Source: Rhizobium sp. NLR16a (GTDB lineage Bacteria > Pseudomonadota > Alphaproteobacteria > Rhizobiales > Rhizobiaceae). Taken from it: a DNA stretch of 64,000 nucleotides. The notes beneath the pieces were generated by a model that saw only the letters and a program-made list of their open reading frames with translations, had not been told where the DNA came from and ran no database searches. The translations under genes and the position numbers were made by a program. Positions 1 through 64,000 of this stretch are shown here, piece after piece (position 1 is the stretch's first letter; every line of letters begins with the position of its first letter). The DNA is taken from assembly GCF_017948245.1 (NCBI RefSeq), contig NZ_CP072865.1, positions 3,621,501-3,685,500 of the forward strand, read 5' to 3'.

Positions 1-2
1 CC

Positions 3-416
3 AAGGATTTCCCTCTGGCCTCATGTAGCGGATGGAACGGAACGCTGGTCAGCAGGACCGGGACCGATTCGAGCACTGCGGTTATGGAAGGGAACGTCAA
101 TCAGGCCAACCTCCAGGAATATTGCGAGCGAGACCCGGGAGGCGAGACGACCGCACATGGAGGGAAATTGACTGTAGAGCAGTGCGTGGCGATGTACATG
201 AAACAAAATGGGAAGGACACTTACCGTTCCACCGCCAATTGCCGCAAGGGCACCCTGTCCTTCTTTCCTGCTGGCGGAGAACCGCTGCGCGTCACTTTCC
301 CATTGCCAGAGGATGCAGATGTGTCGTGCGCCTCAGGCATGCCGCCGCTGATCGAGCAGTTCACGATGCTCTGCCCTCGGGCGGCGCGAAAGTTCAAAAT
401 GATCGATGGCGAATGA
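3..416 (+). CDS. Partial cysteine-rich hypothetical protein (5' end outside window)
   Basis: The reading frame is already open at base 3 and runs to TGA at 414-416, so the gene very probably begins upstream of the window. An internal ATG at 84 would give 110 residues, but no ribosome binding site precedes it and the frame stays open upstream. The visible protein has six cysteines (motifs ASCSGW, EYCERD, VEQCVA, ANCRKG, VSCASG, MLCPR), which suggests an exported, disulfide-bonded protein. I do not recognise the family. The next 700 bases hold no convincing gene, so it appears to be the last gene of its unit. Whether a signal peptide exists cannot be judged because the N-terminus is missing. 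Confidence 0.5.
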   Translation, partial: KDFPLASCSGWNGTLVSRTGTDSSTAVMEGNVNQANLQEYCERDPGGETTAHGGKLTVEQCVAMYMKQNGKDTYRSTANCRKGTLSFFPAGGEPLRVTFPLPEDADVSCASGMPPLIEQFTMLCPRAARKFKMIDGE

Positions 417-1126
417 AACGATGGCTGTCTCGGTACTGCCGATAAACTTCCGTCGGCCTTGAAAAACACGAGGATCTGCGTCAGACCGTGAGTAACAGCG
501 CGAGAATTCATAGGCGAACTGCTGGGCATTATACCGAAGATAGAAGTTGCAAGCTTAGGGCGTCGCCTGTCGGCATACGTCTTAAAGATTGGCGCCAACC
601 TGGCCGAGTGTAAAATAATCTGAATGTAGCGTTTCATTCACGCTTTCCTCCGATGCCAATTGCCCCATGGGTTTATCGCGGCTTTTTACTGGCGGAATAA
701 TATTATCTGTGTACGCTACAGTACCGGAACTGCTGTGACCGGAGGGACGTTGTTCCGCCTGGATCGCGCAGAGGGAGTCTCCTGTCTCCGCGCGCACCCC
801 TTTGTAGCCTGCGCGATCCAACTTTTTCTCTCAGCTTCAGTCAAAACTCTGTAGATGATCTTCCCTTTAGCGCCAAAAGACACGCTTTTCTTGTACAGCT
901 GTTCAAGTCAAACTTTGTCGGGAACTTTCGCAGGACGCTGTTGTTTTCCTGGCGGGCCGCACGCGGCAGTCTTCTGCCCTGCTACACCCCTATTGGCAGT
1001 CGTCGTGCGGTCCCACCTTCGCGCTCTTGGGTGGAGCCCCGCAGCCGTGACAAATCCATAGAGCGCTGTGAAACCAACGGCGCGTTTTCTCGTTCAATGG
1101 CGGAATGGCTGTCGGGAGAATGCTGG
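417..1126. other. Gene-poor stretch, apparently lower G+C than its surroundings
   Basis: About 700 bases with several short overlapping open frames on both strands, none with a convincing ribosome binding site or recognisable protein. Base composition looks more AT-rich than the flanking genes, for example around 540-740. No repeat, tRNA or transposase remnant was recognised. It may be eroded accessory DNA. Confidence 0.4.
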
Positions 1127-1321
1127 ATGAAGCTGGTGTCGTTCCACTATGCAGGGCCGAACGAGACCCTCATCTTCATCAATCCTGAGCACGTTGTTGC
1201 CGTTCGACCGTTCCCGAACACCACACACATCTATGTTTCAGCGCTCCAAAACCATGGAGGCCCCAGTTATTATCCCGTCAGAGAGACGATCGATGACGTG
1301 GTCAAGCGACTGATCAGTTAA
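1127..1321 (+). CDS. Small hypothetical protein (64 aa)
   Basis: The start at ATG 1127 is chosen because GGGAGA lies about 7 bases upstream. A longer in-frame version from 941 would add a low-complexity, arginine-rich N-terminus that looks like noncoding translation. The protein begins MKLVSFHYAG and alternates short beta-like stretches (LIFINPEHVVAVRP, HIYVSAL) before a final helix (TIDDVVKRLIS). The pattern recalls small FlbD-type beta proteins, but the similarity is only in layout and no function is claimed. It stands alone, with no operon partner on either side. Confidence 0.5.
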   Translation: MKLVSFHYAGPNETLIFINPEHVVAVRPFPNTTHIYVSALQNHGGPSYYPVRETIDDVVKRLIS

Positions 1322-1417
1322 GCGAGCGCTAGTGCCAATGCTATTCCATGAGGTCACGGCTGGAACGGCGGGTTCCGGTCACACCCGCCGTCGCATTGCA
1401 GGCAAGGTGTCGCGGGT

Positions 1418-2554
1418 CTAGGTCGCCACCTGCCTCGGTTGTGTCAGACGCCTGCCGACGGTCTGACCGGGCAACTCGATAAACTTGTAGCCTACGAAGG
1501 ATAGGGCATAGACGGCGGGGATGGTGACAATCAGCGTCGCCAGCCAGCGAGCGGGATTGCTGAGGTCGGTATTGCCGATCAGCCAGGCGATCACCGGCTG
1601 CATGATCAGCAGGTGAATGAGATAGGCGCCGAAGGAAAGTTCCCCGAGATTTCGAAAGAAGCTGTTGCCGAGCACCGCATTGACCGCGCGCGAATAATGG
1701 CCGGCGGAACCCGGAAACCGATCGGCATGCACCAGGACAAAGAATAGCGCCACGATCCCGACGCGCACAGTTTCGTGCAGCACAGTCACGTCACCGCCGA
1801 CAGGGATGAGGACCAGCAGAGCCGAAATCGCAAAAGCCAGGTAAGCTCTGCCCTGCGACATCCATAATGCACCCGCGAGAAGCATGCCGGCGGCGAAGAT
1901 GTGCATTTTCATCGGCAGAAACGACGGCATCGGGAAGCGAAAGCCCAGGTGATGGATCACCCAGGCGGCAATGACCGCCAAGCCGACGGTGACGAGCATG
2001 CCCTTCAGCCAGCCGAGCCGCCCGAGGACGATCATGATGAAGGGCAAAGCCGCATAGAATTGCATTTCCAGGCCGATGCTCCAATCGGGCAGCGCCGTGC
2101 GGAAGGCATGGGCCGGCGACAAGCCGAACAGGAAGGAGAGATGCATCAGGTAGTTGGTCAGGCCATCGTCCAGATAGCGGGATGCGGCTTGCGGCGGATT
2201 GCCGTTGAACGCATCGATGACCATCCTTGCCTGATAGATCTCGGACCCGGCGATGAGAGCAATCACCAGCATGACGTAGTAGAGCGGTGCGATGCGGAAG
2301 AAGCGACGCGCCCAGAACACCGCCCACGTCTGCGGGCTCTCCCATGGCTCCCTGCCCTTCCGCCGCTGATAGTGAAACACCATCAGGAAGCCGGAGAGCA
2401 TGATGAACAGGTCGACCCCGAGCTCCGGATCTCCGATAACAGGCACCTTGAACCCCGTCAGGATGTGGGCATGGCCGATCAGCACCCATAGCGCTGCCAA
2501 ACCACGCAAACCATCCAGACATTCAATGCGTCTGCCGCCTTTCATCGCGTCCAT
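1418..2554 (-). CDS. Acyltransferase 3 family membrane protein (OafA/YrhL-like)
   Basis: The 378-residue protein starts at the ATG ending at 2554, preceded by AGAGG six bases upstream. The N-terminus carries the family hallmark (IECLDGLRGLAALWVLIGHA), containing the conserved histidine of the first membrane segment, followed by roughly ten hydrophobic segments. The length fits the family (about 350-400). Members transfer acyl groups, often acetyl or succinyl, onto surface sugars such as O-antigen, exopolysaccharide or Nod factor, at the inner membrane. No glycosyltransferase or polysaccharide genes are adjacent, so the acceptor cannot be inferred. It is monocistronic and faces the secreted-protein gene at 2785 divergently. 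Confidence 0.85.
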   Translation of the reverse strand: MDAMKGGRRIECLDGLRGLAALWVLIGHAHILTGFKVPVIGDPELGVDLFIMLSGFLMVFHYQRRKGREPWESPQTWAVFWARRFFRIAPLYYVMLVIALIAGSEIYQARMVIDAFNGNPPQAASRYLDDGLTNYLMHLSFLFGLSPAHAFRTALPDWSIGLEMQFYAALPFIMIVLGRLGWLKGMLVTVGLAVIAAWVIHHLGFRFPMPSFLPMKMHIFAAGMLLAGALWMSQGRAYLAFAISALLVLIPVGGDVTVLHETVRVGIVALFFVLVHADRFPGSAGHYSRAVNAVLGNSFFRNLGELSFGAYLIHLLIMQPVIAWLIGNTDLSNPARWLATLIVTIPAVYALSFVGYKFIELPGQTVGRRLTQPRQVAT

Positions 2555-2784
2555 GAGATACCTCTATCCATTCGTATCCGCGGGCAGGGTTAGCATCTTC
2601 GACGGCAACCGGATAGTGTTGAGTAAATTTTTATGGGCTTCGGCACAACTTGCGCGGGTTGACAGTCGATGAAGGGCTGGCGGCGTCAGGCTGCCCATTT
2701 GCGTCCATTCGACTGCGAAATATTGGAAGGAACATGCCGCTGCCGAACCGGTTTCCCCTTGAGACAACAAGGATGGAGAAGACC

Positions 2785-3141
2785 ATGTCCTGTAAACTCA
2801 TCGCAATATCCCTCCTTTCGATCGGTCTTGCCGGCTCGGCTCTGGCCCAGACAGCCGGTGGGGCGAATTCCAGCGGGCGGCTTTCGGTGGCGCCCATTAT
2901 CGGCGGCTCGGGCAATACAGGCGCGGGTTCGGCTGGTACCGGCTCCGCCGGCACGGGCTCGGCGGGCACGGGGTCCGTCGGCACCGATCCCGGCACGACA
3001 GGCAGCACCACCGGCAATGGCGGCGTCGATCTCAACAGCGGCCGCAGCACGATCAATCCGGGTGGAGTCAATCCGGACCTCCAGCAGACGCCCGGCTGCA
3101 CCGACGGCAGCGGCTCGCTCAGCGAGGCATGCCAGCAGTGA
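2785..3141 (+). CDS. Secreted glycine/threonine-rich repeat protein
   Basis: ATG 2785 is preferred over ATG 2773 because GGAGA lies six bases before it. The 118-residue product has a clear Sec signal peptide (MSCKLIAISLLSIGLAGSALA, cleavage before Q or T) and then a low-complexity mature region with four pentapeptide repeats of the GSAGT type at about residues 48-67, more Gly/Thr/Ser, and a C-terminus with two cysteines (GCTDGSGSLSEACQQ). It is probably a small periplasmic or exported protein of unknown role. Synonymous codons differ between the repeats, which argues that the amino-acid pattern is maintained. The family was not recognised. Confidence 0.7.
   Translation: MSCKLIAISLLSIGLAGSALAQTAGGANSSGRLSVAPIIGGSGNTGAGSAGTGSAGTGSAGTGSVGTDPGTTGSTTGNGGVDLNSGRSTINPGGVNPDLQQTPGCTDGSGSLSEACQQ
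2926..2985 (+). repeat. Four tandem 15-base units encoding GSAGT-type pentapeptides
   Basis: Units begin at 2926, 2941, 2956 and 2971. The first three encode GSAGT and the fourth GSVGT. Third codon positions vary between units. Confidence 0.8.
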
Positions 3142-3371
3142 GAATAGCGGGCGCCAGTCTGCCGAAAGAATGAGCCCGGTCATGATGGCGCCGGGCCTTC
3201 ATTTAACTGCCGCCGCTGACGTCGCGCAAAATGACGACCGCCTAAGAGAATTGCTTTACCGGCCGGCATTCCGGTCGTACAAGAACAGCATCCCTCCGCA
3301 CATGGTGATCGCCGCACCCAGCCAGCCTGCCGATATTTCCGGCGTCCGCGGAGCACCCGAAGAGGACCGTC

Positions 3372-4862
3372 ATGTCGAATGCAGCGCACCGCTCGAACCG
3401 CGTGCTTGTCGTCGCGACCATCATGGTGGCGACATTCATGGTCGCCATCGAAGCGACGATCGTGGCGACGGCAATGCCGCGCATCGTCGGGCAGCTCGGC
3501 GGCTTTTCCTATTATAGCTGGGTATTTTCGGCCTTCCTGCTGGCGCAGTCGACGACGACGGTCATCTACGGCAAGCTCTCGGATATTTTCGGACGCAAGC
3601 CGGTGCTGATCGGCGGCATCCTGATCTTCCTCGCCGGCTCTTTGCTCTGCGGCTTTGCCTGGTCGATGATGTCGCTGGTGCTGTTCCGGCTGCTGCAGGG
3701 GCTCGGCGCCGGCGCGATCCAGCCGGTGACGATGACCATCATCGGCGATCTGTTCAAGCTCGAGGAACGCGGCCGCGTGCAGGGCGCAATGGCGACCGTC
3801 TGGGCGACATCGGCCGTCGTCGGGCCGCTAGCCGGCGGCATCATCGTCGACAATATTTCATGGGCCTGGATCTTCTGGATCAACCTGCCGATCGGCATCG
3901 TCTCGATCGTCGCCTTCATGATTTTCCTGAAGGAGGACGTCGCGCACAAGCAGGCGAGGATCGATTATCTCGGATCCGTGCTGTTTTCGATTTCGATCGT
4001 CGCCCTGCTCGTCATGCTGACGGAAACCGAAGCGAGCGCTTGGATCCTGGTGTCGCTCTTCGCCGTCTTCGTCGTCGCGGGGCTCTTCTTCCTCGCCCAG
4101 GAGAGGCGGGCGCCGGAGCCGATCATTTCGATCGCGCTCTGGAGCCGCCGGCTGATCGCGACCAGCAATGCGGCGACGCTGCTTGCCGGCATGGCGCTGA
4201 TCGGGCTTTCCACTATCCTGCCGATCTACGTGCAGGGCGTGCTAGGACGCACCCCGATCGTCGCCGGCTTCACGCTGACAATGCTCATCGTCGGCTGGCC
4301 CTTGGCGGTGATGCTCTCCAGCCGCTTTTACCGGGCCTTCGGCATTCGCCGCACACTGCGCGTCGGCAGCCTGATGTTTCCGTTCGGCGCCTGCTTCCTG
4401 TTGTTCCTGACGCCCCAAAGCTCGCCGGTTCTGGCCGGCGCCGGCTCCTTCTTCATGGGCTTCGGCATGGGGCTGATCAGCCTGACGAGCATCGTGCTGG
4501 TGCAGGACAGCGTCGAATGGTCGATGCGCGGCAGCGCCACGGCCTCGATCATCTTCGCCCGCAGCCTTGGCAATACGCTCGGCGCCACCGTGCTCGGCGC
4601 CATCCTCAATGCCGGCATCAGCCATTATGCGAGCGGCGAAACGGCGGCCTCCCTTCACAAGGCACTGAACCAGCCGACCGGGCTCTCGGCGCTCGCCGAC
4701 GATCCGGCGATCCGCAGCATCTTCGACGCGGCCCTGCACTGGAGCTTCTTGGGCGTGGTCGTCGTCGCGGTGCTGACCTTCTTCACCACCTGGCTGATCC
4801 CCGTCGGCCACCGCCAGGCACGCGAAGAGCCGGCGGCGGCAAGCGAGGCGGCCTCGCATTGA
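3372..4862 (+). CDS. MFS multidrug efflux transporter, DHA2 (EmrB/QacA-type, 14 TM)
   Basis: The protein is 496 residues, starting at ATG 3372 with AGAGGA just upstream. It opens with a hydrophobic helix and the DHA2-type segment FMVAIEATIVATAMPRI. MFS motif A is clear (GKLSDIFGRKPVLIGG), motif C follows (GPLAGGIIVDNISWAWIFWI), and about 14 membrane segments fit the length. DHA2 members export drugs, dyes or other hydrophobic compounds in exchange for protons across the inner membrane. No periplasmic adaptor (EmrA/HlyD) or regulator gene is adjacent, so it probably works alone. The C-terminus is a short basic/alanine tail. The substrate is unknown. Confidence 0.88.
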   Translation: MSNAAHRSNRVLVVATIMVATFMVAIEATIVATAMPRIVGQLGGFSYYSWVFSAFLLAQSTTTVIYGKLSDIFGRKPVLIGGILIFLAGSLLCGFAWSMMSLVLFRLLQGLGAGAIQPVTMTIIGDLFKLEERGRVQGAMATVWATSAVVGPLAGGIIVDNISWAWIFWINLPIGIVSIVAFMIFLKEDVAHKQARIDYLGSVLFSISIVALLVMLTETEASAWILVSLFAVFVVAGLFFLAQERRAPEPIISIALWSRRLIATSNAATLLAGMALIGLSTILPIYVQGVLGRTPIVAGFTLTMLIVGWPLAVMLSSRFYRAFGIRRTLRVGSLMFPFGACFLLFLTPQSSPVLAGAGSFFMGFGMGLISLTSIVLVQDSVEWSMRGSATASIIFARSLGNTLGATVLGAILNAGISHYASGETAASLHKALNQPTGLSALADDPAIRSIFDAALHWSFLGVVVVAVLTFFTTWLIPVGHRQAREEPAAASEAASH

Positions 4863-4935
4863 CACGGTTGCTCCTCACGGGGAGCGCCTGGCAGTTTGTT
4901 GACAACGTTTCCTCCGTCATGCTCGGCCTTGTGCT

Positions 4936-5026
4936 GCCTTGTGCCGAGCATCTGAGCACCGCGATTTCACGAGAACCATTTATTGTCAGGTACTTGTTCG
5001 ACGTGCTCAGATCCTCGGCACAAGGC
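4936..5026. repeat. Inverted repeat, 24-base arms with one mismatch
   Basis: Arms at 4936-4959 and 5003-5026 (core TTGTGCCGAG) flank 43 bases between the MFS and ABC genes, which converge here. It could fold into a long hairpin and may serve as a bidirectional terminator or be a repeated palindromic element. Confidence 0.65.
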
Positions 5027-5091
5027 CGAGGATGACGTCGCCGGTATCCACGTAACTACGGAAACCGCTTCGTCCTTCTCCTGAAATAGCT

Positions 5092-7092
5092 TTAGCGGCG
5101 GTTGTCCAAAACCCGCAGGATCAGGTTTCGTCTTCCCTTGCGCGGGACGAGATCAATATCGCTGACGAGCTTTGCGCCGCCCTCGCGCCGTTCCAAGGTG
5201 ATCTTGCGGCTGTGGAAGGCTTCCAGCTCGGCGCGATGCGCAACGCTGATGATGGTTGCCGCCGGCAATTCATCGATCACCATCTCCATCATCCTGTCCT
5301 GGCTCTTCTCGTCGAGTGCCGAGGTCGCTTCGTCGAGCACGATGATATCGGGGGTATGCAGCAGCAGCCGTGCGAAGGCGAGCCGCTGCTTTTCGCCGCC
5401 GGACAGGATCTGGTCCCAGGGCGCGTCTTCCTCGATCTTCTCGCTCAGATAATCCAGCCCCACCTTGGCAAGGGCCGCCTTGATTTCCTCCGGCGTCCAG
5501 CTGTCGGCGGCGCGGGGGTAGGCCACCGCGCGGCGAAGCGTCCCGGACGGGATATAAGGCCGCTGCGGCAACATGAACAAGCGCCGGTCGCCGTGGAAAT
5601 CGACGCTGCCGTGACCCCAGGGCCAAAGACCGGCAATGGCGCGCACCAGCGTACTCTTGCCCGAGCCGGATTCGCCTGCCACGAGCACCCGCTCGCCCGG
5701 TGCGATCTCGACCTGGGCTTCCTTGACCACCGCGGTGCCGTCGTCGAGAGACACCGCGAGATCGTTCAAGTTCAGGATCGCATTGCCCTTGGTTTCACCG
5801 TGCCTGATGCGTCCCAGAACGTCGCTCTGTTCGGCGCGCTCGAGGCCGTCGAGCGACATCATCAGCGAGGCGACGCGTCGGGCGCAGGCATTCCAGTCGG
5901 CAAGGCGCGGGTAGTTATCGACCAGCCAGCCGAAGGCCGTCTGAACGATGGCGAAGGCGGAGGCCGCCTGCATGACCTCGCCAAGCGTCATGCCGCCTGC
6001 GAGAAATTTTGGCGCGCACAGCAGGAGCGGCACAACAGGAGCAATCAGCATCGACCCGTGCGAGACGAAGGTCGTTCGCATGTGCTGGCGCGCAAGCAGC
6101 GCCCATTGCTTGAGCACATTGGAAAATGTCTTGTCGAGGTCGCTACGCTCCTCTTCCTCGCCGCCGAGCAATGCGATGCTCTCGCCGTTTTCGCGCACAC
6201 GGGTCAGCGTGTAGCGGAGTTCGGCCTCGACCTGGTTCTTCACCTCCGAGACCTGGACGAAATGGCGGCCGATGACCGCGATCACAGTCGAGGTAATCAC
6301 GGCATAGAGGACCGCGGTGACGACGAGAAAACCGGGGATGGTGATGGTCGACCCGGCGACCGGCAGCGTGAGCGCCCCGCCGATCGTCCACAGCACGACG
6401 ATGAAGGTCGAGGCCGACAGAAAGGCGGCAATGACGCCGGCGACGAAATCGACCGGTGCTTCGGTCGCGATCCGCAAATCCTCCGAGAGGCGCGCCTCGG
6501 GATTCTTGTGGTCGCCGTCGATAAGGTTCAACTGATAATAACGACCGTTGGCCAGCCAGCGCGTGATCACCGCCTTCGTCAGCCAGGAGCGCCAGCGACG
6601 CTGGATCATCATGCGAACATAGACTTGTGCGGTGACGAGGGCGACGCTTCCGAGCACAAGCGGCACGAAGACGGCGCTGAGATAATAGACGGTGCCGGCG
6701 TCGTGTCGCTCTATGGCGTCGAAGATCCCGCGGTTCCAGCGATTGATCCCATATTGGAAGCCGACATTCATGCAGATCATCGTCAACAGACCGATCGAGC
6801 ACGGCCAGGCGAGCTTGTCGCCACTGCTGCCCCAGTAGCGGCGGGCGCTGATCCAGAAACGCCTCAGCAAATATCGCTTGCGCGCCTGCTCGGCCTCCTC
6901 GGGCGTGAGCTTCTGACTTGGTTCAATGACATCTTGCGGCGGCTCGACCTCGACAGTCGATGCCTTCTCCTGGCGCGTCTTTTCGGCACCGTCCTGCTCG
7001 GTGCCATCGACCGATTTCGGTTTGAGTGTAACGTCGGTCATGAGCACCATAACGGCGTACAAATCAGAAGGTTTCATGGCGGTGCGGGACAC
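5092..7092 (-). CDS. SbmA/BacA/YddA-type ABC transporter, fused permease and ATPase
   Basis: The protein has up to 666 residues. Residues 75-400 form the ABC_membrane_2-type transmembrane domain, with the EAA-like segment LTRVRENGESIALLGG at 296-311, as in YddA, BacA and peroxisomal ABCD proteins. The C-terminal ATPase has Walker A GESGSGKST (473-481), signature LSGGEKQRL (563-571), Walker B IIVLDEATSAL (583-593) and an H-loop SVAHR. Family members move peptides, vitamins or acyl-CoA-like compounds; in rhizobia the related BacA imports antimicrobial peptides. The start is uncertain: GTG 7092, ATG 7077 and ATG 7041 are all possible and none has a good ribosome binding site. It lies 41 bases downstream of the MFS-like gene at 7134 and is probably co-transcribed with it. 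Confidence 0.87.
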   Translation of the reverse strand: MSRTAMKPSDLYAVMVLMTDVTLKPKSVDGTEQDGAEKTRQEKASTVEVEPPQDVIEPSQKLTPEEAEQARKRYLLRRFWISARRYWGSSGDKLAWPCSIGLLTMICMNVGFQYGINRWNRGIFDAIERHDAGTVYYLSAVFVPLVLGSVALVTAQVYVRMMIQRRWRSWLTKAVITRWLANGRYYQLNLIDGDHKNPEARLSEDLRIATEAPVDFVAGVIAAFLSASTFIVVLWTIGGALTLPVAGSTITIPGFLVVTAVLYAVITSTVIAVIGRHFVQVSEVKNQVEAELRYTLTRVRENGESIALLGGEEEERSDLDKTFSNVLKQWALLARQHMRTTFVSHGSMLIAPVVPLLLCAPKFLAGGMTLGEVMQAASAFAIVQTAFGWLVDNYPRLADWNACARRVASLMMSLDGLERAEQSDVLGRIRHGETKGNAILNLNDLAVSLDDGTAVVKEAQVEIAPGERVLVAGESGSGKSTLVRAIAGLWPWGHGSVDFHGDRRLFMLPQRPYIPSGTLRRAVAYPRAADSWTPEEIKAALAKVGLDYLSEKIEEDAPWDQILSGGEKQRLAFARLLLHTPDIIVLDEATSALDEKSQDRMMEMVIDELPAATIISVAHRAELEAFHSRKITLERREGGAKLVSDIDLVPRKGRRNLILRVLDNRR

Positions 7093-7133
7093 GGCGTCGG
7101 CGGCGCCGAAGGGCCACTGCCTTACTGTCGCCG

Positions 7134-8288
7134 TTAGGTCCTGCTTGCACCCAGGACATAGCTGTCGTTCGCCGCCTTCTGGACCATTGCGATGGCGATC
7201 GGCGGAAGGATGAAACTCCAGATGCCGAGCCAGGCAATCGAGATCGGATTTCCCTGGCCTCTGTCGCGGGCCCGCTCACTCAGCAGGTCGCCAAGGGTCA
7301 TGACAAGAACCGGCAATCCGAGCGGCACGAGGATGGCGATCAGCATGGCCGCAAGCGGCGTGAGCAGGCGCTGCGACCGTGCGGCGCCCGCAAGCTCCCC
7401 GTGGATGCGATAGACCCAATAGGCAAGGTAGACGAAGGCGGCCAGCGCGATGCCGAGGACCAGAAGCGCCAAAAGCAGCGCGACCGGAGAACGGGCGACC
7501 TCGAAATCACCCGCCTGCAGCAGATTGAGCCCGAGCACCGTCAGGAAAATAAGGATCAGCGGTGCGACCAGGATGATGGCGACCAAGAGGGGTGATCGCC
7601 GCCGCGGTGCAAGCGGTTTGTGCCGAGGACGCGGCGGTTCATCGAAGGCGAGGTTTCCAGCCGGCACCAGCACTATGACGGCGAGGAGCAGGCAGGCCAG
7701 AAAAGCTGAAACAACGGGCACGGCGCCGAGATCGAACCCGTACAACCACGAGGCGACGGCCGGTGCAAAGGCTGAAATCAGGATCGTCGTCGACATCAGC
7801 GTCAGGACGCAGCCGAAGTCGATCTTGCCCGGCCGCCCACCCACCAGGAATATCGCGGCCGCCAGAGGATAGACAGCCCGCATCGCACCGACCACCAGGC
7901 CGAACAAAAACAGAAATACCGGCGATGCCCAGAGCGCAGGCGTCGGCAGCAAACAGACGGCTACGACCGCGCAGACGAGAACTGGCGAAATCAAAGCCGA
8001 CCGACCATGGCGGCTCGCAACGACAAAGGCCAGGAAGGCGCCGACCACCCAGCCAAGGGTGGAGCCGAAATAGAAAATGCCGATTGTCTGCGCGCTGCTT
8101 CCCGCCATCTGCGAGATCACGGGGAAGACCGTGCTCAACCCTTGTCCGGCCATCGCCACAAGAAGCGACGACAAAAAGACCGCCCAATAGCGATAGGTGC
8201 TCAAGAATTCGGCCAGCTTCCATTCGGCAGCGGTGGAGGGTGCAGAGGTGTTTTCCATTGGTGAAACTTGCTCTCCATTCATGACCAT
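7134..8288 (-). CDS. MFS-like integral membrane protein with atypical C-terminal half
   Basis: The 384-residue protein has an N-terminal half like a major-facilitator domain, with about six hydrophobic segments (LSSLLVAMAGQGLSTVFPVI, GWVVGAFLAFVVASRHGRSA). A basic, proline-rich linker (PPRPRHKPLAPRRR) follows, and then only about four membrane segments including YLAYWVYRIHGELAG. A normal MFS carrier has 12, so the second half is not a standard MFS repeat. The start could be ATG 8288 or ATG 8258. It precedes the SbmA/YddA-like ABC gene by 41 bases on the same strand, suggesting a two-gene membrane unit. The function is unknown, and transporter accessory or sensor roles are both possible. Confidence 0.65.
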   Translation of the reverse strand: MVMNGEQVSPMENTSAPSTAAEWKLAEFLSTYRYWAVFLSSLLVAMAGQGLSTVFPVISQMAGSSAQTIGIFYFGSTLGWVVGAFLAFVVASRHGRSALISPVLVCAVVAVCLLPTPALWASPVFLFLFGLVVGAMRAVYPLAAAIFLVGGRPGKIDFGCVLTLMSTTILISAFAPAVASWLYGFDLGAVPVVSAFLACLLLAVIVLVPAGNLAFDEPPRPRHKPLAPRRRSPLLVAIILVAPLILIFLTVLGLNLLQAGDFEVARSPVALLLALLVLGIALAAFVYLAYWVYRIHGELAGAARSQRLLTPLAAMLIAILVPLGLPVLVMTLGDLLSERARDRGQGNPISIAWLGIWSFILPPIAIAMVQKAANDSYVLGASRT

Positions 8289-8420
8289 CGCTCATCGCCG
8301 ACGGCGGAGATCGACCATGCGCATCAAAGAGCTATTTCAATAGCTGTAACGGAGCATTCGCATCAACCCAGACGTTTGCCGACTTGGCTGCGGCACGGCA
8401 CCGGAGCAGCCCTCCTCGGC

Positions 8421-9320
8421 TCAGGCGTTTTCGCTCACATTCTGCGGCAGAGATTGCAGCAGGGTCTGACGGGCGGAGCGCAGGTGGACGCGGCAGGCTT
8501 TTCCGATCGCTGCCTGGTCGCCGGATTCCAGTGCGGCGATATAATCCAGATGTTCGTGGATGGCGCGTTCGTTGCGCTCGCGGGCGGCCGTCTTGTTCCA
8601 CTGGTAGTGATAGTGGAAGATGATGGCGATCGCATCGTAGAAATCGGCAATGAAGCGGTTCTTCGAGGCGCGGTGGATCAACAGGTGGAAGCGCTCGTCG
8701 AGGACCGAGAAGTCCTTGAAGCGCTGGTTGATGTCGGCAAGCATGGAAAGATGCTCCTCGCGCATGGCGGCCAGATCGATCCAGGCCTGATTTTCGCGCG
8801 AAAGCCTGCCGAATTCGGCGGCGGAGTGCAGCTCGAACATTTCGCGGACATCGGCAAGCTCGAGCGCGAATTCGCGGGTGAAGCCCTTCAGCGTCCAATG
8901 GCTGTTCGGCCGCTTTTCGATCAGTCCGAAGCGGGAGAAGCGGATCAGGAATTCACGCACGCTCGTTGTGCCGGTGCCGATCTCGCGGGCAAGCTCCAGC
9001 TCGTTGATCTGCATGCCGGGTGCGGCATCGTCGGCCAGGATGCGCCGCATGAAGCTGCGCTCGATGATGTCGTGCAGCGAATCCGTCTCTTCGGAAGGAA
9101 AGAGGTCGCGGTCGGTGGGCTCGCGCAGCACGATCTTCTGACGTTTGTTCCAGCGGATGATGCCTTCATCGCTGAGGCGGGTGAGGATGGCGCGCGCGGT
9201 TGAACGGCTGACGCCGAGCTGGGCTGCGATCTCCGGTTCCGACGGCAGCGCCGTATCCGTGCGCAGGGCCGCGGCATACCTGTTGTAGGCTTCCTTGAAG
9301 ACCGTATTCTGCCTTGCCAT
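8421..9320 (-). CDS. GntR/FadR-family regulator with two winged-helix domains and an FCD domain
   Basis: The 299-residue protein is longer than the usual 220-250 of FadR-type regulators because it has two DNA-binding modules. The first GntR winged helix is at about residues 8-66 (LPSEPEIAAQLGVSRSTARA) and the second at about 83-140 (INELELAREIGTGTTSVREF). An FCD ligand-binding domain follows from about 150, with metal-ligand-like histidines (ERFHLLIH at 209-216). It is divergent from the UxaA-type gene at 9557 and is the likely repressor of that sugar cluster, since two near-identical palindromic sites lie in cluster promoters at 9484 and 12709. FCD regulators usually sense organic acids or sugar acids. 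Confidence 0.87.
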   Translation of the reverse strand: MARQNTVFKEAYNRYAAALRTDTALPSEPEIAAQLGVSRSTARAILTRLSDEGIIRWNKRQKIVLREPTDRDLFPSEETDSLHDIIERSFMRRILADDAAPGMQINELELAREIGTGTTSVREFLIRFSRFGLIEKRPNSHWTLKGFTREFALELADVREMFELHSAAEFGRLSRENQAWIDLAAMREEHLSMLADINQRFKDFSVLDERFHLLIHRASKNRFIADFYDAIAIIFHYHYQWNKTAARERNERAIHEHLDYIAALESGDQAAIGKACRVHLRSARQTLLQSLPQNVSENA

Positions 9321-9471
9321 CAGATCCCCCGCTTTCCGCCCGCGTGCCGGGATTGCCGTTCCGCTTCAACAGCGAAACGGCGCCCGACCGGAGCTTGTTG
9401 AAAAAACCATTAGCGTATTTCCGATCGTCTGCGGCGCATTGCCTCCCTCGTCCACAGGATCAATATTCCCG

Positions 9472-9504
9472 TTGACTTGAAAATGTTTATTGTAGATAAA
9501 AAAC
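9472..9504 (+). promoter_or_regulatory. Promoter with overlapping candidate GntR operator (sugar cluster, site 1)
   Basis: TTGACT at 9472-9477 is followed at 17 bases by GATAAA (9495-9500). The 21-base stretch 9484-9504 matches 17 of 21 bases of the site at 12709-12729 and overlaps the putative -10 box, where repressor binding would block transcription of the UxaA-type gene. Confidence 0.6.
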
Positions 9505-9556
9505 AAAATCAATCGCATTCGCCGATGCAGCGAGCGTTTCCTTCAGGGAGAAGAGA

Positions 9557-11059
9557 TTGGACAAACAGCCTTGGATCATCCTGTCGGCCGGCGACAATGT
9601 CGCGGTCGCAACGGCCGCCATCGCCGAAGGTTCGACGGTTGCCGGCATTGCAGCCCGCCAGAAGATCGAGCCGGGCCACAAGGTGGCGATCGCGGATATT
9701 CCGCTTGGCTCCGCCGTGGTGAAATACGGGCAGGCGATCGGCCGCACCACCGCCGAGGTCAAGGCCGGTGACCATGTGCACAGCCATAATCTGCATTTTG
9801 AAAACGACCGTCTGGCCGCCACCGCCAATTCGGCGCCGGCAGAAGCAACCGCAGAGGACAAGGCGCGCACCTTCATGGGCTATCGCCGCGCCGATGGGCG
9901 GGCGGCGACGCGCAACTATATCGGCATCATCGCCAGCGTGAACTGTTCCACCACCGTCTGCCGGGCAATCGCCGACGAGGCGAACCGGACGATCCTGCCG
10001 CATTACGACGGCATCGACGGTTTCGTGCCGATCGTGCACGACCAGGGCTGCGGCATGAGCTCGACCGGCGACGGCATGAACGTGCTGCACCGCACACTTG
10101 CCGGCTATACCAGGCATGTCAATTTCGGCGGCGTGTTGATGATCGGCCTCGGCTGTGAGGTCAACCAGCTGACGCTTTACGGCCAGAGCGGTGCGGGCGC
10201 CTCGAAGCGCCACTTCAACATTCAGGATGCCGGCGGTTCGCGCCGCGCGGTCGAGCGCGCCATGGGCGTGCTGCGCGAGATCGCCGCCGATGTCGGCAGG
10301 GAGAAGCGCATGCCGATTTCGATCGGCGAGATCATCATCGGCCTGCAATGCGGCGGCTCGGATGGCTTTTCCGGCATCACCGCCAATCCGGCGCTCGGTG
10401 TCGCCGCCGATCTGCTGGCGGCGGCCGGCGGCACGGCGATCCTGTCGGAGACCTCGGAAATCTATGGCGCCGAACATCTGCTGCGCAGCCGCGCCGTCAG
10501 CGACGAGGTGGCGCGAAAACTCGACGAGAAAATCGCCTGGTGGGAAGATTACGTCGCGCTGCACGGCGCCTCGCTCGACAACAATCCGTCGCCCGGCAAC
10601 AAGCGCGGCGGGCTCACCACCATCCTGGAAAAGTCGCTCGGCGCCGTGGCCAAGGGCGGCCGCTCGCCGCTGACGGCGGTCTATGGCTATGCCGAGCGGG
10701 TGACCGCGCCCGGCCTCGTCTTCATGGACACACCCGGCTACGATCCGGTTTCAGCGACCGGACAGGTGGCGGGCGGGGCAAATATGATCGCCTTTACCAC
10801 CGGCCGCGGCAGCTGCTTCGGCTGCCGGCCGGCGCCGTCGCTGAAGCTGTCCAGCAATTCGGCGCTCTATGCCTCGATGGAAGAGGACATGGACATCGAT
10901 TGCGGCACGATCGCCACCGGCGACGCGACGATCAGCGGCAAGGGCCGCGAGATCTTCGATCTGATCGTCGACACGGCCTCCGGCAAGAAGACCAAGAGCG
11001 AGATCTTCGGTTACGGCGATAACGAATTCGTGCCTTGGCATCTCGGCGCTACGCTCTAG
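9557..11059 (+). CDS. UxaA-family sugar-acid dehydratase (altronate/galactarate dehydratase family)
   Basis: The 500-residue protein starts at TTG 9557, supported by AGGGAG six bases upstream. It has an N-terminal SAF domain (residues 1-90, HVHSHNLHF near its end) joined to the large UxaA C-terminal domain, which begins GYRRADGRAATRNYIGI. It matches the full-length UxaA layout (about 495-510). Characterised members dehydrate D-altronate or D-galactarate to 2-keto-3-deoxy acids in the cytoplasm using Fe2+. Here the neighbours (fucose-dehydrogenase-like AKR, FucU-type mutarotase, sugar importer) suggest a fuconate-like or related aldonate as substrate, which is inference. It is the first gene of the cluster downstream of the divergent GntR gene. 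Confidence 0.85.
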   Translation: MDKQPWIILSAGDNVAVATAAIAEGSTVAGIAARQKIEPGHKVAIADIPLGSAVVKYGQAIGRTTAEVKAGDHVHSHNLHFENDRLAATANSAPAEATAEDKARTFMGYRRADGRAATRNYIGIIASVNCSTTVCRAIADEANRTILPHYDGIDGFVPIVHDQGCGMSSTGDGMNVLHRTLAGYTRHVNFGGVLMIGLGCEVNQLTLYGQSGAGASKRHFNIQDAGGSRRAVERAMGVLREIAADVGREKRMPISIGEIIIGLQCGGSDGFSGITANPALGVAADLLAAAGGTAILSETSEIYGAEHLLRSRAVSDEVARKLDEKIAWWEDYVALHGASLDNNPSPGNKRGGLTTILEKSLGAVAKGGRSPLTAVYGYAERVTAPGLVFMDTPGYDPVSATGQVAGGANMIAFTTGRGSCFGCRPAPSLKLSSNSALYASMEEDMDIDCGTIATGDATISGKGREIFDLIVDTASGKKTKSEIFGYGDNEFVPWHLGATL

Positions 11060-11106
11060 ATTGCGATGCTAAGCTGTTGTTTTTAGGCAATTCCCGGGGG
11101 GGCATG

Positions 11107-12126
11107 ATGAAGACGAGACGGATCGGCAAGACCGGGCTTGAGGTGACCGAGATCAGCTACGGTGCAGCTCCCCTGGGTGGTCTCTACCGCGACTGCCCGC
11201 GCGATCAGGCGATGGAGACGCTGCAGGCAGCCTGGGACAGCGGCATCCGCTATTTCGATGTCGCTCCCTGGTACGGCCTCGGCCTTGCGGAACGGCGCGT
11301 TGGCGATTTCCTGCGCGATCAGCCGGATGGCGCCTATGTGCTTTCCACCAAGGTCGGCCGGCTGCTGAGGCCGGTGCCGACGGGTACCGTTCCCGACTAT
11401 AGCTATGTCAATCCGCTCTCCTTCGACGCCGATTACGACTATTCCTATGACGGCATCATGCGCTCGGTCGAGTTCAGCTATGCGCGCCTCGGCCTCAACC
11501 GCATCGACATTCTCTACGTGCATGATATCGGCGTCTATACGCATGGCGCGGCGAAGAACGCGGTCTACCAGAAGCAGCTTCTCGATTCCGGCATCAAGGC
11601 GCTGGACGCGCTCAAGTCATCGGGCGCCATCTCTGCCTTCGGCCTCGGCGTCAACGAGGTGCCGGTCTGCCTCGACGTCATGCGCCATGCCGATCTCGAC
11701 TGCATCCTGCTTGCCGGCCGTTATACGCTGCTCGACCGTTCGGCGGTCGCCGAACTTCTGCCGCTCTGCCGGCAGAAGGGCACATCGCTCGTCGTCGGCG
11801 GCGTCTTCAACTCCGGCATCCTCGCTACAGGCCCGGTGCCGGGCTCACATTTCGACTATATGCCGGCCGATGCGGACGTTCTTGCCAAGGTCGGCGCCAT
11901 GGAGGCAATCGCCAAGCGTCACGGCGTGCCGCTCGCGGCCGCCGCCATGCAATTTCCACTGCGCGACCCGATCGTCGCCTCGGTGCTGATCGGCACGGCA
12001 AAACCGTCGAGCCTGACGCGCAACATGGAGACAGTCGAGCCGCCGCTAGCCGACGAGATCTACGACGAATTCGAACCCTATACGCTCACTGCGCCGCCGC
12101 TCGGCGCCGAAGCGGTCCGGGTCTGA
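11107..12126 (+). CDS. Aldo/keto reductase of the L-fucose/pyridoxal dehydrogenase type
   Basis: The protein is about 339 residues. ATG 11107 is chosen because the G-run at 11096-11102 sits four bases upstream; ATG 11104 is adjacent. The AKR tetrad is visible: Asp and Tyr in YFDVAPWYGLG, Lys in STKVGR and His in YVHDIG. The N-terminus (TRRIGKTGLEVTEISYGAAP) and overall length resemble bacterial L-fucose dehydrogenases and pyridoxal 4-dehydrogenases, which oxidise the sugar C1 to a lactone with NAD(P)+. It follows the UxaA-type gene by 47 bases and precedes the mutarotase by 10 bases, so an operon is likely. Its logical role is the first oxidation of an imported aldose. Confidence 0.82.
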   Translation: MKTRRIGKTGLEVTEISYGAAPLGGLYRDCPRDQAMETLQAAWDSGIRYFDVAPWYGLGLAERRVGDFLRDQPDGAYVLSTKVGRLLRPVPTGTVPDYSYVNPLSFDADYDYSYDGIMRSVEFSYARLGLNRIDILYVHDIGVYTHGAAKNAVYQKQLLDSGIKALDALKSSGAISAFGLGVNEVPVCLDVMRHADLDCILLAGRYTLLDRSAVAELLPLCRQKGTSLVVGGVFNSGILATGPVPGSHFDYMPADADVLAKVGAMEAIAKRHGVPLAAAAMQFPLRDPIVASVLIGTAKPSSLTRNMETVEPPLADEIYDEFEPYTLTAPPLGAEAVRV

Positions 12127-12136
12127 GGGAGACAAC

Positions 12137-12583
12137 ATGCTGAGAGGTATTCATCCGCTGCTCGGGCCCGATCTGCTTCATGCGCTGAAGACGATGGGGC
12201 ATGGCGACGACATCGTCATCGCAGACGCCAATTTCCCCGCGGGCTCGATGGGCCCACCGGTCATCCGCGCCGACGGCGTCAGCGCCACCGCGATGGCCGA
12301 GGCGATCCTGACACATATGCCGCTCGACACTTTCGTACCCGAGACTGCCTGGCGGATGGAGGTAGTCGGCGACCCGCAGGCCGTGCCCGAGGTCTGCGCC
12401 GAATTTCAGGAAATCGTCGCCCAGCGCGCCGGCGAGTTTTCGATCGTGCCGGTGGAGCGTTTCGCCTTTTATGCGATGGCGCGCAAGGCCGCCTATATCG
12501 TGGCGACAACCGAATTCCGGCTGTATGGCAACCTGATTTTGAAAAAGGGCGTCGTGCATCCGCACGAGGTCGATTTCACCTGA
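12137..12583 (+). CDS. FucU/RbsD-family sugar mutarotase
   Basis: The protein has 148 residues, with GAGGGAGA placed properly before ATG 12137. The N-terminal signature IHPLLGPDLLHALKTMGHGD and the IADANFPA segment are typical of L-fucose mutarotase (FucU), whose conserved His and Asp catalyse anomer interconversion. The C-terminus RLYGNLILKKGVV is also family-typical. It starts 10 bases after the AKR gene and would supply the anomer used by the dehydrogenase. FucU and RbsD are hard to separate by eye, but the fucose-dehydrogenase-like neighbour favours a fucose-type sugar. A second, divergent paralogue lies beside frcR at 45487. Confidence 0.86.
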   Translation: MLRGIHPLLGPDLLHALKTMGHGDDIVIADANFPAGSMGPPVIRADGVSATAMAEAILTHMPLDTFVPETAWRMEVVGDPQAVPEVCAEFQEIVAQRAGEFSIVPVERFAFYAMARKAAYIVATTEFRLYGNLILKKGVVHPHEVDFT

Positions 12584-12708
12584 TAGCTATTTTAGGTTAT
12601 CGTAGTATTGGAATAAAATCAGATGCTTGGAAGGAGTTTTCCGTAGCAAAAAAGCTGGATTGACGCCCTTGCAATTTGATTGCGCCTCGGCTAGCTTCTG
12701 TCTGCAAA

Positions 12709-12729
12709 TGTTTTTTATCGATAAAAACC
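12709..12729 (+). promoter_or_regulatory. Candidate GntR operator (sugar cluster, site 2)
   Basis: It contains the perfect 16-base palindrome TTTTTATCGATAAAAA at 12712-12727, in the 208-base gap between the mutarotase and the sugar-binding protein gene. It matches 17 of 21 bases of the promoter site at 9484-9504. This implies a second promoter for the transport genes under the same regulator. Confidence 0.6.
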
Positions 12730-12791
12730 CTCCGCCAGCGTTCAGCGGTCCGGTTTATTGGAGGAGAACGCATCCTGAGAGGAGAACTTTT

Positions 12792-13781
12792 ATGAGCATC
12801 GTGAAATCCCTGCTGTCCCGCCGCGCCTTTACCGCGCTCGCGGGTGCCGCCGTCATCGCCACAGCGATGCCGGTCACGTCCTTTGCCGCCGACGTGACGA
12901 TCCCGATCATCGTCAAGGACACGACGTCCTTCTACTGGCAGATCGTTCTGGCCGGCGCCCGCAAGGCCGGCAAGGATCTCGGCGTCAACGTGCCGGAACT
13001 CGGCGCCCAGGCAGAATCCGACATCAACGGCCAGATCAGCATTCTGGAGAATGCCGTTGCCGGCAAGCCGGCCGCCATCGTCATCTCGCCGACCGAATTC
13101 AAGGCGCTCGGCAAGCCGATCGACGAAGCCGCCAAGTCGGTTCCGATCATCGGCATCGACTCCGGTGCCGACTCCAAGGCGTTCAGCTCGTTCCTGACGA
13201 CCGACAACGTCCAGGGCGGCCGCATCGCCGCCGACGGTCTTGCCGCCGCCATCAAGGAGATGACCGGCAAGGAAGAAGGCGACATCGTCATCCTGACCAA
13301 TCTTCCCGGCGTCGGCTCACTGGAACAGCGCCGCGAAGGCTTCCTCGATCAGATCAAGACCAAGCATCCGGGTCTGAAGGTCATCGCCGACAAGTATGGT
13401 GACGGCCAAGCAACCACCGGCCTCAACATGATGACCGACCTGATCACGGCCAACCCGAAGCTCGTCGGCGTCTTCGCCTCGAACCTAATCCTGGCGCAGG
13501 GCGTCGGCCAGGCGATCGCCGAAAACAAGCTCGGCGACAAGATCAAGGTCATCGGCTTCGACAGTGACGACAAGACGGTCGGTTTCCTCAAGGACGGTGC
13601 GATTGCCGGCCTCGTCGTTCAGGACCCCTATCGCATGGGCTATGACGGCATCAAGACCGCGCTTGCCGTCTCCAAGGGCGAAAAGGTTCCTGAGAATGTC
13701 GACACCGGCGCAAACCTCGTCACCAAGGCGAACATGGCCGATCCGAAGATCGACGCGCTCCTGAACCCGAAGATCAAGTAA
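12792..13781 (+). CDS. Periplasmic sugar-binding protein of an ABC importer (RbsB/XylF class)
   Basis: ATG 12792 follows GGAGAA at 12781; the frame is open further upstream but without plausible starts. The 329-residue precursor has a signal peptide ending TSFAA, with a twin arginine in LLSRRAFTALAG that could direct Tat export. The mature part shows the pentose/hexose-binding type I fold: IPIIVKDTTSFYWQIVLAG, repeated alpha/beta segments, and IGFDSDDKTVGFLKDG late. It begins the transport part of the cluster and is followed by a strong hairpin at 13793, then by the ATPase and permease genes. The ligand is probably the sugar oxidised by the upstream enzymes. Confidence 0.88.
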   Translation: MSIVKSLLSRRAFTALAGAAVIATAMPVTSFAADVTIPIIVKDTTSFYWQIVLAGARKAGKDLGVNVPELGAQAESDINGQISILENAVAGKPAAIVISPTEFKALGKPIDEAAKSVPIIGIDSGADSKAFSSFLTTDNVQGGRIAADGLAAAIKEMTGKEEGDIVILTNLPGVGSLEQRREGFLDQIKTKHPGLKVIADKYGDGQATTGLNMMTDLITANPKLVGVFASNLILAQGVGQAIAENKLGDKIKVIGFDSDDKTVGFLKDGAIAGLVVQDPYRMGYDGIKTALAVSKGEKVPENVDTGANLVTKANMADPKIDALLNPKIK

Positions 13782-13792
13782 GACGACAGACG

Positions 13793-13826
13793 GGCCGCGC
13801 CGGCTCAAAAACCGGCGCGGCCTTTT
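13793..13826 (+). terminator. Strong stem-loop between the binding-protein and ATPase genes
   Basis: An 11-bp perfect GC stem (13793-13803 with 13812-13822, arm GGCCGCGCCGG) with an 8-base loop is followed by TTTT. It is probably a partial terminator or 3'-end-stabilising element that raises binding-protein expression relative to the downstream genes. Confidence 0.8.
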
Positions 13827-13884
13827 CCATCCATGGTATGGTTCAGCAGGGATGGAGCAGACGCGACAAGAGGAGGAGAGGTCC

Positions 13885-15438
13885 ATGATCGGACTGGAAG
13901 AGGTCAGTCATCGCCACGATGACAGCGCCACGCTGAAAGAAGCCAATCGCATTCCCGCCGGATCGCCTATCCTCGAACTCAAGGGCCTGCAGAAGAATTA
14001 CGGTCATGTGCAGGCGCTGAAACCGGCGACGCTGACCTTCCTGGCCGGAGAGATCCACGCCATCGTCGGCGAAAACGGCGCCGGCAAATCCACCCTGATC
14101 AAATTGCTCACCGGCGTCATCACCCGCACGGCCGGCGAGGTGCTGTGGTGCGGCCATCCCGTCGGGCTGTCGACGCCGAACGAGGCGATCGCCCGCGGCA
14201 TCAATGCCGTCCACCAGGAAGTGGTGCTCTGCCCGCACCTGACGGTCGCCGCCAACCTCTTCCTCGGCGACGAGGTCAACCGCTATGGCCTGATGCGCAA
14301 GAAGCAGATGGAAAAGATGGCGCAGGCGGTACTCGACGATCTTGGCTTCGGCCTGCCGGCCGGCGCGCTTCTAAGTTCGCTGACGATCGGCCAGCAGCAG
14401 CTGGTGGCAACGGCGCGCGCGGCGATGCGCGGCACGCAATTCCTGATCTTCGACGAACCCACCGCCTATCTGACACGCCAGGAATCGGCGCAGCTGTTCA
14501 AGCTGATCCGCCGCCTGCAGGGCGAAGGCGTGACCATCGTCTATATCAGCCACCGCATGGAGGAGGTCTTCGAACTGGCCGACCGGGTCTCGGTGCTGCG
14601 CGACGGCACGCATGTCGGCACGCGGCTGATCGGCGAGACCAATGATGCCGAGCTGATCGCTTTGATGATCAACCGCTCGATCGAGCAGATCTACCACAAG
14701 GAAGAGATCGCCTTCGGCGAGACGATCGTCGAGGTCAAAGGGCTTTCGGGTCCGGGCTTCGAGGACGTGTCGCTCAGCGTCAAATCAGGACAGATCGTCG
14801 GCCTCTATGGCCTGATCGGCGCCGGACGCAGCGAATTCGCGCTGGGCCTTTATGGGCGCCAGCCGAAAAGCGCCGGCGAAATCCACTGGATGGGCAAGCG
14901 CGTCGACATCCGGAACGAACGCACGGCCATGGAGCTCGGCATTGCGCTGGCGCCGGAAAGCCGGCGCGACCAGGGGCTCTGCCTCAATCAGTCGATCGGC
15001 CTCAATATCAACCTGCCGGTCTTCGGGCGCCTCAGCCACGGGCCGGTCATCAACCATGCGCGGGAATCGGCGAATGCCGACAATCAGATCCGCAATCTCA
15101 GCATCAAGACGCCGAGCCGGCGCGTTCCGGCCTCCAGCATGTCGGGCGGTAACCAGCAGAAGATCGTCATCGGCAAGTGGCTGAGCCACGGCGCCAGGCT
15201 GTTCATCTTCGACGAACCAACCGTCGGCGTCGACGTCGGCACCAAGGCGGAAATCTACCGGCTGTTCGCCAAGCTTCTGAAGGAGGGGGCGGGCATCATC
15301 CTGATCTCCTCCTATCTGCCAGAGGTCTACGAACTGGCCGACCGGCTGCACGTCTTCCGCGGCGGCAGGATCGTCGCCAGCCATGATTTCCACGCGGCGA
15401 CGCATGAAGAAGTGCTCAGCGAAGCGATCGGCGTCTGA
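13885..15438 (+). CDS. Sugar ABC importer ATPase with two nucleotide-binding domains (RbsA/MglA type)
   Basis: Start ATG 13885 is preferred because a GAGGAGGAGAGG Shine-Dalgarno lies directly upstream; an in-frame ATG at 13852 would only add a charged leader. The 517 residues contain two ATPase halves. The first has Walker A GENGAGKST and Walker B FLIFDEPTAYL, with the signature region reading LTIGQQQL. The second has the degenerate Walker A GLIGAGRSE and an intact signature MSGGNQQKI with FIFDEPTVGVD. A degenerate second site is normal in this family. It works with the permease at 15514 and the binding protein at 12792 to import a monosaccharide. Confidence 0.92.
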   Translation: MIGLEEVSHRHDDSATLKEANRIPAGSPILELKGLQKNYGHVQALKPATLTFLAGEIHAIVGENGAGKSTLIKLLTGVITRTAGEVLWCGHPVGLSTPNEAIARGINAVHQEVVLCPHLTVAANLFLGDEVNRYGLMRKKQMEKMAQAVLDDLGFGLPAGALLSSLTIGQQQLVATARAAMRGTQFLIFDEPTAYLTRQESAQLFKLIRRLQGEGVTIVYISHRMEEVFELADRVSVLRDGTHVGTRLIGETNDAELIALMINRSIEQIYHKEEIAFGETIVEVKGLSGPGFEDVSLSVKSGQIVGLYGLIGAGRSEFALGLYGRQPKSAGEIHWMGKRVDIRNERTAMELGIALAPESRRDQGLCLNQSIGLNINLPVFGRLSHGPVINHARESANADNQIRNLSIKTPSRRVPASSMSGGNQQKIVIGKWLSHGARLFIFDEPTVGVDVGTKAEIYRLFAKLLKEGAGIILISSYLPEVYELADRLHVFRGGRIVASHDFHAATHEEVLSEAIGV

Positions 15439-15458
15439 GCACGAGACAACAAAGAGAT

Positions 15459-15497
15459 AGAGCATTTCCGCGGTTCGGAGAAAAACGGAAAGGCTCT
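15459..15497. repeat. Small imperfect inverted repeat
   Basis: Arms AGAGCATTTCCG (15459-15470) and CGGAAAGGCTCT (15486-15497) pair at 11 of 12 positions in the gap between the ATPase and permease genes. Its layout resembles other short palindromes in the window at 40178 and 54489. Confidence 0.6.
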
Positions 15498-15513
15498 AAG
15501 AGGGAGAAAATTC

Positions 15514-16488
15514 ATGACTGCCACCCCCACCGAAATCGTCGCGCCGCCGCCGCGCCGGAAAATGAATATCCTGTTCGGCCTGACGCTGATCGGGCTCTTG
15601 ATCTTCCTCTGGGTCGTGCTCGGCTTCGTCACCGCCAGCTTCTGGACGCCGCTCAACATCTCGAACCTGCTGCGTCAGGGGGCGATGACGGCGATTCTGG
15701 CGCTCGGCCAGACCTTCGTCATTATCACCGCCGGCATCGACCTGTCGGTCGGCGCCATCGTCGGCTTCTGCACGGTCATCATCGCCTGGCTGCTGCAGGC
15801 CGGCGTGCCGCTCTGGGCGGCGATCGTGCTGACGCTCGCCATCGGTGTGGCGATCGGCGCCTTCCACGGCTTCGGCATCGTCCATATGGGCCTGCCGCCG
15901 TTCATCATCACGCTGGCAACGCTGACATCGCTGCGCGGCATCGGCCTGCTGATCACCAACGGTTCGACGATCAGCATCACCGACGAGAGCTTCAGCAATT
16001 TCGCCCGTGCCGATTTCCTCGGCATTCCCAGTCTGTTCTGGATGGTCATCCTGGTGGCGGTGCCTTCCTTCGTCTTCCTGCATCTCAGCCGCTGGGGCCG
16101 CTATCTCTTCGCGGTCGGCTCGAATGCGGAAGCCGCGCGCCTTTCCGGCGTCAACGTCAAGGGCATGATCTATCTCGCCTATATCCTCTCGGCCGGCTTT
16201 GCCGCCTTCGTCGGCGTGCTGCTCGCCTCGCGCATCGCGATCGGCAATGCGACGCAAGCCGACGGCTGGGAACTGCAGGCGATCGCATCCTCGGTCATCG
16301 GCGGCACCAGCCTGTTCGGCGCGGTCGGCTCCGTGCACGGCCCGCTGATCGGCGCCTTCATTCTCGCCACCATCAACAACGGCGCCAACCTTCTGAACGT
16401 CAACTCCTTCTGGCAGCGCATCATCACCGGACTGCTGATCATCGTGATCGTGTTCTTCGACCAGTTGCGCCGCCGCAAGAGCAGCTGA
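15514..16488 (+). CDS. Sugar ABC importer permease (RbsC class)
   Basis: The 324-residue protein starts at ATG 15514 after AGAGGGAGA. It has a short basic cytoplasmic N-terminus (PPPRRKMNILFG), about 8-10 membrane segments, and the RbsC-type loop LGQTFVIITAGIDLSVGAIVG. A second family segment is SVIGGTSLFGAVGSVHGPLIGA, with a basic tail RRRKSS. As in ribose and xylose importers it probably forms a homodimer and couples to the ATPase at 13885. The gene lies 75 bases after the ATPase gene, with a small palindrome between them. A mosaic repeat follows before the dehydrogenase gene at 16753. Confidence 0.9.
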   Translation: MTATPTEIVAPPPRRKMNILFGLTLIGLLIFLWVVLGFVTASFWTPLNISNLLRQGAMTAILALGQTFVIITAGIDLSVGAIVGFCTVIIAWLLQAGVPLWAAIVLTLAIGVAIGAFHGFGIVHMGLPPFIITLATLTSLRGIGLLITNGSTISITDESFSNFARADFLGIPSLFWMVILVAVPSFVFLHLSRWGRYLFAVGSNAEAARLSGVNVKGMIYLAYILSAGFAAFVGVLLASRIAIGNATQADGWELQAIASSVIGGTSLFGAVGSVHGPLIGAFILATINNGANLLNVNSFWQRIITGLLIIVIVFFDQLRRRKSS

Positions 16489-16509
16489 GCAGCGAGAGAG
16501 AGCGGCCTG

Positions 16510-16684
16510 CCCCTCATCCGGCTGCCGCCACCTTCTCCCCGCTCGCGGGGAGAAGGGACCAGGCCGCAACCTCTCGGTCCCTCGCCAATGTCTCGCTGGG
16601 CACGTCCCCTCGCCCCGCAAGCGGGGGTCCGCAGGACGGGTCGAGACGAGTGGCTCGACCCTGGTAAGGCTAGGGTGAGGGGCA
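16510..16684. repeat. Rhizobial mosaic intergenic repeat (copy 1 of 7)
   Basis: The element runs from CCCCTCATCC to TAGGGTGAGGGG and includes the hairpin CTCCCCGCTCGCGGGGAG and a block around CACGTCCCCTCGCCCCGC. Related copies lie near 27253, 31533, 33610, 51817, 56282 and 63830 in either orientation. It resembles the RIME-type intergenic mosaic elements known from rhizobia, an identification made from memory. Confidence 0.75.
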
Positions 16685-16752
16685 GCTATCCGCCCGAACC
16701 GAACAGCAGTTGGCACGACACAGAGTAAAGAACGAAGAATGCGAGACCCGTC

Positions 16753-17772
16753 ATGAAAGCAGTTGTTTGCCGCGAACCCGGCGTACTCGACATCGTCGAA
16801 CGCCCATCACCTTCCGCACCGGCGCCCGGATGGGTGCGGCTGGCCGTCAGCCATGTCGGCATCTGCGGCACGGATTATCACATCTACGAGGGCAAGCACC
16901 CTTTCCTCGAATATCCCCGGGTGATGGGGCATGAGATCTCGGCGACGGTGATCGAGGCCGGCGACGGCGTGGCGCTTACGGCCGGCACGCCTGTCATCGT
17001 CAACCCCTATCTCTCCTGCGGTCAATGTGTCGCCTGCATCAAGGGCAAGCCGAACTGCTGCACCAACATCAAGGTCCTCGGCGTCCATACCGATGGCGCC
17101 TTCTGCGAGGAGATCTCCGTTCCGGCAGGCAATCTCTATCCCGCCAAGGGCCTCAGCCTCGAAGCGGCGGCGACGACGGAATTTCTGGCGATCGGCGCCC
17201 ATGCGGTGCGCCGCTCGCTCGCCGGCGCCGGCGCGCGCTCGCTCGTCATCGGCGCCGGGCCGATCGGGCTCGGCGCTGCGATCTTCTCGCGCATCGCCGG
17301 CCATGACGTGACGCTGCTCGATACCAGCGCCGAACGGCTGCAGATGGCCGCCGAACGCTTCGGCTTCACCTCCGGCATCGTCGCCAACGAGGCGACGGCC
17401 GAGGCCGTCAAGGAAAAGACCAATGGCGACGGCTTCGACGTGGTCTTCGACGCCACAGGTTACGGCCCGTCGATGGAGAAAGCCTTCTCCTTCGTCGCCC
17501 ACGGCGGCGCGCTGGTGCTGGTCAGCGTCGTCAAGGACGACATCCGCTTCTCCGATCCGGAGTTCCACAAGCGCGAGATGATGCTGATCGGTAGCCGCAA
17601 TGCCACTCGCGCCGATTTCGAGCACGTGGCGGATTCGATCGCCAAAGGGCTGGTGCCGGTCGACAAGCTGATCACCCACCGCACGACACTCGCCGACGCG
17701 CCGCGCGATGTGGCCCGCTGGGCGCATGAGAAGAGCGGGCTGATCAAGGCGGTGATCAGGGTTGGTGGGTAG
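16753..17772 (+). CDS. Zinc-dependent alcohol (polyol/sugar-acid) dehydrogenase, MDR family
   Basis: The 339-residue medium-chain dehydrogenase shows catalytic zinc ligands Cys in HVGICGTDYH and His-Glu in MGHE. The structural-zinc cluster SCGQCVACIKGKPNCC is intact, and the Rossmann motif reads VIGAGPIGLGAA. Similar proteins oxidise L-galactonate, L-idonate, threonine or keto-deoxy sugar acids with NAD+. It lies on the same strand as the transporter but is separated from it by a mosaic repeat, so it may have its own promoter. In this context it may oxidise the 2-keto-3-deoxy acid made by the UxaA-type dehydratase, as in non-phosphorylative fucose routes; that assignment is inference. Confidence 0.83.
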   Translation: MKAVVCREPGVLDIVERPSPSAPAPGWVRLAVSHVGICGTDYHIYEGKHPFLEYPRVMGHEISATVIEAGDGVALTAGTPVIVNPYLSCGQCVACIKGKPNCCTNIKVLGVHTDGAFCEEISVPAGNLYPAKGLSLEAAATTEFLAIGAHAVRRSLAGAGARSLVIGAGPIGLGAAIFSRIAGHDVTLLDTSAERLQMAAERFGFTSGIVANEATAEAVKEKTNGDGFDVVFDATGYGPSMEKAFSFVAHGGALVLVSVVKDDIRFSDPEFHKREMMLIGSRNATRADFEHVADSIAKGLVPVDKLITHRTTLADAPRDVARWAHEKSGLIKAVIRVGG

Positions 17773-18080
17773 GTAGGACGTGTATCATGCGCGCGGAGTG
17801 CTGCGCGTGGATACTCGGGTCAAGCCCGAGTAGGACGGAGTATGAGGCGGCTGCAGCGAGAGGCGGGACGTCCGGAGGAATTCCAGCAAAATGCGAGCGG
17901 TTTTGGGTGGAACTCGCCTAGGCAAACACGGTAACTGCAAAAGCCACTGGGTTTGCGGTACCTGCCGCACAGGCTCCCCCACTCTCCATCGTGCTCGGGC
18001 TTGACCCGAGGACCCATGGCCGCAGGCGCTCCATTCGCGTTCCAAACTGCAACCGTTTGTCGTCAACAGTGCAGAAACCG
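17773..18080. other. Intergenic stretch carrying two inverted copies of a short palindrome
   Basis: The 17-base palindrome CTCGGGTCAAGCCCGAG occurs at 17814-17830 and in reverse orientation at 17994-18010. A third copy lies at 36847-36863. The converging genes (dehydrogenase and cutC) end on either side, so these hairpins may act as transcriptional boundaries. No gene is evident. Confidence 0.7.
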
Positions 18081-18806
18081 CTAACACACCGCCGCAATCG
18101 CCCTGCTCATCTCCCTAACCGCCGCGGCATCCGTCCGGTTCGCACTTTTCGCCTCGAAACCAAAAGCCACCGCACGCGGATCGCGGCTTTCGACCGGCGA
18201 GCTGCAGGAGCCGTGGACCTCTCGGGCTCCGGTCGCACGGAGAATTTCGCCGACATTGGCAGGGCGGACGCCGCTGCCAGGCATGATCGAGATGCGGCCG
18301 GCCGCTTTCTCTGAAAGACGCTTCAGCGTATCGAGGCCGTCGGCCGCCTTCGGCGCGCAGCCGGAGGTCAGGATGCGCTCAACGCCGAGTTCGATCGCCT
18401 GTTCCAGCGCCTGATCGGCATCCGGCACCAGGTCGAAAGCGCGGTGCAGCGTCGAGCCTAGGCCGGCGGCATGCGCCTTCAGACGGTGGAGCAGCGGCAG
18501 GTCGAGCGTGCCGTCCGGGCGGTTGGCGCCGATGACGACGCCGGCGAGGCCGGCTGCGCGCACCGCGTCGATATCGAGCATCATCGCCTCCTCGTCGACG
18601 CTGTCGAAAATGAAGGGGCCGGCGTGCGGGCGGATCATGGCATAGACCGGAATCGGCGCCCGGGCGGCGATCCGCATCAGGCTCGGCAGCGGCGTCAGAC
18701 CGCCGAGCTCCAGCGCCGAGCACAGCTCGATGCGGCCGGCGCCGCCTTCGATTGCGGCGGCAAGGCCCGCGGCGCTGTCGACGCAGACTTCCAGTAAAAT
18801 CGTCAC
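18081..18806 (-). CDS. cutC: CutC family protein (copper homeostasis protein CutC)
   Basis: The start is GTG at 18804-18806, with GGGAGA seven bases upstream. It overlaps the stop of the LysR gene in a GTGA arrangement, suggesting translational coupling. The 241-residue TIM-barrel protein begins TILLEVCVDSAAGLAAAIEGG and contains the CutC segments RIELCSALELGGLTPLPSL, YAMIRPHAGPFIF and ILTSGCAPKAADGL. The family was named for copper tolerance in E. coli, but its biochemical role is unsettled. The pairing with a dual-HTH LysR regulator is the main clue to its control; no copper pump or chaperone gene is nearby. Confidence 0.9.
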   Translation of the reverse strand: MTILLEVCVDSAAGLAAAIEGGAGRIELCSALELGGLTPLPSLMRIAARAPIPVYAMIRPHAGPFIFDSVDEEAMMLDIDAVRAAGLAGVVIGANRPDGTLDLPLLHRLKAHAAGLGSTLHRAFDLVPDADQALEQAIELGVERILTSGCAPKAADGLDTLKRLSEKAAGRISIMPGSGVRPANVGEILRATGAREVHGSCSSPVESRDPRAVAFGFEAKSANRTDAAAVREMSRAIAAVC

Positions 18807-20041
18807 GCTGCCGTCTCCCTGGCCCCGTCGACCTGCTTTGTGATGGGCGCGGCAGATTCCGAGGTGATTTTGGCGGCCGCCGCGATGATCATCTCGCAGG
18901 CATCGGCAGCGGCTTTTCGATGGTTGAAGGCGACGTGATAGGACATCGGCAGATGCTCGTCGAGATCGACGATGCGCACCTTGTCGGCGATCGGCATGGC
19001 GCTGACACGGCCGAGGAAGGAGACGTAGCCGTGATTGGCGACGAGATCGACGATGACAGGCAGCGAATCCGCCGCGGTGATATCCCGGCTGCGCAAGCGC
19101 CGGTCGGGTGCGCTCGCTTCGCTGAAGGCCATGGCGGCGTGGCCGAGACCGGTGCGCGGGCTCGGCGTGCAGATCGCATGCGCGGCGACGAGTTCGGCGA
19201 CTGTGGTTTGGGTGCTTTGCGGCGGCGCGATCGCCACCATGTCGGTCTGCAGCAATTCGCGATGCCGGAAATGTTCCAGGCCGAAGACCGAATCCAGGAC
19301 GGCGACGTCGATGCGGCCGCTCTTCAGCGCCTCGAGCAGGTCGTCGGCGGTCATCGAGACCAGCGAAATCGCGTTGTTGCTGCGGCGCGCATTCCATTCG
19401 GAGACCAGCAGGCCCAGGCAGCGCGCCACCCAGCTTTCCGATCCCGTCGGGATGATCGAGCCGATGCGCAGCGACCGCGCGGTGCGGCGGTAGCGCTCGT
19501 CGGCGGCCGATTTCAGATCGTTCCATGCCTGGCTGATCGCCATGAAGATCTGGTAGGCGCGCCTGCCCTCCTCCGTCAGCACCGAGCCCTGCGCCTGCCG
19601 CTCGAACAGGCGGCGGCCGAGAAATCGCTCCAAATTGGCGAGCTGCAGCGAAAGCTGCGGTTGCCCCAAGTGAAGGCGGCGGGCAGCGCGGTTGATGCTG
19701 CCCTGGTCGGCCACCTCGAGAAAGCGCTCGATCGCAACCACCTTGACGGGGATGCGCGACGCCCAGGCCTCGGCCGTCCCGCTGGCGTCGTGGCCTGCAA
19801 ATTTGCCGAGTTCGCCGATCGCGACGGTAATCGGCTGCAGGCCTTCGAGCAACCCGCCGGCGGCGATCAGCATCACCAGTTCGCCGGAAGCGCGTTCCGT
19901 CAGTTTCATCGCCAGTTCGGTCTCGGCATTACGGATTGCCGCAGACACGGTGGACGGCGACAGCTGGAAGCGGCGCGCGGTCTCGCGGACTGAACCTGAG
20001 GTCAGGACGTGGTGCGTTATGAACAGGGCGCCGAGATGCAA
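18803..20041 (-). CDS. LysR-type regulator with two N-terminal helix-turn-helix domains
   Basis: At 412 residues this is about 110 longer than a standard LysR protein. Residues 5-62 form one LysR-like HTH (SVRETARRFQLSPSTVSAAI). Residues 99-160 form a second, canonical one (GSINRAARRLHLGQPQLSLQ followed by LERFLGRRLFER). The effector-binding domain covers about 185-395. No frameshift separates the two HTH units, so it is a genuine fusion or duplication. The gene overlaps cutC by 4 bases downstream and is divergent from osmF across a 412-base gap, so it could regulate either. The ligand is unknown. Confidence 0.86.
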   Translation of the reverse strand: MHLGALFITHHVLTSGSVRETARRFQLSPSTVSAAIRNAETELAMKLTERASGELVMLIAAGGLLEGLQPITVAIGELGKFAGHDASGTAEAWASRIPVKVVAIERFLEVADQGSINRAARRLHLGQPQLSLQLANLERFLGRRLFERQAQGSVLTEEGRRAYQIFMAISQAWNDLKSAADERYRRTARSLRIGSIIPTGSESWVARCLGLLVSEWNARRSNNAISLVSMTADDLLEALKSGRIDVAVLDSVFGLEHFRHRELLQTDMVAIAPPQSTQTTVAELVAAHAICTPSPRTGLGHAAMAFSEASAPDRRLRSRDITAADSLPVIVDLVANHGYVSFLGRVSAMPIADKVRIVDLDEHLPMSYHVAFNHRKAAADACEMIIAAAAKITSESAAPITKQVDGARETAA

Positions 20042-20453
20042 AAGGCGGGCTCCGGAAAGCGCTGGAAGAACCGGACGATATGACGTGTTCGCGAAAAAAG
20101 ATATCCCTGCCCCGGGAGAGCGGGGCTATCGTCACCTTCATAACAAGGCGGGCGGCGGAATTCCCGCAAACGAGCACCGGACCATCGTGGGAACACGCAA
20201 GGGGACAAAAACAAATCGCGCCGGCCTTGGAAAAGGGAATGCATTTCCGCGCGCGGAAAGAGGTTCGCCGTCATAATCGTCGGCGCGACCGCAAATACTG
20301 GAGGGGGCTTGCATCGATTTTTCGGGCGGGCACGCTATTTCCATGACGCACGCAATTCGGATGATGGCGGCCTTACCGCCTTCGCCGGCGGATTTCCTGC
20401 GCGCAAGCCTTGCCGGCTTGGGCCTCATCACGGTGTTTAAAAGGGGATATTCA
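20042..20453. other. Divergent intergenic region between the LysR gene and osmF
   Basis: The 412 bases hold no convincing gene. They should carry both divergent promoters and LysR sites, but no clear -35/-10 pair or T-N11-A palindrome stood out. AAGGGGA at about 20441 is the ribosome binding site of osmF. Confidence 0.5.
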
Positions 20454-21362
20454 ATGCTGAAGAAACTCGCACTTGCCGTTTCGCTCTCCGCCTTCGCAGC
20501 GGGCGCGGTTCAGGCCGCCGACGTCGTCGTCTCGTCGAAGATCGACACGGAAGGCACGCTGCTCGGCAACGTCATCGCACTGGCGCTCGAAGCCAACGGC
20601 ATCAAGACGCAGGACCGTATCGCACTCGGCGCCACACCGGTGGTGCGCAAGGCGATCACCGCAGGCGAAATCGACATCTACCCAGAATATACCGGCAATG
20701 CCGGCTTCTTCTTCAACAAGGCCGATGACGCCGCCTGGAAGAACATCGACCAGGGTTACGAGCTGGCGAAGAAGCTCGACTACGAGGCCAACAAGATCGT
20801 CTGGCTGACGCCGTCGCCGGCTAATAACACCTGGGCGCTCGCCGTGCGCAATGACGTCGCCCAGCCGAACAAGCTGAAGAGCCTGACTGACTTCGGCAAA
20901 TGGGTCGCCGGCGGCGGCGCTGCCAAGCTTGCGGCTTCCGCCGAATTCGTCAATTCGGCCGGCGCGCTGCCCGCCTTTCAGACCACCTATGGCTTCCAGC
21001 TGAAGCCCGACCAGATGGTCGTTCTTTCCGGCGGCGATACCGCGGCGACGATCAAGGCGGCGGCCGACCAGACGAACGGCGTCAACACCGCGATGGTCTA
21101 CGGCACCGACGGCGCGATCGAAGCGGCCGAGCTCACCGTTCTCGAAGACGACAAGAACGTGCAGCAGGTCTATGCGCCGACCCCGATCATCCGCGAAGAG
21201 GTGCTGAAGGCCAATCCGAAGATCGAGGAAATCCTCTCGCCGATCTTCAAGAGCCTGAGCGCCGACGAGTTGCGCAAGCTCAATGCCAAGATCCAGGTGG
21301 ACGGCGAGCCGGCAAAGTCTGTTGCCGAAGCCTATCTCAAGGAAAAAGGCTTCCTGAAGTAA
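20454..21362 (+). CDS. osmF: OsmF/YehZ-like osmolyte-binding protein of a QAT-family ABC importer
   Basis: ATG 20454 is chosen because AAGGGGA precedes it and a classic signal peptide follows (MLKKLALAVSLSAFAAGAVQA, cleavage before ADV). The 302-residue precursor has the OpuAC/OsmF fold: VVSSKIDTEGTLLGNVIALAL at the N-terminus, DIYPEYTGNAGFFF and WLTPSPANNTWALAVRND in the middle. In enterobacteria OsmF with YehWXY binds glycine betaine-type osmolytes with low affinity, and relatives bind choline or other quaternary amines. A stem-loop follows the stop codon, then permease, ATPase and permease genes in a coupled operon. Confidence 0.88.
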   Translation: MLKKLALAVSLSAFAAGAVQAADVVVSSKIDTEGTLLGNVIALALEANGIKTQDRIALGATPVVRKAITAGEIDIYPEYTGNAGFFFNKADDAAWKNIDQGYELAKKLDYEANKIVWLTPSPANNTWALAVRNDVAQPNKLKSLTDFGKWVAGGGAAKLAASAEFVNSAGALPAFQTTYGFQLKPDQMVVLSGGDTAATIKAAADQTNGVNTAMVYGTDGAIEAAELTVLEDDKNVQQVYAPTPIIREEVLKANPKIEEILSPIFKSLSADELRKLNAKIQVDGEPAKSVAEAYLKEKGFLK

Positions 21363-21370
21363 TCATTGCC

Positions 21371-21394
21371 GCTCCGCCCCGTCGCGGGCGGAGC
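21371..21394 (+). terminator. GC stem-loop after osmF (possible attenuator or RNA stabiliser)
   Basis: A 9-bp stem pairs GCTCCGCCC (21371-21379) with GGGCGGAGC (21386-21394) around a 6-base loop. No T-run follows, so full termination is doubtful. Its position after the binding-protein gene matches the hairpin at 13793. Confidence 0.55.
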
Positions 21395-21433
21395 CTCCCC
21401 TGACGACAGGGTCGGCCAGACAGGGTTGGATTG

Positions 21434-22600
21434 ATGGAAGAAAGCTCAACGGTCCGCAGGCTGGATCGGCTCGGCGTGGTTCTGGTGGCGGGCGGCATTG
21501 CGGCGACGGCACTGATGCCCTTCATCTACGTCAAGGCGAACCGCATCGCCGCCGGCAAGCCGATGCTGCTGATGCAGCTTCTTCCCCAGCCCTCCGTCAT
21601 CATCCTGACCGCCCTTCTCGTCCTGACCGCCCTCGCCACCTTGTTTCTCCGAAATGCCATGGCGCGGCTCGTCATTGCCACCCTTTGCCTTGCCGCACTG
21701 ATCGCTGCGATCGGCCTGGTCTCGACCGCGGCGACGCCGCCCGGCAGCACGGTGGCGCGCATGACGCCCGGCGGCGGCTTTTGGGTGCTGTTCGCGGTGA
21801 TCGGGCTCATCATATCGGACGCGCTGGTCAAGATCCGGCTGGCGCCCTGGATGCGGGTGGCAGCGCTTGGCGTCTACGCGGCGCTGCTCTTCGCCTTTCT
21901 CGCCTCCGGCCTGCTGGACAGCCTCTCGATCATGAAGGAATTCTCGACGCGGTCGGCACAGTTCGAGACCGAGGCATTCTCACATCTGCTGCTGGCGCTC
22001 GGCTCGCTCGTTATCGCCATCACTCTCGGCCTGCCGCTCGGCATTCTGTGCTTCTGGGTGCCGAAGCTCAGGGCCGTCGTGCTGCAGGGCCTAAGCCTGA
22101 TCCAGACGATCCCGAGCCTGGCGCTCTTCGGCCTGTTGATGCTGCCGCTCGGCTATCTCGCCACCCATGTGCCGCTTGCTGCTGCCATCGGCATTCGCGG
22201 CATCGGCACGGCGCCTGCCTTGATTGCACTCGTGCTCTATTCGCTGCTGCCGATCGTCGCCAATACCGTCGTCGGCCTGCAGGGCGTCGACCCCTCGGTG
22301 CGCGATGCCGCCGCCGGCATGGGGCTGACGCGCCGGCAGATCCTCTTTGGCATCGACATGCCGCTTGCCTTTCCGGTCATCCTCACCGGCATCCGCATCG
22401 TACTGGTGCAGGCAATCGGCATGGTGACGATTGCCGCGCTGATCGGCGGCGGCGGTTTCGGCATCTTCATCTTCCAGGGGCTCGGCCAGACGGCGATGGA
22501 CCTCGTCCTGCTCGGCGCCGTGCCGACCGTCTTCTTCGCCTTCTCATCGGCCGTCATCCTCGATGCGGTCATCGACAGCATCCGGGGACCTGCCGCATGA
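21434..22600 (+). CDS. yehY: Osmolyte ABC importer permease, large subunit (YehY-like)
   Basis: The 388-residue protein from ATG 21434 (an in-frame TTG lies at 21431) has an N-terminal block of about five membrane segments and then the BPD_transp_1 domain from about residue 180. The EAA-loop region reads DAAAGMGLTRRQILFGIDMPLAFPV, the site that docks on the ATPase. Its length is close to E. coli YehY (385) and clearly longer than the partner permease at 23538. The stop overlaps the ATPase start codon in an ATGA arrangement at 22597-22600, indicating tight coupling. Confidence 0.87.
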   Translation: MEESSTVRRLDRLGVVLVAGGIAATALMPFIYVKANRIAAGKPMLLMQLLPQPSVIILTALLVLTALATLFLRNAMARLVIATLCLAALIAAIGLVSTAATPPGSTVARMTPGGGFWVLFAVIGLIISDALVKIRLAPWMRVAALGVYAALLFAFLASGLLDSLSIMKEFSTRSAQFETEAFSHLLLALGSLVIAITLGLPLGILCFWVPKLRAVVLQGLSLIQTIPSLALFGLLMLPLGYLATHVPLAAAIGIRGIGTAPALIALVLYSLLPIVANTVVGLQGVDPSVRDAAAGMGLTRRQILFGIDMPLAFPVILTGIRIVLVQAIGMVTIAALIGGGGFGIFIFQGLGQTAMDLVLLGAVPTVFFAFSSAVILDAVIDSIRGPAA

Positions 22601-23541
22601 GCATGATCGAGATCAGGAACGTCACCAAACGCTATGGTGCTGCCACCGTCGTCGACAAGGTCTCGATGAACGTCGAAAAGGGCGAGATCACCGTCATCGT
22701 CGGCACGTCGGGCTCGGGCAAATCGACGCTGATGCGGATGATCAACCGGCTGGTGCCGATCAGCGAGGGCCAGATCTTCGTCAACGGCCAGAATGTGATG
22801 GATGTCGAGGTGACCGAGCTCCGCCGCCGGATCGGTTATGCGATCCAGGGGCACGGACTGTTTCCGCACCGGACCGTGGCGCAGAATATCGCCACAGTGC
22901 CGCGGCTGCTCGAATGGGATTCCAGGCGCATAGCCGCCCGCGTGGAGGAACTGCTCGGGCTTTTCAACCTCGATCCGGCCGAGTTCGCCGAGAAATATCC
23001 GCATCAGCTTTCCGGCGGCCAGCAGCAGCGCGTCGGCGTCGCCCGCGCCCTCGCCGCCGAACCGGAACTGCTGTTGATGGACGAGCCCTTCGGTGCGCTC
23101 GATCCCGTCATCCGCGGAAAGGCGCAGGATGATCTCCTGGCGATCCAGAAGCAGTTCGGCACGACCGTCATCCTCGTCACCCACGACATGGACGAGGCCT
23201 TCCATCTCGGCAACCAGATCGCCGTGATGAGCCAGGGCCGACTGTTGCAATGCTCGACTCCGGAAAAGATCCTCACCGAACCGGCCGATCCCTTCGTGCA
23301 GCAACTGACCGGCACCTCCGACCGGGCGCTGAAGCTGATGTCGCTGCTGCCGCTGAAGGAGAGCATGGAGCCGGCCAAGAGCGGCCTCGCCTATGCCCTG
23401 CCGCAGTCGCTCAGCCTTCGCGATGCGCTCGCCGAAATGATCTGGCAGGGGGTCGACGAGGCGGCGGTGCAGGATGGCGAAAAGGCGCCGGTGGGATCGA
23501 TCTCGATGACAAGGCTGCTCGAACTGGGCCGCAAGGCATGA
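22597..23541 (+). CDS. yehX: Osmolyte ABC importer ATPase (YehX-like)
   Basis: The 314-residue protein starts at ATG 22597 overlapping the permease stop, which rules out the longer open frame upstream that only shadows the permease gene. Walker A is GTSGSGKST, the signature LSGGQQQRVGVARAL and Walker B LLLMDEPFGALDP, followed by VTHDMDEA. About 80 residues follow the ATPase core, in the position where the glycine-betaine class often carries CBS or regulatory domains; the tail here (LKLMSLLPLKESMEPAKSG onward) looks like a shortened or diverged version. It ends in an ATGA overlap with the next permease gene. Confidence 0.9.
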   Translation: MSMIEIRNVTKRYGAATVVDKVSMNVEKGEITVIVGTSGSGKSTLMRMINRLVPISEGQIFVNGQNVMDVEVTELRRRIGYAIQGHGLFPHRTVAQNIATVPRLLEWDSRRIAARVEELLGLFNLDPAEFAEKYPHQLSGGQQQRVGVARALAAEPELLLMDEPFGALDPVIRGKAQDDLLAIQKQFGTTVILVTHDMDEAFHLGNQIAVMSQGRLLQCSTPEKILTEPADPFVQQLTGTSDRALKLMSLLPLKESMEPAKSGLAYALPQSLSLRDALAEMIWQGVDEAAVQDGEKAPVGSISMTRLLELGRKA

Positions 23542-24287
23542 AACTCGTCGTCGCCAATCTCTTCCGGCTAACCGCACTCGGCTTGCTGCTGATCCTGCTT
23601 TTCAGGACCCAGTGGCTTTCCTTCCTGTTGACGCCGCTGACCAGCAACAATGCGCCCGCTGTCTATACGCAGAACAGCCTTGTCTCGCTGGCGCTCGGAC
23701 ATCTGCAACTGGTGATCGGATCGATCGTCTGCAGCGCCGTGCTCGCCGTTGCCGGCGGCATCTTCGTGACGCGGGAAAGCGGCGCGGATTTCCTGCCGCT
23801 GTCGCGCGCCATCGCCAATGCCGGCCAGACCTTCCCGCCGGTCGCCGTTCTGGCGCTCGCCGTGCCCGCCACCGGCTTCGGCGCCATGCCAACGCTGATC
23901 GCGCTCTTCCTCTACGGCCTGCTGCCGATCTTCGAAAACACCGTCGCCGGCCTGAAGCAGGTGTCGCCGCAGGTGCTCGACGCGGCCGACGGCATGGGCA
24001 TGAACGGCACGCAGCGGCTCACGCGCGTCGAGCTGCCGCTTGCGCTGCCGCTGATCCTCGAAGGGCTGAAGGTCGCGACCGTGATCAATATCGGCACGGC
24101 GACGATCGGCTCGACGGTTGCCGCCAAGGGTCTCGGCGAGGTGATCATCGCCGGGCTGATATCGGACAATACCGCCTTCATCCTGCAGGGCGGGCTGATC
24201 GTCGGGCTGATGGCGGTACTGATCTATGACGCCATGGGCCTCGTCGAAGCGGCGATCACGCGAAGAATCGGCTTGCGCCCGGCGTAA
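23538..24287 (+). CDS. yehW: Osmolyte ABC importer permease, small subunit (YehW-like)
   Basis: The 249-residue protein from ATG 23538, overlapping the ATPase stop by 4 bases, has six to seven membrane segments. The coupling loop is LDAADGMGMNGTQRLTRVELPLALPLI. Its length matches E. coli YehW (243). Together with the larger permease it should form a heterodimeric channel, so the four genes osmF-yehY-yehX-yehW form one importer. The glyoxalase gene 47 bases downstream may be read through, but it starts with its own ribosome binding site. Confidence 0.87.
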   Translation: MKLVVANLFRLTALGLLLILLFRTQWLSFLLTPLTSNNAPAVYTQNSLVSLALGHLQLVIGSIVCSAVLAVAGGIFVTRESGADFLPLSRAIANAGQTFPPVAVLALAVPATGFGAMPTLIALFLYGLLPIFENTVAGLKQVSPQVLDAADGMGMNGTQRLTRVELPLALPLILEGLKVATVINIGTATIGSTVAAKGLGEVIIAGLISDNTAFILQGGLIVGLMAVLIYDAMGLVEAAITRRIGLRPA

Positions 24288-24334
24288 GAGGACCGCTACC
24301 AAGGCTGCGGTGATCGATTGAACGGGAGGCCGCC

Positions 24335-24730
24335 TTGGCGAAGATGATCCACTCCATGATCCGCGTTCTCGACGAGGCGCGCTCGGTCGAGTTCTACGGC
24401 AAGGCCTTCGGTCTCTCGGTTGCCGACCGTGTCGATTTCGACACCTTCACGCTGATCTATCTGAGCAATGCCGAGACCGGCTTTGAGCTGGAGCTGACCG
24501 TCAACAAGGGCCGCACCGAACCCTATGATCTCGGCAAAGGCTATGGCCATCTCGCCGTCTCGGTCGAAGAAGTCGCCGTCGAGCGCGAGCGCATGGTGAA
24601 ACTGGGGCTCAAGCCGGGCGAGCTGGTGGAGCTCAACCGCGACGGCAAGTTGTTCGGCCTGTTCTTCTTCGTCAGCGATCCCGACGGCTACAAGATCGAA
24701 GTGCTGCAGCGCCACGGCCGGTTTCTCTGA
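24335..24730 (+). CDS. gloA: Glyoxalase I-like VOC-family protein
   Basis: The start is TTG 24335, with GGGAGG five bases upstream; the nearest ATG (24344) is too far from it. The 131-residue protein has the two VOC half-repeats. The first begins MIHSMIRVLDEARSVEFYGKAFGL with His as a metal ligand, and GFELELTV holds the first Glu. The second half has YGHLAVSVEE, and IEVLQRHGRF supplies the last Glu. These His/Glu positions match lactoylglutathione lyase, which detoxifies methylglyoxal. The very close match to GloA motifs supports the name, but relatives with other substrates exist. Confidence 0.8.
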   Translation: MAKMIHSMIRVLDEARSVEFYGKAFGLSVADRVDFDTFTLIYLSNAETGFELELTVNKGRTEPYDLGKGYGHLAVSVEEVAVERERMVKLGLKPGELVELNRDGKLFGLFFFVSDPDGYKIEVLQRHGRFL

Positions 24731-24795
24731 CGGCGCGCGATCTTCCGATCCAACCATAATCCCACAGCTTCGAGCGGCATAACCAGGAGCCCGCC

Positions 24796-27249
24796 ATGAT
24801 CGAGAAAACCGCGCTCAATTCCGGCTGGACGCTCACCTGCAACGATACAGGAAGACCCGACCTGCCGGATGCGATGCCGGCGACGGTGCCCGGATGCGTC
24901 CATACCGACCTTCTCGCCAGCCGGCTGATCCCCGATCCCTATATCGATGTCAACGAGATCACCAATGACTGGATCGGCAGGGCGGACTGGACCTATCGCT
25001 GCCGCTTCGAGGCAACGCCCGACGATGGCAGAGTGCAGGAACTCGTCTTCGACGGGCTGGATACGATCGCGGTCATCAGCCTCAACGGCGAAGAGATCGG
25101 CCGGACATTCAACATGCACCGCACCTACCGTTTCGATGTTTCAGGTCTACTGAAGACCGGCGCCAACGAACTCTCCGTCACCTTCCGCTCCGCCTACGCC
25201 TATGGCGCTGAGATGGAAAAACATTACGGCTACCGGCCCAACAACTATCCGGGGCCGGGCAATCTGATGCGCAAGATGGCCTGCAATTTCGGCTGGGACT
25301 GGGGGCCGACGCTGGTGACGGCGGGCATCTGGAAGCCGGTGAGGCTGGAGAGCTGGGATGGGGCGCGGCTCGCCGAGACACGGGCGTCGGCCACGCTTGC
25401 CGGCGGCGACGGGCTGGTGACGGTGCATGCAAGACTGGCGCGCCACAGCAATTCCAGGCCGTTCCGGCTGGTCGCCGAGATCGGCGATGTGACGACGTCG
25501 GTTACGATCGCCGCCAGCGAAGACGAGGTTTCGTTCGAGATCACGCTGCCCTCGCCGCAGCTCTGGTGGCCACATCATCTCGGCGCCCAGCCGCTCTATC
25601 CGCTGACGCTTACGCTGATCGATGAGGCCAGCGGCGATCGGCTCGACAGCTTTGAGCGCGAGCTCGGTTTCCGTTCGCTCAGGCTCGATACCGCTGCAGA
25701 TGCGTACGGTTCGGCCTTCACCTTCGTCATCAATGACGTGCCGTTGTTCATCGCCGGCGCCAACTGGATCCCCGACGATTGTTTTCCCTCGCGGGTGACG
25801 CGCGAGCGTTATGCTGCCCGGATCGAAGAGGCGAGGAGCGCCAATATTCATATGCTGCGCGTCTGGGGCGGCGGCATCTTCGAGCGCGACGAATTCTACG
25901 AAGCCTGCGACCGCATGGGCATGCTGGTCTGGCAGGATTTCCTCTTTGCCTGCGCCGCCTATCCGGAGGAGGAGCCGCTTCGAAGCGAGGTCGAGGCGGA
26001 GGTGCGCGACAATGTCGTGCGGCTGATGCCGCATGCTTCGCTGGTCCTCTGGAACGGCAATAACGAGAATATCTGGGGTTTCGACGAATGGGGCTGGCGG
26101 CCGATCGTCAAGGCGGGCGAGAGCTGGGGGCTCGGCTATTATCTCGACCTGCTGCCGAAGCTCTGCGACGAACTCGATCCCCGCCGGCCCTATTATCCCG
26201 GCAGCCCCTATTCCGGCTCGATGGAGATCGAGCCGAATGCCGACGGACATGGCTGCAAACATATCTGGGACGTCTGGAACGATGTCGGCTACGAGGTCTA
26301 CCGCAACTACATCCCGCGTTTTTGCTCCGAATTCGGCTGGCAGGCGCCGGCCAATTGGGCGACGATCGAAGAGAGCGTCCACGATCAGCCGCTGACGCCG
26401 CAATCGAACGGCGTCTTCCACCACCAGAAGGCGACGCAGGGCAATGACAAGCTGATCCGCGGGTTGGCCGGCCATCTGCCGGTGCCAAGGACGATGGACG
26501 ACTGGCACTTCGCCACCCAGCTCAACCAGGCGCGCGCCATCCGCTTCGGCATCGAGCACATGCGCTCGCACCGGGCAATCTGCAAGGGCGCGGTGGTCTG
26601 GCAGTTCAACGACTGCTGGCCGGTAACCTCCTGGGCCGCCCTCGATTCGGCCGGACGCCGCAAGCCGCTCTGGTTTGCGCTGAAGGCGGCCTTTGACCCG
26701 CGCCTGCTAACGATCCAGCCGCGCGACGGCGGACTGGCAGCGGTGGCGGTCAACGAGAGGACGCTGTTCTGGCGAGCCAAGATCAGCGGCAAACGCCTGA
26801 GGCTCGATGGCAGCGTGCTTGCGGAATTCGAATTCTGGCGGCTGCTCTGCGACCGCTTCGAGGCCAGGGAGTTTCCGCTGCCCGAGGAGGTCGTCAGGCC
26901 GGATTTACCGAAGGACGAGGTCGTTGTCGTCGACATGCTCGACCGGCGAGCGTTTCACTATTTCGTCGAGGATATCGACCTTGCCCTGCCGGCGCCGCGG
27001 CTGAGCGTCGATGTGACTGCGATAGAGGATGGTTACGCGGTCAAGGTGAAGGCCGAGAATTTTCTCAAGGATCTCTGCCTGATGGCGGATCGGCTGGATC
27101 CGGATGCGGTCGTCGATTCGATGCTGGTGACGCTGCTGCCGGGGGAGAGCCATGTGTTTGACGTGAGGACGGCGAAGGTGATTGAGGCTGTTGACATTGC
27201 TATCGGCACGGTGCTGCGATCGGCCAATGATCTACTCGCGGGTCGGTGA
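24796..27249 (+). CDS. Beta-mannosidase, glycoside hydrolase family 2
   Basis: The 817-residue protein starts at ATG 24796 after a CAGGAG site. Order: sugar-binding jelly-roll domain (about 1-190, including GWDWGPTLVTAGIWKPVRLE), immunoglobulin-like domain, TIM barrel (about 300-640) and C-terminal beta domains. The acid/base glutamate is E424 in WNGNNEN and the nucleophile E512 in CSEFGWQ. There is no signal peptide, so it is probably cytoplasmic and hydrolyses imported beta-mannosides to mannose. The length is typical of the bacterial Man2A-like group. It stands between the glyoxalase gene and a mosaic repeat without a dedicated transporter nearby. Confidence 0.9.
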   Translation: MIEKTALNSGWTLTCNDTGRPDLPDAMPATVPGCVHTDLLASRLIPDPYIDVNEITNDWIGRADWTYRCRFEATPDDGRVQELVFDGLDTIAVISLNGEEIGRTFNMHRTYRFDVSGLLKTGANELSVTFRSAYAYGAEMEKHYGYRPNNYPGPGNLMRKMACNFGWDWGPTLVTAGIWKPVRLESWDGARLAETRASATLAGGDGLVTVHARLARHSNSRPFRLVAEIGDVTTSVTIAASEDEVSFEITLPSPQLWWPHHLGAQPLYPLTLTLIDEASGDRLDSFERELGFRSLRLDTAADAYGSAFTFVINDVPLFIAGANWIPDDCFPSRVTRERYAARIEEARSANIHMLRVWGGGIFERDEFYEACDRMGMLVWQDFLFACAAYPEEEPLRSEVEAEVRDNVVRLMPHASLVLWNGNNENIWGFDEWGWRPIVKAGESWGLGYYLDLLPKLCDELDPRRPYYPGSPYSGSMEIEPNADGHGCKHIWDVWNDVGYEVYRNYIPRFCSEFGWQAPANWATIEESVHDQPLTPQSNGVFHHQKATQGNDKLIRGLAGHLPVPRTMDDWHFATQLNQARAIRFGIEHMRSHRAICKGAVVWQFNDCWPVTSWAALDSAGRRKPLWFALKAAFDPRLLTIQPRDGGLAAVAVNERTLFWRAKISGKRLRLDGSVLAEFEFWRLLCDRFEAREFPLPEEVVRPDLPKDEVVVVDMLDRRAFHYFVEDIDLALPAPRLSVDVTAIEDGYAVKVKAENFLKDLCLMADRLDPDAVVDSMLVTLLPGESHVFDVRTAKVIEAVDIAIGTVLRSANDLLAGR

Positions 27250-27252
27250 AAG

Positions 27253-27303
27253 CCCCTCATCCGTCCCCTCGCCCCGTTTTTACGGGGAGAGGGTTAGGGT
27301 GAG
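27253..27303. repeat. Rhizobial mosaic intergenic repeat, short copy (2 of 7)
   Basis: A 50-base version with CCCCTCATCC, the CGCCCCGTTTTTACGGGGAG hairpin and GGTTAGGGTGAG, lacking the middle blocks of the longer copies. Confidence 0.7.
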
Positions 27304-27398
27304 CGCCGACCCTGGCACAGGGGGCGTGGCGACGGTCACCACACACCAAAAGGCCCCGCTGCCAACGGGGCCCTTCCAGCTCGGTCCATCGAACGAGG

Positions 27399-27791
27399 TT
27401 ACATCCAGTAGGGCGGCACGCCGTAATAATCATACACCCGGCGGCCATTGTCGTTGTACCAGGTGTCGTCATCGTCCGAATAGCTGGGTGCGCCTTCGAT
27501 CTGCTCCTTGGTCAGGTCGATGCGGTAGCCGTCCAGCTGGGTGTCGTAATTCAGCTTTTCCCAAGGCAACGGATAGTGGTCATGACCAATGCCCAGGAAG
27601 CCGCCGAAGCTTAGCACGGCATAGGCGACGCGGCCGTCGCGCTTGCCGATGATCAGGCGTTCGATCGAGCCGATATGCCGGCCATCGGCGCCATAGACGC
27701 GGGTGCCTTCGACGCGGTCGCTGGCGATCAGCGAATGCGTTTCCTTGGCGTTCGGGTCACGGCGGCTGGCGTCGGTGTCCTGATTCAACAT
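27399..27791 (-). CDS. PRC-barrel domain protein
   Basis: The start at ATG 27791 is set by an excellent Shine-Dalgarno (AAAGGAGGTTCAA) immediately upstream; the longer frame to 27842 is rejected. The 130-residue soluble protein holds one PRC-barrel (about residues 20-90: ASDRVEGTRVYGADGRHIG, RLIIGKRDGRVAYAVLSFGG, HYPLPWEKLNYD). An acidic/aromatic tail (SYSDDDDTWYNDNGRRVYDY) follows. Such small PRC-barrel proteins are abundant in rhizobia, often stress-associated, and of unclear role. It is monocistronic and divergent from fadD. Confidence 0.85.
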   Translation of the reverse strand: MLNQDTDASRRDPNAKETHSLIASDRVEGTRVYGADGRHIGSIERLIIGKRDGRVAYAVLSFGGFLGIGHDHYPLPWEKLNYDTQLDGYRIDLTKEQIEGAPSYSDDDDTWYNDNGRRVYDYYGVPPYWM

Positions 27792-27891
27792 TTGAACCTC
27801 CTTTGGTGTTTCCTCATGGTTGGTATGAAAGGTCAACGCCAACGCGGACTCAAAGTTCCCTGCCTTTCCATGACCGCACCGGGCCTGATTG

Positions 27892-27919
27892 TTGACGTTT
27901 ACGTCAAGGTTAGTATAGC
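27892..27919 (+). promoter_or_regulatory. fadD promoter with overlapping palindromic operator
   Basis: TTGACG (27892-27897) and TATAGC (27914-27919) are spaced by 16 bases. The -35 box is part of TTGACGTTTACGTCAA (27892-27907), with 7-base arms around TT. This shape resembles sites of MerR-type LiuR-like regulators of acyl-CoA catabolism in proteobacteria; the comparison is from memory. Confidence 0.55.
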
Positions 27920-28050
27920 TTCATTCGGCTTGAACCGTTCAGGCAATGGCATAAGCTGCCGGACTGGAAGATGGAGGATGCTTCCGGTCAATGAGAGCCG
28001 GTCGACCAGGGCTCGACCGGCGCGGCGGCCGCAAGGGAGAGAGAGACACG

Positions 28051-29751
28051 ATGAGCAGCATTTCCGTCCATCCGAACGGAGCAAAAGCGGACAAGCCCTG
28101 GCTTGCCACCTATCCCGATATGGTTCCGGCCGAACTGCCGCCGCTGGAATATGCCTCGCTTGCCGAGCTTTTGGAAAAATCCTGCGCCCGTTACGCCGAC
28201 CGGACGGTTTTTTCGAGCATGGGCAGGGCGATGAGCTACCGCGAGCTCGAAAGCCAGACGCGCAAGGTCGCCGCCTGGCTGCAGAGCATCGGCCTCGAGA
28301 AAGGCGACCGCGTCGCGGTGATGATGCCGAATGTCCTGCAGAACCCCGTCGCCACCTATGCGATCCTTCGGGCCGGCCTGGTGGTCGTCAACGTCAATCC
28401 GCTCTATACGCCGCGCGAACTCGAACACCAGCTGCGTGATTCCGGCGCCAAAGCGATCTTCGTGCTGGAGAATTTCGCCCGTACCGTCGAGCAGGTCCTC
28501 AACAAGACCGACCTGCGCCATGTCGTCGTCACCTCGCTCGGCGAAATGCTGGGGCCGAAGGGGCTGATGGTCAATTTCGTCGTGCGCAAGGTAAAGAAGC
28601 TCGTTCCCTCCTGGTCGATCCCTCAGCATAAGAGCTTCGGTCAGGTGCTCAGCGAAGGCGCAAGGAAAAGTCTCCGCCCGGTCACGCTTGCGGCCGGCGA
28701 CATCGCCTTCCTGCAATATACCGGCGGCACAACGGGCATTGCCAAGGGCGCGGTGCTCACGCATCAGAACCTGCTCGCCAACAAGCTGCAGCTGTCGCTC
28801 TGGCTGCGATCGGCTTTCCAGCGCAAGAAACAACCGGAGGTGTTGAACTTCCTCTGCGCGCTGCCCCTCTACCACATCTTCGCGCTGACGGTGAATTCGC
28901 TGATGGGCATGTCGCTCGGCGCCCACAATATCCTGATCGCCAACCCGCGCGATATTCCCGGCCTCGTCAAGGAATTCGGAAGGTCGAACATTCATATCTT
29001 CCCCGGCCTTAACACGCTGTTCAACGCGCTGATGAACAACGCCGAATTCGCCAAGCTCGATTTCTCCTCTCTCATCATGTCGCTTGGCGGGGGCATGGCC
29101 GTCCAGCGCCCGGTTGCCGAACGCTGGTTGAAGATAACGGGCACGGCGGTGACAGAGGGCTACGGCCTTTCCGAGACGTCGCCTGTCGCCACCGCCAACC
29201 GCTTCGATTCGCCCGAGTTCACCGGCTCGATCGGCCTGCCGCTTCCCTCGACCGAACTCGATATCCGCGACGAGGAGGGCCGTTCGCTGCCAACAGGCGA
29301 AATCGGCGAGATCTGCATCCGCGGGCCGCAGGTGATGGCCGGCTATTGGCAGAAGCCGGAGGAAACGGCGCGGGTGATGACATCAGACGGCTATTTCCGC
29401 TCGGGCGACATGGGCTTCATGGACGAGCGCGGTTACACCAAGATCGTCGACCGCAAGAAGGACATGATCCTCGTTTCCGGCTTCAACGTCTATCCGAACG
29501 AGATCGAGGAAGTCGCCGCCATGCATGCCGGCATCCTGGAGGCGGCGGCGATCGGCGTGCCGGACGGGCATTCCGGCGAGGCGGTCAAGCTCTTCGTCGT
29601 CAGAAAGGATCCGACCCTGACGGAGGCGGAGGTGAGGGCCCATTGCATCGCCAATCTTACCAACTACAAGCGCCCGCGTTTCATCGAATTCCGCGCCGAA
29701 CTGCCGAAGTCGCCTGTCGGCAAGATCCTGCGCAAGGACCTGCGCGGCTAA
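28051..29751 (+). CDS. fadD: Long-chain fatty acid-CoA ligase
   Basis: ATG 28051 follows AAGGGAGAGAGA and gives 566 residues, close to E. coli FadD (561). The AMP-binding signature YTGGTTGIAKGAVLTH, the motif GYGLSETSP and the C-terminal hinge and lysine region (GYTKIVDRKKDMILVSGFNV, SPVGKILRKDLRG) are all intact. The enzyme activates fatty acids with ATP and CoA at the inner membrane. FadD in rhizobia also affects swarming and symbiosis. The gene is monocistronic with its own promoter carrying a palindromic operator at 27892, and is followed by pgi 136 bases later on the same strand. Confidence 0.93.
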   Translation: MSSISVHPNGAKADKPWLATYPDMVPAELPPLEYASLAELLEKSCARYADRTVFSSMGRAMSYRELESQTRKVAAWLQSIGLEKGDRVAVMMPNVLQNPVATYAILRAGLVVVNVNPLYTPRELEHQLRDSGAKAIFVLENFARTVEQVLNKTDLRHVVVTSLGEMLGPKGLMVNFVVRKVKKLVPSWSIPQHKSFGQVLSEGARKSLRPVTLAAGDIAFLQYTGGTTGIAKGAVLTHQNLLANKLQLSLWLRSAFQRKKQPEVLNFLCALPLYHIFALTVNSLMGMSLGAHNILIANPRDIPGLVKEFGRSNIHIFPGLNTLFNALMNNAEFAKLDFSSLIMSLGGGMAVQRPVAERWLKITGTAVTEGYGLSETSPVATANRFDSPEFTGSIGLPLPSTELDIRDEEGRSLPTGEIGEICIRGPQVMAGYWQKPEETARVMTSDGYFRSGDMGFMDERGYTKIVDRKKDMILVSGFNVYPNEIEEVAAMHAGILEAAAIGVPDGHSGEAVKLFVVRKDPTLTEAEVRAHCIANLTNYKRPRFIEFRAELPKSPVGKILRKDLRG

Positions 29752-29887
29752 ATTTGACGATCTGATGAAATTAAAGCCCTCCGCTCGCCGCGGATGATTT
29801 TTCATATTTGGAGCGGCGGCTGAACTTGATTTGCGCCTGAGAAAGCGAATAGTTTCCGCAACCTTTCCGCCTCAAAAGGAGCCTCCC

Positions 29888-31513
29888 ATGAACGCCATCG
29901 TCGAACAGCTGAAAAGCACCGCTGATGCCACCAAGGCGACCGATCTCCGCGCCGCCTTCGCCGCCGATCCGCAGCGCTTTTCGCGCTTTTCCGTCTCGCT
30001 TGACGATCTGCTGATGGACTTTTCCAAGACGGCGGTGAACGACGAGATCCTCAAGCTTTTGGTCAGGCTTGCCGAAGAAGGCGGCGTCGAGAAGAAGCGC
30101 GAGGAGATGTTCTCCGGCAAGGCGATCAACTTCACCGAGGACCGCGCCGTCCTGCACACGGCGCTACGCAACCGGTCGAATACGCCTGTTCTGGTGGACG
30201 GCAAGGATGTCATGCCTGACGTCAACGCCGTGCTTGCCGCCATGGGCAAGTTTGCCGACGACATCCGCTCCGGCACGCTGAAGGGCGTCACCGGCAAGAC
30301 GATCACCGACGTCATCAATATCGGCATCGGCGGCTCCGATCTTGGCCCCGTCATGGCGACGCTGGCGCTTGCCCCCTTCCATGACGGCCCGCGCGCCCAT
30401 TTCGTCTCCAATATCGACGGTGCCCATATTGCCGACATCCTGAAGCTGGTGCAGCCGGAAACGACGCTGTTCATCGTCGCCTCGAAGACCTTCACGACCG
30501 TCGAGACGATGACCAATGCGCAGACGGCGCGCAATTTCATCGCGAAGGCGCTCGGCGAATCGGCCGTGCAGCACCACTTCGCCGCCGTCTCGACGGCGCT
30601 CGACAAGGTCGCCGCCTTCGGCATCGACAGCGCCCGCGTCTTCGGCTTCTGGGATTGGGTCGGCGGCCGCTACTCGATCTGGTCGGCGATCGGCCTGCCG
30701 CTGATGATCGCGATCGGGCCTGAGAATTTCGGCAAGTTCCTCGACGGCGCGCATGCGGTCGACAACCACTTCCGTAAGGCGCCGATTACCGAAAACCTGC
30801 CGATGCTGCTCGGCCTGATCGGCTTCTACCACCGCAATGTGCTGAACTATCCCACCCGCGCCATCCTGCCCTACGACCAGCGCCTGTCGCGTTTCCCGGC
30901 CTATCTGCAGCAGCTCGACATGGAATCGAACGGCAAGGGCGTCACCATCGACGGCACGCCGGTCGAGGGCAATTCCGGCCCGGTCGTCTGGGGCGAACCC
31001 GGCACCAATGGCCAGCACGCCTTCTACCAGCTCATCCATCAGGGCACGAGCATCATCCCGGCCGAATTCATGATCGCCGCCAATGCCTTCGAGTCGGAGT
31101 TGCGCCACCAACACCAGCTCTTGATCTCCAACGTGCTTGCCCAGTCTGAAGCACTGATGAAGGGCCGCACCTTCGCGGAAGCCAAGAAGCAGTTGACCGA
31201 CAAGGGCATGGACGACAAGAAGGCCGATTTCATCGCGCCGCACCGCGTCTTCCAGGGCAACCGCCCGTCGATCACCTTCGTCTACGACAAGCTGACCCCC
31301 TATGCGCTCGGCCGTCTGATCGCGCTCTACGAACATCGCGTCTTCGTCGAAGGCGTGCTCTTCCGCATCAACTCCTTCGACCAGTGGGGCGTCGAACTCG
31401 GCAAGGAACTGGCAACGGGCCTGCTGCCCGTCGTCGAGGGCAAAGAGAGTGCGGCGAGCCACGATTCCTCCACCCAGGGGCTGGTTGCGGCGCTGGCGAA
31501 GCTTGCGAAGTAA
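29888..31513 (+). CDS. pgi: Glucose-6-phosphate isomerase
   Basis: ATG 29888 is preceded by AAAAGGAG, and upstream in-frame codons are not plausible starts. The 541-residue protein carries both phosphoglucose isomerase signatures: the first around [16 protein letters not shown] and the second around [12 protein letters not shown], with [11 protein letters not shown] and [13 protein letters not shown] in the phosphate-binding region. It interconverts glucose-6-phosphate and fructose-6-phosphate, needed in rhizobia chiefly to feed fructose carbon into the Entner-Doudoroff route, which fits the frc/fructokinase genes in the window. It is probably monocistronic and followed by a mosaic repeat. 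Confidence 0.96.
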
Positions 31514-31532
31514 GTTTCGAAAGCCGGGCTCG

Positions 31533-31724
31533 CCCCTCACCCTAACCCTCGGGGTCGAGCCACTGGTCTCGACCCGTCCTGCGGAGCCTCGTAACCGGGC
31601 GAGGGAGTAGGGGAACGGAGAGGTCGCGGCGTATCCTCCTCGCCGGTGAGAAGAGGGAGGCGCGAGGCTGCGGTATATATCCCTTCGCCCCGCAAGCGGG
31701 TCTGAAGGGCGGTGCCGGCGGCTG
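31533..31724. repeat. Rhizobial mosaic intergenic repeat (copy 3 of 7)
   Basis: Begins CCCCTCACCCTAACCCTC, contains GGGTCGAGCCACTGGTCTCG and CCCGTCCTGCGGA, and ends in the CCTTCGCCCCGCAAGCGG block. Orientation is opposite to the copy at 16510. Confidence 0.75.
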
Positions 31725-32160
31725 GCAAGGAGCGGAGGCCGGCTTCAGCATTACCAGGAAATTCACGCGCCCGGGGCGGATCGGACGACAGCGTCATGCG
31801 GCCGCAAATGATGACCTGATATCGGCCAGGCCAGCGCATCGGTGTCGATGGGCTGTTGGTGCGAAACCGGATTGAACGTTCCGCTAATAGAAAATTGTAG
31901 AAAGAATTCTTTCAATCCACCGTCGTCGCCCTAGATTCAAGCAAAATCTGTGCGCAGGGTACTTCCGACGACATGGCCTATCAAACCGGGGACGACACCC
32001 CGTTTCACCGTTTTCCGAAGCCTATACATGGGCCACTCGCGTCCGGACGTGTCCTTTCGATGGCGGCGCCAGCATCGGATCGTCCCTGCCCCGTCCATAA
32101 GGCTCTCCAAGGCGCCCGGCACAGAGCGTTTTCACGTTTCATCATCACTAAAGGAAGCTC
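31725..32160. other. Upstream region of otsA with a 14-base palindrome
   Basis: No gene is apparent in these 436 bases. GAAAGAATTCTTTC at 31900-31913 is a perfect palindrome in an AT-rich stretch and could be an operator. GGAAGC just before ATG 32161 serves as the ribosome binding site. Confidence 0.45.
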
Positions 32161-33576
32161 ATGAGCCGTCTTACCGTCGTTTCCAATCGTGTCCCCATGC
32201 CAGCCAAGGATGGCAGTGCCGCGGCCGGCGGCCTCGCGGTTGCGCTGCAGGCAGCCCTGCAGGCGCGCGGCGGCATCTGGATGGGATGGTCGGGAGAGTC
32301 GAGCGGAGAAAGGGAGCCTGGCCCGCTCTCGCTGCTGCAGAAGGGCAACATCACCTATGCGCTGACCGATCTCACCGACACCGATGTCGAGGAATATTAT
32401 CGCGGCTTTGCAAACCGCGTTCTCTGGCCGATCTGTCACTACCGCCTCGACCTCGCCGAATATGGCCGGAAGGAAATGGCCGGCTATTTCCGCGTCAACC
32501 GTTTCTTCGCGCACCGGCTGGCGCCGATGATCGAGAAGGACGACATCATCTGGGTTCATGATTACCACCTGATTCCGCTGGCCGCCGAACTGCGGCAAAT
32601 GGGGCTGAAGAACAGGATCGGCTTCTTCCTGCACATTCCCTGGCCGCCGGCCGATATTCTCGTCACCATGCCCGTTCATGAAGAGATCATGCGCGGCCTC
32701 TCCCATTACGATCTCGTCGGCTTCCAGACCGATTACGACCTCCAGAACTTCGCCGGTTACTTGAGACGGGAGGGCATCGGCGACGACCTCGGAAACGGGC
32801 TGTTCGATTCCCACGGGCGGATTTTCAAGGCCGGCGCCTATCCGATCGGGATCGAGACTGCTGGATTCGCCGAATTCGCCGAGAAAGCCGCAAACAATGT
32901 CATGGTGCAAAAGACCCGGCGCAGCATCGAAGGCCGGGATATGATCATCGGCGTCGACCGCCTCGATTATTCGAAGGGCATCATTCAGCGGCTGGAAGCG
33001 TTCGAACGCTTCCTGACCACCAATCCCGCCTACCAGAACAAGGTCACCTATCTGCAGGTCACGCCGAAATCGCGATCGGAGGTCCCCGAATACGAGCATA
33101 TGCAGAAGATGGTCGCCGAACAGGCCGGCCGCGTGAACGGCGGCATCGGAACGGTCGACTGGGTACCGATCCGCTATGTCAACCGATCGATCAGCCGCAA
33201 CGTGCTCGCCGGCCTCTACCGCCTGGCGAGGATCGGGCTGGTGACGCCGTTGCGCGACGGCATGAACCTCGTCGCCAAGGAATATGTCGCCGCCCAGGAT
33301 CCGGATCGCCCGGGCGTTCTGGTGCTGTCGCGCTTCGCCGGTGCGGCACGGGAGTTGAGGGGCGCGCTGCTGGTCAATCCCTATGATGTCGAGGGCACCG
33401 CCAATGCGCTTGCCCGCGGCCTTGCCATGTCGCTCGAGGAGCGCCGCGACCGCTGGAGCATGATGATGGAACACCTGCTCTCGCACGATGTCTCACTGTG
33501 GTGCGAAACCTTCCTGCGGGATCTGGTGACCGCTCCAGAGCTTCAACCGGGGGGTGACTCCCGGATCGTTTCTTGA
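32161..33576 (+). CDS. otsA: Trehalose-6-phosphate synthase (GT20)
   Basis: The 471-residue protein from ATG 32161 (AAAGGAAGC upstream) begins [20 protein letters not shown] with the family GG loop. It contains [39 protein letters not shown] and the nucleotide-sugar-binding [16 protein letters not shown]. It transfers glucose from UDP-glucose to glucose-6-phosphate, the first step of the OtsAB trehalose pathway used in osmotic and desiccation tolerance and in symbiosis. No otsB phosphatase gene lies in the window. Mosaic repeats flank the gene region on both sides. Confidence 0.95.
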
Positions 33577-33609
33577 TCGATCGGTGCCGACCGGTCCTTC
33601 GGATCCCCG

Positions 33610-33736
33610 ACGGGAGAAGAGGGGATCGAAACGTTGCCGCATATCTCTTCTCCCCACGGGGAGAAGAGGAAATCGGAACGTCGCGGCACATTTCCTTCGC
33701 CCCGGAAGCGGGAGGAAGGTGCCGGCGGATGAGGGG
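33610..33736. repeat. Rhizobial mosaic intergenic repeat, partial (copy 4 of 7)
   Basis: Contains the hairpin CTTCTCCCCACGGGGAGAAG, the CCTTCGCCCCGGAAGCGG block and the terminal GGCGGATGAGGGGC; only part of the element is kept. It lies between the converging otsA and frk genes. Confidence 0.65.
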
Positions 33737-33754
33737 CCGATGCTCGCTTAAGCC

Positions 33755-34681
33755 TTAAAGCCCGATCTCATGCGCCCATGGCGGATTGGCGCCGGCGCGG
33801 GAGACGGTGACGGCGGCCGCCTTGGCGCCGAGCGTCAGGGCGTTGCGCACCGCCTGTTCGTCGAGCGAGGCGACCTGTTCTTTGCTCAGCAGATTGTCCA
33901 TCTTCAGCGAGGCCAGCACGCCGGCGTCGAAGGTATCGCCGGCGCCGACCGTGTCGACGACGGCAACGCGTTCACTCGGCACCGTCACCTTGCGATCCCT
34001 GGTATAGCCGGACGCGCCTTCGGCGCCCTTGGTGATGACGACGAGCTTGGCGCCGTGGGCGAGCCAATGGGCGGCGAGCGCGTCGTGGTCACCTTGGAGC
34101 CCGAACCAGTCGAGATCCTCGTCGGAAAATTTGACGATGTCGGCCTTTGCCGCCATGCGCCGGATGCGGGCCATATGCGCCGGCTTGTCCTTGATGAAGC
34201 CCGGGCGAATGTTGGGGTCGAGCGAAATCACGCGGCGGGCGGCTTCGCGGTCGAGCAAGGCTTCGTACGTTTCGCCGCAGGGGCTCGGGATCAGGCTGAT
34301 CGCGCCGAAATGCAGTGCTTCGCAATCATCGTCAAGCGTCGGCAGGTCCGCCTCGGTGATCATCCGGCCGGCCGTGCCTTCGTCATAGAAGGCATAGGTC
34401 GCCTGGCCGTTGACGAGCTTGACGAAGGCGATCGTCGAGGGCCGCGGAGTGATGGCGCATGGGCTGTAATCGACGTTGCTCGCCTTCAGCGTCGCCAGCA
34501 AGATTTCGCCCATCATGTCGTCGGCAATGCCGGTGAAGAAGGCGGTGGGAATGCCGAGGCGGCCGAGCGCGATGGCGGTGTTGAAGATCGCGCCGCCGGC
34601 ATAGGGCGCAAAGCCCTTTTCGCCAAGCGTCGTGTCCCTCGGCAGCATGTCAATCAGGGCTTCGCCGCAGCACAAAATCAT
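33755..34681 (-). CDS. frk: Fructokinase, PfkB family
   Basis: The 308-residue protein starts at ATG 34681 after GGGAGGAATCCG. PfkB motif 1 is in GGAIFNTAIALGRLG and motif 2, with the catalytic base Asp, is DTVGAGDTFDAGVL. The N-terminus MILCCGEALIDMLPRD is typical of bacterial fructokinases. It phosphorylates cytoplasmic fructose to fructose-6-phosphate, matching ABC-type import of free fructose by FrcBCA. It lies 62 bases downstream of pyrE but has its own promoter-like sequence with a LacI-type palindrome at 34715-34722, so independent sugar control is likely. Mannokinase or ribokinase side activity is possible. Confidence 0.87.
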   Translation of the reverse strand: MILCCGEALIDMLPRDTTLGEKGFAPYAGGAIFNTAIALGRLGIPTAFFTGIADDMMGEILLATLKASNVDYSPCAITPRPSTIAFVKLVNGQATYAFYDEGTAGRMITEADLPTLDDDCEALHFGAISLIPSPCGETYEALLDREAARRVISLDPNIRPGFIKDKPAHMARIRRMAAKADIVKFSDEDLDWFGLQGDHDALAAHWLAHGAKLVVITKGAEGASGYTRDRKVTVPSERVAVVDTVGAGDTFDAGVLASLKMDNLLSKEQVASLDEQAVRNALTLGAKAAAVTVSRAGANPPWAHEIGL

Positions 34682-34710
34682 CGGATTCCTCCCAACAGCA
34701 TTTCTATCTT

Positions 34711-34739
34711 CATCAAGCGCTTAAGTGAGCTTTTGTCAA
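34711..34739 (-). promoter_or_regulatory. frk promoter region with LacI-type palindrome
   Basis: On the minus strand TTGACA (34739-34734) is followed by a near-palindrome whose core is AAGCGCTT (34722-34715), lying between the -35 box and the expected, weak -10 region. AAGCGCTT-type centres are common in LacI-family operators. No LacI gene is present in the window. Confidence 0.5.
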
Positions 34740-34743
34740 CCGA

Positions 34744-35433
34744 TTAGAGCGAAAGCTCACTGACTCCACCATTCCTCGCCGACCATGCCAGCGGCGCGTC
34801 GAGGAAGGCCTCGACCTCTGCAAGCGTCTTGTCGTCGAAAAGCTTCTCTGCCCTGGCAACCGCAAGGACGCTGCGCCAGGTGGCGATGTGATGCAGCCTG
34901 ACCTTGCCGTCGGCAAAACGCTGGTCGCCGAAAATGCCGTAGAAGAACAGCGCGATGCCGTGATCGACAATGCCGCCGGCGGCGCGAATGGCGTCGATGA
35001 ACTTGAACATGCTGCCGCCAGCCGTCGTCAGGTCCTCGATGACGAGCACGCGCGAACCGTCCGGCATATTGCCTTCGATCTGGGCATTGCGGCCATGGCC
35101 CTTCGGCTGCTTGCGGACATAGATCATCGGCAGGCCGAGGCGATCGGCGAGCAGGGCGGCGAAGGGAATGCCGGCGGTCTCGCCGCCGGCGATGCAATCG
35201 AACTGCTCAAAACCGGCATCGCGCAAGAGCGTGCTGGCGGCAAAATCCATCACCGTCGAACGGATGCGCGGGTAGGACAAGAGCTTGCGGCAATCGATAT
35301 AGACCGGGCTCGCCATCCCGGAAGAGAGCTTGTAAGGCTGGGCCGCATTGAAATGCACCGCCTTGATCTCCCAGAGCATCTTGGCCACCAGTTCGGCCAT
35401 CAGGGCGCGGTCGGGAAATGCGGTCTGGATCAT
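34744..35433 (-). CDS. pyrE: Orotate phosphoribosyltransferase
   Basis: The protein is 229 residues from ATG 35433, preceded four bases away by GGAGAG; an in-frame ATG at 35445 would add four residues. The PRPP-binding motif is [14 protein letters not shown] and the hood region holds KPKGHGRN-type residues ([17 protein letters not shown]). It makes orotidine-5'-phosphate from orotate and PRPP, the fifth step of pyrimidine synthesis. pyrC, encoding the third step, lies about 4 kb away on the same strand, but other genes intervene, so they are not an operon. It is followed by frk. Confidence 0.93.
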
Positions 35434-35502
35434 CGGGCTCTCCATCGGTTTTGCGTCTCCGGCAATAGCAGCAAGCGCCCACCGTTTCCAGACGCAGGCG
35501 AG

Positions 35503-36159
35503 CTATTCCAGCAAGAGACGGCCGATATCGGGCCCTTGCATCGTCTTGAACAGGGCGATCGTTCGGGCCCCCTCCTCGGCATCCAGCGAAACGGCATAAC
35601 GCACGGCGGCGGCAAGCAGCTGCATCGTCAGCCGGGCGATCGCCTGAAGTTCGCTGCGGTCCCGATCCGGCCAGAGGCGCACGAGCAGGGCGAGAAACGC
35701 CTGAGCATGGAATTCCATATCTTCGGCGTCGACCTGCTGCAGCAGCTTGTCGGTATGGGTCGCGTGCCAGATGTCGCGCATCACGGGCTCGCGGCGGAAG
35801 AAGGCGTAATATTCGTCGACGATCCTGGCGAGCGCGCCTGGCAGGGCCGCGGCGTCGACGACCTTCGCCAGTTCCGCCTCGACACAGCGCCGGCCCTCCT
35901 CGTTGAAGCGTTCGGCCAATGTCCGGATGATGGCGCTCTTGTCGGGGAAATACTGGTAGAGGGCGCCGAAGGAAAGGCCCGCCTTTTCGACGATCTCGCT
36001 CATCTTCAGGCCGTCGCTGCCATGACTTTCGATCAGTTCGGCGGCGACGGCGAGGATTTTTTCGAAACGCTCGCGGCCGCGCTGCTGGCGCGGGATGCGT
36101 CGCGGCTGGCCGCTATGGTCCTGGTGACGTCTGCGCGTTGCCGCCGGCTGCCCCGACAT
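35503..36159 (-). CDS. TetR-family repressor
   Basis: ATG 36159 is chosen because GGAGAG precedes it; the frame further up starts only with TTG. The 218-residue protein has a basic N-terminal arm (RRRHQDHSGQPRRIPRQQR) and a TetR HTH at about residues 35-80 (MSEIVEKAGLSFGALYQYFPDKSAI). A helical ligand domain follows, with conserved FFRREPVMRDIW as in TetR_C groups. It is divergent from the DUF1772 gene at 36256, and the 96-base gap holds a perfect 10-base-arm palindrome, the likely operator for both. The ligand is unknown. Confidence 0.9.
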   Translation of the reverse strand: MSGQPAATRRRHQDHSGQPRRIPRQQRGRERFEKILAVAAELIESHGSDGLKMSEIVEKAGLSFGALYQYFPDKSAIIRTLAERFNEEGRRCVEAELAKVVDAAALPGALARIVDEYYAFFRREPVMRDIWHATHTDKLLQQVDAEDMEFHAQAFLALLVRLWPDRDRSELQAIARLTMQLLAAAVRYAVSLDAEEGARTIALFKTMQGPDIGRLLLE

Positions 36160-36212
36160 GTTCTCTCCTTTGCCTGTTGACAAAGAAAATAAGAGAGTTT
36201 ATCCGATTTTAC

Positions 36213-36235
36213 AAACAAGAGAGTTTCTCTTGTTT
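36213..36235. promoter_or_regulatory. Palindromic TetR operator between tetR and the DUF1772 gene
   Basis: Perfect 10-base arms AAACAAGAGA (36213-36222) and TCTCTTGTTT (36226-36235) surround GTT. TTGACA at 36177-36182 upstream could be the -35 of the DUF1772 gene, and a further half-site-like AAGAGAGTTT lies at 36191-36200. Confidence 0.75.
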
Positions 36236-36255
36236 CATCAGGAAGGAGTTTCGAC

Positions 36256-36738
36256 ATGCAGATGGTCCTCATTCTTTCCCTCGTCGCCGCGGCGATCGGC
36301 AGCGGCTTGGTCGCCGGCATCTTCTTCGCCTTCTCCACCTTCATCATGACCGCCTTCTCGCGCATTCCGGCGGAACAGGGCATTGCCGCGATGAATTCGA
36401 TCAACGTGACGATCGTCCGCTCGCCCTTCATGGCGCTGTTCGTACCGACGGCGATCCTCTGCCTGGTCATTGCTGTGCTGGCGCTGATCAACTGGCGCGG
36501 CGGGGCGTCCGCGCTGATGCTGGGGGGTGCAGCCCTCTATGTCTTTGCCTCCTTCCTCTCGACGATCATCTTCAACGTGCCGATGAACGACGCACTGGAA
36601 AAGGTCAGCGGCGGCGGCGCGGAAGCGGCGGCGCTTTGGACGGCCTATCTCCGGGACTGGACGTGGTGGAACCATGTACGCACCATCGCCTCGCTGCTTG
36701 CCTCGGTCGCTTTTGTGCGGGCGCTGATGATGATTTAG
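36256..36738 (+). CDS. DUF1772 (anthrone-oxygenase-like) integral membrane protein
   Basis: The 160-residue protein from ATG 36256 with AGGAAGGAG upstream has four membrane segments: LILSLVAAAIGSGLVAGIFF, PFMALFVPTAILCLVIAVLA, ALMLGGAALYVFASFLSTII and TIASLLASVAFVRALMMI. It shows the family pattern of short polar motifs (FSTFIMTAF, NVPMNDALEKV, RDWTWWNHVRT). Members are membrane proteins of unclear function, some related to anthrone oxygenase, and are often paired with TetR repressors. The shared operator suggests induction by a compound sensed by the adjacent repressor. Confidence 0.8.
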   Translation: MQMVLILSLVAAAIGSGLVAGIFFAFSTFIMTAFSRIPAEQGIAAMNSINVTIVRSPFMALFVPTAILCLVIAVLALINWRGGASALMLGGAALYVFASFLSTIIFNVPMNDALEKVSGGGAEAAALWTAYLRDWTWWNHVRTIASLLASVAFVRALMMI

Positions 36739-36840
36739 CAGGGGCGCAGGCCTCATCCGAGAGCCTCGAGGATGAGGGACGTTGGAGGGTGCTGCTGCCT
36801 TCCTTTCGCCTTGGAAACGGACGCTCACCCCATCCCCATT

Positions 36841-36869
36841 CCTGTGCTCGGGTCAAGCCCGAGGACAGG
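36841..36869. repeat. Short palindromic repeat, third copy
   Basis: The 17-base core CTCGGGTCAAGCCCGAG (36847-36863) is flanked by CCTGT and ACAGG, extending the palindrome. It is the same core as at 17814 and 17994 and sits in the gap between the converging DUF1772 and glyoxalase-fold genes. Confidence 0.7.
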
Positions 36870-37007
36870 AATGAGGGTGCGGATATGGCATGACTTCGCG
36901 GCAACGGCATCGCGTGTGGTGACCGTCGCCACAGATACATTCTGCAACGGTCAGCCTTCAAACAGTTCGAGCATTCCGAAAGAGGAGTTGACCGACTGTC
37001 TCCTCGG

Positions 37008-37544
37008 TTATTTCTGCTCGCAAAAGACGATGCGATTACTAAAGGGATCGATGACGGTCATCTCCAGCCCCCAGGGCGCTTCCTCGACGCCGGGCTTCAT
37101 ATAGCGGTAATCCTTGCCGATGAGTTCGGCGTGATAGGCGCGCACATTGGCGACGCGGACGAAGGCCTTGGCGCCGGGGCTGGCGTCGCCGGAATGTTCG
37201 CTCAAGTGCAGCGCCATACCCTCACGCGACACCTGGCAATAGAGCGGGAAGTTTTCGCCGAAGCGATGTTCCCAGTCGAGCGTGAAGCCGAGGAAACCGC
37301 AATAGAATTCCATCGCCTTTTCGACCGAGAAGATACGGAAGATCGGCATCGGCGGCTCGATGCCGATGGCGGCGCGGCCTGAACCCGCCGCATCGATCTT
37401 GGCCGAGAGGATATTCCATTGCTCGAGCCCGAATTGCCGGGCGACGATTTCGAGCGTCTCGCTGTGGGTGAGAGAAATATTGCGGTCGGCAAGGGCTTGC
37501 CGCAATGTCTTTGCCATGAGCTTGGCATCGCGAAAATCGCGCAT
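37008..37544 (-). CDS. Glyoxalase-superfamily (bleomycin-resistance-like) protein with N-terminal helical domain
   Basis: ATG 37544 is preferred over the frame start at 37568 because GGAAGGA lies six bases upstream. In the 178-residue protein, residues 1-60 form a helical domain (MAKTLRQALADRNISLTHSE then FGLEQWNILSAKID) seen in a subgroup of glyoxalase-related proteins. Residues 65-178 are a single VOC domain (MPIFRIFSVEKAMEFYCGFL, MALHLSEHSGD, MTVIDPFSNRIVFCE). The second half is like antibiotic-binding or resistance VOC proteins, which sequester rather than convert ligands. It is monocistronic. The substrate is unknown. Confidence 0.78.
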   Translation of the reverse strand: MRDFRDAKLMAKTLRQALADRNISLTHSETLEIVARQFGLEQWNILSAKIDAAGSGRAAIGIEPPMPIFRIFSVEKAMEFYCGFLGFTLDWEHRFGENFPLYCQVSREGMALHLSEHSGDASPGAKAFVRVANVRAYHAELIGKDYRYMKPGVEEAPWGLEMTVIDPFSNRIVFCEQK

Positions 37545-37731
37545 AGTGAATCCTTCCGTCGGCGGCAAACAGGACGATCAGTGCCCGCGTCTGCTGACCC
37601 GTTCGCCATCGATCGCCAAACGGCAAGGGATGTGAAGGATATCTCTGGATGCATTCACCATAACGCTGATGCGTCGCGGGCGGCTGGCCGCATCCGGCCA
37701 AGGGCGATCGTATGAGACGCGTCGTCCCGGA

Positions 37732-38910
37732 TCAAGACGCCGTGCGCGATGCCTCGAGGGGCACCGCCTGCAGGTGGGCGGCAAGCTCGACGCGGTTGCG
37801 GCCGGCGCGCTTGGCGGCGTAAAGCGCCTTATCGGCGGCACTCAGCATGGTGTCGAAATCCAGTGGCTGCGAGCGGCCGGGCGCAACGCCGACGCTCACT
37901 GTGCATCTCAACACCTCACCGTCGATCGGAATCTCTCGCGCCTCGAAGGCCCTGCGGATCCGCTCAGCCGTCAGTTCGGCCCGGCCTGGCATGACCTGTT
38001 TCAGCACCAGCGCAAATTCTTCGCCCCCGAGCCTCGCGGCGGTATCGCCAGGGCGGCAATTGGCGGCGAGTTCCTCGGCGAAGACGGTGATCACGCGGTC
38101 GCCGCTCGCATGGCCATAGCGGTCGTTGACGGATTTGAAATGGTCGATATCGAAGACGATGATGGCGGTGGTCGATCCCATTGGGCGCGTGCCGTACTCG
38201 TCGAAGACGGCGCGGCGGTTGAGCAGGCCGGTCAGCGGATCGGTGATCGCCTCGAGGCGATGGCGGGCGGCGAGCCGCCATTGATGCAGCGCCAGCGACA
38301 GCGCGCCGATGCCGGTCATGCCGGCGATGCAGACGGCAAGGCTCAGATCCTCCGCCCAGTTGCTGGGCGCCTTGCCGAGCACCAGCTTGCCATCGGCAAT
38401 CAGCACGGCGGCGCAGAGAACGAAGGAAATTGCCGTCAGCGTATAGAGCGCCGCGATGCCGAGCAGCGGCGCCGGGGCTTCGGCGCGGGCGAGCCAATAT
38501 TGCCGGGCGGTGGCAAAGAGCAGCAGGGCGATGGCGAGATTGTCGGCGATGAAGGCTAAACCGTCATATCCGGAAACCATCGGCACGATCGAGAAGGTCA
38601 TCGCCGCCAGGGCCCGGATGGCAGTGGCAACGATCGACAGGCGGCCGGTAAGGAACTGTTTGCCCGCGCCCCAGATGGTGGCGAAGCCGGCATGGAACAG
38701 CATGAAACTGCCAATGGCGAAACCTGTATCAGGCCTGCTCACATAGGCGCTGTAGACGAAAATGCCGCTGACGACCAGGACCAGACCGATGGTGGCGGTG
38801 AGCAGCACGGTTTCGGCCCGGCGCACCAGCCAGCTTCCCATCAATGTGACGGCAAGGCAGGCCGCGGAGACGCCGAGCGCCAGCAAAAGGGAGTTGTAGT
38901 CAAGCATCAT
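37732..38910 (-). CDS. Membrane-anchored diguanylate cyclase (GGDEF)
   Basis: The 392-residue protein has six to seven membrane segments over residues 5-205 and one GGDEF domain (about 220-375). The active-site motif is GGEEF at 295-299, an accepted variant. RPGD at 286-289, exactly five residues upstream, matches the RxxD product-inhibition site. The metal-binding FDIDHFKSVNDRYGH segment is present. It should make cyclic di-GMP from two GTP at the inner membrane in response to an unknown input. No EAL domain is present. A second c-di-GMP gene lies at 49469. It is monocistronic; GTTAGGCGTCTAAC at 39022-39035 upstream could be regulatory. Confidence 0.9.
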   Translation of the reverse strand: MMLDYNSLLLALGVSAACLAVTLMGSWLVRRAETVLLTATIGLVLVVSGIFVYSAYVSRPDTGFAIGSFMLFHAGFATIWGAGKQFLTGRLSIVATAIRALAAMTFSIVPMVSGYDGLAFIADNLAIALLLFATARQYWLARAEAPAPLLGIAALYTLTAISFVLCAAVLIADGKLVLGKAPSNWAEDLSLAVCIAGMTGIGALSLALHQWRLAARHRLEAITDPLTGLLNRRAVFDEYGTRPMGSTTAIIVFDIDHFKSVNDRYGHASGDRVITVFAEELAANCRPGDTAARLGGEEFALVLKQVMPGRAELTAERIRRAFEAREIPIDGEVLRCTVSVGVAPGRSQPLDFDTMLSAADKALYAAKRAGRNRVELAAHLQAVPLEASRTAS

Positions 38911-39093
38911 GCTTCTTCAGTCTCCGCAGCGGTGGCGCGCCAGATAATTGGCAACGTGGGGTTCCGCGGAGAAAAATGTCTTATGCACCCGTTAACAAAT
39001 GATGCATTGCACAATGAAAATGTTAGGCGTCTAACGTCTGCGCGCCACTTACATGAATATTCTATTTAAAATAGAAAAAGGCGGAAGCACCCC

Positions 39094-40134
39094 CTACGTC
39101 ACTACCTGCCAATGCAGGGGAAACATCGGATCGAAGACCGTTACCGGGCCGGCGCCGGTTTCTATCTTGGCGGGAAAGACGACCGGCTCGGCCTGCTTCG
39201 ACAGCGTGATCCGTTCCTCGTTCGGCTGAAGCCCGTACCAGGCCGGCCCGTTCAGCGAGGCGAAGGCTTCGAGCCTGTCGAGCGCACCCTCCTCCTCGAA
39301 GACATGGGCAAGGCAGCTCATCGTATTGATCGAGGTGTAGATGCCGGCGCAGCCGCAGGCGCATTCCTTCAGCGGATCGACATGCGGGGCGGAATCGGTG
39401 CCGAGGAAGAAGCGTTTGTCGCCGCTGACGGCGGCGGCGCGCAGCGCCAGCCGGTGGTTCTCGCGCTTGGCGACCGGCAGACAGTAATAATGCGGGCGGA
39501 TGCCGCCGACGAGGATCGTGTTGCGGTTGATGATCAGATGGTGGGTGGTGATCGAGCCGGCGAGGTTTGATTTGGCCGCCTTGATGTAATCGATGCCGTC
39601 TGCGGTCGTCACATGCTCCATCGTCACCCTCAATTCGGGCAGGCGCCGGCGCAGCGGATCGAGCACGGTGTCGATGAAGACGGCCTCACGGTCGAAAATA
39701 TCGACATCGGGCGTCGTCACCTCGCCATGGACGCAGAGCGGCAGACCGATCGCAGCCATGCGCTCCAGCACCGGCATCGCCTTCTCCATGTCACGCACGC
39801 CGCCATGCGAATTGGTGGTGGCGCCGGCGGGATAAAGCTTGACGGCGGTGATGAGGCCGCTCTTCGCACCCTCCGCCACATCGTCGGGGCTGGTGTGTTC
39901 GGTCAGATAAAGCGTCATCAGCGGCTGAAAGCGGTGGCCGTCCGGCAACGCCTTGAGGATGCGCTCGCGATAGGCCTTCGCATCCGCGGTGGTGACGACC
40001 GGCGGCACCAGATTGGGCATGATGATGGCGCGGGCGAAGGTGCGGCTCGTATCGGCGATCACGCCTTCCAGCATGGCGCCGTCGCGCAGATGCAGGTGCC
40101 AGTCGTCGGGACGGCGGATGGTGATCGATTGCAT
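39094..40134 (-). CDS. pyrC: Dihydroorotase, E. coli PyrC type
   Basis: The 346-residue protein matches the length of class II dihydroorotases (about 348). The metal-binding HLHLRD is at residues 13-18, the carbamylated lysine is in [10 protein letters not shown], and the histidines in LCVHGE and the later MEHVTT/TTHHLI complete the two-zinc site. It cyclises carbamoyl-aspartate to dihydroorotate, the third step of pyrimidine synthesis. The gene is convergent with nothing and has 158 bases of upstream sequence carrying a small palindrome before frcK on the same strand. An AT-rich palindrome at 39060-39076 lies just past its stop codon. Confidence 0.94.
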
Positions 40135-40177
40135 GGCAGGCCTCCGAAGCGATGCGTCTGCGGCCTGATAGCACTAA

Positions 40178-40213
40178 AGCGCGTCGCATTGAAATTGATT
40201 CATGCGAGGCGCT
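40178..40213. repeat. Small imperfect inverted repeat upstream of pyrC
   Basis: Arms AGCGCGTCGCAT (40178-40189) and ATGCGAGGCGCT (40202-40213) pair at 11 of 12 positions around a 12-base loop. It has the same size and layout as the palindrome at 15459. Confidence 0.65.
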
Positions 40214-40293
40214 CCAACGCAATTTCCTGCATGTCGCCATCCCACCGCTGCACAAGTTCGGCCGGCATGGTCGTCAAGCCGATCGCCGCGACA

Positions 40294-40926
40294 TTATGCC
40301 AGCGCGATCTCCAGCGTCACATCGGCCGGGCGGCGATTTTCGAGGATCAGCCGGCCGTTCGGTAGGTCGTTGCCGTAAACCTTGGCGCTGGCGGCCTCCT
40401 CATCGAGGTTGTAACCGCGCCAGCGTGCCCAGAGCCGCTCCTCGAGCACCGCGATCGGCGGCGCCAGCATGATCGAAAAATCGAAGATGCCGTCGAGCTC
40501 GGCCCATTTGCCCTGCGTGAAGAGCAGATAATTGCCCTCGACGATGATGAAACGGTCCTTGGGATCGATCGGCCGGGCCGAGGCGATGGCGAGTTCCCGG
40601 GAACGGTCGAAGACCGGCGCCAGAACCTCCTGGTCGGCCCGGCGGACGGCGCGGATGATATCGAGGAAGCCTCTGACATCGAAGGTCTCGGGAATGCCCT
40701 TGCGCGCCAAGAGGCCGCGCTCGATCAGGATGGCATTGTCCATGTGGAAGCCGTCCATCGGCAGGACTGCGGCGCTTTCGCCCTTGGCTTTCAGCGCCGC
40801 CGCCAGATTGTCGGCCATGGTCGATTTACCCGCCCCCGGCGGCCCGGCGACGGCGATCAGGAAACGCTTGGCATCGCCGGCGCGGGAAAGCACCTCGCCG
40901 GCGATGTCGTCGATGCGTACGCTCAT
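40294..40926 (-). CDS. frcK: FrcK, P-loop kinase-like protein of the fructose operon
   Basis: The 210-residue protein overlaps the frcA stop by 4 bases (ATGA). It has a Walker A motif at residues 28-35 (GPPGAGKST) and the uridine-kinase/pantothenate-kinase-like fold (AAVLPMDGFHMDN, FIIVEGNYLLF, RLWARWRGYNL). In Sinorhizobium the homologous gene closes the frc operon, and its product is thought to be a kinase of sugar or nucleoside type without a firmly defined substrate. The position here is identical. Separate fructokinase (frk) is encoded 6 kb away, so FrcK is probably not the main fructokinase. Confidence 0.85.
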   Translation of the reverse strand: MSVRIDDIAGEVLSRAGDAKRFLIAVAGPPGAGKSTMADNLAAALKAKGESAAVLPMDGFHMDNAILIERGLLARKGIPETFDVRGFLDIIRAVRRADQEVLAPVFDRSRELAIASARPIDPKDRFIIVEGNYLLFTQGKWAELDGIFDFSIMLAPPIAVLEERLWARWRGYNLDEEAASAKVYGNDLPNGRLILENRRPADVTLEIALA

Positions 40927-41711
40927 GCCGCAACGGGCTCCGTCGGCACCGCCTTGGCGCCGGTCATGAAGGCGACGGCGTCGGACATGGTGTACTCCTT
41001 CGGATTGATCACCGTCAGGCGCCGGCCGAGACGGTGGATATGGATCCGGTCGGCGACCTCGAAGACATGCGGCATATTGTGCGAGATCAGCACGATCGGC
41101 AGGCCGCGGGCGCGCACGTCGAGGATCAGCTCCAGCACGCGCCGGCTTTCCTTGACGCCGAGCGCGGCCGTCGGTTCGTCCATGATGATGACCTTCGAGC
41201 CGAAGGCTGCGGCGCGGGCGACGGCGACACCCTGGCGCTGACCGCCGGACAGCGTCTCCACCGCCTGGTTGATGTTCTGGATGGTCATCAGGCCGAGTTC
41301 GGAGAGCTTGTTGCGCGCCAGCTTTTCCATGGCCGGCCGGTCGAGCATGCGGAACAGCGAGCCGAGCGGACCCTTTTTGCGGATCTCGCGGCCGAGGAAC
41401 ATGTTGTCGGCGATCGACAGCGCTGGCGACAGAGCAAGGTTCTGGTAGACGGTTTCGATGCCGGCTTCGCGCGCCTCCATCGGTGAGCGGAACTGCACCT
41501 GCCGGCCTTCGAGCGTAATCACGCCCTCGTCGGGGGTGACCGCACCTGAAATGGCCTTGATGAGCGACGACTTGCCGGCGCCGTTATCGCCGATGACGGC
41601 AAGGATTTCACCCGGGTAGAGGTCGAAATCGGCATTGTCGAGCGCGGTCACGCGTCCATAACGCTTGACGAGGCCGCGGGCGGTGAGAATGGGTTCGACA
41701 GCCATGGTCAT
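40923..41711 (-). CDS. frcA: FrcA, ATPase of the fructose/mannose/ribose ABC importer
   Basis: The start at ATG 41711 overlaps the frcC stop in an ATGA arrangement; a longer frame to 41786 lies inside frcC and is rejected. The 262-residue single-domain ATPase has Walker A GDNGAGKSSLIKAI, signature TLSGGQRQGVAVARA and Walker B VIIMDEPTAALGV. A single nucleotide-binding domain, rather than the fused double one of RbsA, is the known peculiarity of FrcA. It powers uptake of fructose, mannose and ribose with FrcB and FrcC, and sits third in the four-gene operon. Confidence 0.93.
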   Translation of the reverse strand: MTMAVEPILTARGLVKRYGRVTALDNADFDLYPGEILAVIGDNGAGKSSLIKAISGAVTPDEGVITLEGRQVQFRSPMEAREAGIETVYQNLALSPALSIADNMFLGREIRKKGPLGSLFRMLDRPAMEKLARNKLSELGLMTIQNINQAVETLSGGQRQGVAVARAAAFGSKVIIMDEPTAALGVKESRRVLELILDVRARGLPIVLISHNMPHVFEVADRIHIHRLGRRLTVINPKEYTMSDAVAFMTGAKAVPTEPVAA

Positions 41712-42772
41712 ACCGAAACCTTTCTGATCCACTGATCGATGGCGACGGCGGCGATGATCAGCACGCCGGTCAAAAGGACTTTCCATTGCGGATCGGCGCC
41801 GAGCATGTTGAGGCCCATCGACACGACGCCGACGATCATGGCCCCGAATAGCGTGCCGAGAATGGAACCGCGGCCGCCGAAGAGCGAGATGCCGCCGATC
41901 ACGGTGGCGGTGATCGCCTGGAGGTTATAATCGGTCACCGCCGAGGACGGCGAAATCGAGCCGTTGCGGCCAATCGAGACCCAGGCGGCGAAGGCGGCGA
42001 TGACGCCCGACAGTGTATAGACGGTGAGCAGCACCCTCTTCGTCTGGATACCGGAGAGCTTGGCGGCTTCCGGATCGTCGCCGACCGCATAGACATGCCG
42101 GCCCCAGGCGGTGTGGTTGAGCACATACCAGAGCAGCAGCACGAGCAGCACCATGGCAATAACGCCGAGGGTGAGCACGGCGCTGCCTACCTTGAAGCTC
42201 GCGGCGAAAAGATGCAGCAGCGGCGCCTGTTCGTCGACATCGGTGTCGCGGATCGTCTCATTGGCGGAATAGATAAAATTCGTCGCCATGACGATATTCC
42301 AGGTGCCGAGCGTGACGATGAAGGGCGGCAGCTTCATGAAGGCGACGAGGAAGCCGTTCAGCAGGCCGCACAGGCCGCCGACCAGCAGGCCTCCAATCAC
42401 CGCGATCGGCGTCGGTATGCCGTAGGTGATGGCGACATTGCCCATGATGACGGCCGAGATCACCATGATGACGCCGATCGAAAGATCGATGCCGGCCGTC
42501 AGGATGACCAGCGTCTGGGCGGCGCCAAGAATGCCGACGATGGCGATCTGCTGCAGGATCAGCGTCAGCGTATAGGACGAGAAGAAACGTCCGCCGAGCG
42601 CTATCCCGAAGATGATGATCGCCAGCACCAATACGATCAGCGGCACGGCGGCCGGTGTCGAGTGCAGAAAATGCTGGGCACGCTTGATCAGCGGGACGCC
42701 CTGGTGCTCGAAGGAGGCGACGTTCTTGTCGCTGCCGTCGAGGACGCGTTCGAATTCCTGTGCTCCGGTCAT
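41708..42772 (-). CDS. frcC: FrcC, permease of the fructose/mannose/ribose ABC importer
   Basis: ATG 42772 has a very strong Shine-Dalgarno (GGAGGAGG) upstream; the longer frame to 42874 runs into the terminator region and is rejected. The 354-residue permease has about ten membrane segments, with the RbsC-type LGAAQTLVILTAGIDLSIGV and ATVIGGISLFGGRGSILGTL. Residues 1-45 form a long hydrophilic cytoplasmic leader (FERVLDGSDKNVASFEHQG) characteristic of FrcC. It lies 151 bases downstream of frcB, the gap containing a terminator-like hairpin, and overlaps frcA. Confidence 0.93.
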   Translation of the reverse strand: MTGAQEFERVLDGSDKNVASFEHQGVPLIKRAQHFLHSTPAAVPLIVLVLAIIIFGIALGGRFFSSYTLTLILQQIAIVGILGAAQTLVILTAGIDLSIGVIMVISAVIMGNVAITYGIPTPIAVIGGLLVGGLCGLLNGFLVAFMKLPPFIVTLGTWNIVMATNFIYSANETIRDTDVDEQAPLLHLFAASFKVGSAVLTLGVIAMVLLVLLLWYVLNHTAWGRHVYAVGDDPEAAKLSGIQTKRVLLTVYTLSGVIAAFAAWVSIGRNGSISPSSAVTDYNLQAITATVIGGISLFGGRGSILGTLFGAMIVGVVSMGLNMLGADPQWKVLLTGVLIIAAVAIDQWIRKVSV

Positions 42773-42872
42773 GGTTCCTCCTCCGCATCCGCGCGCCGAA
42801 CCCGCGCGGAGGCCGTCACCCCTGTTCATCCGTTCGTTGCTTAGCCGGTGGGCGACGGCACATCGTCCGTCC

Positions 42873-42901
42873 AAAACGGCCGGGGATCAAGCCCCGGCCG
42901 T
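42873..42901 (-). terminator. Terminator-like hairpin between frcB and frcC
   Basis: On the minus strand a perfect 10-bp stem (ACGGCCGGGG with CCCCGGCCGT) and 6-base loop is followed by TTTT. It should partly terminate or stabilise the frcB message, giving more binding protein than permease. Confidence 0.82.
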
Positions 42902-42923
42902 CTGCTCTTTCAATAGATCGGGC

Positions 42924-43943
42924 TCAGCCCCAGCACTTGTCGGTGCCTTCCTTGGTGTCGATCGACTTGAGGCCGGAAACCGGCTTGTCGGTCACGAGCG
43001 AGACGCCGGTGTCGAAGAAGGACTTGCCTTCGGTCGGCTTCGGCTTTTCACCCGAGTCGGCGAACTTCTTGATCGCCTCGATGCCGAGCGATGCCATCAG
43101 CAGCGGATATTGCTGCGAGGTGGCGCCGATGACGCCTTCCTTGACCGACTTGACGCCCGGGCAGCCGCCGTCGACCGAGACGATCAGCACGTTCTTTTCC
43201 ATGCCGACGGCCTTCAGCGCCTGGTAGGCGCCGACAGCGGCCGGCTCGTTGATCGTGTGGATGACGTTGATGCTCGGATCCTTCTGCAGAAGGTTTTCCA
43301 TGGCCTTGCGGCCGCCTTCCTCGTTGCCGTTCGTCACGTCATGGCCGACGATGCGCTTGTCGTCTTCGTCGCCGATCTTGTCCGGGTTCTTCGGATCGAT
43401 GCCGAAGCCCATCATGAAGCCCTGGTCACGCAGGACGTCGACCGTCGGCTGCGACGGCGTCAGGTCGAGGAAGCCGACCTTGGCGTCCTTGGCTTTGTCG
43501 CCGAGCGTTTCCTTGGCCCACTGGCCGATCAGCTTGCCGGCGAGCAGGTTGTCGGTGGCGAAGGTGGCGTCGGCGGCATCGGCCGGCTCGAGCGGCGTGT
43601 CGAGCGCGATCACCAGCAGGCCGGCGTCGCGGGCCTTCTTGACCGCAGGCACGATGCCCTTGGTGTCGGAGGCCGTCAGCAGAATACCCTTGGCGCCGTC
43701 GGCGATGCAGCTTTCGATCGCTGCGACCTGGCTTTCGCTGTCACCGTCGATCTTGCCGGCGTAGGACTTCAGCGAAACGCCGAGTTCCTTGGCCTTGGCC
43801 GTCGCACCTTCCTTCATCTTGACGAAAAAGGGATTGGTGTCGGTCTTGGTGATGAGGCAGGCGGAAACGTCAGCCGCCATCGCCGGAGCAGAAAAAGCGA
43901 CACCGAGCGCGAGCGCGCCAAAAGCGAGAACTGATTTCTTCAT
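42924..43943 (-). CDS. frcB: FrcB, periplasmic fructose-binding protein
   Basis: ATG 43943 is set by GGGAGGAG upstream and by the signal peptide [20 protein letters not shown] (cleavage after AMA, before ADV). The 339-residue precursor has a type I sugar-binding fold ([64 protein letters not shown]) and ends with a cysteine-containing CWG. It binds fructose, with mannose and ribose as further ligands of the Sinorhizobium homologue, and delivers it to FrcC. It is the first gene of frcBCAK, with a good promoter at 44083-44055 and a divergent frcR regulator. Confidence 0.94.
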
Positions 43944-44054
43944 GAACTCCTCCCAGAGTTTGCCGGCGCCGCCTCTGCGGGCCGGAATTTTCAAAATATG
44001 ACACTTCGCTCAGTCGCTGTCGCTCCAAAGCCGCCCGTGCCCTTGACAATGGCA

Positions 44055-44083
44055 ATTAAGAGCGAAAGAAATCCGCTTGTCAA
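44055..44083 (-). promoter_or_regulatory. frcB promoter
   Basis: On the minus strand TTGACA (44083-44078) is followed after 17 bases by CTTAAT (44060-44055). The -35 hexamer is perfect and the -10 matches four of six bases. It lies about 112 bases before the frcB start codon. Confidence 0.65.
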
Positions 44084-44098
44084 TAAATAAATCCAATT

Positions 44099-44111
44099 GA
44101 ATTATTAATTC
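44099..44111. promoter_or_regulatory. Candidate FrcR operator
   Basis: GAATTATTAATTC is a perfect palindrome around one base, in the AT-rich divergent region between frcB and frcR, just upstream of the frcB -35 box. ROK repressors commonly bind AT-rich inverted repeats of this kind. Confidence 0.5.
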
Positions 44112-44255
44112 GATGTGGCATGCTCGACCGAATTAGGGTGCACAGCGAGCGCAGCGCGTTTCAGACGCGAAGGACGCTGTACCGCCTTGAGCTGCTGCAT
44201 GTTTTTAAATCGCCTTCGATGAGGAGAAGGAGGCGAACGCTCGGGAGGAGCGGCC

Positions 44256-45503
44256 ATGTCGTCTTTGGATGGACCGGAACACACACCGGTCCCGCCGCCA
44301 ATTTTAAATCCGGCCGGTGGTGCTAACCAGGTCAGGGTGCGCGCCTATAACGAACGGCTCGTGCTGTCGCTGGTGCGCCTTTACGGCGCGCTGTCGAAGG
44401 CCGATATCGCGCGCCGCAGCGGGCTTTCGGCCCAGACCGTCTCGGTCATCATGCGGGTCCTGGAAAAGGAAGGGCTGCTGTCGCGCGGGGCGCCGGTGCG
44501 CGGCCGGGTCGGCCAGCCGTCGATCCCGATGCATCTCAATCCCGACGCCGTCTATTCCTTCGGCCTGAAGATCGGTCGGCGCAGCGCCGATCTGGTGCTG
44601 ATGGATTTCGTCGGCCGCATCCGGATGCAGCTGCACCGGACCTATGCCTATCCGCTGCCGCATGAAATCCTCGCCTTCGTCACCTCGGGCATCCGCGAGA
44701 TCGAAGACCAGCTCGACGAAAAGCAGCGCGGCCGCATTGCCGGCCTCGGCATCGCCGCGCCTTTCGAACTCTGGAACTGGGCCGATGAGGTCGGAGCGCC
44801 GCCGGGCGCCATGGAGGTCTGGCGGGATGTCGACCTGCAGGCCGATATCGCCGCGCGCGTCTCCCATCCCGTCTTCCTGCAGAATGATGCGACCAGCGCC
44901 TGTGGCGCCGAACTCGTCTTCGGCGTCGGCCCGTCCTATCCCGACTTCGTCTATTTCTTCATCGGCTCCTTCATCGGCGGCGGCATCGTCCTGAATTCGG
45001 CGATCTTTTCCGGCCGTACCGGCACGGCGGGCGCAATCGGGCCGCTGCCGGTGCGCGACAGGAACGGCGAAACCAAGCAATTGCTCGAAATCGCCTCGAT
45101 CTTCGTGCTGGAAAACATGCTGCGTGAGCGCGGCATCGATCCCGAGCCGCTCTGGTATTCGGCCGACGACTGGGTGGATTTCGGCGAGCCGATGGAGGCA
45201 TGGATCCAGGACACCGCCAAGGCGCTCGCGCAGGCGATCGTCGCCGCCGCCTCGATCGTCGATTTCAGCGCCGCCGTCATCGACGGCGGCTTTCCCCATT
45301 GGGTGCGCAGCCGCATCGTGCAGGCGACGATCGACGAAGCCGCCAAGCTCGACCTGCAGGGCGTCGTCATGCCCGAAATCATCGAGGGCGCGGTCGGCGC
45401 GCAGGCACGCGCCATCGGCGGCGCCAGCCTGCCGATCTTTGCGCGCTATCTCACCGACCAGAACGTACTCTTCAAGGAGGTAGACCATGCTGAAGGGACT
45501 TGA
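44256..45503 (+). CDS. frcR: FrcR, ROK-family repressor of the frc operon
   Basis: The 415-residue protein from ATG 44256 (GGGAGGAGCGGCC upstream) has an N-terminal winged HTH at about residues 28-85 (LSKADIARRSGLSAQTVSVI). A ROK sugar-kinase-like domain follows, with phosphate-loop residues (IAGLGIAAP) and the segment SFIGGGIVLNSAIFSGRTGTAGAIG. The CXCGXXGC zinc motif of many ROK proteins is not evident, which is common in rhizobial FrcR-like regulators. It is divergent from frcB and probably represses it in the absence of fructose or a related sugar. Its last 17 bases overlap the FucU/RbsD gene. Confidence 0.9.
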   Translation: MSSLDGPEHTPVPPPILNPAGGANQVRVRAYNERLVLSLVRLYGALSKADIARRSGLSAQTVSVIMRVLEKEGLLSRGAPVRGRVGQPSIPMHLNPDAVYSFGLKIGRRSADLVLMDFVGRIRMQLHRTYAYPLPHEILAFVTSGIREIEDQLDEKQRGRIAGLGIAAPFELWNWADEVGAPPGAMEVWRDVDLQADIAARVSHPVFLQNDATSACGAELVFGVGPSYPDFVYFFIGSFIGGGIVLNSAIFSGRTGTAGAIGPLPVRDRNGETKQLLEIASIFVLENMLRERGIDPEPLWYSADDWVDFGEPMEAWIQDTAKALAQAIVAAASIVDFSAAVIDGGFPHWVRSRIVQATIDEAAKLDLQGVVMPEIIEGAVGAQARAIGGASLPIFARYLTDQNVLFKEVDHAEGT

Positions 45504-45960
45504 TCCGCTCTTGAGCCCGGAATTGCTTTTCACACTTCGGGCCATGGGCCACGGCGACGAAATCGCCATCGTCGACGGCAATTATCCCGGAGTCGAAGAT
45601 GCCCGCCGGCTGATCCGGCTCGACGGCCACCACCTCATCCCGGTGCTCGACGCCGTGCTCAGCGTGCTGCCGATCGACGATTTCGTGCCGGAAGCGATCT
45701 TCCGCTCGACTGTCAAGGCCGAGCGCGACAAGCTCGATCCGGTGCATGAGGAGATGATCGACTGCTGCGCCCGCCACGAGCCGCATCGCCAGGTGGTGCC
45801 GCTGGTCGGCCAGGATTTCTACGGTCGGGTGCGGGCCGCCCATGCGCTGATCCAGACCAGCGAGCCCAGGCTCTATGCCAACATCATCCTGCGCAAGGGG
45901 GTGATCTATCCGAAGGAGGCAGGCGCCCAGCCGGGCGAGGTCGATCCGTTCGTCTACTAA
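45487..45960 (+). CDS. FucU/RbsD-family mutarotase linked to frcR
   Basis: The 157-residue protein starts at ATG 45487, inside the end of frcR, with AAGGAGG immediately upstream, so translation is coupled. The family signature LDPLLSPELLFTLRAMGHGD and IVDGNYPG are clear, and the end RLYANIILRKGVIYP resembles FucU. It is a diverged paralogue of the gene at 12137. Given its place beside the fructose/ribose import system it may interconvert anomers of fructose, ribose or mannose; RbsD plays such a role for ribose. Which sugar it uses cannot be read from sequence. Confidence 0.86.
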   Translation: MLKGLDPLLSPELLFTLRAMGHGDEIAIVDGNYPGVEDARRLIRLDGHHLIPVLDAVLSVLPIDDFVPEAIFRSTVKAERDKLDPVHEEMIDCCARHEPHRQVVPLVGQDFYGRVRAAHALIQTSEPRLYANIILRKGVIYPKEAGAQPGEVDPFVY

Positions 45961-45978
45961 AGCGTCGGTGCGCTTCCG

Positions 45979-46461
45979 TCACCCGTCGATTTCGACTTCC
46001 GCTTCGCAGTTCACCGGCGCATTCAAGGGGATGGCCATGCCGATGGACGAGCGGGCATGGGCGCCGACATCAGGCCCGTACAGCGCCAGGATCAGATCCG
46101 AATAGCCGTTGGTGACCAGCGGCGTTTCGTTGAAGTCAGAAGCAACGTTCACCATGGCGAAGACGCGAAGCCATGCCGTGACCCGATCGAGGTCTCCGAG
46201 GACCCGCTTGAGGCTGGCGAGATGGGCGAGCGCAACGAGCCGCGCCGACGCGTAGCCCTCCTCCGGCGAAACCTCGGCGCCCACCTTGCCAAGGGGATTT
46301 GCCAGTGTTCCATCGCGGTTGCACGCGACATGACCGGAAATGTAAGCGCGCGTGCCGCGCAGGCGAACCCAGGCGAAGGGCAAACGCAGCCCCTCGCGAA
46401 CCTTCAAAGGCTCGGGCAATTCCAGACCCATTTCGGCCAGACGTTGTTCGATGATGGCCAT
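45979..46461 (-). CDS. RidA/YjgF-family protein
   Basis: ATG 46461 is supported by GGGAGGTG six bases upstream; the frame to 46554 is rejected. The 160-residue protein has the YjgF/Rid fold: RLPFAWVRLRGTRAYISGHV, LVALAHLASLKRVLGDLDRV, LRVFAMVNVASDFNETPLV. RidA enzymes hydrolyse reactive enamine/imine intermediates using a conserved Arg near the C-terminus. Here the corresponding stretch reads ARSSIGMAIPLNAPVNCEAE, without that Arg, so it probably belongs to a non-archetypal Rid group. It lies 92 bases downstream of the cupin gene on the same strand. Confidence 0.82.
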   Translation of the reverse strand: MAIIEQRLAEMGLELPEPLKVREGLRLPFAWVRLRGTRAYISGHVACNRDGTLANPLGKVGAEVSPEEGYASARLVALAHLASLKRVLGDLDRVTAWLRVFAMVNVASDFNETPLVTNGYSDLILALYGPDVGAHARSSIGMAIPLNAPVNCEAEVEIDG

Positions 46462-46553
46462 AATGCACCTCCCGGTGTGGTTGGAGCATGCCGCGCAAAA
46501 GCCTGCGGCGGTTTTGCGCCCCGGAGCCGTTGCAGGGTTCCGGGCGACATGCA

Positions 46554-46988
46554 TCAGGGGACGATCGTGTCGAGCTCCGGCATGAGAACGACGCTCTCAT
46601 TGGCTGCGGGGTCGTTGCGAGCGCCGAGAAATTCGGCGTCTTCGCTGCTGCGGTTGACGGCGACATGCGGAACGCCGGCCGGAATGAACAGGTAATCGCC
46701 GGGGCGAACCGTTTCACACCGTTCCAGCGCTGCTCCCGACCAGATCTCGATCTGCCGACCGGCGGTCATCAAAAGCGCCGTCTCGTGTCCCTCATGGCGG
46801 TGGGCGCCGGTTCGCCGCCCCGCGGGCAGCGAAATCGTCCCGAGCCACAGCATGGTTGAGCCGGTGCTTTCAGCCGAGACGCCGGAACAATAGACCGATC
46901 CCTGCCTGGCGACATGGCTGCCGCCGGCGCGCACGACGCTCGCAAGGAATGGTTCGGATTTCTTCGATTGCGTTGCCTGGTTCGTCAT
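46554..46988 (-). CDS. Cupin-domain protein
   Basis: ATG 46988 gives 144 residues; the frame upstream enters the divergent promoter region. A single cupin barrel is visible: motif 1 around GRRTGAHRHEGHETALLMTAG supplies the two histidines and Glu, and motif 2 around GDYLFIPAGVPHVAVN supplies the last His. Such small cupins may be metal-dependent isomerases, dioxygenases or sugar/ligand-binding proteins. Together with the RidA-like gene it forms a probable two-gene unit facing the winged-helix/TPR regulator at 47105, its likely controller. The function is unknown. Confidence 0.82.
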   Translation of the reverse strand: MTNQATQSKKSEPFLASVVRAGGSHVARQGSVYCSGVSAESTGSTMLWLGTISLPAGRRTGAHRHEGHETALLMTAGRQIEIWSGAALERCETVRPGDYLFIPAGVPHVAVNRSSEDAEFLGARNDPAANESVVLMPELDTIVP

Positions 46989-47104
46989 CGCTCTCACCAC
47001 TTCGACCGCTGCGATGGCGCCACTCTGCGCGCTCAGCCGGCGCAAGTCCTGAAGCAGAGCCGAAAAATTCCGAAAAGCTGCGAAATCGGCGTATCATTGC
47101 GGCC

Positions 47105-48637
47105 ATGAACACGCAGCCCCTTGCATTCGGTCACCTCAGGTTCATTGCCGAGAACGGATGTCTTCTCCGCGACAACAGGCCTGTCGCCATCGGCGCCCGC
47201 GGCGCCTCGCTGCTCGCCGCACTGCTTTCGGCACAGGGCGGTGTGGTCTCGAAGTCCGCCCTGATGGACGCCGTTTGGCCGGGATTGGCCGTCGAGGAAA
47301 GCAATCTTTCCGTTCAGATTGCCGCCCTTCGCAAGCTGCTCGGACCCACATCGGACGGCGGCGAATGGATCGTCACGGTCCCTCGGGTCGGCTACAGATT
47401 TTCCGGTGAGGTGGAGAGCCGCACTGACGGCGCCGATAGCGGCCGGCATGCCGAGGCCGGTCCGATCCCGGGAATTGCCGTCCTGCCGTTCGAAAATCTG
47501 GGCGGCGATGTTGAAAGACAATATCTCGCCGACGGTGTCGCCGACGACCTGATCATGGCACTTGCCCGGTTCAGATGGTTCCGCGTCGCTTCACGGGGGG
47601 CGAGTTTCAGCAGGAGGAATGGCTCGAAGGATCCGCAGTCTGTCGCGCGCGACCTCGGCGTCGATTTCCTGGTGGATGGGGCCATCCGCCAGAGCGGCAA
47701 TCGGATCCGCATATCGGTGCACCTCGCCGACACCGCGAAAGGCGCCACGATCTGGTCCGAACATTACGATCTTCAGCTGGCCGAGCTCTTCGCCGTGCAG
47801 GACGCCATCGCCGAGCGGATTGCAGCGGCGGTCGAACCCGAGCTGCTGCTGCGCCACGGGCTTCCGGTTGCTCCCCATACCGGCAACATCACGGCCTGGG
47901 ATCTCGTGCGGCAAGGCACGTTCAATTTTCACAAGGTCACGCAGCCCACCCACCTTCTCGCACGCCGTTTCTTCCGCGACGCGGCTGGGCTCGACCCCAT
48001 GCTTCCGGAAGCGCAGATCTGGCGGGCGCGGGTGAATGCCGGCCTGATCGCCTACGGCTGGACTGATAACCCTGCGGAAGACGGCAAGGAAGGATTGGAT
48101 GCGGCGCTGCGGGCCATCTACCTCGACGCGCGAAATCCGTACTCACACTATGCGCTGGCGATCGTGTCGGTTTACACGGGCAGACCCGAGCAGGCGATCC
48201 TGGCGGCGGAACGGGCGATCGAGCTCGGTTCGAGCTTCGCCCTGGGGCATCTCGTCCTCGGCATGGCTCGCCTGTTTTGCGGCGATGCGGCCGGCGCGCT
48301 GAAGCCCTTGGCGCACGGCCTCGAACTCAACCCGCACGATCCGCAGAACGGCGTCTGGTTCAGCCTGCTGATGCTCGCACGGTTCTTTTCCGGCGACGTC
48401 GACGGCGCGCTCGAGACCGGGCGCACGGCGCTGAAGGCGCGGCCTGACTGGCCGGCGCTGCTGCGCATTCAGGCGTGCTGCCACCGGGCCTTGGGAGATC
48501 GCCAGCAGGCGCACCGCTTTGCCGCCGCGGCAAGCGACCTTCCCGAACCAGCCGGCGATGCGCTCGGTCCGTTCAGAGCTGGCAACACGGAATGGGCGGT
48601 CCGCCTGAACGGGCTGCTGCGCGAGGCGGAGCTTTGA
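47105..48637 (+). CDS. Winged-helix (CadC/OmpR-like) regulator with TolB-like and TPR domains
   Basis: ATG 47105 starts exactly where domain homology begins (LAFGHLRFIAENGCLLRDN); the long upstream extension is rejected. The 510-residue protein has a transcriptional-regulatory winged helix (1-98, ending WIVTVPRVGYRF). A TolB/FlgO-like segment of the type found in adenylate-cyclase-related proteins follows (about 118-235: IAVLPFENLGGDVERQYLAD). TPR-like helices fill the rest. No cyclase catalytic domain and no membrane helix are visible, so it is a soluble one-component regulator of unknown signal. Divergent placement suggests control of the cupin/RidA pair. Confidence 0.84.
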   Translation: MNTQPLAFGHLRFIAENGCLLRDNRPVAIGARGASLLAALLSAQGGVVSKSALMDAVWPGLAVEESNLSVQIAALRKLLGPTSDGGEWIVTVPRVGYRFSGEVESRTDGADSGRHAEAGPIPGIAVLPFENLGGDVERQYLADGVADDLIMALARFRWFRVASRGASFSRRNGSKDPQSVARDLGVDFLVDGAIRQSGNRIRISVHLADTAKGATIWSEHYDLQLAELFAVQDAIAERIAAAVEPELLLRHGLPVAPHTGNITAWDLVRQGTFNFHKVTQPTHLLARRFFRDAAGLDPMLPEAQIWRARVNAGLIAYGWTDNPAEDGKEGLDAALRAIYLDARNPYSHYALAIVSVYTGRPEQAILAAERAIELGSSFALGHLVLGMARLFCGDAAGALKPLAHGLELNPHDPQNGVWFSLLMLARFFSGDVDGALETGRTALKARPDWPALLRIQACCHRALGDRQQAHRFAAAASDLPEPAGDALGPFRAGNTEWAVRLNGLLREAEL

Positions 48638-48727
48638 ACCGGTTGACCGCTTAGAGCAAAATGAAGGAGATGGTTCGTCGCGAAGCGGGCTCGAAACGCA
48701 ACCCCGCACCTCTGAAAGGAGAGAGCA

Positions 48728-49084
48728 ATGGACGGCGATGTCAAAATTCTCCAACACATCTACGAGCGCTTCAACTCACGGGACATAGACGCCGTGCTGG
48801 CAGCGCTGGCCGAAGATGTCGTCTGGGCCAACGGCATGGATGGCGGCCACGTCCATGGGCGCGAGGCGGTGCGGGAATATTGGACGCGTCAGTGGTCGAT
48901 GATCGATCCCCACGTCGAGCCCTTCGGTTTTCACCGGACAGCGGACGGCGCAATCATCGCCGACGTCCGGCAGTCGGTCCGTGACCTGCAAGGCCAACCC
49001 CTTCAAGGACAGAAGACGGTCGGGCACATGTTCCGGTTCCGGGACGGCAAGGTGACCCGCTTCGACATTCGGGATGCCGCCTGA
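48728..49084 (+). CDS. SnoaL-like/NTF2-fold protein
   Basis: The 118-residue protein from ATG 48728, with AAAGGAGAGAG upstream, has the cone-shaped NTF2 pattern. A first helix (ILQHIYERFNSRDIDAVLAA) is followed by a conserved DVVWANGMDGGHVHGREAVREYW segment and beta strands ending VGHMFRFRDGKVTRFDIRD. Family members range from polyketide cyclases and steroid isomerases to non-enzymatic stress proteins. It follows the winged-helix/TPR gene by 90 bases on the same strand and might be co-transcribed. The substrate is unknown. Confidence 0.82.
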   Translation: MDGDVKILQHIYERFNSRDIDAVLAALAEDVVWANGMDGGHVHGREAVREYWTRQWSMIDPHVEPFGFHRTADGAIIADVRQSVRDLQGQPLQGQKTVGHMFRFRDGKVTRFDIRDAA

Positions 49085-49468
49085 ATTCGGCGAGCCGGAT
49101 CACCCCCCCTCTCCCCGACGGGCCTTTGATGGCCAAGATGTAGCACGTCGGTTTCGGCGTCGAGCGCAATGAGCCGCGTCCAATTTGCGACGAAGATATC
49201 CGTTGCGCGCAGCGAACCGTCCACGTCTCGGACCCGGAAACGCGCGGTTAACCTTCGAAGACCACACTGATATTCCGGACTTTTCGATGCCGCGCAGCTA
49301 ACCGATATCGAATTGCCGACGCTTTCACTCCGCCCAAATGAGTTGTGGCGGCCTTCTATCCCGTCGATGCCGTCCTACGGCGACGGGGTTGCCGATGGAA
49401 AACTGTCGCGGACGATGCGGTCTGCTGGCTGGCCATGATGGCTCTTCACACACCAGGAGCCTGTTCAT
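49085..49468. other. Intergenic region without convincing genes
   Basis: These 384 bases contain no strong ORF with a ribosome binding site. A short minus-strand frame near 49003-49320 reads like protein (RATDIFVANWTRLIALDAET) but lacks a good start and overlaps the SnoaL gene; it may be a remnant. No terminator or repeat was recognised. Confidence 0.45.
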
Positions 49469-51016
49469 ATGCCTCGCATCCGACCCACCAGACCGCAGAT
49501 GGAGATATTGGCCTGGCTCCTGATCTTCCTGCTTCTCTTCTGCCTGTCCTGGCGCTTCCAATGGCATGAGGGGCTGGATGAGTTCATCGAGAAGCATGAT
49601 GACTTTCCGCTGGACCACGCGCTGCTTGCCCTCAACATGTCCGGCTTTCTCGGGCTGATCTACTCGGCGCTGAGGATCCGGGATCTCTCGATAGAGGTTA
49701 ACCGCAGGCTGCAGGCCGAAAAGAACGTGGACTGGATTGCCTGTCACGACACGCTGACCGAATTGCCTAACCGCAGATTTCTGGAGTCCGTCTGCGCGCA
49801 ATCGATGATCGATCAACGGGCGCCCGAAAGCTATGCCGTGTTCAGCATCGATCTCGACGGCTTCAAGAAGATCAACGACCTCCTCGGGCACGATCACGGC
49901 GATGCGGTGCTGAAGGCCGTCGCTCAGCGGCTTTCTTCCCTCTTTCCGCGTGAGCGCGTTTTCCGCCTCGGTGGCGACGAGTTCGTCGTTCTGGCGCGGC
50001 GCACCGGAAATGCCGATCTCGTCGCTTTGGGGAACCGCATCGTGAACGCGATCAGCAAGCCCTTCACATTCAATGGCGTCGCCGTCGATCTCGGCGCCAG
50101 TGTCGGACTCGCGCTCCATCCTGAAAACGGCGACGATCTAAGCCAGGTCATTCGCCATTCGGACTGTGCGATGTATGTGGCGAAAAAGCAGGGGCGCAAT
50201 CTGGTGAAGCCCTTCGTCCCTTCGATGCAGGAGGAGTTGGCGAAGCGGATCCGGGTGGAAGCGAATCTGCGAGCCGCCATCAGGAACGCTGAGATCGTTC
50301 CTTATTACCAACCTCTCGTCGACCTGAAGACGAAGGAAATTATCGGCTTCGAAGCGCTGGCGCGCTGGAAGACGGCATCCGGCGAATTCATCCCGCCGAA
50401 CGAGTTCATTCCCGTGGCGGAAGAGGCCGGTCTGATCGTCGACCTGACGGACCAACTGCTGCGCCGTGCCTGTGGCGATGCGCTTTCCTGGCCAAATCAT
50501 CTGGTTCTGTCGTTCAACCTGTCTCCGATCCAGCTGAGCGACCGGTTGCTGGGCCTCAGGATTCTGAAGATATTGGGCGATGTCGGCCTGCCCGCGCACA
50601 GGATCGAGCTGGAGGTGACGGAGAGCGCCATCATCCAGGATGCCGTCACCGCACGAATCGTCCTCGACGATCTGGTGAACGCCGGCGTCCGGATTGCTCT
50701 CGACGACTTCGGCACGGGCTATTCCAGCCTCTCGCAGCTCTCGAACTACCGGTTCGACAAGATCAAGATCGACCGGAGTTTCGTCGCTTCGTTCCAAACC
50801 AACGACAAGCAGGACAAGGTGATCAAGGCCATTATCGCTCTCGGCGCGGGCCTCGGCGTGAGGATAACGGCCGAAGGCATCGAAGAGGAAAGCCAACTTC
50901 AACGGCTTCAGGATCTCGGCTGCGATATCGGCCAAGGTTACCTGCTTGGCAGGCCGGCGCCGGCCGAGAGCCTTGCCGCAGATCAGGTCAGCGCCAGGAT
51001 AGCGCAACGTCGCTGA
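49469..51016 (+). CDS. GGDEF-EAL bifunctional c-di-GMP protein
   Basis: The 515-residue protein has two N-terminal membrane segments (ILAWLLIFLLLFCLSW, MSGFLGLIYSAL) with a short periplasmic loop. A GGDEF domain follows with GGDEF at 168-172, then an EAL domain with EAL at 295-297. The EAL catalytic set looks intact (NLSP, ELEVTESAI, LDDFGTGYSSL, IKIDRSFV, EGIEEE), so phosphodiesterase activity is likely. The GGDEF site is canonical, but no RxxD inhibition site stands at the expected place. It would tune cyclic di-GMP at the inner membrane. The open frame starts at ATG 49469 without a strong ribosome binding site. It is monocistronic. Confidence 0.9.
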   Translation: MPRIRPTRPQMEILAWLLIFLLLFCLSWRFQWHEGLDEFIEKHDDFPLDHALLALNMSGFLGLIYSALRIRDLSIEVNRRLQAEKNVDWIACHDTLTELPNRRFLESVCAQSMIDQRAPESYAVFSIDLDGFKKINDLLGHDHGDAVLKAVAQRLSSLFPRERVFRLGGDEFVVLARRTGNADLVALGNRIVNAISKPFTFNGVAVDLGASVGLALHPENGDDLSQVIRHSDCAMYVAKKQGRNLVKPFVPSMQEELAKRIRVEANLRAAIRNAEIVPYYQPLVDLKTKEIIGFEALARWKTASGEFIPPNEFIPVAEEAGLIVDLTDQLLRRACGDALSWPNHLVLSFNLSPIQLSDRLLGLRILKILGDVGLPAHRIELEVTESAIIQDAVTARIVLDDLVNAGVRIALDDFGTGYSSLSQLSNYRFDKIKIDRSFVASFQTNDKQDKVIKAIIALGAGLGVRITAEGIEEESQLQRLQDLGCDIGQGYLLGRPAPAESLAADQVSARIAQRR

Positions 51017-51345
51017 TGCGCCGACGGGTCGTCGAGGCTGGCTTGGAAGTCTTGTCGCACTGTTTCGAAAGACGAGCGGCCAGTATTAAACAAATGGTCA
51101 GGTGGGCTCGCGTGTCATGCTGCACATCTTCTGTTTTCGCCTGTCTTCAGCGCAAGACCGCTGCACGCAATTGCGCGACATGCTCTAGACTTCGGCAGTT
51201 TGCCGATTTACGCTGGTATTCGCGAGCCTGAAACTGCATCAGGTCTCGGCCCTTGCGCAACGCCGACCGCAGTGAGTCTCGGTTCCGGCCTGCTCCTCAG
51301 CCCACAATGTCAACGTATCTCACCGCGCAAGCGGAAGGAGTTTCC
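51017..51345. other. Intergenic stretch
   Basis: Nothing convincing is seen in these 329 bases apart from the ribosome binding site GGAAGGAG at 51332-51339 that serves the GFA gene. Confidence 0.5.
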
Positions 51346-51756
51346 ATGGCCGATGCCCAATGCGCCTGTGGCGCTCTCCAATTGAAGCTTAGCGAACCAC
51401 CACGATTGACTGCGCTGTGTCACTGTTATGCCTGCCAGCGGCGAACCGGTGCACCGTTCAGCGCCAATGCGTTCTACTCGATTGACTGTGTCGAAATATC
51501 TGGAACGTCTACGGAATTCATTCGGACCGCCGACAGCGGTCGTCAGGTCCGCATGCATTTCTGTCCAACGTGTGGGTCGACCGTCTATTGGAAGGCCGAT
51601 GCCGCGCCACTTTGGATCGGGGTGGCGATCGGGTCACTTGCCGACCCGGCCTTTGCGCCGCCTGAACTATCGGTATTCGAGCAATCGAAACATGGATGGG
51701 TGCAGCTTGCGGAAACGGTCGAGCATTTCCAGGGCCGTCCAAGCGGCCGGACTTAA
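51346..51756 (+). CDS. GFA (glutathione-dependent formaldehyde-activating)-like zinc protein
   Basis: ATG 51346 is chosen because GGAAGGAG lies six bases upstream; longer frames from 51253 or 51307 are rejected. The 136-residue protein has the zinc-binding cysteines of the Mss4-like GFA fold: CACGAL near the N-terminus, CHCYACQRRTGAPFSANAFY in the first third and HFCPTCGSTVYWK in the middle. The end (FEQSKHGWV) is also family-typical. Except for Gfa itself, whose role in formaldehyde-glutathione adduct formation is debated, most members have unknown substrates. It is monocistronic and followed by a mosaic repeat. Confidence 0.86.
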   Translation: MADAQCACGALQLKLSEPPRLTALCHCYACQRRTGAPFSANAFYSIDCVEISGTSTEFIRTADSGRQVRMHFCPTCGSTVYWKADAAPLWIGVAIGSLADPAFAPPELSVFEQSKHGWVQLAETVEHFQGRPSGRT

Positions 51757-51816
51757 ATCAAGCTGGGAGCCTCGGTCCAAGGTCATTGCGGTCCGGTTGC
51801 GCATAATGGCTGCCAC

Positions 51817-51989
51817 TCACCCTAGCCCTTACCTGGGTCGAGCCACTGGTCTCGACCCGTCCTGCGGACCCCCCGTAAACGGGGCGAGGGGACATGCCCT
51901 GCGAGAGGTTGGTGGGGAACGGAGAGGTCGCGGCATGGTCCCTTCGCCCCGTTTACAGGGAGAAGGTGGCGGCAGCCGGATGAGGGGCC
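51817..51989. repeat. Rhizobial mosaic intergenic repeat (copy 5 of 7)
   Basis: Runs from CTCACCCTAGCCCTTACC through GGGTCGAGCCACTGGTCTCG and CCGTAAACGGGGCGAGGG to CCGGATGAGGGGC, in the same orientation as the copy at 31533. Confidence 0.75.
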
Positions 51990-52020
51990 GGCTTGCCCAA
52001 TCTCCTCGGTTCGACGCCGC

Positions 52021-53058
52021 TCAAATCTCCCCAGCTTGCGGCCCCCAGACATCCGTCAAAGCAAAGCCGCCGGGGTGCGGGTCGAAGGGATCGAGCGCGA
52101 CCTGGGTGAGGCCGAAGGTGAAGCCGCGGCCGGTGATGGTGGGGATGACCGCCGGGCGGCCGGCGACTTCGGTCACTGCCTGCAGGCCGACCTCGAATTC
52201 CGAGCCAATGATCGACTTCGAGGTGAAGACGTCACCGACCTTGGCCTTGCCGCGGGCATAAAGGGTGGCGAGATTGGCGGAATTGCCGGTGCCGCAGGGG
52301 GAGCGGTCGGCCCGGCCTGGCCACATGGTGGTGCAGGTGCGCACCGTGCCGTCCGGCTCGATATCGCGGAACATCACATAGGCGACGCCTGAAATCGCCG
52401 GGATTTCGGGATGGACGACCTTAAGGTCGCGGTTGATCAGCTCTTTCAGGATCATGCCGGCCTGGACGAGGCCGGCCGCATTGGCCTTCTCGATCGTGAG
52501 ATTGATCTGGCCGACATCGACGAGGGCATAGAAGATACCGCCATAGCAGAGATCGGCTTTGATCTTTCCCCAATGGGGCGTGTCGATCCCGATGTCGAGC
52601 TCATGGACGAAGGAGGGCACCATGGTGAGCTTCACCTTCTCGCAGCGCCCGTCGCGGCAGGTCGCCACCGCCTTGACGAGACCGGCCGCGGTCTCCAGCG
52701 TCACGATCGTCTCCGGCTCCTTCATTTCGACGATGCCGGATTCGAGCAAGGCCGTCGTCACGCAGATCGAGTTCGAGCCGGAGCTCGCATGTGCCTGGTC
52801 GGGCTGCAGGATGATGAAAGCAGCGTCGGCGTCGGGGTGCCTCGCCGGCAGCAGCAGGTTGACCGAGCCGATCGGAGCACCGCGCGGCTCCAGGCAGAGA
52901 AAGCGGCGAAGCTCGTCACCCTTCGGATCGGTGTTCAGCCAATGCAGCTGGGCGGCGATGGTATCGCCGGGGATCTTCGGAACGCCGCCGATCGCGACGC
53001 GACCGATCTCGCCCTCGGCATGAACGTCCAGCAGCTGGATCGTGCGCTTCCATCTCAT
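52021..53058 (-). CDS. Proline racemase-family protein, probable 4-hydroxyproline 2-epimerase
   Basis: The 345-residue protein begins MRWKRTIQLLDVHAEGEIGR, typical of the family. The second catalytic thiol is present as C255 in DRSPCGTGNSA. The first position, normally Cys in an M-C-G-H context, is Ser (S93 in ASSGSNSIC). Ser/Cys pairs are reported among 4-hydroxyproline epimerases, whereas 3-hydroxyproline dehydratases change the second Cys to Thr; this argues for epimerase. It would convert trans-4-hydroxy-L-proline to cis-4-hydroxy-D-proline, which the FAD oxidase encoded just upstream could oxidise. Both genes lie on the minus strand 106 bases apart. Confidence 0.83.
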   Translation of the reverse strand: MRWKRTIQLLDVHAEGEIGRVAIGGVPKIPGDTIAAQLHWLNTDPKGDELRRFLCLEPRGAPIGSVNLLLPARHPDADAAFIILQPDQAHASSGSNSICVTTALLESGIVEMKEPETIVTLETAAGLVKAVATCRDGRCEKVKLTMVPSFVHELDIGIDTPHWGKIKADLCYGGIFYALVDVGQINLTIEKANAAGLVQAGMILKELINRDLKVVHPEIPAISGVAYVMFRDIEPDGTVRTCTTMWPGRADRSPCGTGNSANLATLYARGKAKVGDVFTSKSIIGSEFEVGLQAVTEVAGRPAVIPTITGRGFTFGLTQVALDPFDPHPGGFALTDVWGPQAGEI

Positions 53059-53104
53059 CTCGAAACTCCAGTTCGGACGTGACGGCTGATGCCGCCGACG
53101 CGGT

Positions 53105-53166
53105 TCTAACTTGTTTTAACGCAATTCCGAACGGAAAACCGCTTCACACTTTTCCTGGAATTGCTC
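53105..53166. repeat. Dispersed short repeat, copy A (downstream of the FAD-oxidase gene)
   Basis: Contains GCAATTCC and GGAATTGC as inverted ends around AAAACCGCTTCACACTTTTC. A closely similar copy in the same orientation lies at 54521-54590, so the oxidoreductase gene is bracketed by direct repeats. The element overlaps the last bases of that gene. Confidence 0.65.
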
Positions 53167-54415
53167 AGTATCGGTCTATCCGGAACGGGGTCATGTCGAC
53201 CGACGGTTTTGCTCCGCTCACCATATCGCCGATCAACCGCGCTGTCGTCGCGGCATATGTCAGGCCGAGATGGCCATGGCCGGTGGCATAAAAAACCCCC
53301 GGCATCTTCGAGGACGGCGAAATGATCGGGATCGTATCGGGCAAGGCCGGGCGGTGACCCATCCATTCCGTCGTCTCCTCGGCCTTCAGCCCGGGAAGCG
53401 CGCGCTGGGCGTGGCGCACCAGCACCCGCGGACGGCGGAAATCGGGAGCGGCGTCAAGCCCGGCCAGCTCGACATTGCCGCCGACGCGGATGCCGCCGGC
53501 AGTCGGCGTCACCATGAAGGCGCGATGCGGCCAGATCAGCGAGTAACGCATGGAAATGCCGGGCTTCATGATCTGCGTGTGATAACCGCGCTCGGTCTCC
53601 AGCGGGATCGGTTCGCCGAGCTTGGCCGCCAGGAAACGGGTGTGGACGCCGGCGGCAAGCACAACGGAAGCCGCCTCGACACGGCTGCCATTGTCGAGGA
53701 GGACGACGACGCTGCCATCGCCCTTGCGCTCGATATTCCTCACGGTGCCGGAGACGAAGGTTGCGCCGGCCGCCAGGGCGGCGTCGGTCAGTTTGACCAC
53801 CAGCTTGTAGGGATCGCGGACCGACTTATTGTCGGGGAGCAGCACCGCTTTGGCGATGACAGACGACAGGGCGGGCTCATAATATTGGATGGCGCCGTTG
53901 CTCAACACCTCGAATTCGAGGCCGTAGCGCTGCATCATGGCGAGGTGGCCGCGATCGGCGGTAAACTCAGCCTCCGTCTCGTAGATCGCCAGGCAACCTT
54001 CCTCGGTCAGCAGATCGGATGCGCCGATCGCCTTCAGCATTTCGCGGAAATCGGCGAGCGCCCGCAGCGACAGGCTCATGCCGGCATCCTCGATCTCCCT
54101 CAAGCGCGAAGGCCGGCCGGCGGCGAGGAAGCGCAGGAACCAGGGCAGCATCTTGGCGGCATAGGACGGCCGCAGCCAGACCGGGCCTTCGGGGTCGAGC
54201 AGCCAGCCGGGGATCTTCTTCCAGGTCGAAGGGCCGGAGCCGGCGGCGAAATCGAGCGCGATGCTCGCCATATTGCCGAAAGAGGTGCCACGTCCGGGCT
54301 CACCCTTGTCGATCAGCGTGACCTGAAATCCGCGCCGCTGCAAATCGAAAGCGATCGAGGCGCCGATCACGCCCGCGCCGACGACAGCCACCTTCTTCTT
54401 CGTCTCATCCGTCAT
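53165..54415 (-). CDS. FAD-dependent D-amino-acid oxidoreductase (DadA-like)
   Basis: The 416-residue protein starts at ATG 54415; an in-frame ATG at 54439 is possible and neither has a strong ribosome binding site. The FAD-binding beta-alpha-beta motif is VAVVGAGVIGASIAFDL near residue 10, followed by VTLIDKGEPGRGTSFGN. The C-terminal FAD contact is YATGHGHLGLTYA. It belongs to the DadA/glycine oxidase group that deaminates D-amino acids with electrons passing to the respiratory chain or oxygen. Next to a hydroxyproline epimerase its likely substrate is cis-4-hydroxy-D-proline. A palindrome at 54461 lies just upstream of the gene. Confidence 0.86.
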   Translation of the reverse strand: MTDETKKKVAVVGAGVIGASIAFDLQRRGFQVTLIDKGEPGRGTSFGNMASIALDFAAGSGPSTWKKIPGWLLDPEGPVWLRPSYAAKMLPWFLRFLAAGRPSRLREIEDAGMSLSLRALADFREMLKAIGASDLLTEEGCLAIYETEAEFTADRGHLAMMQRYGLEFEVLSNGAIQYYEPALSSVIAKAVLLPDNKSVRDPYKLVVKLTDAALAAGATFVSGTVRNIERKGDGSVVVLLDNGSRVEAASVVLAAGVHTRFLAAKLGEPIPLETERGYHTQIMKPGISMRYSLIWPHRAFMVTPTAGGIRVGGNVELAGLDAAPDFRRPRVLVRHAQRALPGLKAEETTEWMGHRPALPDTIPIISPSSKMPGVFYATGHGHLGLTYAATTARLIGDMVSGAKPSVDMTPFRIDRY

Positions 54416-54460
54416 GCGATCAACCCACCCGCACGGCATACAGTATCGCCGTTCGCAAAC

Positions 54461-54472
54461 CTGATATATCAG
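54461..54472. promoter_or_regulatory. Candidate operator upstream of the hydroxyproline genes
   Basis: CTGATATATCAG is a perfect 12-base palindrome 46 bases before the oxidoreductase start. The TGATATATCA core is a common shape for GntR-family sites. No regulator gene is adjacent. Confidence 0.5.
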
Positions 54473-54488
54473 ATCAGCGATGCTGCCT

Positions 54489-54590
54489 AGAGCGGTTCAG
54501 TTTTTCACGGAAACGCGGAACCGCTCTAACCTTTTGGATTTACGCAATTCCGAAACGCGAAACCGCCGTGCACTTTTGCTGGAATTACTC
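54489..54590. repeat. Small palindrome plus dispersed short repeat, copy B
   Basis: TAGAGCGGTTC (54489-54499) pairs with GAACCGCTCTA (54519-54529). It is followed by ACGCAATTCCGAAACGCGAA and a stretch ending GGAATTACTC that matches the repeat at 53105-53166 in the same orientation. Confidence 0.65.
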
Positions 54591-54600
54591 CGCGGAATTC

Positions 54601-55878
54601 TTACTGGCTTTCGGGCAGGCCGGCGCCGACACTGTCACCGACCGAACCGACGGTGTTGTCCATCGACTGGCCGAGCCGCTTCAGCTGCGCATCGTAGTTG
54701 CGCCGGGTGCGCGGATCGAAGATTGCGATCGGCGTGCTGACGGCGACGCTGACCGCACTTCCGGCCGTCTGAGCCGCCCCCATCGCCACCGCGCCGACGG
54801 CCTCGCCGAGGCCGACATTGGAATCGGTGATCGTCTGGCCGGCAATCAGCCGGTCGCCGATCAGCTTCACCACTTCCGGGCTTTCGGCGAATTTGCCGTG
54901 GTTCAGCCGGTCGCCGCCCTTGAGCTTGGTGAGATCGAGCACGGTGATGCCGGCCGCCTCCAGCTTGCTGCGGTAAGGCTCGGCGGAAGGATCGATCTGG
55001 CCGAGCCGGTCGATATTGCCCGAGATGCGCCGCGACAGCGCCAGCGCCCGATCATCCCTGGAGACGAAGATGGTGAAATGCGGCCGGTCCTTGCCGAGGC
55101 TCATGAACTGCCGGCCGAAGACGTCGACATCGAGATCCGGCGAGGCAAGGATGACATTGTTGATCTTCGAAGCGACGTGACCGTTGCGGATCGCCATCTG
55201 CCGGAGTGCTTCGACGGTCAGCCAGGTGCCCATCGAATGGGCCATGACGGTGACGTCGCTGACGGCGGGATTGGCGGCGGTGCGGGTCAGCAGCTCTTCC
55301 AGCGCATCGCGGGAATAGTTGGTGCTTTCCTTGTCGTAATTGTAATCGAAGATGCTGGCGCGCGACGGCCAGGTGAAGACGACGGGCGCAACGTCGGCAT
55401 GCGAATCGTGGACGATCTGCGCGAAACGATAGACCGCGTCTTCATAACGGTTGTTGAAGCCGTGCACGAAGACGAGCACGCGGCGGCTCTTCGGCATATG
55501 GGTTTTCAGCCAGCTCTCGCCTGCCCGCTCGCCCTCGAGCGGATCGACGGAAACGGTGACGAAGTCACGGAGCGGATCGGCCGGCAGGCGCTTCGGCCAT
55601 TGCACCTGGCCGACCGTGCGGTTGGCTTCCGGCGGAATCGAGACATCGACGGCGTTAACGGCAAGCCCCGTGCCGCGTTCGCCGGAGAAAAGCACGGCCG
55701 GGTTGTCATCGGCAGCGCGCGTCGTCGCCACCAGGAGATCGACCTTCGACGTGCCCGGAGGCACGGTGCCGGCCGCCTGCATCACCCCGACCGGTCGGCC
55801 GCCGCAGCCGGCGAGCACCATCGTTGCGACCAGAAGCCCTGTCAGAGCCGCATGCGAGCCGCGCCATCTGCCGATCAT
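54601..55878 (-). CDS. Alpha/beta-hydrolase lipoprotein (DUF900 type)
   Basis: ATG 55878 has GGAG eight bases upstream and starts a lipoprotein signal (MIGRWRGSHAALTGLLVATM, then VLAGC with the lipid-attachment Cys). In the 425-residue protein the hydrolase core has LVFVHGFNNRYEDAVYRFAQ as the oxyanion strand, the nucleophile elbow AHSMG and later DLDVDVFGRQF. AHSMG departs from GxSxG only at the first Gly, which is normal for this family. The C-terminal 60 residues are low-complexity (AVGAVAMGAAQTAGSAVSVA). It is probably a periplasm-facing membrane-anchored esterase of unknown substrate. It is monocistronic. Confidence 0.85.
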   Translation of the reverse strand: MIGRWRGSHAALTGLLVATMVLAGCGGRPVGVMQAAGTVPPGTSKVDLLVATTRAADDNPAVLFSGERGTGLAVNAVDVSIPPEANRTVGQVQWPKRLPADPLRDFVTVSVDPLEGERAGESWLKTHMPKSRRVLVFVHGFNNRYEDAVYRFAQIVHDSHADVAPVVFTWPSRASIFDYNYDKESTNYSRDALEELLTRTAANPAVSDVTVMAHSMGTWLTVEALRQMAIRNGHVASKINNVILASPDLDVDVFGRQFMSLGKDRPHFTIFVSRDDRALALSRRISGNIDRLGQIDPSAEPYRSKLEAAGITVLDLTKLKGGDRLNHGKFAESPEVVKLIGDRLIAGQTITDSNVGLGEAVGAVAMGAAQTAGSAVSVAVSTPIAIFDPRTRRNYDAQLKRLGQSMDNTVGSVGDSVGAGLPESQ

Positions 55879-55992
55879 GACTAACTCCAACCGGTTCACG
55901 CGCCGGACAGACGGCACAGGTTCAAATAGTCCGGCGAAGGCTGTCGAGTCAAATTGTGCACGGCAAAGCAGCGCCGGCGAAATGGCATGAGG

Positions 55993-56118
55993 GGAAAAGA
56001 AAAGAGCCTGGCGCGGGAGGAGGTGCGCCAGGCTCTCGATCCTGACCGACAACTGGGAGGAGGAGTGTTGCCGGTCCGATGTAAGAGCGCTTGGGAGGAG
56101 GAGTGCGCTGCTTACGAA
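55993..56118 (-). ncRNA. Trans-acting small RNA, alpha-r14/NfeR1-like, with three anti-Shine-Dalgarno loops
   Basis: Read on the minus strand the region folds into three consecutive hairpins: 56115-56081 (stem GTAAG-C-AGCGC), 56076-56044 (GACCGGCAAC paired with GTTGTCGGTC) and 56035-56004 (an 11-bp stem, GAGCCTGGCGC). Each loop displays CCTCCTCCC, complementary to ribosome binding sites. The last hairpin ends in TTTTCTTTT and is a Rho-independent terminator. This is the layout of the rhizobial alpha-r14 sRNAs (Smr14C2/NfeR1 in Sinorhizobium, about 123 nt), which silence transporter mRNAs by masking start regions. The 5' end is estimated, and no clear promoter was identified. Confidence 0.85.
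56004..56035 (-). terminator. Rho-independent terminator of the sRNA
   Basis: An 11-bp perfect stem (56025-56035 with 56004-56014) and a 10-base loop carrying the third CCTCCTCCC is followed on the minus strand by TTTTCTTTTCCCC. Confidence 0.88.
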
Positions 56119-56281
56119 GATAGTGATACCCCATTCATTTGATCGGGAATAGCGAAATTACCGCAATGCAGCAATGCAATGAGCGCAATGCTCGCCACTT
56201 CAAGCGGCAGTGCGCGCCTCATTTTGCGGCATCTTTGACCGGGTGGTCAAAATTTGCTGAAAGATGTGGCAGTGGCGGCAG

Positions 56282-56455
56282 CCCCTCATCCGCCTGCCGG
56301 CACCTCTGCCTGGGTCGAGCCGCGGGTCTCGTCCCGTCCTTCGGACCCCCGTAAACGGGGCGAAGGGATATGCGGCAACCTCTCCGTCCCTCGCCAACCT
56401 TTCCCAGGGCACGTCCCCTCGCCCCGCGAGCGGAGAGAGGGTTAGGGTGAGGGGG
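56282..56455. repeat. Rhizobial mosaic intergenic repeat (copy 6 of 7)
   Basis: Runs from CCCCTCATCCGCCTGCCG through GGGTCGAGCCGCGGGTCTCG and CACGTCCCCTCGCCCCGC to TTAGGGTGAGGGGG, in the same orientation as the copy at 16510. The rest of the gap between 55879 and 56474 holds the sRNA and no gene. Confidence 0.75.
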
Positions 56456-56474
56456 CCGCCGCTTGCATCACTCC

Positions 56475-57356
56475 TCAAGCGGCCTTGAAGACCTTCCTGC
56501 CCTCGGCGTCCAGCGCGGTAAACTCCTCATCGGACAGCGTGATGTCCACCGCCGCGACGTTTTCTTCCAGGTGCCTGACCTTCGAGGTGCCGGGGATCGG
56601 CAGCATCACCGGGCTGCGCTTCAGCACCCAGGCGAGCGCGACCTGGCTGGGAGCGGCATTGTGCTTCCTGGCGATCGTATCGAGCAGCGAGCCTGATTTG
56701 GCAAGATCGCCGGCGGCGAGCGGGTACCAGGGGATGAAACCGATATTGTGCTTGGCGCAATAATCGAGCACGTCTTCGCTGGTGCGATCGACGAGGTTGT
56801 AGCGGTTCTGGACGGTGGCGACCTTGAAGTGCTTCGAGGCCGCCTCGATCTCGGCGACGGAGACTTCGCTCAAGCCCGCATGGCGGATGAGGCCGGCATC
56901 GAGCAGCGATCTGATCGCGTCGAACTGCTCCTTGGCAGGCACCTTCGGATCGATGCGGTGAAGCTGCCACAGATCGATCTGCTCGACGCCGAGATTGCGC
57001 AGGCTCTTATGCGCCTGCTGGATCAGATATTCCGGACGGCCGACGGGCAGCCAGATGTCGGGACCATGGCGGGTGAGGCCGCCCTTGGTGGCGATGACGG
57101 ATCCCGCGTCATAGGGATGCAGCGCCTCCTTGATCAGCCATTCGGAGACATCGGGGCCGTAGGAATCGGCCGTATCGATGAAATTGACGCCAAGCTCCGG
57201 CAGGCGCTTCAGCGTCCGCATGGACTCGGCATGGTCATCGGGCTCGCCCCAGATCCCCTTGCCGGTAACGCGCATGGCGCCGAAGCCGAGACGATTGACC
57301 TCGATCTCGCCGCCGATCCTGAAGGTTCCTGACTTGGCTGCGTTGTGACTGAACAT
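56475..57356 (-). CDS. Aldo/keto reductase (Tas/YajO-like oxidoreductase)
   Basis: ATG 57356 follows GGGAGGAAA and gives 293 residues; the frame to 57386 is rejected. The tetrad is visible as Asp and Tyr in [17 protein letters not shown], Lys in VIATKGG and His in WQLHRID. The C-terminus keeps the NADP-binding pattern [14 protein letters not shown]. It is a short AKR reducing an unknown carbonyl. It is unrelated in detail to the longer fucose-dehydrogenase-like AKR at 11107. It stands alone with a promoter region of about 330 bases shared with nothing obvious. Confidence 0.86.
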
Positions 57357-57685
57357 GATCTTTCCTCCCTTCGTCACTAAAATCATTCAATGTCGATGAA
57401 ATGGCCGAAGCCGCCCGCTTCGCCAGGGCCGGGATGCCGGGCTGGCGAGGATGGATCCAGTTCTGAATGTCTGCCGGGTCTGGTGATGCCCGGCATGGTG
57501 ATGACCCGGCCGCCGCGGCGATATCGGACATGCGGCCGTGGCGACGCTTGCACATATAGGACGACCCCGACGGGATAACAGGGAGGGGCCGAAAACATCG
57601 TCCTTCGACCGGCGCCGCTGCGGTGCGCCGGAATATCGGCCGGGCTGCGACGAAGCCTGTCGCTTCCGCTCAGCCGTTGCCGCGT
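57357..57685. other. Intergenic stretch
   Basis: Nothing convincing is seen in these 329 bases; short frames on the plus strand are shadows extending into the methyltransferase gene. The promoter of the AKR gene is expected near its 57356 end. Confidence 0.5.
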
Positions 57686-58348
57686 TCAGCCGGCCGATTC
57701 GCCGGAAAAGGCGGCGACTTCGATGTCCGCCTCGCGGTATCTCAGGCGCTCGCGCGAGAGTTCCAGCGGCTTGCGGCGCGAGATCCGGTAGACGGAGGCT
57801 GGCGGGAGGTTGCGAACCGTACCGCCGATGCGCACCGCCTTCAGGCCGAGGCGATCGAGGATCGGCCGCGGCACCGGGCAGCGCGGACCATAGGTGAATT
57901 GATAGACGGCTCCGCCCGGGCGCATATAGGTGAAGACGCCGGCAAGGATCGAGGCGATCTTGCGCGGCGACATCGACAGAAGCGGCAGCCCGCTGATGAC
58001 GGCGCCGACCGGTTCGCCTTCGAAAATATCGGCCTGGGCAAGGTGGGCCGCGTCCATCTGTAATATGCGCGCCGCCGGGAACCGCGCCTGCAGCGCATCG
58101 ATGAATTCCGGGCCGTATTCGATCAGCGTCAGATCCGTCTCGCTGATGCCGCGGGCAAGCAGCGCCCGGGTGAAGACGCCCGTGCCGGGGCCGAGCTCGA
58201 TGATCGGCCCGTCGAGCGCCGCAATTTCGCTGGTCATGATCCTGGCAAGTGAATCACCCGACGGCGCGATGGCGGCCACCCGAAGCGGATTGCTAATCCA
58301 GGAGCGGAAAAAATGCAGGAAATCCGAGCATGCAGCCTTTGCGGTCAT
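57686..58348 (-). CDS. SAM-dependent methyltransferase, PmtA-like (phospholipid N-methyltransferase type)
   Basis: The 220-residue protein shows the rhizobial PmtA pattern: FLHFFRSWISNPLRVAAIAP at the start, the SAM-binding motif ELGPGTGVFTRALLARGIS, the acidic residue in TLIEYGPEF, then VGAVISGLPLLSMSP and YQFTYGPRCPVP. The end VRIGGTVRNLPPASVYRISR also fits. PmtA makes phosphatidylcholine from phosphatidylethanolamine. The known Sinorhizobium PmtA is slightly shorter and differs here in sequence, so this may be a paralogue with another acceptor. It is monocistronic. Confidence 0.78.
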   Translation of the reverse strand: MTAKAACSDFLHFFRSWISNPLRVAAIAPSGDSLARIMTSEIAALDGPIIELGPGTGVFTRALLARGISETDLTLIEYGPEFIDALQARFPAARILQMDAAHLAQADIFEGEPVGAVISGLPLLSMSPRKIASILAGVFTYMRPGGAVYQFTYGPRCPVPRPILDRLGLKAVRIGGTVRNLPPASVYRISRRKPLELSRERLRYREADIEVAAFSGESAG

Positions 58349-58530
58349 GACTGTCCCACCTGTCTGAAATTCAATTGATTATGAATGCGACCATCGCGGC
58401 TAGCATGGCAATTCCAAGGCAGAGACGTCAATCGCCCTTGTGAGCCGGCATTTCCCACCTCTTTTCCCACTGGCGTCCGGCATTTTTGCATCTATGCAGC
58501 TATGACATAGCGAGCGCCCTCGTCTGCGGC

Positions 58531-58555
58531 AAAAAGGGCGGCCGGGAAGCCGCCC
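58531..58555 (-). terminator. Rho-independent terminator of the small secreted-protein gene
   Basis: On the minus strand GGGCGGC-TTCCCG-GCCGCCC is followed by TTTTTGCC, 40 bases after the stop codon at 58595. Confidence 0.82.
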
Positions 58556-58594
58556 CTCACCGCGATGGCCTGGTCGCCACCGCAAAGCGCCGCG

Positions 58595-58891
58595 TTAATA
58601 GTTGCAGCCGGAACTGCTGGTCGGATTGAAGCCGAGCTTGCAATCCATGTTCAGCGGCTTCTTCGGGTTCATCATGGAGGGCGAGGCCATGCCCTTCGGG
58701 TTGCCTTCACCGATCGAACCGGTCGTGCTCCTGTCGTGCTGCAGGCGGGTCTCATGCTCGACAACCTGCTGCTTGACCGAACCCTGCTGCGTCGCGCTCG
58801 ACTGGAGGGGAGCCGCTTGCGCCGCGAAGGTGGCAAGGCCAAGCATCGCACCCAGGACCGCGGCGGCCAGGCCGCTCTTGAACGTCGTCAT
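58595..58891 (-). CDS. Small secreted hypothetical protein
   Basis: The 98-residue precursor starts at ATG 58891 with CCAAGGAGATG upstream and has a clean signal peptide (MTTFKSGLAAAVLGAMLGLA, cleavage after AQA). The mature part of about 70 residues is polar, with a Gln/Ser/Thr-rich stretch (SSATQQGSVKQQVVEHETRL), and ends with two cysteines (MDCKLGFNPTSSSGCNY) that could form a disulfide. It has its own terminator at 58531, so it is an independent gene. The family is a rhizobial hypothetical that I do not recognise by function. Confidence 0.75.
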   Translation of the reverse strand: MTTFKSGLAAAVLGAMLGLATFAAQAAPLQSSATQQGSVKQQVVEHETRLQHDRSTTGSIGEGNPKGMASPSMMNPKKPLNMDCKLGFNPTSSSGCNY

Positions 58892-59007
58892 ATTGTCATC
58901 TCCTTGGGAGGATCGGGTGATTTACGCCGAGGAGGTAGGAAGCGGATTTGTCACAATCTACCGCGACGCAATAGAGGTCACGAACATGTGAGCGGCGCCC
59001 GAACAGG

Positions 59008-59033
59008 AAAAAGGCGGCACGCGCCGCCTTTTT
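59008..59033. terminator. Bidirectional Rho-independent terminator
   Basis: AAAAAGGCGGC at 59008-59018, loop ACGC and GCCGCCTTTTT at 59023-59033 form a symmetric A/T-flanked hairpin. It lies just past the inferred original stop of the frameshifted gene at 59045. Confidence 0.8.
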
Positions 59034-59044
59034 CATTTGCCGGC

Positions 59045-59411
59045 TCAATAGCCGTTATCACAGGGCATGCTGGACCGATCGACCCCGAAAACGTAGGGTT
59101 GCACATCGTCGGAGCCACCGGCCTGTCGGCGGGTTGGCGGACGATGGAGTCGGTGGCGCCGGCCTCATCGCCGAAGGCGGCAAGCGGGTACCAGTAGCCA
59201 TCGGAGTGACGGTGGGTGCCGGGGCGCTCCGTTCGGAAACCTCGATAGCCCTGCCAGAGACCGGCATGCGGCTTATATTGCACGGTTTTTGCTTCGGAAA
59301 TATCGGGCGGTCGAACCGTTTGAACGGGAGCGGCTTCAGCTTGGCCGATCGGCGCAAGGGCGAGAAGTACACTGAACGCAATGGCGGAACGGACAAATTG
59401 AAGATCTTCAT
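59045..59411 (-). pseudogene. Frameshifted small secreted-protein gene (BA14K-like)
   Basis: An excellent ribosome binding site (AAGGAGGGTTTAAC) precedes ATG 59411, and the frame starts MKIFNLS. The rest of a signal peptide (RSAIAFSVLLALAPIGQAEA) continues only in another frame, consistent with loss of one base near 59390 (TCC CGT reduced to TCCGT). That second frame then reads VQYKPHAGLWQGYRGF and RHSDGYWYPLAAFG, typical of rhizobial BA14K-like proteins. Near 59069 another single-base loss would restore the end PSMPCDNGY and a TGA at 59045-59047, directly before the terminator. Either two frameshifts inactivate it or the sequence has errors. Confidence 0.65.
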
Positions 59412-59600
59412 GTTAAACCCTCCTTCGTGGATTTAACCTGAGAAAATGCCGACACGAAGGGCGCGCTTCCCAGCGCGTGCGAAACTTCCAAAACTCGTGA
59501 TTGCAGGCGATCCGGCGTGAGTTTTTCGCGAGAAAACGTGAAAGCTGTAACAGCAGAATGGCGCGATCCGGCGCTGGTCAAGAATGCGAATTCTCTGTTT

Positions 59601-59921
59601 TCAATTCGCGTATAATGCCCGGTAACCTTGGGCCGAGAGACAGGCGACATACTGGCGATGGGCGGCGGCGCGCGCCACGGTTTCCGCTTCGAACGCATCG
59701 GCCTGCGCATATCCGGTCAACTGGGCGCGCAGCTCATACTGGCGCTTCGCCTCGCCATACATGGCATTGCCGTCAGTCATGCAAAGGCTGTGCGCAACGG
59801 ACGGCGGATTGACCGGTAAGCCGACTGCCAGCAGCACCGGCTCGTTGGCATGGTCGATGCAGCCGGCAAGGGCGGCTATCGTCGCGAGGATCGCCAGGAC
59901 CCGAAAAATTCCCACCGTCAT
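59601..59921 (-). CDS. Small lipoprotein of unknown function
   Basis: ATG 59921 follows GGAGGAATGC. The 106-residue precursor has a lipoprotein signal (MTVGIFRVLAILATIAALAG with the lipid-modified Cys next). The mature domain carries two further cysteines (HSLCMTD, QYVACLSAQGY) and an alanine-rich helix (AQADAFEAETVARAAAHRQY). It is probably anchored in the outer or inner membrane on the periplasmic side. The conserved-looking ending YVACLSAQGYRAL suggests a small conserved rhizobial family. No operon partner is evident. Confidence 0.75.
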   Translation of the reverse strand: MTVGIFRVLAILATIAALAGCIDHANEPVLLAVGLPVNPPSVAHSLCMTDGNAMYGEAKRQYELRAQLTGYAQADAFEAETVARAAAHRQYVACLSAQGYRALYAN

Positions 59922-60064
59922 GCATTCCTCCGAGATCATCAGGCCTGCGAATACATCAGGAAGGTTGCGCGAAGCTAAGCATGCGGGAAAACCAATGCCG
60001 CTGCCGACCGAGGACGGTCGTCACGCTCCACCGCGGGAACCCCCACCAAAATCTATATAGCACC

Positions 60065-60180
60065 TCGGAATCCCGAAATAGGCCGCGGCGTTGAAATCAT
60101 TGCGTTTCCGCTCAGCCGAAAAGCTTACGAAGCGCGGCGAATTTCGGAATCCCGAAGCGGACGGATTTCGGGATCCCGAA
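60065..60180. repeat. Three iteron-like copies of TCGGRATCCCGAA
   Basis: Copies lie at 60065-60077, 60144-60156 and 60168-60180, the last inside the 14-base palindrome TTCGGGATCCCGAA. Two fall in the 3' end of the winged-helix gene and one beyond its stop codon, so the repetition is not explained by the protein alone. Confidence 0.65.
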
Positions 60181-60712
60181 GCGAGGTTTTTTTCTTCCGG
60201 CCGAGGCGGCCGCGTTTGTCGGCGGCGATTTTGCGGTCGGTCTCGGACCATTTCCGGCACCTTTCCGCCGTGCACCGCTTCCACTCGTCGGTCGGCGGCG
60301 CGCCTTCAAGGTCGCCGACGAAGGTGAGCGTGAACAGGTTGGGATGGGCGACCCCGCTTCCGGCCCGGCCGCGGCGGACCTTTACGAGCCCCTTATATTC
60401 AAGCTCGTCGAGCGCATCGGCGACATATTCTCCGGTGACGCCGTAGGAGACGAACTGGTGATGCGTCACGACAAGCCTGCCATTCTGCAACGCGGCATGC
60501 GAGAGGTGCTCGATGACGATGCGGAAGAAGGCGCGGCAGGCATTCGCACTCAAGGTGGTAAAGGCCGCCGATTCCAGTAGCTGGATCGTCAACCATTGCC
60601 ATCGCAGGCTGCCGTCATCGCTGGCGCTCGGCGGCGCGGTGTGTTTGCGCACCAGCGATCGCGTCTTGCCGGAACTGGTGCGGCTCTTGTCACGAGAGTT
60701 GAATTCCGCCAT
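60125..60712 (-). CDS. Plasmid/phage-type winged-helix protein (possible replication or DNA-binding protein)
   Basis: ATG 60712 (GAGGGGCTG upstream) gives 195 residues; the frame up to 60847 lacks support. After a basic N-terminus (RTSSGKTRSLVRKH) comes a winged-helix-like domain at about residues 35-125: LSANACRAFFRIVIEHLSHA, HHQFVSYGVTGEYVADALDE and YKGLVKVRRGRAG, ending HPNLFTLTFVG. The C-terminus is basic with a twofold peptide repeat (LRDPEIRP, LRDSEIRR). Similar proteins occur on rhizobial plasmids and integrated elements. The DNA around its 3' end carries iteron-like repeats. A replication role is inference only. Confidence 0.65.
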   Translation of the reverse strand: MAEFNSRDKSRTSSGKTRSLVRKHTAPPSASDDGSLRWQWLTIQLLESAAFTTLSANACRAFFRIVIEHLSHAALQNGRLVVTHHQFVSYGVTGEYVADALDELEYKGLVKVRRGRAGSGVAHPNLFTLTFVGDLEGAPPTDEWKRCTAERCRKWSETDRKIAADKRGRLGRKKKTSLRDPEIRPLRDSEIRRAS

Positions 60713-60979
60713 CAGCCCCTCGCCCCGGCTGCGAGCACGTCCTTCCGGCAAGCAGCAGAAGAACTGGTTTTTTCCCGCATGCAGAGGGAAAGACCCGGCC
60801 AAGCGCCCACTGCGCCAATCGCTACAAAATTCTTTGACATTCAACATTCCATGGTTGCAACAGCGTGCAATCTAGCGTAAGAACGTTTCAAGAACTAGGA
60901 AAATAATCTTAGGATTCGGATTAGACCCGATCACCGTTTGGAGGGCAGGATGCGAATGATCTGCATGGGGGAAAAGTTC

Positions 60980-61375
60980 ATGGTGGGTTACAGCAGCCGA
61001 TTGCTGGCATTGATTTCGCTCTTGCTGGGAAGCGCCGTCCAGGCGTTTCCCTGCGATCAACCGATCACGATATCGAATTGGTCGTTCTGCGCGACCGGCA
61101 ATGTGAGCGCTGAGGGCGGCGCCGCTGATTGGAAGGTCGTTCCTGCATGGACTCGCGAGCAAGCCATAAGCGCGTATTTCGGAAACGATCCGCGGCTTCT
61201 GGCAAACCACGGGCTTTGCAATGCCAAATTCCATCGCGTCGTCCTCTGCCAGCCCGGATGGCAAACGGGCAACCCGGATGCGTGCTCATATCTGGTTTGC
61301 AGCGGCTTTTACTCCGCCGTGTTCGGGAAGGAAGAAAGGGAAGCCTATGAGAGAGAGCATCCGAACGCTCAATAG
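60980..61375 (+). CDS. Small exported cysteine-containing hypothetical protein
   Basis: ATG 60980 is preferred because GGGGGAAA lies seven bases upstream and a compact signal peptide follows (MVGYSSRLLALISLLLGSAV, cleavage after QA). An upstream ATG at 60950, with GGAGGG, is also possible. The 131-residue precursor has a mature domain with six or more cysteines (FPCDQ, SFCATG, GLCNAK, VLCQPG, DACSYLVCSG) and aromatic residues, suggesting a disulfide-stabilised periplasmic protein. I do not recognise the family. It is divergent from the winged-helix gene. Confidence 0.68.
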   Translation: MVGYSSRLLALISLLLGSAVQAFPCDQPITISNWSFCATGNVSAEGGAADWKVVPAWTREQAISAYFGNDPRLLANHGLCNAKFHRVVLCQPGWQTGNPDACSYLVCSGFYSAVFGKEEREAYEREHPNAQ

Positions 61376-61566
61376 CTTTGCCTTGCTGCCTTGCGGCAAA
61401 GACGGCAGCGGCCGACGAGAAGCGGCGGCCGGAAATAAATATGCCGGCGTTTCAGTAAGCAGCTCACTGCTCCGGAAAACGTCTCGTTCAGACGGCATCT
61501 CGACACGCCGGAACAATTGCCTTAGGCGAGCAGGTGGCCGAGAAGGCGCAGCGGAGATCCTGCATT

Positions 61567-61812
61567 ATGCAAACCCTATGGAAGAAGCCGGTGACGCTTG
61601 CCCTTGAAGGGCCGGATCAATGGGCGGTCATCCAGACGACCCAGGCCGCAACATGGGCGCTGATCGAAGACTGGCCGACCGAAGAGGGGCCTGCGCTCGA
61701 CAGAGCGTGTGCGGTTTGCGCCGATGTCATATCTGGGAAACGAAGCCGGGAAGAGGCGCGGCAGGCGTTCATCGAGGCTGCGATCGAAGCCGGGATTCCC
61801 ATCAAGGAATGA
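61567..61812 (+). CDS. DUF982 protein
   Basis: The 81-residue protein from ATG 61567 (GGAGA upstream, rather distant; a GTG start at 61534 is an alternative) matches the DUF982 pattern: PVTLALEGPDQWAVIQTTQA, WALIEDWPTEEGPALDRACA and a final helix ARQAFIEAAIEAGIPI. DUF982 proteins are small, of unknown function, present in many paralogous copies in Rhizobium and relatives and frequent on plasmids. It lies between the exported protein gene and the tRNA and has no evident partner. Confidence 0.8.
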   Translation: MQTLWKKPVTLALEGPDQWAVIQTTQAATWALIEDWPTEEGPALDRACAVCADVISGKRSREEARQAFIEAAIEAGIPIKE

Positions 61813-61928
61813 GGCGGCCGCCCCAGCTATTGTTCACGCCTCCAAGGAGGCGAAGCGAGGAGCGAAGCGCTGATTGGAGCGGCACCGATTTCGGGCGCCT
61901 GGAACTTTGCTGATGCATTTGGGAAGAA

Positions 61929-62005
61929 TGGCGCACCCGAAGAGATTCGAACTCCTGACCCCCAGATTCGTAGTCTGGTGCTCTATCCAGCTGAGCTACG
62001 GGTGC
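61929..62005 (-). tRNA. tRNA-Arg (anticodon ACG)
   Basis: On the minus strand the 77 bases begin GCACCCGTAGCTCAGC and end CGGGTGC-G-CCA, with CCA encoded. The 7-bp acceptor stem is perfect. The anticodon arm is CCAGA-CTACGAA-TCTGG, giving anticodon ACG (read as ICG). The T loop reads TTCGAAT. Confidence 0.96.
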
Positions 62006-62128
62006 GTGCAAATTGCGGCGGTGCCGCTTGCGTGGGCGATCCTCTAAAGGGTCCTTTCGGACATTGCAAGAGCATTTCGAAAAAAATCGCGTCTTTGCCT
62101 GCTTGCGGCCGCGCCGGCTGAAATTCCG

Positions 62129-63652
62129 TCACTTCTCGCCATGCGTCCGGTTGCGGTAATCGTCCAGCGAAACCGGGCGATCGGGGATCTCGATGCGGAA
62201 TTGGGTGCCGACCGTCGGCTTTTCCACCAGCGCGATCGTGCCGCCATGGGCGAGCACCAGTTCGCGGGCGATGGTCAGGCCGAGGCCGGTGCCGCCGGAA
62301 CGGGCCGAGCCGCGGAAGGCGGCAAAGAGGTTCTGGCGCGCCTTCAGCGGCATGCCGGGGCCGGTATCGTCCACGGTGATGCTGACGACGCTGCCGACAC
62401 GCTGGGCGGAGACGGTGATGCGCCTGATGGCGCCGGGGCCGCCCTCGCCCGGTGATGTCAGCGCCTGCAGGGCGTTGCGGCAGAGATTGTGAATGACCCG
62501 GAAAAGCTGCTCGCCGTCGGCATCGATCTCGAGATCGGCAGCGAACTGTTCGACAAACTCGATGCCGCTTTGCGGATCGATCGCCAGCATGTCCCTGACG
62601 TCCTGCGTGAGTGCCAACAGCCGAACATGGCGGCGGCGCGGCGCCGATTCGCTCGCCTTGCCGTAGGACAGCACCTCCGTCGTATAGCCGACGGCGCGGT
62701 CGATGGTGCGCAGCAGCTTCGGCGCGAAGCTCTTGACCATCGGATCATCGACATCGACGAGCCGGTCCGACATCAGCTGCGCGGAAGCCAGGATATTGCG
62801 CATATCGTGATTGATCTTGGAAACGGCGAGGCCAAGAGCGGCAAGGTTCTTCTGCTGCTTCAGCGTCTTCTGCAGCTCCATCTGCATCGAGGTGAGATTG
62901 CGGCCGGCCACCGCCAGCTCGTCACGGCCGCCGTCTCCGATATAGATGTGGGCCGGGTTCTCGGGATCGGAGGAGAATTGCTGCATGCTGCCGGTTAGCC
63001 GGCGAATCGGGCCGATGAGAATGCGGTTGATCGCAAAGAAGATCAGCGTCGCCGTGAAGAGCGAAATCAGCACCGAAAGCAGCAGCACGTTGCGGGAATA
63101 AGCAAACATCGCCGTGCGCAGCGGCCGGTCCTTCATGACAACCTCGACGCCGACCTTGTTTTCGCCGACGGGGCCGTAAACGCGGATCATCCTGCTGCCG
63201 CCGAAGATCAGGGTATCGAGCGCGTCGCGGATCGCCGTCAGCGGCGGCACGTCGGTGAGATCGTAGGATTCGTCGACGGAGGTCGGCATGTCGGTCGTCG
63301 CCAGCAGCCGCGAAGTGCCCTCCTTGCGCAGCACGATCGCCTTGGTGCCGGTCGCCTCCAGCGTTTCCTTCTGCAGGGCGCGCGGCAGCTCGATCGGCTG
63401 CAGCCCGTCGATGACGATGGCGGCGGCGGCGGCCGTGTTCAGCCTGTCCTGCAGCCAGCGCATCCGCATGCTGGCGACCGAGGGAAAGAAAATCAGGATC
63501 TCGGCGAGCATGATGAAGACGACGGTGAGCCAGAGCAGCTTGCCAGACAGCCCGCCGAACAAGCCGGACGGACACCGCCCCTTGGCAGCCTCGCCGGCCG
63601 CCGGGATGTCAGCCGAAGGATCTTCGCCCTGGTCTCGAACCGGCATGGTCAT
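62129..63652 (-). CDS. Orphan membrane sensor histidine kinase
   Basis: The 507-residue protein has two membrane segments (about 38-60 and 187-210) around a periplasmic sensor domain of about 125 residues, then a HAMP linker (ILIGPIRRLTGSM). The phospho-acceptor is in the unusual H-box SKINHDMRNILAS (H282). The ATPase domain has an N-box (NLCRNALQAL), G1 DDTGPGM and G2 GGTGLGLTIA. The layout is otherwise that of a class I kinase. No response regulator gene is adjacent in the window, so its partner is unknown. The start may be ATG 63652 or ATG 63646. Confidence 0.9.
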   Translation of the reverse strand: MTMPVRDQGEDPSADIPAAGEAAKGRCPSGLFGGLSGKLLWLTVVFIMLAEILIFFPSVASMRMRWLQDRLNTAAAAAIVIDGLQPIELPRALQKETLEATGTKAIVLRKEGTSRLLATTDMPTSVDESYDLTDVPPLTAIRDALDTLIFGGSRMIRVYGPVGENKVGVEVVMKDRPLRTAMFAYSRNVLLLSVLISLFTATLIFFAINRILIGPIRRLTGSMQQFSSDPENPAHIYIGDGGRDELAVAGRNLTSMQMELQKTLKQQKNLAALGLAVSKINHDMRNILASAQLMSDRLVDVDDPMVKSFAPKLLRTIDRAVGYTTEVLSYGKASESAPRRRHVRLLALTQDVRDMLAIDPQSGIEFVEQFAADLEIDADGEQLFRVIHNLCRNALQALTSPGEGGPGAIRRITVSAQRVGSVVSITVDDTGPGMPLKARQNLFAAFRGSARSGGTGLGLTIARELVLAHGGTIALVEKPTVGTQFRIEIPDRPVSLDDYRNRTHGEK

Positions 63653-63829
63653 CTCGCCCGATCGGCAGCGCTCGCCGCCCTCACCGTAGGGTTCTTATAT
63701 TAGACCAAGACGCTCCGCTTTCAAATCTTTGCGAGCAGCGTCACCTCGTCACAACAAAACGCCGCCCGGGGGCGGCGTCGTGCTTTCGTTATGTTGGTGC
63801 AGTAGCTCTCTGGTTCGCGCAAGGGGCAG

Positions 63830-63973
63830 CCCCTCATCCGCCTGCCGGCACCTTCTCCCCACTCGCGGGGCGAAGGGAATATGCCGTGATCTCTCCGTCC
63901 GTCGCCAACCTCTCGTGGGGCACGTCCCCTCGCCCCATTTTACGGGGAGAGGGCGAGGGTGAGGGTGAGGGGC
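63830..63973. repeat. Rhizobial mosaic intergenic repeat (copy 7 of 7)
   Basis: Runs from CCCCTCATCCGCCTGCCG through CTTCTCCCCACTCGCGGG and CACGTCCCCTCGCCCCAT to GGGTGAGGGG, in the same orientation as the copy at 16510. It ends close to the window edge. Confidence 0.75.
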
Positions 63974-64000
63974 AAAAGCCAGGCATTGGAAAAGTCTTCT

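Follow-up and report, generated by a model that had tools for sequence, protein, structure and literature searches.

Does the minus strand of Rhizobium sp. NLR16a, between positions 55993 and 56118 of the window (the whole stretch of 64,000 nucleotides analyzed here), encode a small RNA, and if so, to which family does it belong and which mRNAs would it silence? The original prediction was a minus-strand RNA of three hairpins with anti-Shine-Dalgarno (aSD) motifs in the loops, and its coordinates and layout proved to be correct. The features are listed in Table 1.

Table 1. Features of the RNA locus, its promoter region, and candidate target sites (positions in the window)
Feature	Position	Strand	Basis
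Alpha-r14 sRNA gene, predicted transcript	55995..56117	-	RF02344 match, alignment, sequence
Hairpin 1, aSD motif in loop (complement 56093-56101)	56081..56115	-	Fold; two-sided changes at 2/10 pairs
Hairpin 2, aSD motif in loop (complement 56055-56063)	56044..56076	-	Fold; two-sided changes at 4/10 pairs, 100% of cells paired
Hairpin 3, predicted terminator stem, aSD motif in loop (complement 56015-56023)	56002..56037	-	Fold; two-sided changes at 3/13 pairs
Predicted sigma-70 core promoter, CTATTC (56152-56147), N17, GTATCA (56129-56124)	56124..56152	-	Position in syntenic alignment
Conserved box GCATTGCTGCATTGC, candidate LysR-type (LsrB) site	56163..56177	-	Syntenic conservation
TGC-N11-GCG, candidate NtrC-like site, about -114 to -98	56215..56231	-	Placed like the NtrC site of NfeR1
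Inverted repeat TTTGACC-N4-GGTCAAA, possible further operator	56234..56251	-	This or a close variant in 38/59 syntenic sequences
DUF900 alpha/beta hydrolase gene, synteny marker downstream of and separate from the RNA	54604..55878	-	PF05990, E = 1.3e-100
Candidate site CTGGGAGGAG, frcB-like leader (start 43943)	43947..43956	-	10-nt match to the hairpin 2 loop side
Candidate site GGAGGAGGA, frcC-like leader (start 42772)	42776..42784	-	9-nt match
Candidate site GAGGAGGAG before sugar ABC ATPase ORF (ATG 13885)	13870..13878	+	9-nt match

Fold and promoter region of the RNA

The proposed membership in the alpha-r14 family was borne out by a covariance search (cmscan): RF02344 (ar14) matched the minus strand at 56121-55999 with 114.9 bits (E = 1.5e-20), about twice the gathering score of 58.8, and the model was covered from end to end (positions 1-123). 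A score under the family threshold, which the original prediction had named as refuting it, was thus not obtained. The fold of 55980-56130 on the same strand has a free energy of -60.6 kcal/mol (z = -7.68), and none of 200 shuffled sequences was as stable. In all three hairpins, CCUCCUCCC lies unpaired in the loop; the loop sequences read CUCCUCCUCCCA in hairpins 1 and 2 and CCUCCUCCC in hairpin 3. Across the whole window, GGGAGGAGG (the complement of CCTCCTCCC) is found on the plus strand only, at 56015, 56055, and 56093, one per hairpin, and it is absent from the other strand. In the model structure, the stem of hairpin 3 comprises 13 pairs, with UUCUUUU after it at 56001-55995. By its sequence it looks like the Rho-independent terminator that the third hairpin had been taken for. 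A simple terminator scan listed no terminators, probably because it accepts loops of 3 to 8 nucleotides and the loop of hairpin 3 has 10. The end of the predicted transcript was placed in this U tract, and a start at about 56117 was inferred from promoter spacing.

Upstream of the RNA, CTATTC-N17-GTATCA is rightly placed for a sigma-70 promoter but matches the consensus weakly, and a consensus scan did not return it; the promoter signature published for NfeR1 is CTTAGAC-N17-CTATAT (PMC10746234). Among 59 syntenic sequences, the box GCATTGCTGCATTGC is exact in 51 and has at most one mismatch in 58. A degenerate form, whose consensus was drawn up after inspection of the promoters, occurred with at most one mismatch at 35 of 60 ar14 loci and at 0 of 327 gene upstreams, with the proviso that some of the loci are the same locus twice (e.g., L013 and L124) and that L023 is short-flanked and out of register. 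In the nfeR1 promoter, LsrB reportedly binds a box between -72 and -60 that resembles the LsrB site of abcR1 (PMC10746234). The box described here lies slightly closer to the predicted start, and control of the sRNA by LsrB is plausible. That the same box is common to AbcR promoters was considered and dropped: at the three RF00519 (AbcR-like) loci of NLR16a it had 3, 4, and 5 mismatches, no better than background, where 3 and 4 mismatches occurred at 19 and 60 of the 327 upstreams.

Further upstream, 44 of 59 syntenic sequences have TGC-N11-GC[AG] near the position of the candidate NtrC-like site; the GCA ending published for NfeR1, whose NtrC site (TGC-N11-GCA) lies between -101 and -116 (PMC10746234), is found in 3 of 59. 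At the adjacent inverted repeat (56251-56234, minus strand), the promoter scan gave the reading TTGACC-N18-CAAAAT.

Conservation, copies, and the neighboring hydrolase gene

In 52 distinct copies of the locus, 99.7% of 1716 stem cells are paired and the loop motifs are invariant; sliding the partners by 1 to 3 columns lowers pairing to 29-43%. Two-sided changes were seen at 9 of 33 stem pairs, in 129 cells compared to a shuffled mean of 42. Of five covariation measures, the one counting further pair types gave no support (20 versus 20.3 after shuffling).

In the NLR16a genome, five ar14 matches exceed the cut-off, two on contig C1 and one each on C2, C3, and C4; the four other copies carry the aSD motif wholly or partly, and five weaker matches (E up to 10) were not counted as members. 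Each of the 25 Rhizobium genomes searched, NLR16a included, has 3 to 10 ar14 matches at E <= 0.01. In other families of the order, 9 of 16 genomes have a match at this threshold and 1 of 16 reaches the cut-off.

Several of these copies have features of their own. One in NLR16a (G000:C4:359749-359871) has the same promoter box; a PF01547 binding-protein match is found on the opposite strand at a distance of about 450 nt. A chromosomal copy (L003/L006, G000:C1:2075331-2076118) is followed after about 590 nt by a weak match (27.9 bits), and the small gene preceding that match is, as judged by eye, presumably DUF1127-like. At L037 (G034:C6, about 917490-917790), eight CTCCTCCC motifs lie within about 300 nt, most of them in predicted hairpin loops; the reading frame ahead of this array is one that we again take to be DUF1127-like. 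For comparison, two to four aSD hairpin modules are mentioned in PMC3927594. L027 (G004:C3:461682) appears by eye to have an extra aSD hairpin ahead of the usual three, resembling the four-hairpin SmelA099 type.

The hydrolase gene downstream served as a marker of synteny; its start at 55878 was chosen by judgement over a longer, TTG-started reading. In its best segment, the hydrolase shares 98% identity with that of Rhizobium aethiopicum SEMIA 4074, and it is 94-97% identical to those of several R. phaseoli/leguminosarum-group species, which places the host in this group. Among the best 80 of 531 hydrolase loci, 58 have at least three CCTCCTCC motifs in the 1500 nt before the gene, in the same orientation, and this shared strand and order would suit a leader or attenuator acting in cis on the hydrolase gene. 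Such a role is highly improbable, and we reject it: the third motif lies anywhere from 102 to 621 nt from the gene, the third hairpin is terminator-like, the genome has four more copies over the cut-off elsewhere, and 22 of the 80 hydrolase loci lack the RNA (all 11 named Agrobacterium, all 3 from Sinorhizobium, and 8 others, the close Rhizobium locus L047 among them). The variable distance suggests that the RNA is probably an independent unit. A coding origin was also considered, as a TTG-started ORF of 483 amino acids reaches into the RNA; stem covariation and the variable spacing oppose it. Could the locus instead be a paralog that is hardly or never expressed under most conditions? The six S. 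meliloti copies would fit this, since northern blots reliably detected just one of them in the conditions tested (review PMC7143759). The compensatory stem changes and the promoter box kept across species, however, imply selection at the locus, and we consider a silent paralog quite unlikely.

Predicted pairing with sugar-transporter leaders

The ribosome binding sites to which the original prediction had drawn attention, before the genes at 13885, 42772, and 43943, are real, and they match the loops over 9, 9, and 10 nt. We kept that prediction's names frcB and frcC; their basis is PF13407 and PF02653 matches and a divergent ROK-type gene, and the NCBIfam equivalog scores of both fell below the cut-offs. 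In the frcB-like leader, CTGGGAGGAG is kept in 26 and GGGAGGA in 30 of 30 Rhizobium loci (the best 30 of 61 matches in 60 genomes, and hence the closer species); in the frcC-like leader, the 9-mer GGAGGAGGA is kept in 24 and GGAGGAG in 27 of the 30 closest loci. The ROK-type gene that diverges from frcB carries CGGGAGGAG in its leader at 44242-44250 (plus strand), a 9-nt match to hairpin 3. The ntrB gene of NLR16a has CGGGAGG before its start; in S. meliloti, silencing of ntrB and of two binding-protein (SBP) mRNAs by NfeR1 through the loop motifs is reported (PMC10746234). That the three genes are local does not recommend them further as targets, because an RNA acting in trans has no preference for mRNAs encoded nearby.

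A class comparison covered 60 sugar SBP leaders (the best 30 of 53 PF13407 and the best 30 of 55 PF01547 matches), 19 of 20 PF00496, 23 of 24 PF00497, and 30 of 76 LysR matches, with start codons picked by 16S pairing; L221 and L247 have no start and were left out of the SBP sets, and SBP paralogs within the sets are not fully independent. We take PF13407 and PF01547 to be sugar, PF00496 peptide, and PF00497 amino-acid binding proteins. The background comprised 331 genes that a simple gene caller had found in the window and in 20 segments of contig C1, each of 20 kb; the caller returned fewer genes than expected, and SBP genes may be included.

At a duplex threshold of -15 kcal/mol, picked after looking at the data, ar14 pairing was found in 29 of 60 sugar leaders versus 33 of 331 background leaders (Fisher 4e-11), compared to 0/19 for PF00496, 2/23 for PF00497, and 2/30 for LysR. 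Since the PF00496 and PF00497 leaders do not fit, ABC transporters in general are unsupported as targets. Exact ar14 matches of at least 8 nt are present in 23/60 sugar and 15/331 background leaders, and none of 150 shuffled loop sets separated the two groups as well as ar14. That the sugar genes merely have strong ribosomal sites is an insufficient explanation: the difference persists among leaders with 16S pairing of -9 or better (29/44 versus 32/142; p = 2.5e-7), and the ribosomal AAGGAG is not enriched (3/60 versus 19/331). UGGGAGG, in turn, is found in 11/60 versus 4/331. A G before GGAGG is by itself not significant (21/35 versus 20/49; p = 0.12), and UG before GGAGG is (11/35 versus 4/49; p = 0.009). 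Hence, the targets are partly supported as a statistical tendency of sugar SBP leaders toward predicted pairing.

A second aSD RNA complicates the assignment. The RF00519 matches in the NLR16a genome, of which two are adjacent, have CUUUUCCUCCCAGUUC and UUUCUCUCCCAGUUC stretches, and the loops of its AbcR-like RNAs carry UCCUCCCAG and UCUCCCAG, which overlap the ar14 motif. It may be that the sugar SBP leaders were shaped mainly by AbcR1/2 and that ar14 is marginal there and mainly regulates others, e.g., ntrB, a minority reading that nevertheless carries real weight. AbcR loops (three in the duplex counts) reach -15 kcal/mol in 31/60 sugar versus 45/331 background leaders, and AbcR1 controls frcC (atu0064) in Agrobacterium, according to a review (PMC4211561). 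Against this stand a slightly better separation of sugar from background by ar14 (mean difference of -4.46 kcal/mol, compared to -3.92 kcal/mol for the two AbcR loops used in the shuffled-loop comparison) and the frcB site, which ends in the G predicted from ar14 in 26/30 loci. Furthermore, 38 sugar leaders pair strongly with at least one of the two RNAs, and neither wins among them: ar14 leads by 1 kcal/mol in 14 and AbcR in 16. Judged by complementarity, sugar leaders seem to suit aSD sRNAs, no single one in particular, and GGAGGAG-type sites alone cannot separate ar14 targets from AbcR targets. The target proposal therefore stands as a tendency toward sugar SBP leaders, along with the conservation of the frcB and frcC sites in the 30 closest loci; its specificity for this RNA does not, because AbcR loops equal ar14 on sugar leaders and four other ar14 copies share the motif wholly or partly.

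Taken together, we favor, with a probability of about 0.8, a trans-acting alpha-r14 sRNA of ~120 nt that blocks purine-rich initiation regions, has sugar SBP and ntrB mRNAs as clients, and is made from an activator-aided sigma-70 promoter. We infer its transcription, its control by LsrB or NtrC, and the repression of any target. The three loops would pair with initiation regions reading UGGGAGGA or GGAGGAGG, and the ribosome would thereby be blocked; likely clients would be the mRNAs of sugar ABC-transporter binding proteins (PF13407, PF01547), frcB included, and ntrB. Transcription would probably start from the sigma-70 promoter with an activator at GCATTGCTGCATTGC, perhaps the LysR-type LsrB. 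It is also imaginable, albeit doubtful, that ar14 and AbcR converge on the same UGGGAGGA ribosome binding site of sugar (PF13407, PF01547) SBP mRNAs. In that case, a single LysR-type activator might control both families, ar14 would favor sugar over peptide- and amino-acid-type transporters, and two partly redundant aSD families would compete for one site and set sugar uptake in Rhizobium.

Relation to known systems

A literature search on ar14, sRNA, and Rhizobium etli returned nothing, and the locus was not matched to a name in the accessible part of the R. etli tiling-array paper (PMC2881028). The family, the layout, the multicopy state, the silencing of SBP and ntrB mRNAs, and relatives in R. 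etli are already published (PMC10746234, PMC7143759, and PMC3927594).

AbcR1/AbcR2 (alpha-r15, RF00519) share aSD loop motifs with the RNA described here and have ABC-transporter mRNAs as reported targets, but their structure differs. AbcR is reported to bind Hfq (PMC7143759), and NfeR1 is reported to be Hfq independent (PMC10746234).

Shared with NfeR1 (SmrC14, SmelC397) of Sinorhizobium meliloti, a member of RF02344, are three hairpins with CCUCCUCCC loops, a terminator, a length of ~123 nt (predicted here), a conserved stretch upstream of a sigma-70-type promoter (here a predicted, weakly matching one), and several copies per genome on several replicons. The two differ in the box (TGCA-N5-GCAT here, TGCA-N6-GCAT as published) and in the NtrC-like stretch, which ends in GCG here and in GCA as published. 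The suggested likeness to alpha-r14/NfeR1 thus holds for the family; identity with NfeR1 is not supported, as none of the three Sinorhizobium hydrolase loci (L096, L106, L118) has a motif within 1500 nt upstream and, by eye, the published NfeR1 promoter motifs are found at other copies in Sinorhizobium genomes (L139, L141, L143), with TGCA-N6-GCAT and TGC-N11-GCA at copies such as L139 and L143.

The SmelA075 (three aSD hairpins) and SmelA099 (four) models (Genes 2011, PMC3927594) have the same repeated aSD module, on several replicons, and relatives are reported in both R. etli genomes; the "cuckoo RNA" family, known from a title, is grouped with this type. As far as the accessible part of that source goes, the locus is one of the SmelA075/SmelA099 kind, and an essential difference was not found. 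In sum, it looks like one more member of the known alpha-r14 family, real, well conserved, and expected. In S. meliloti, this family affects nodulation and nitrogen regulation; a copy is now placed in a genome of the R. etli/phaseoli group, and its likely clients there are narrowed toward sugar transporters, which is of moderate interest for sugar uptake.
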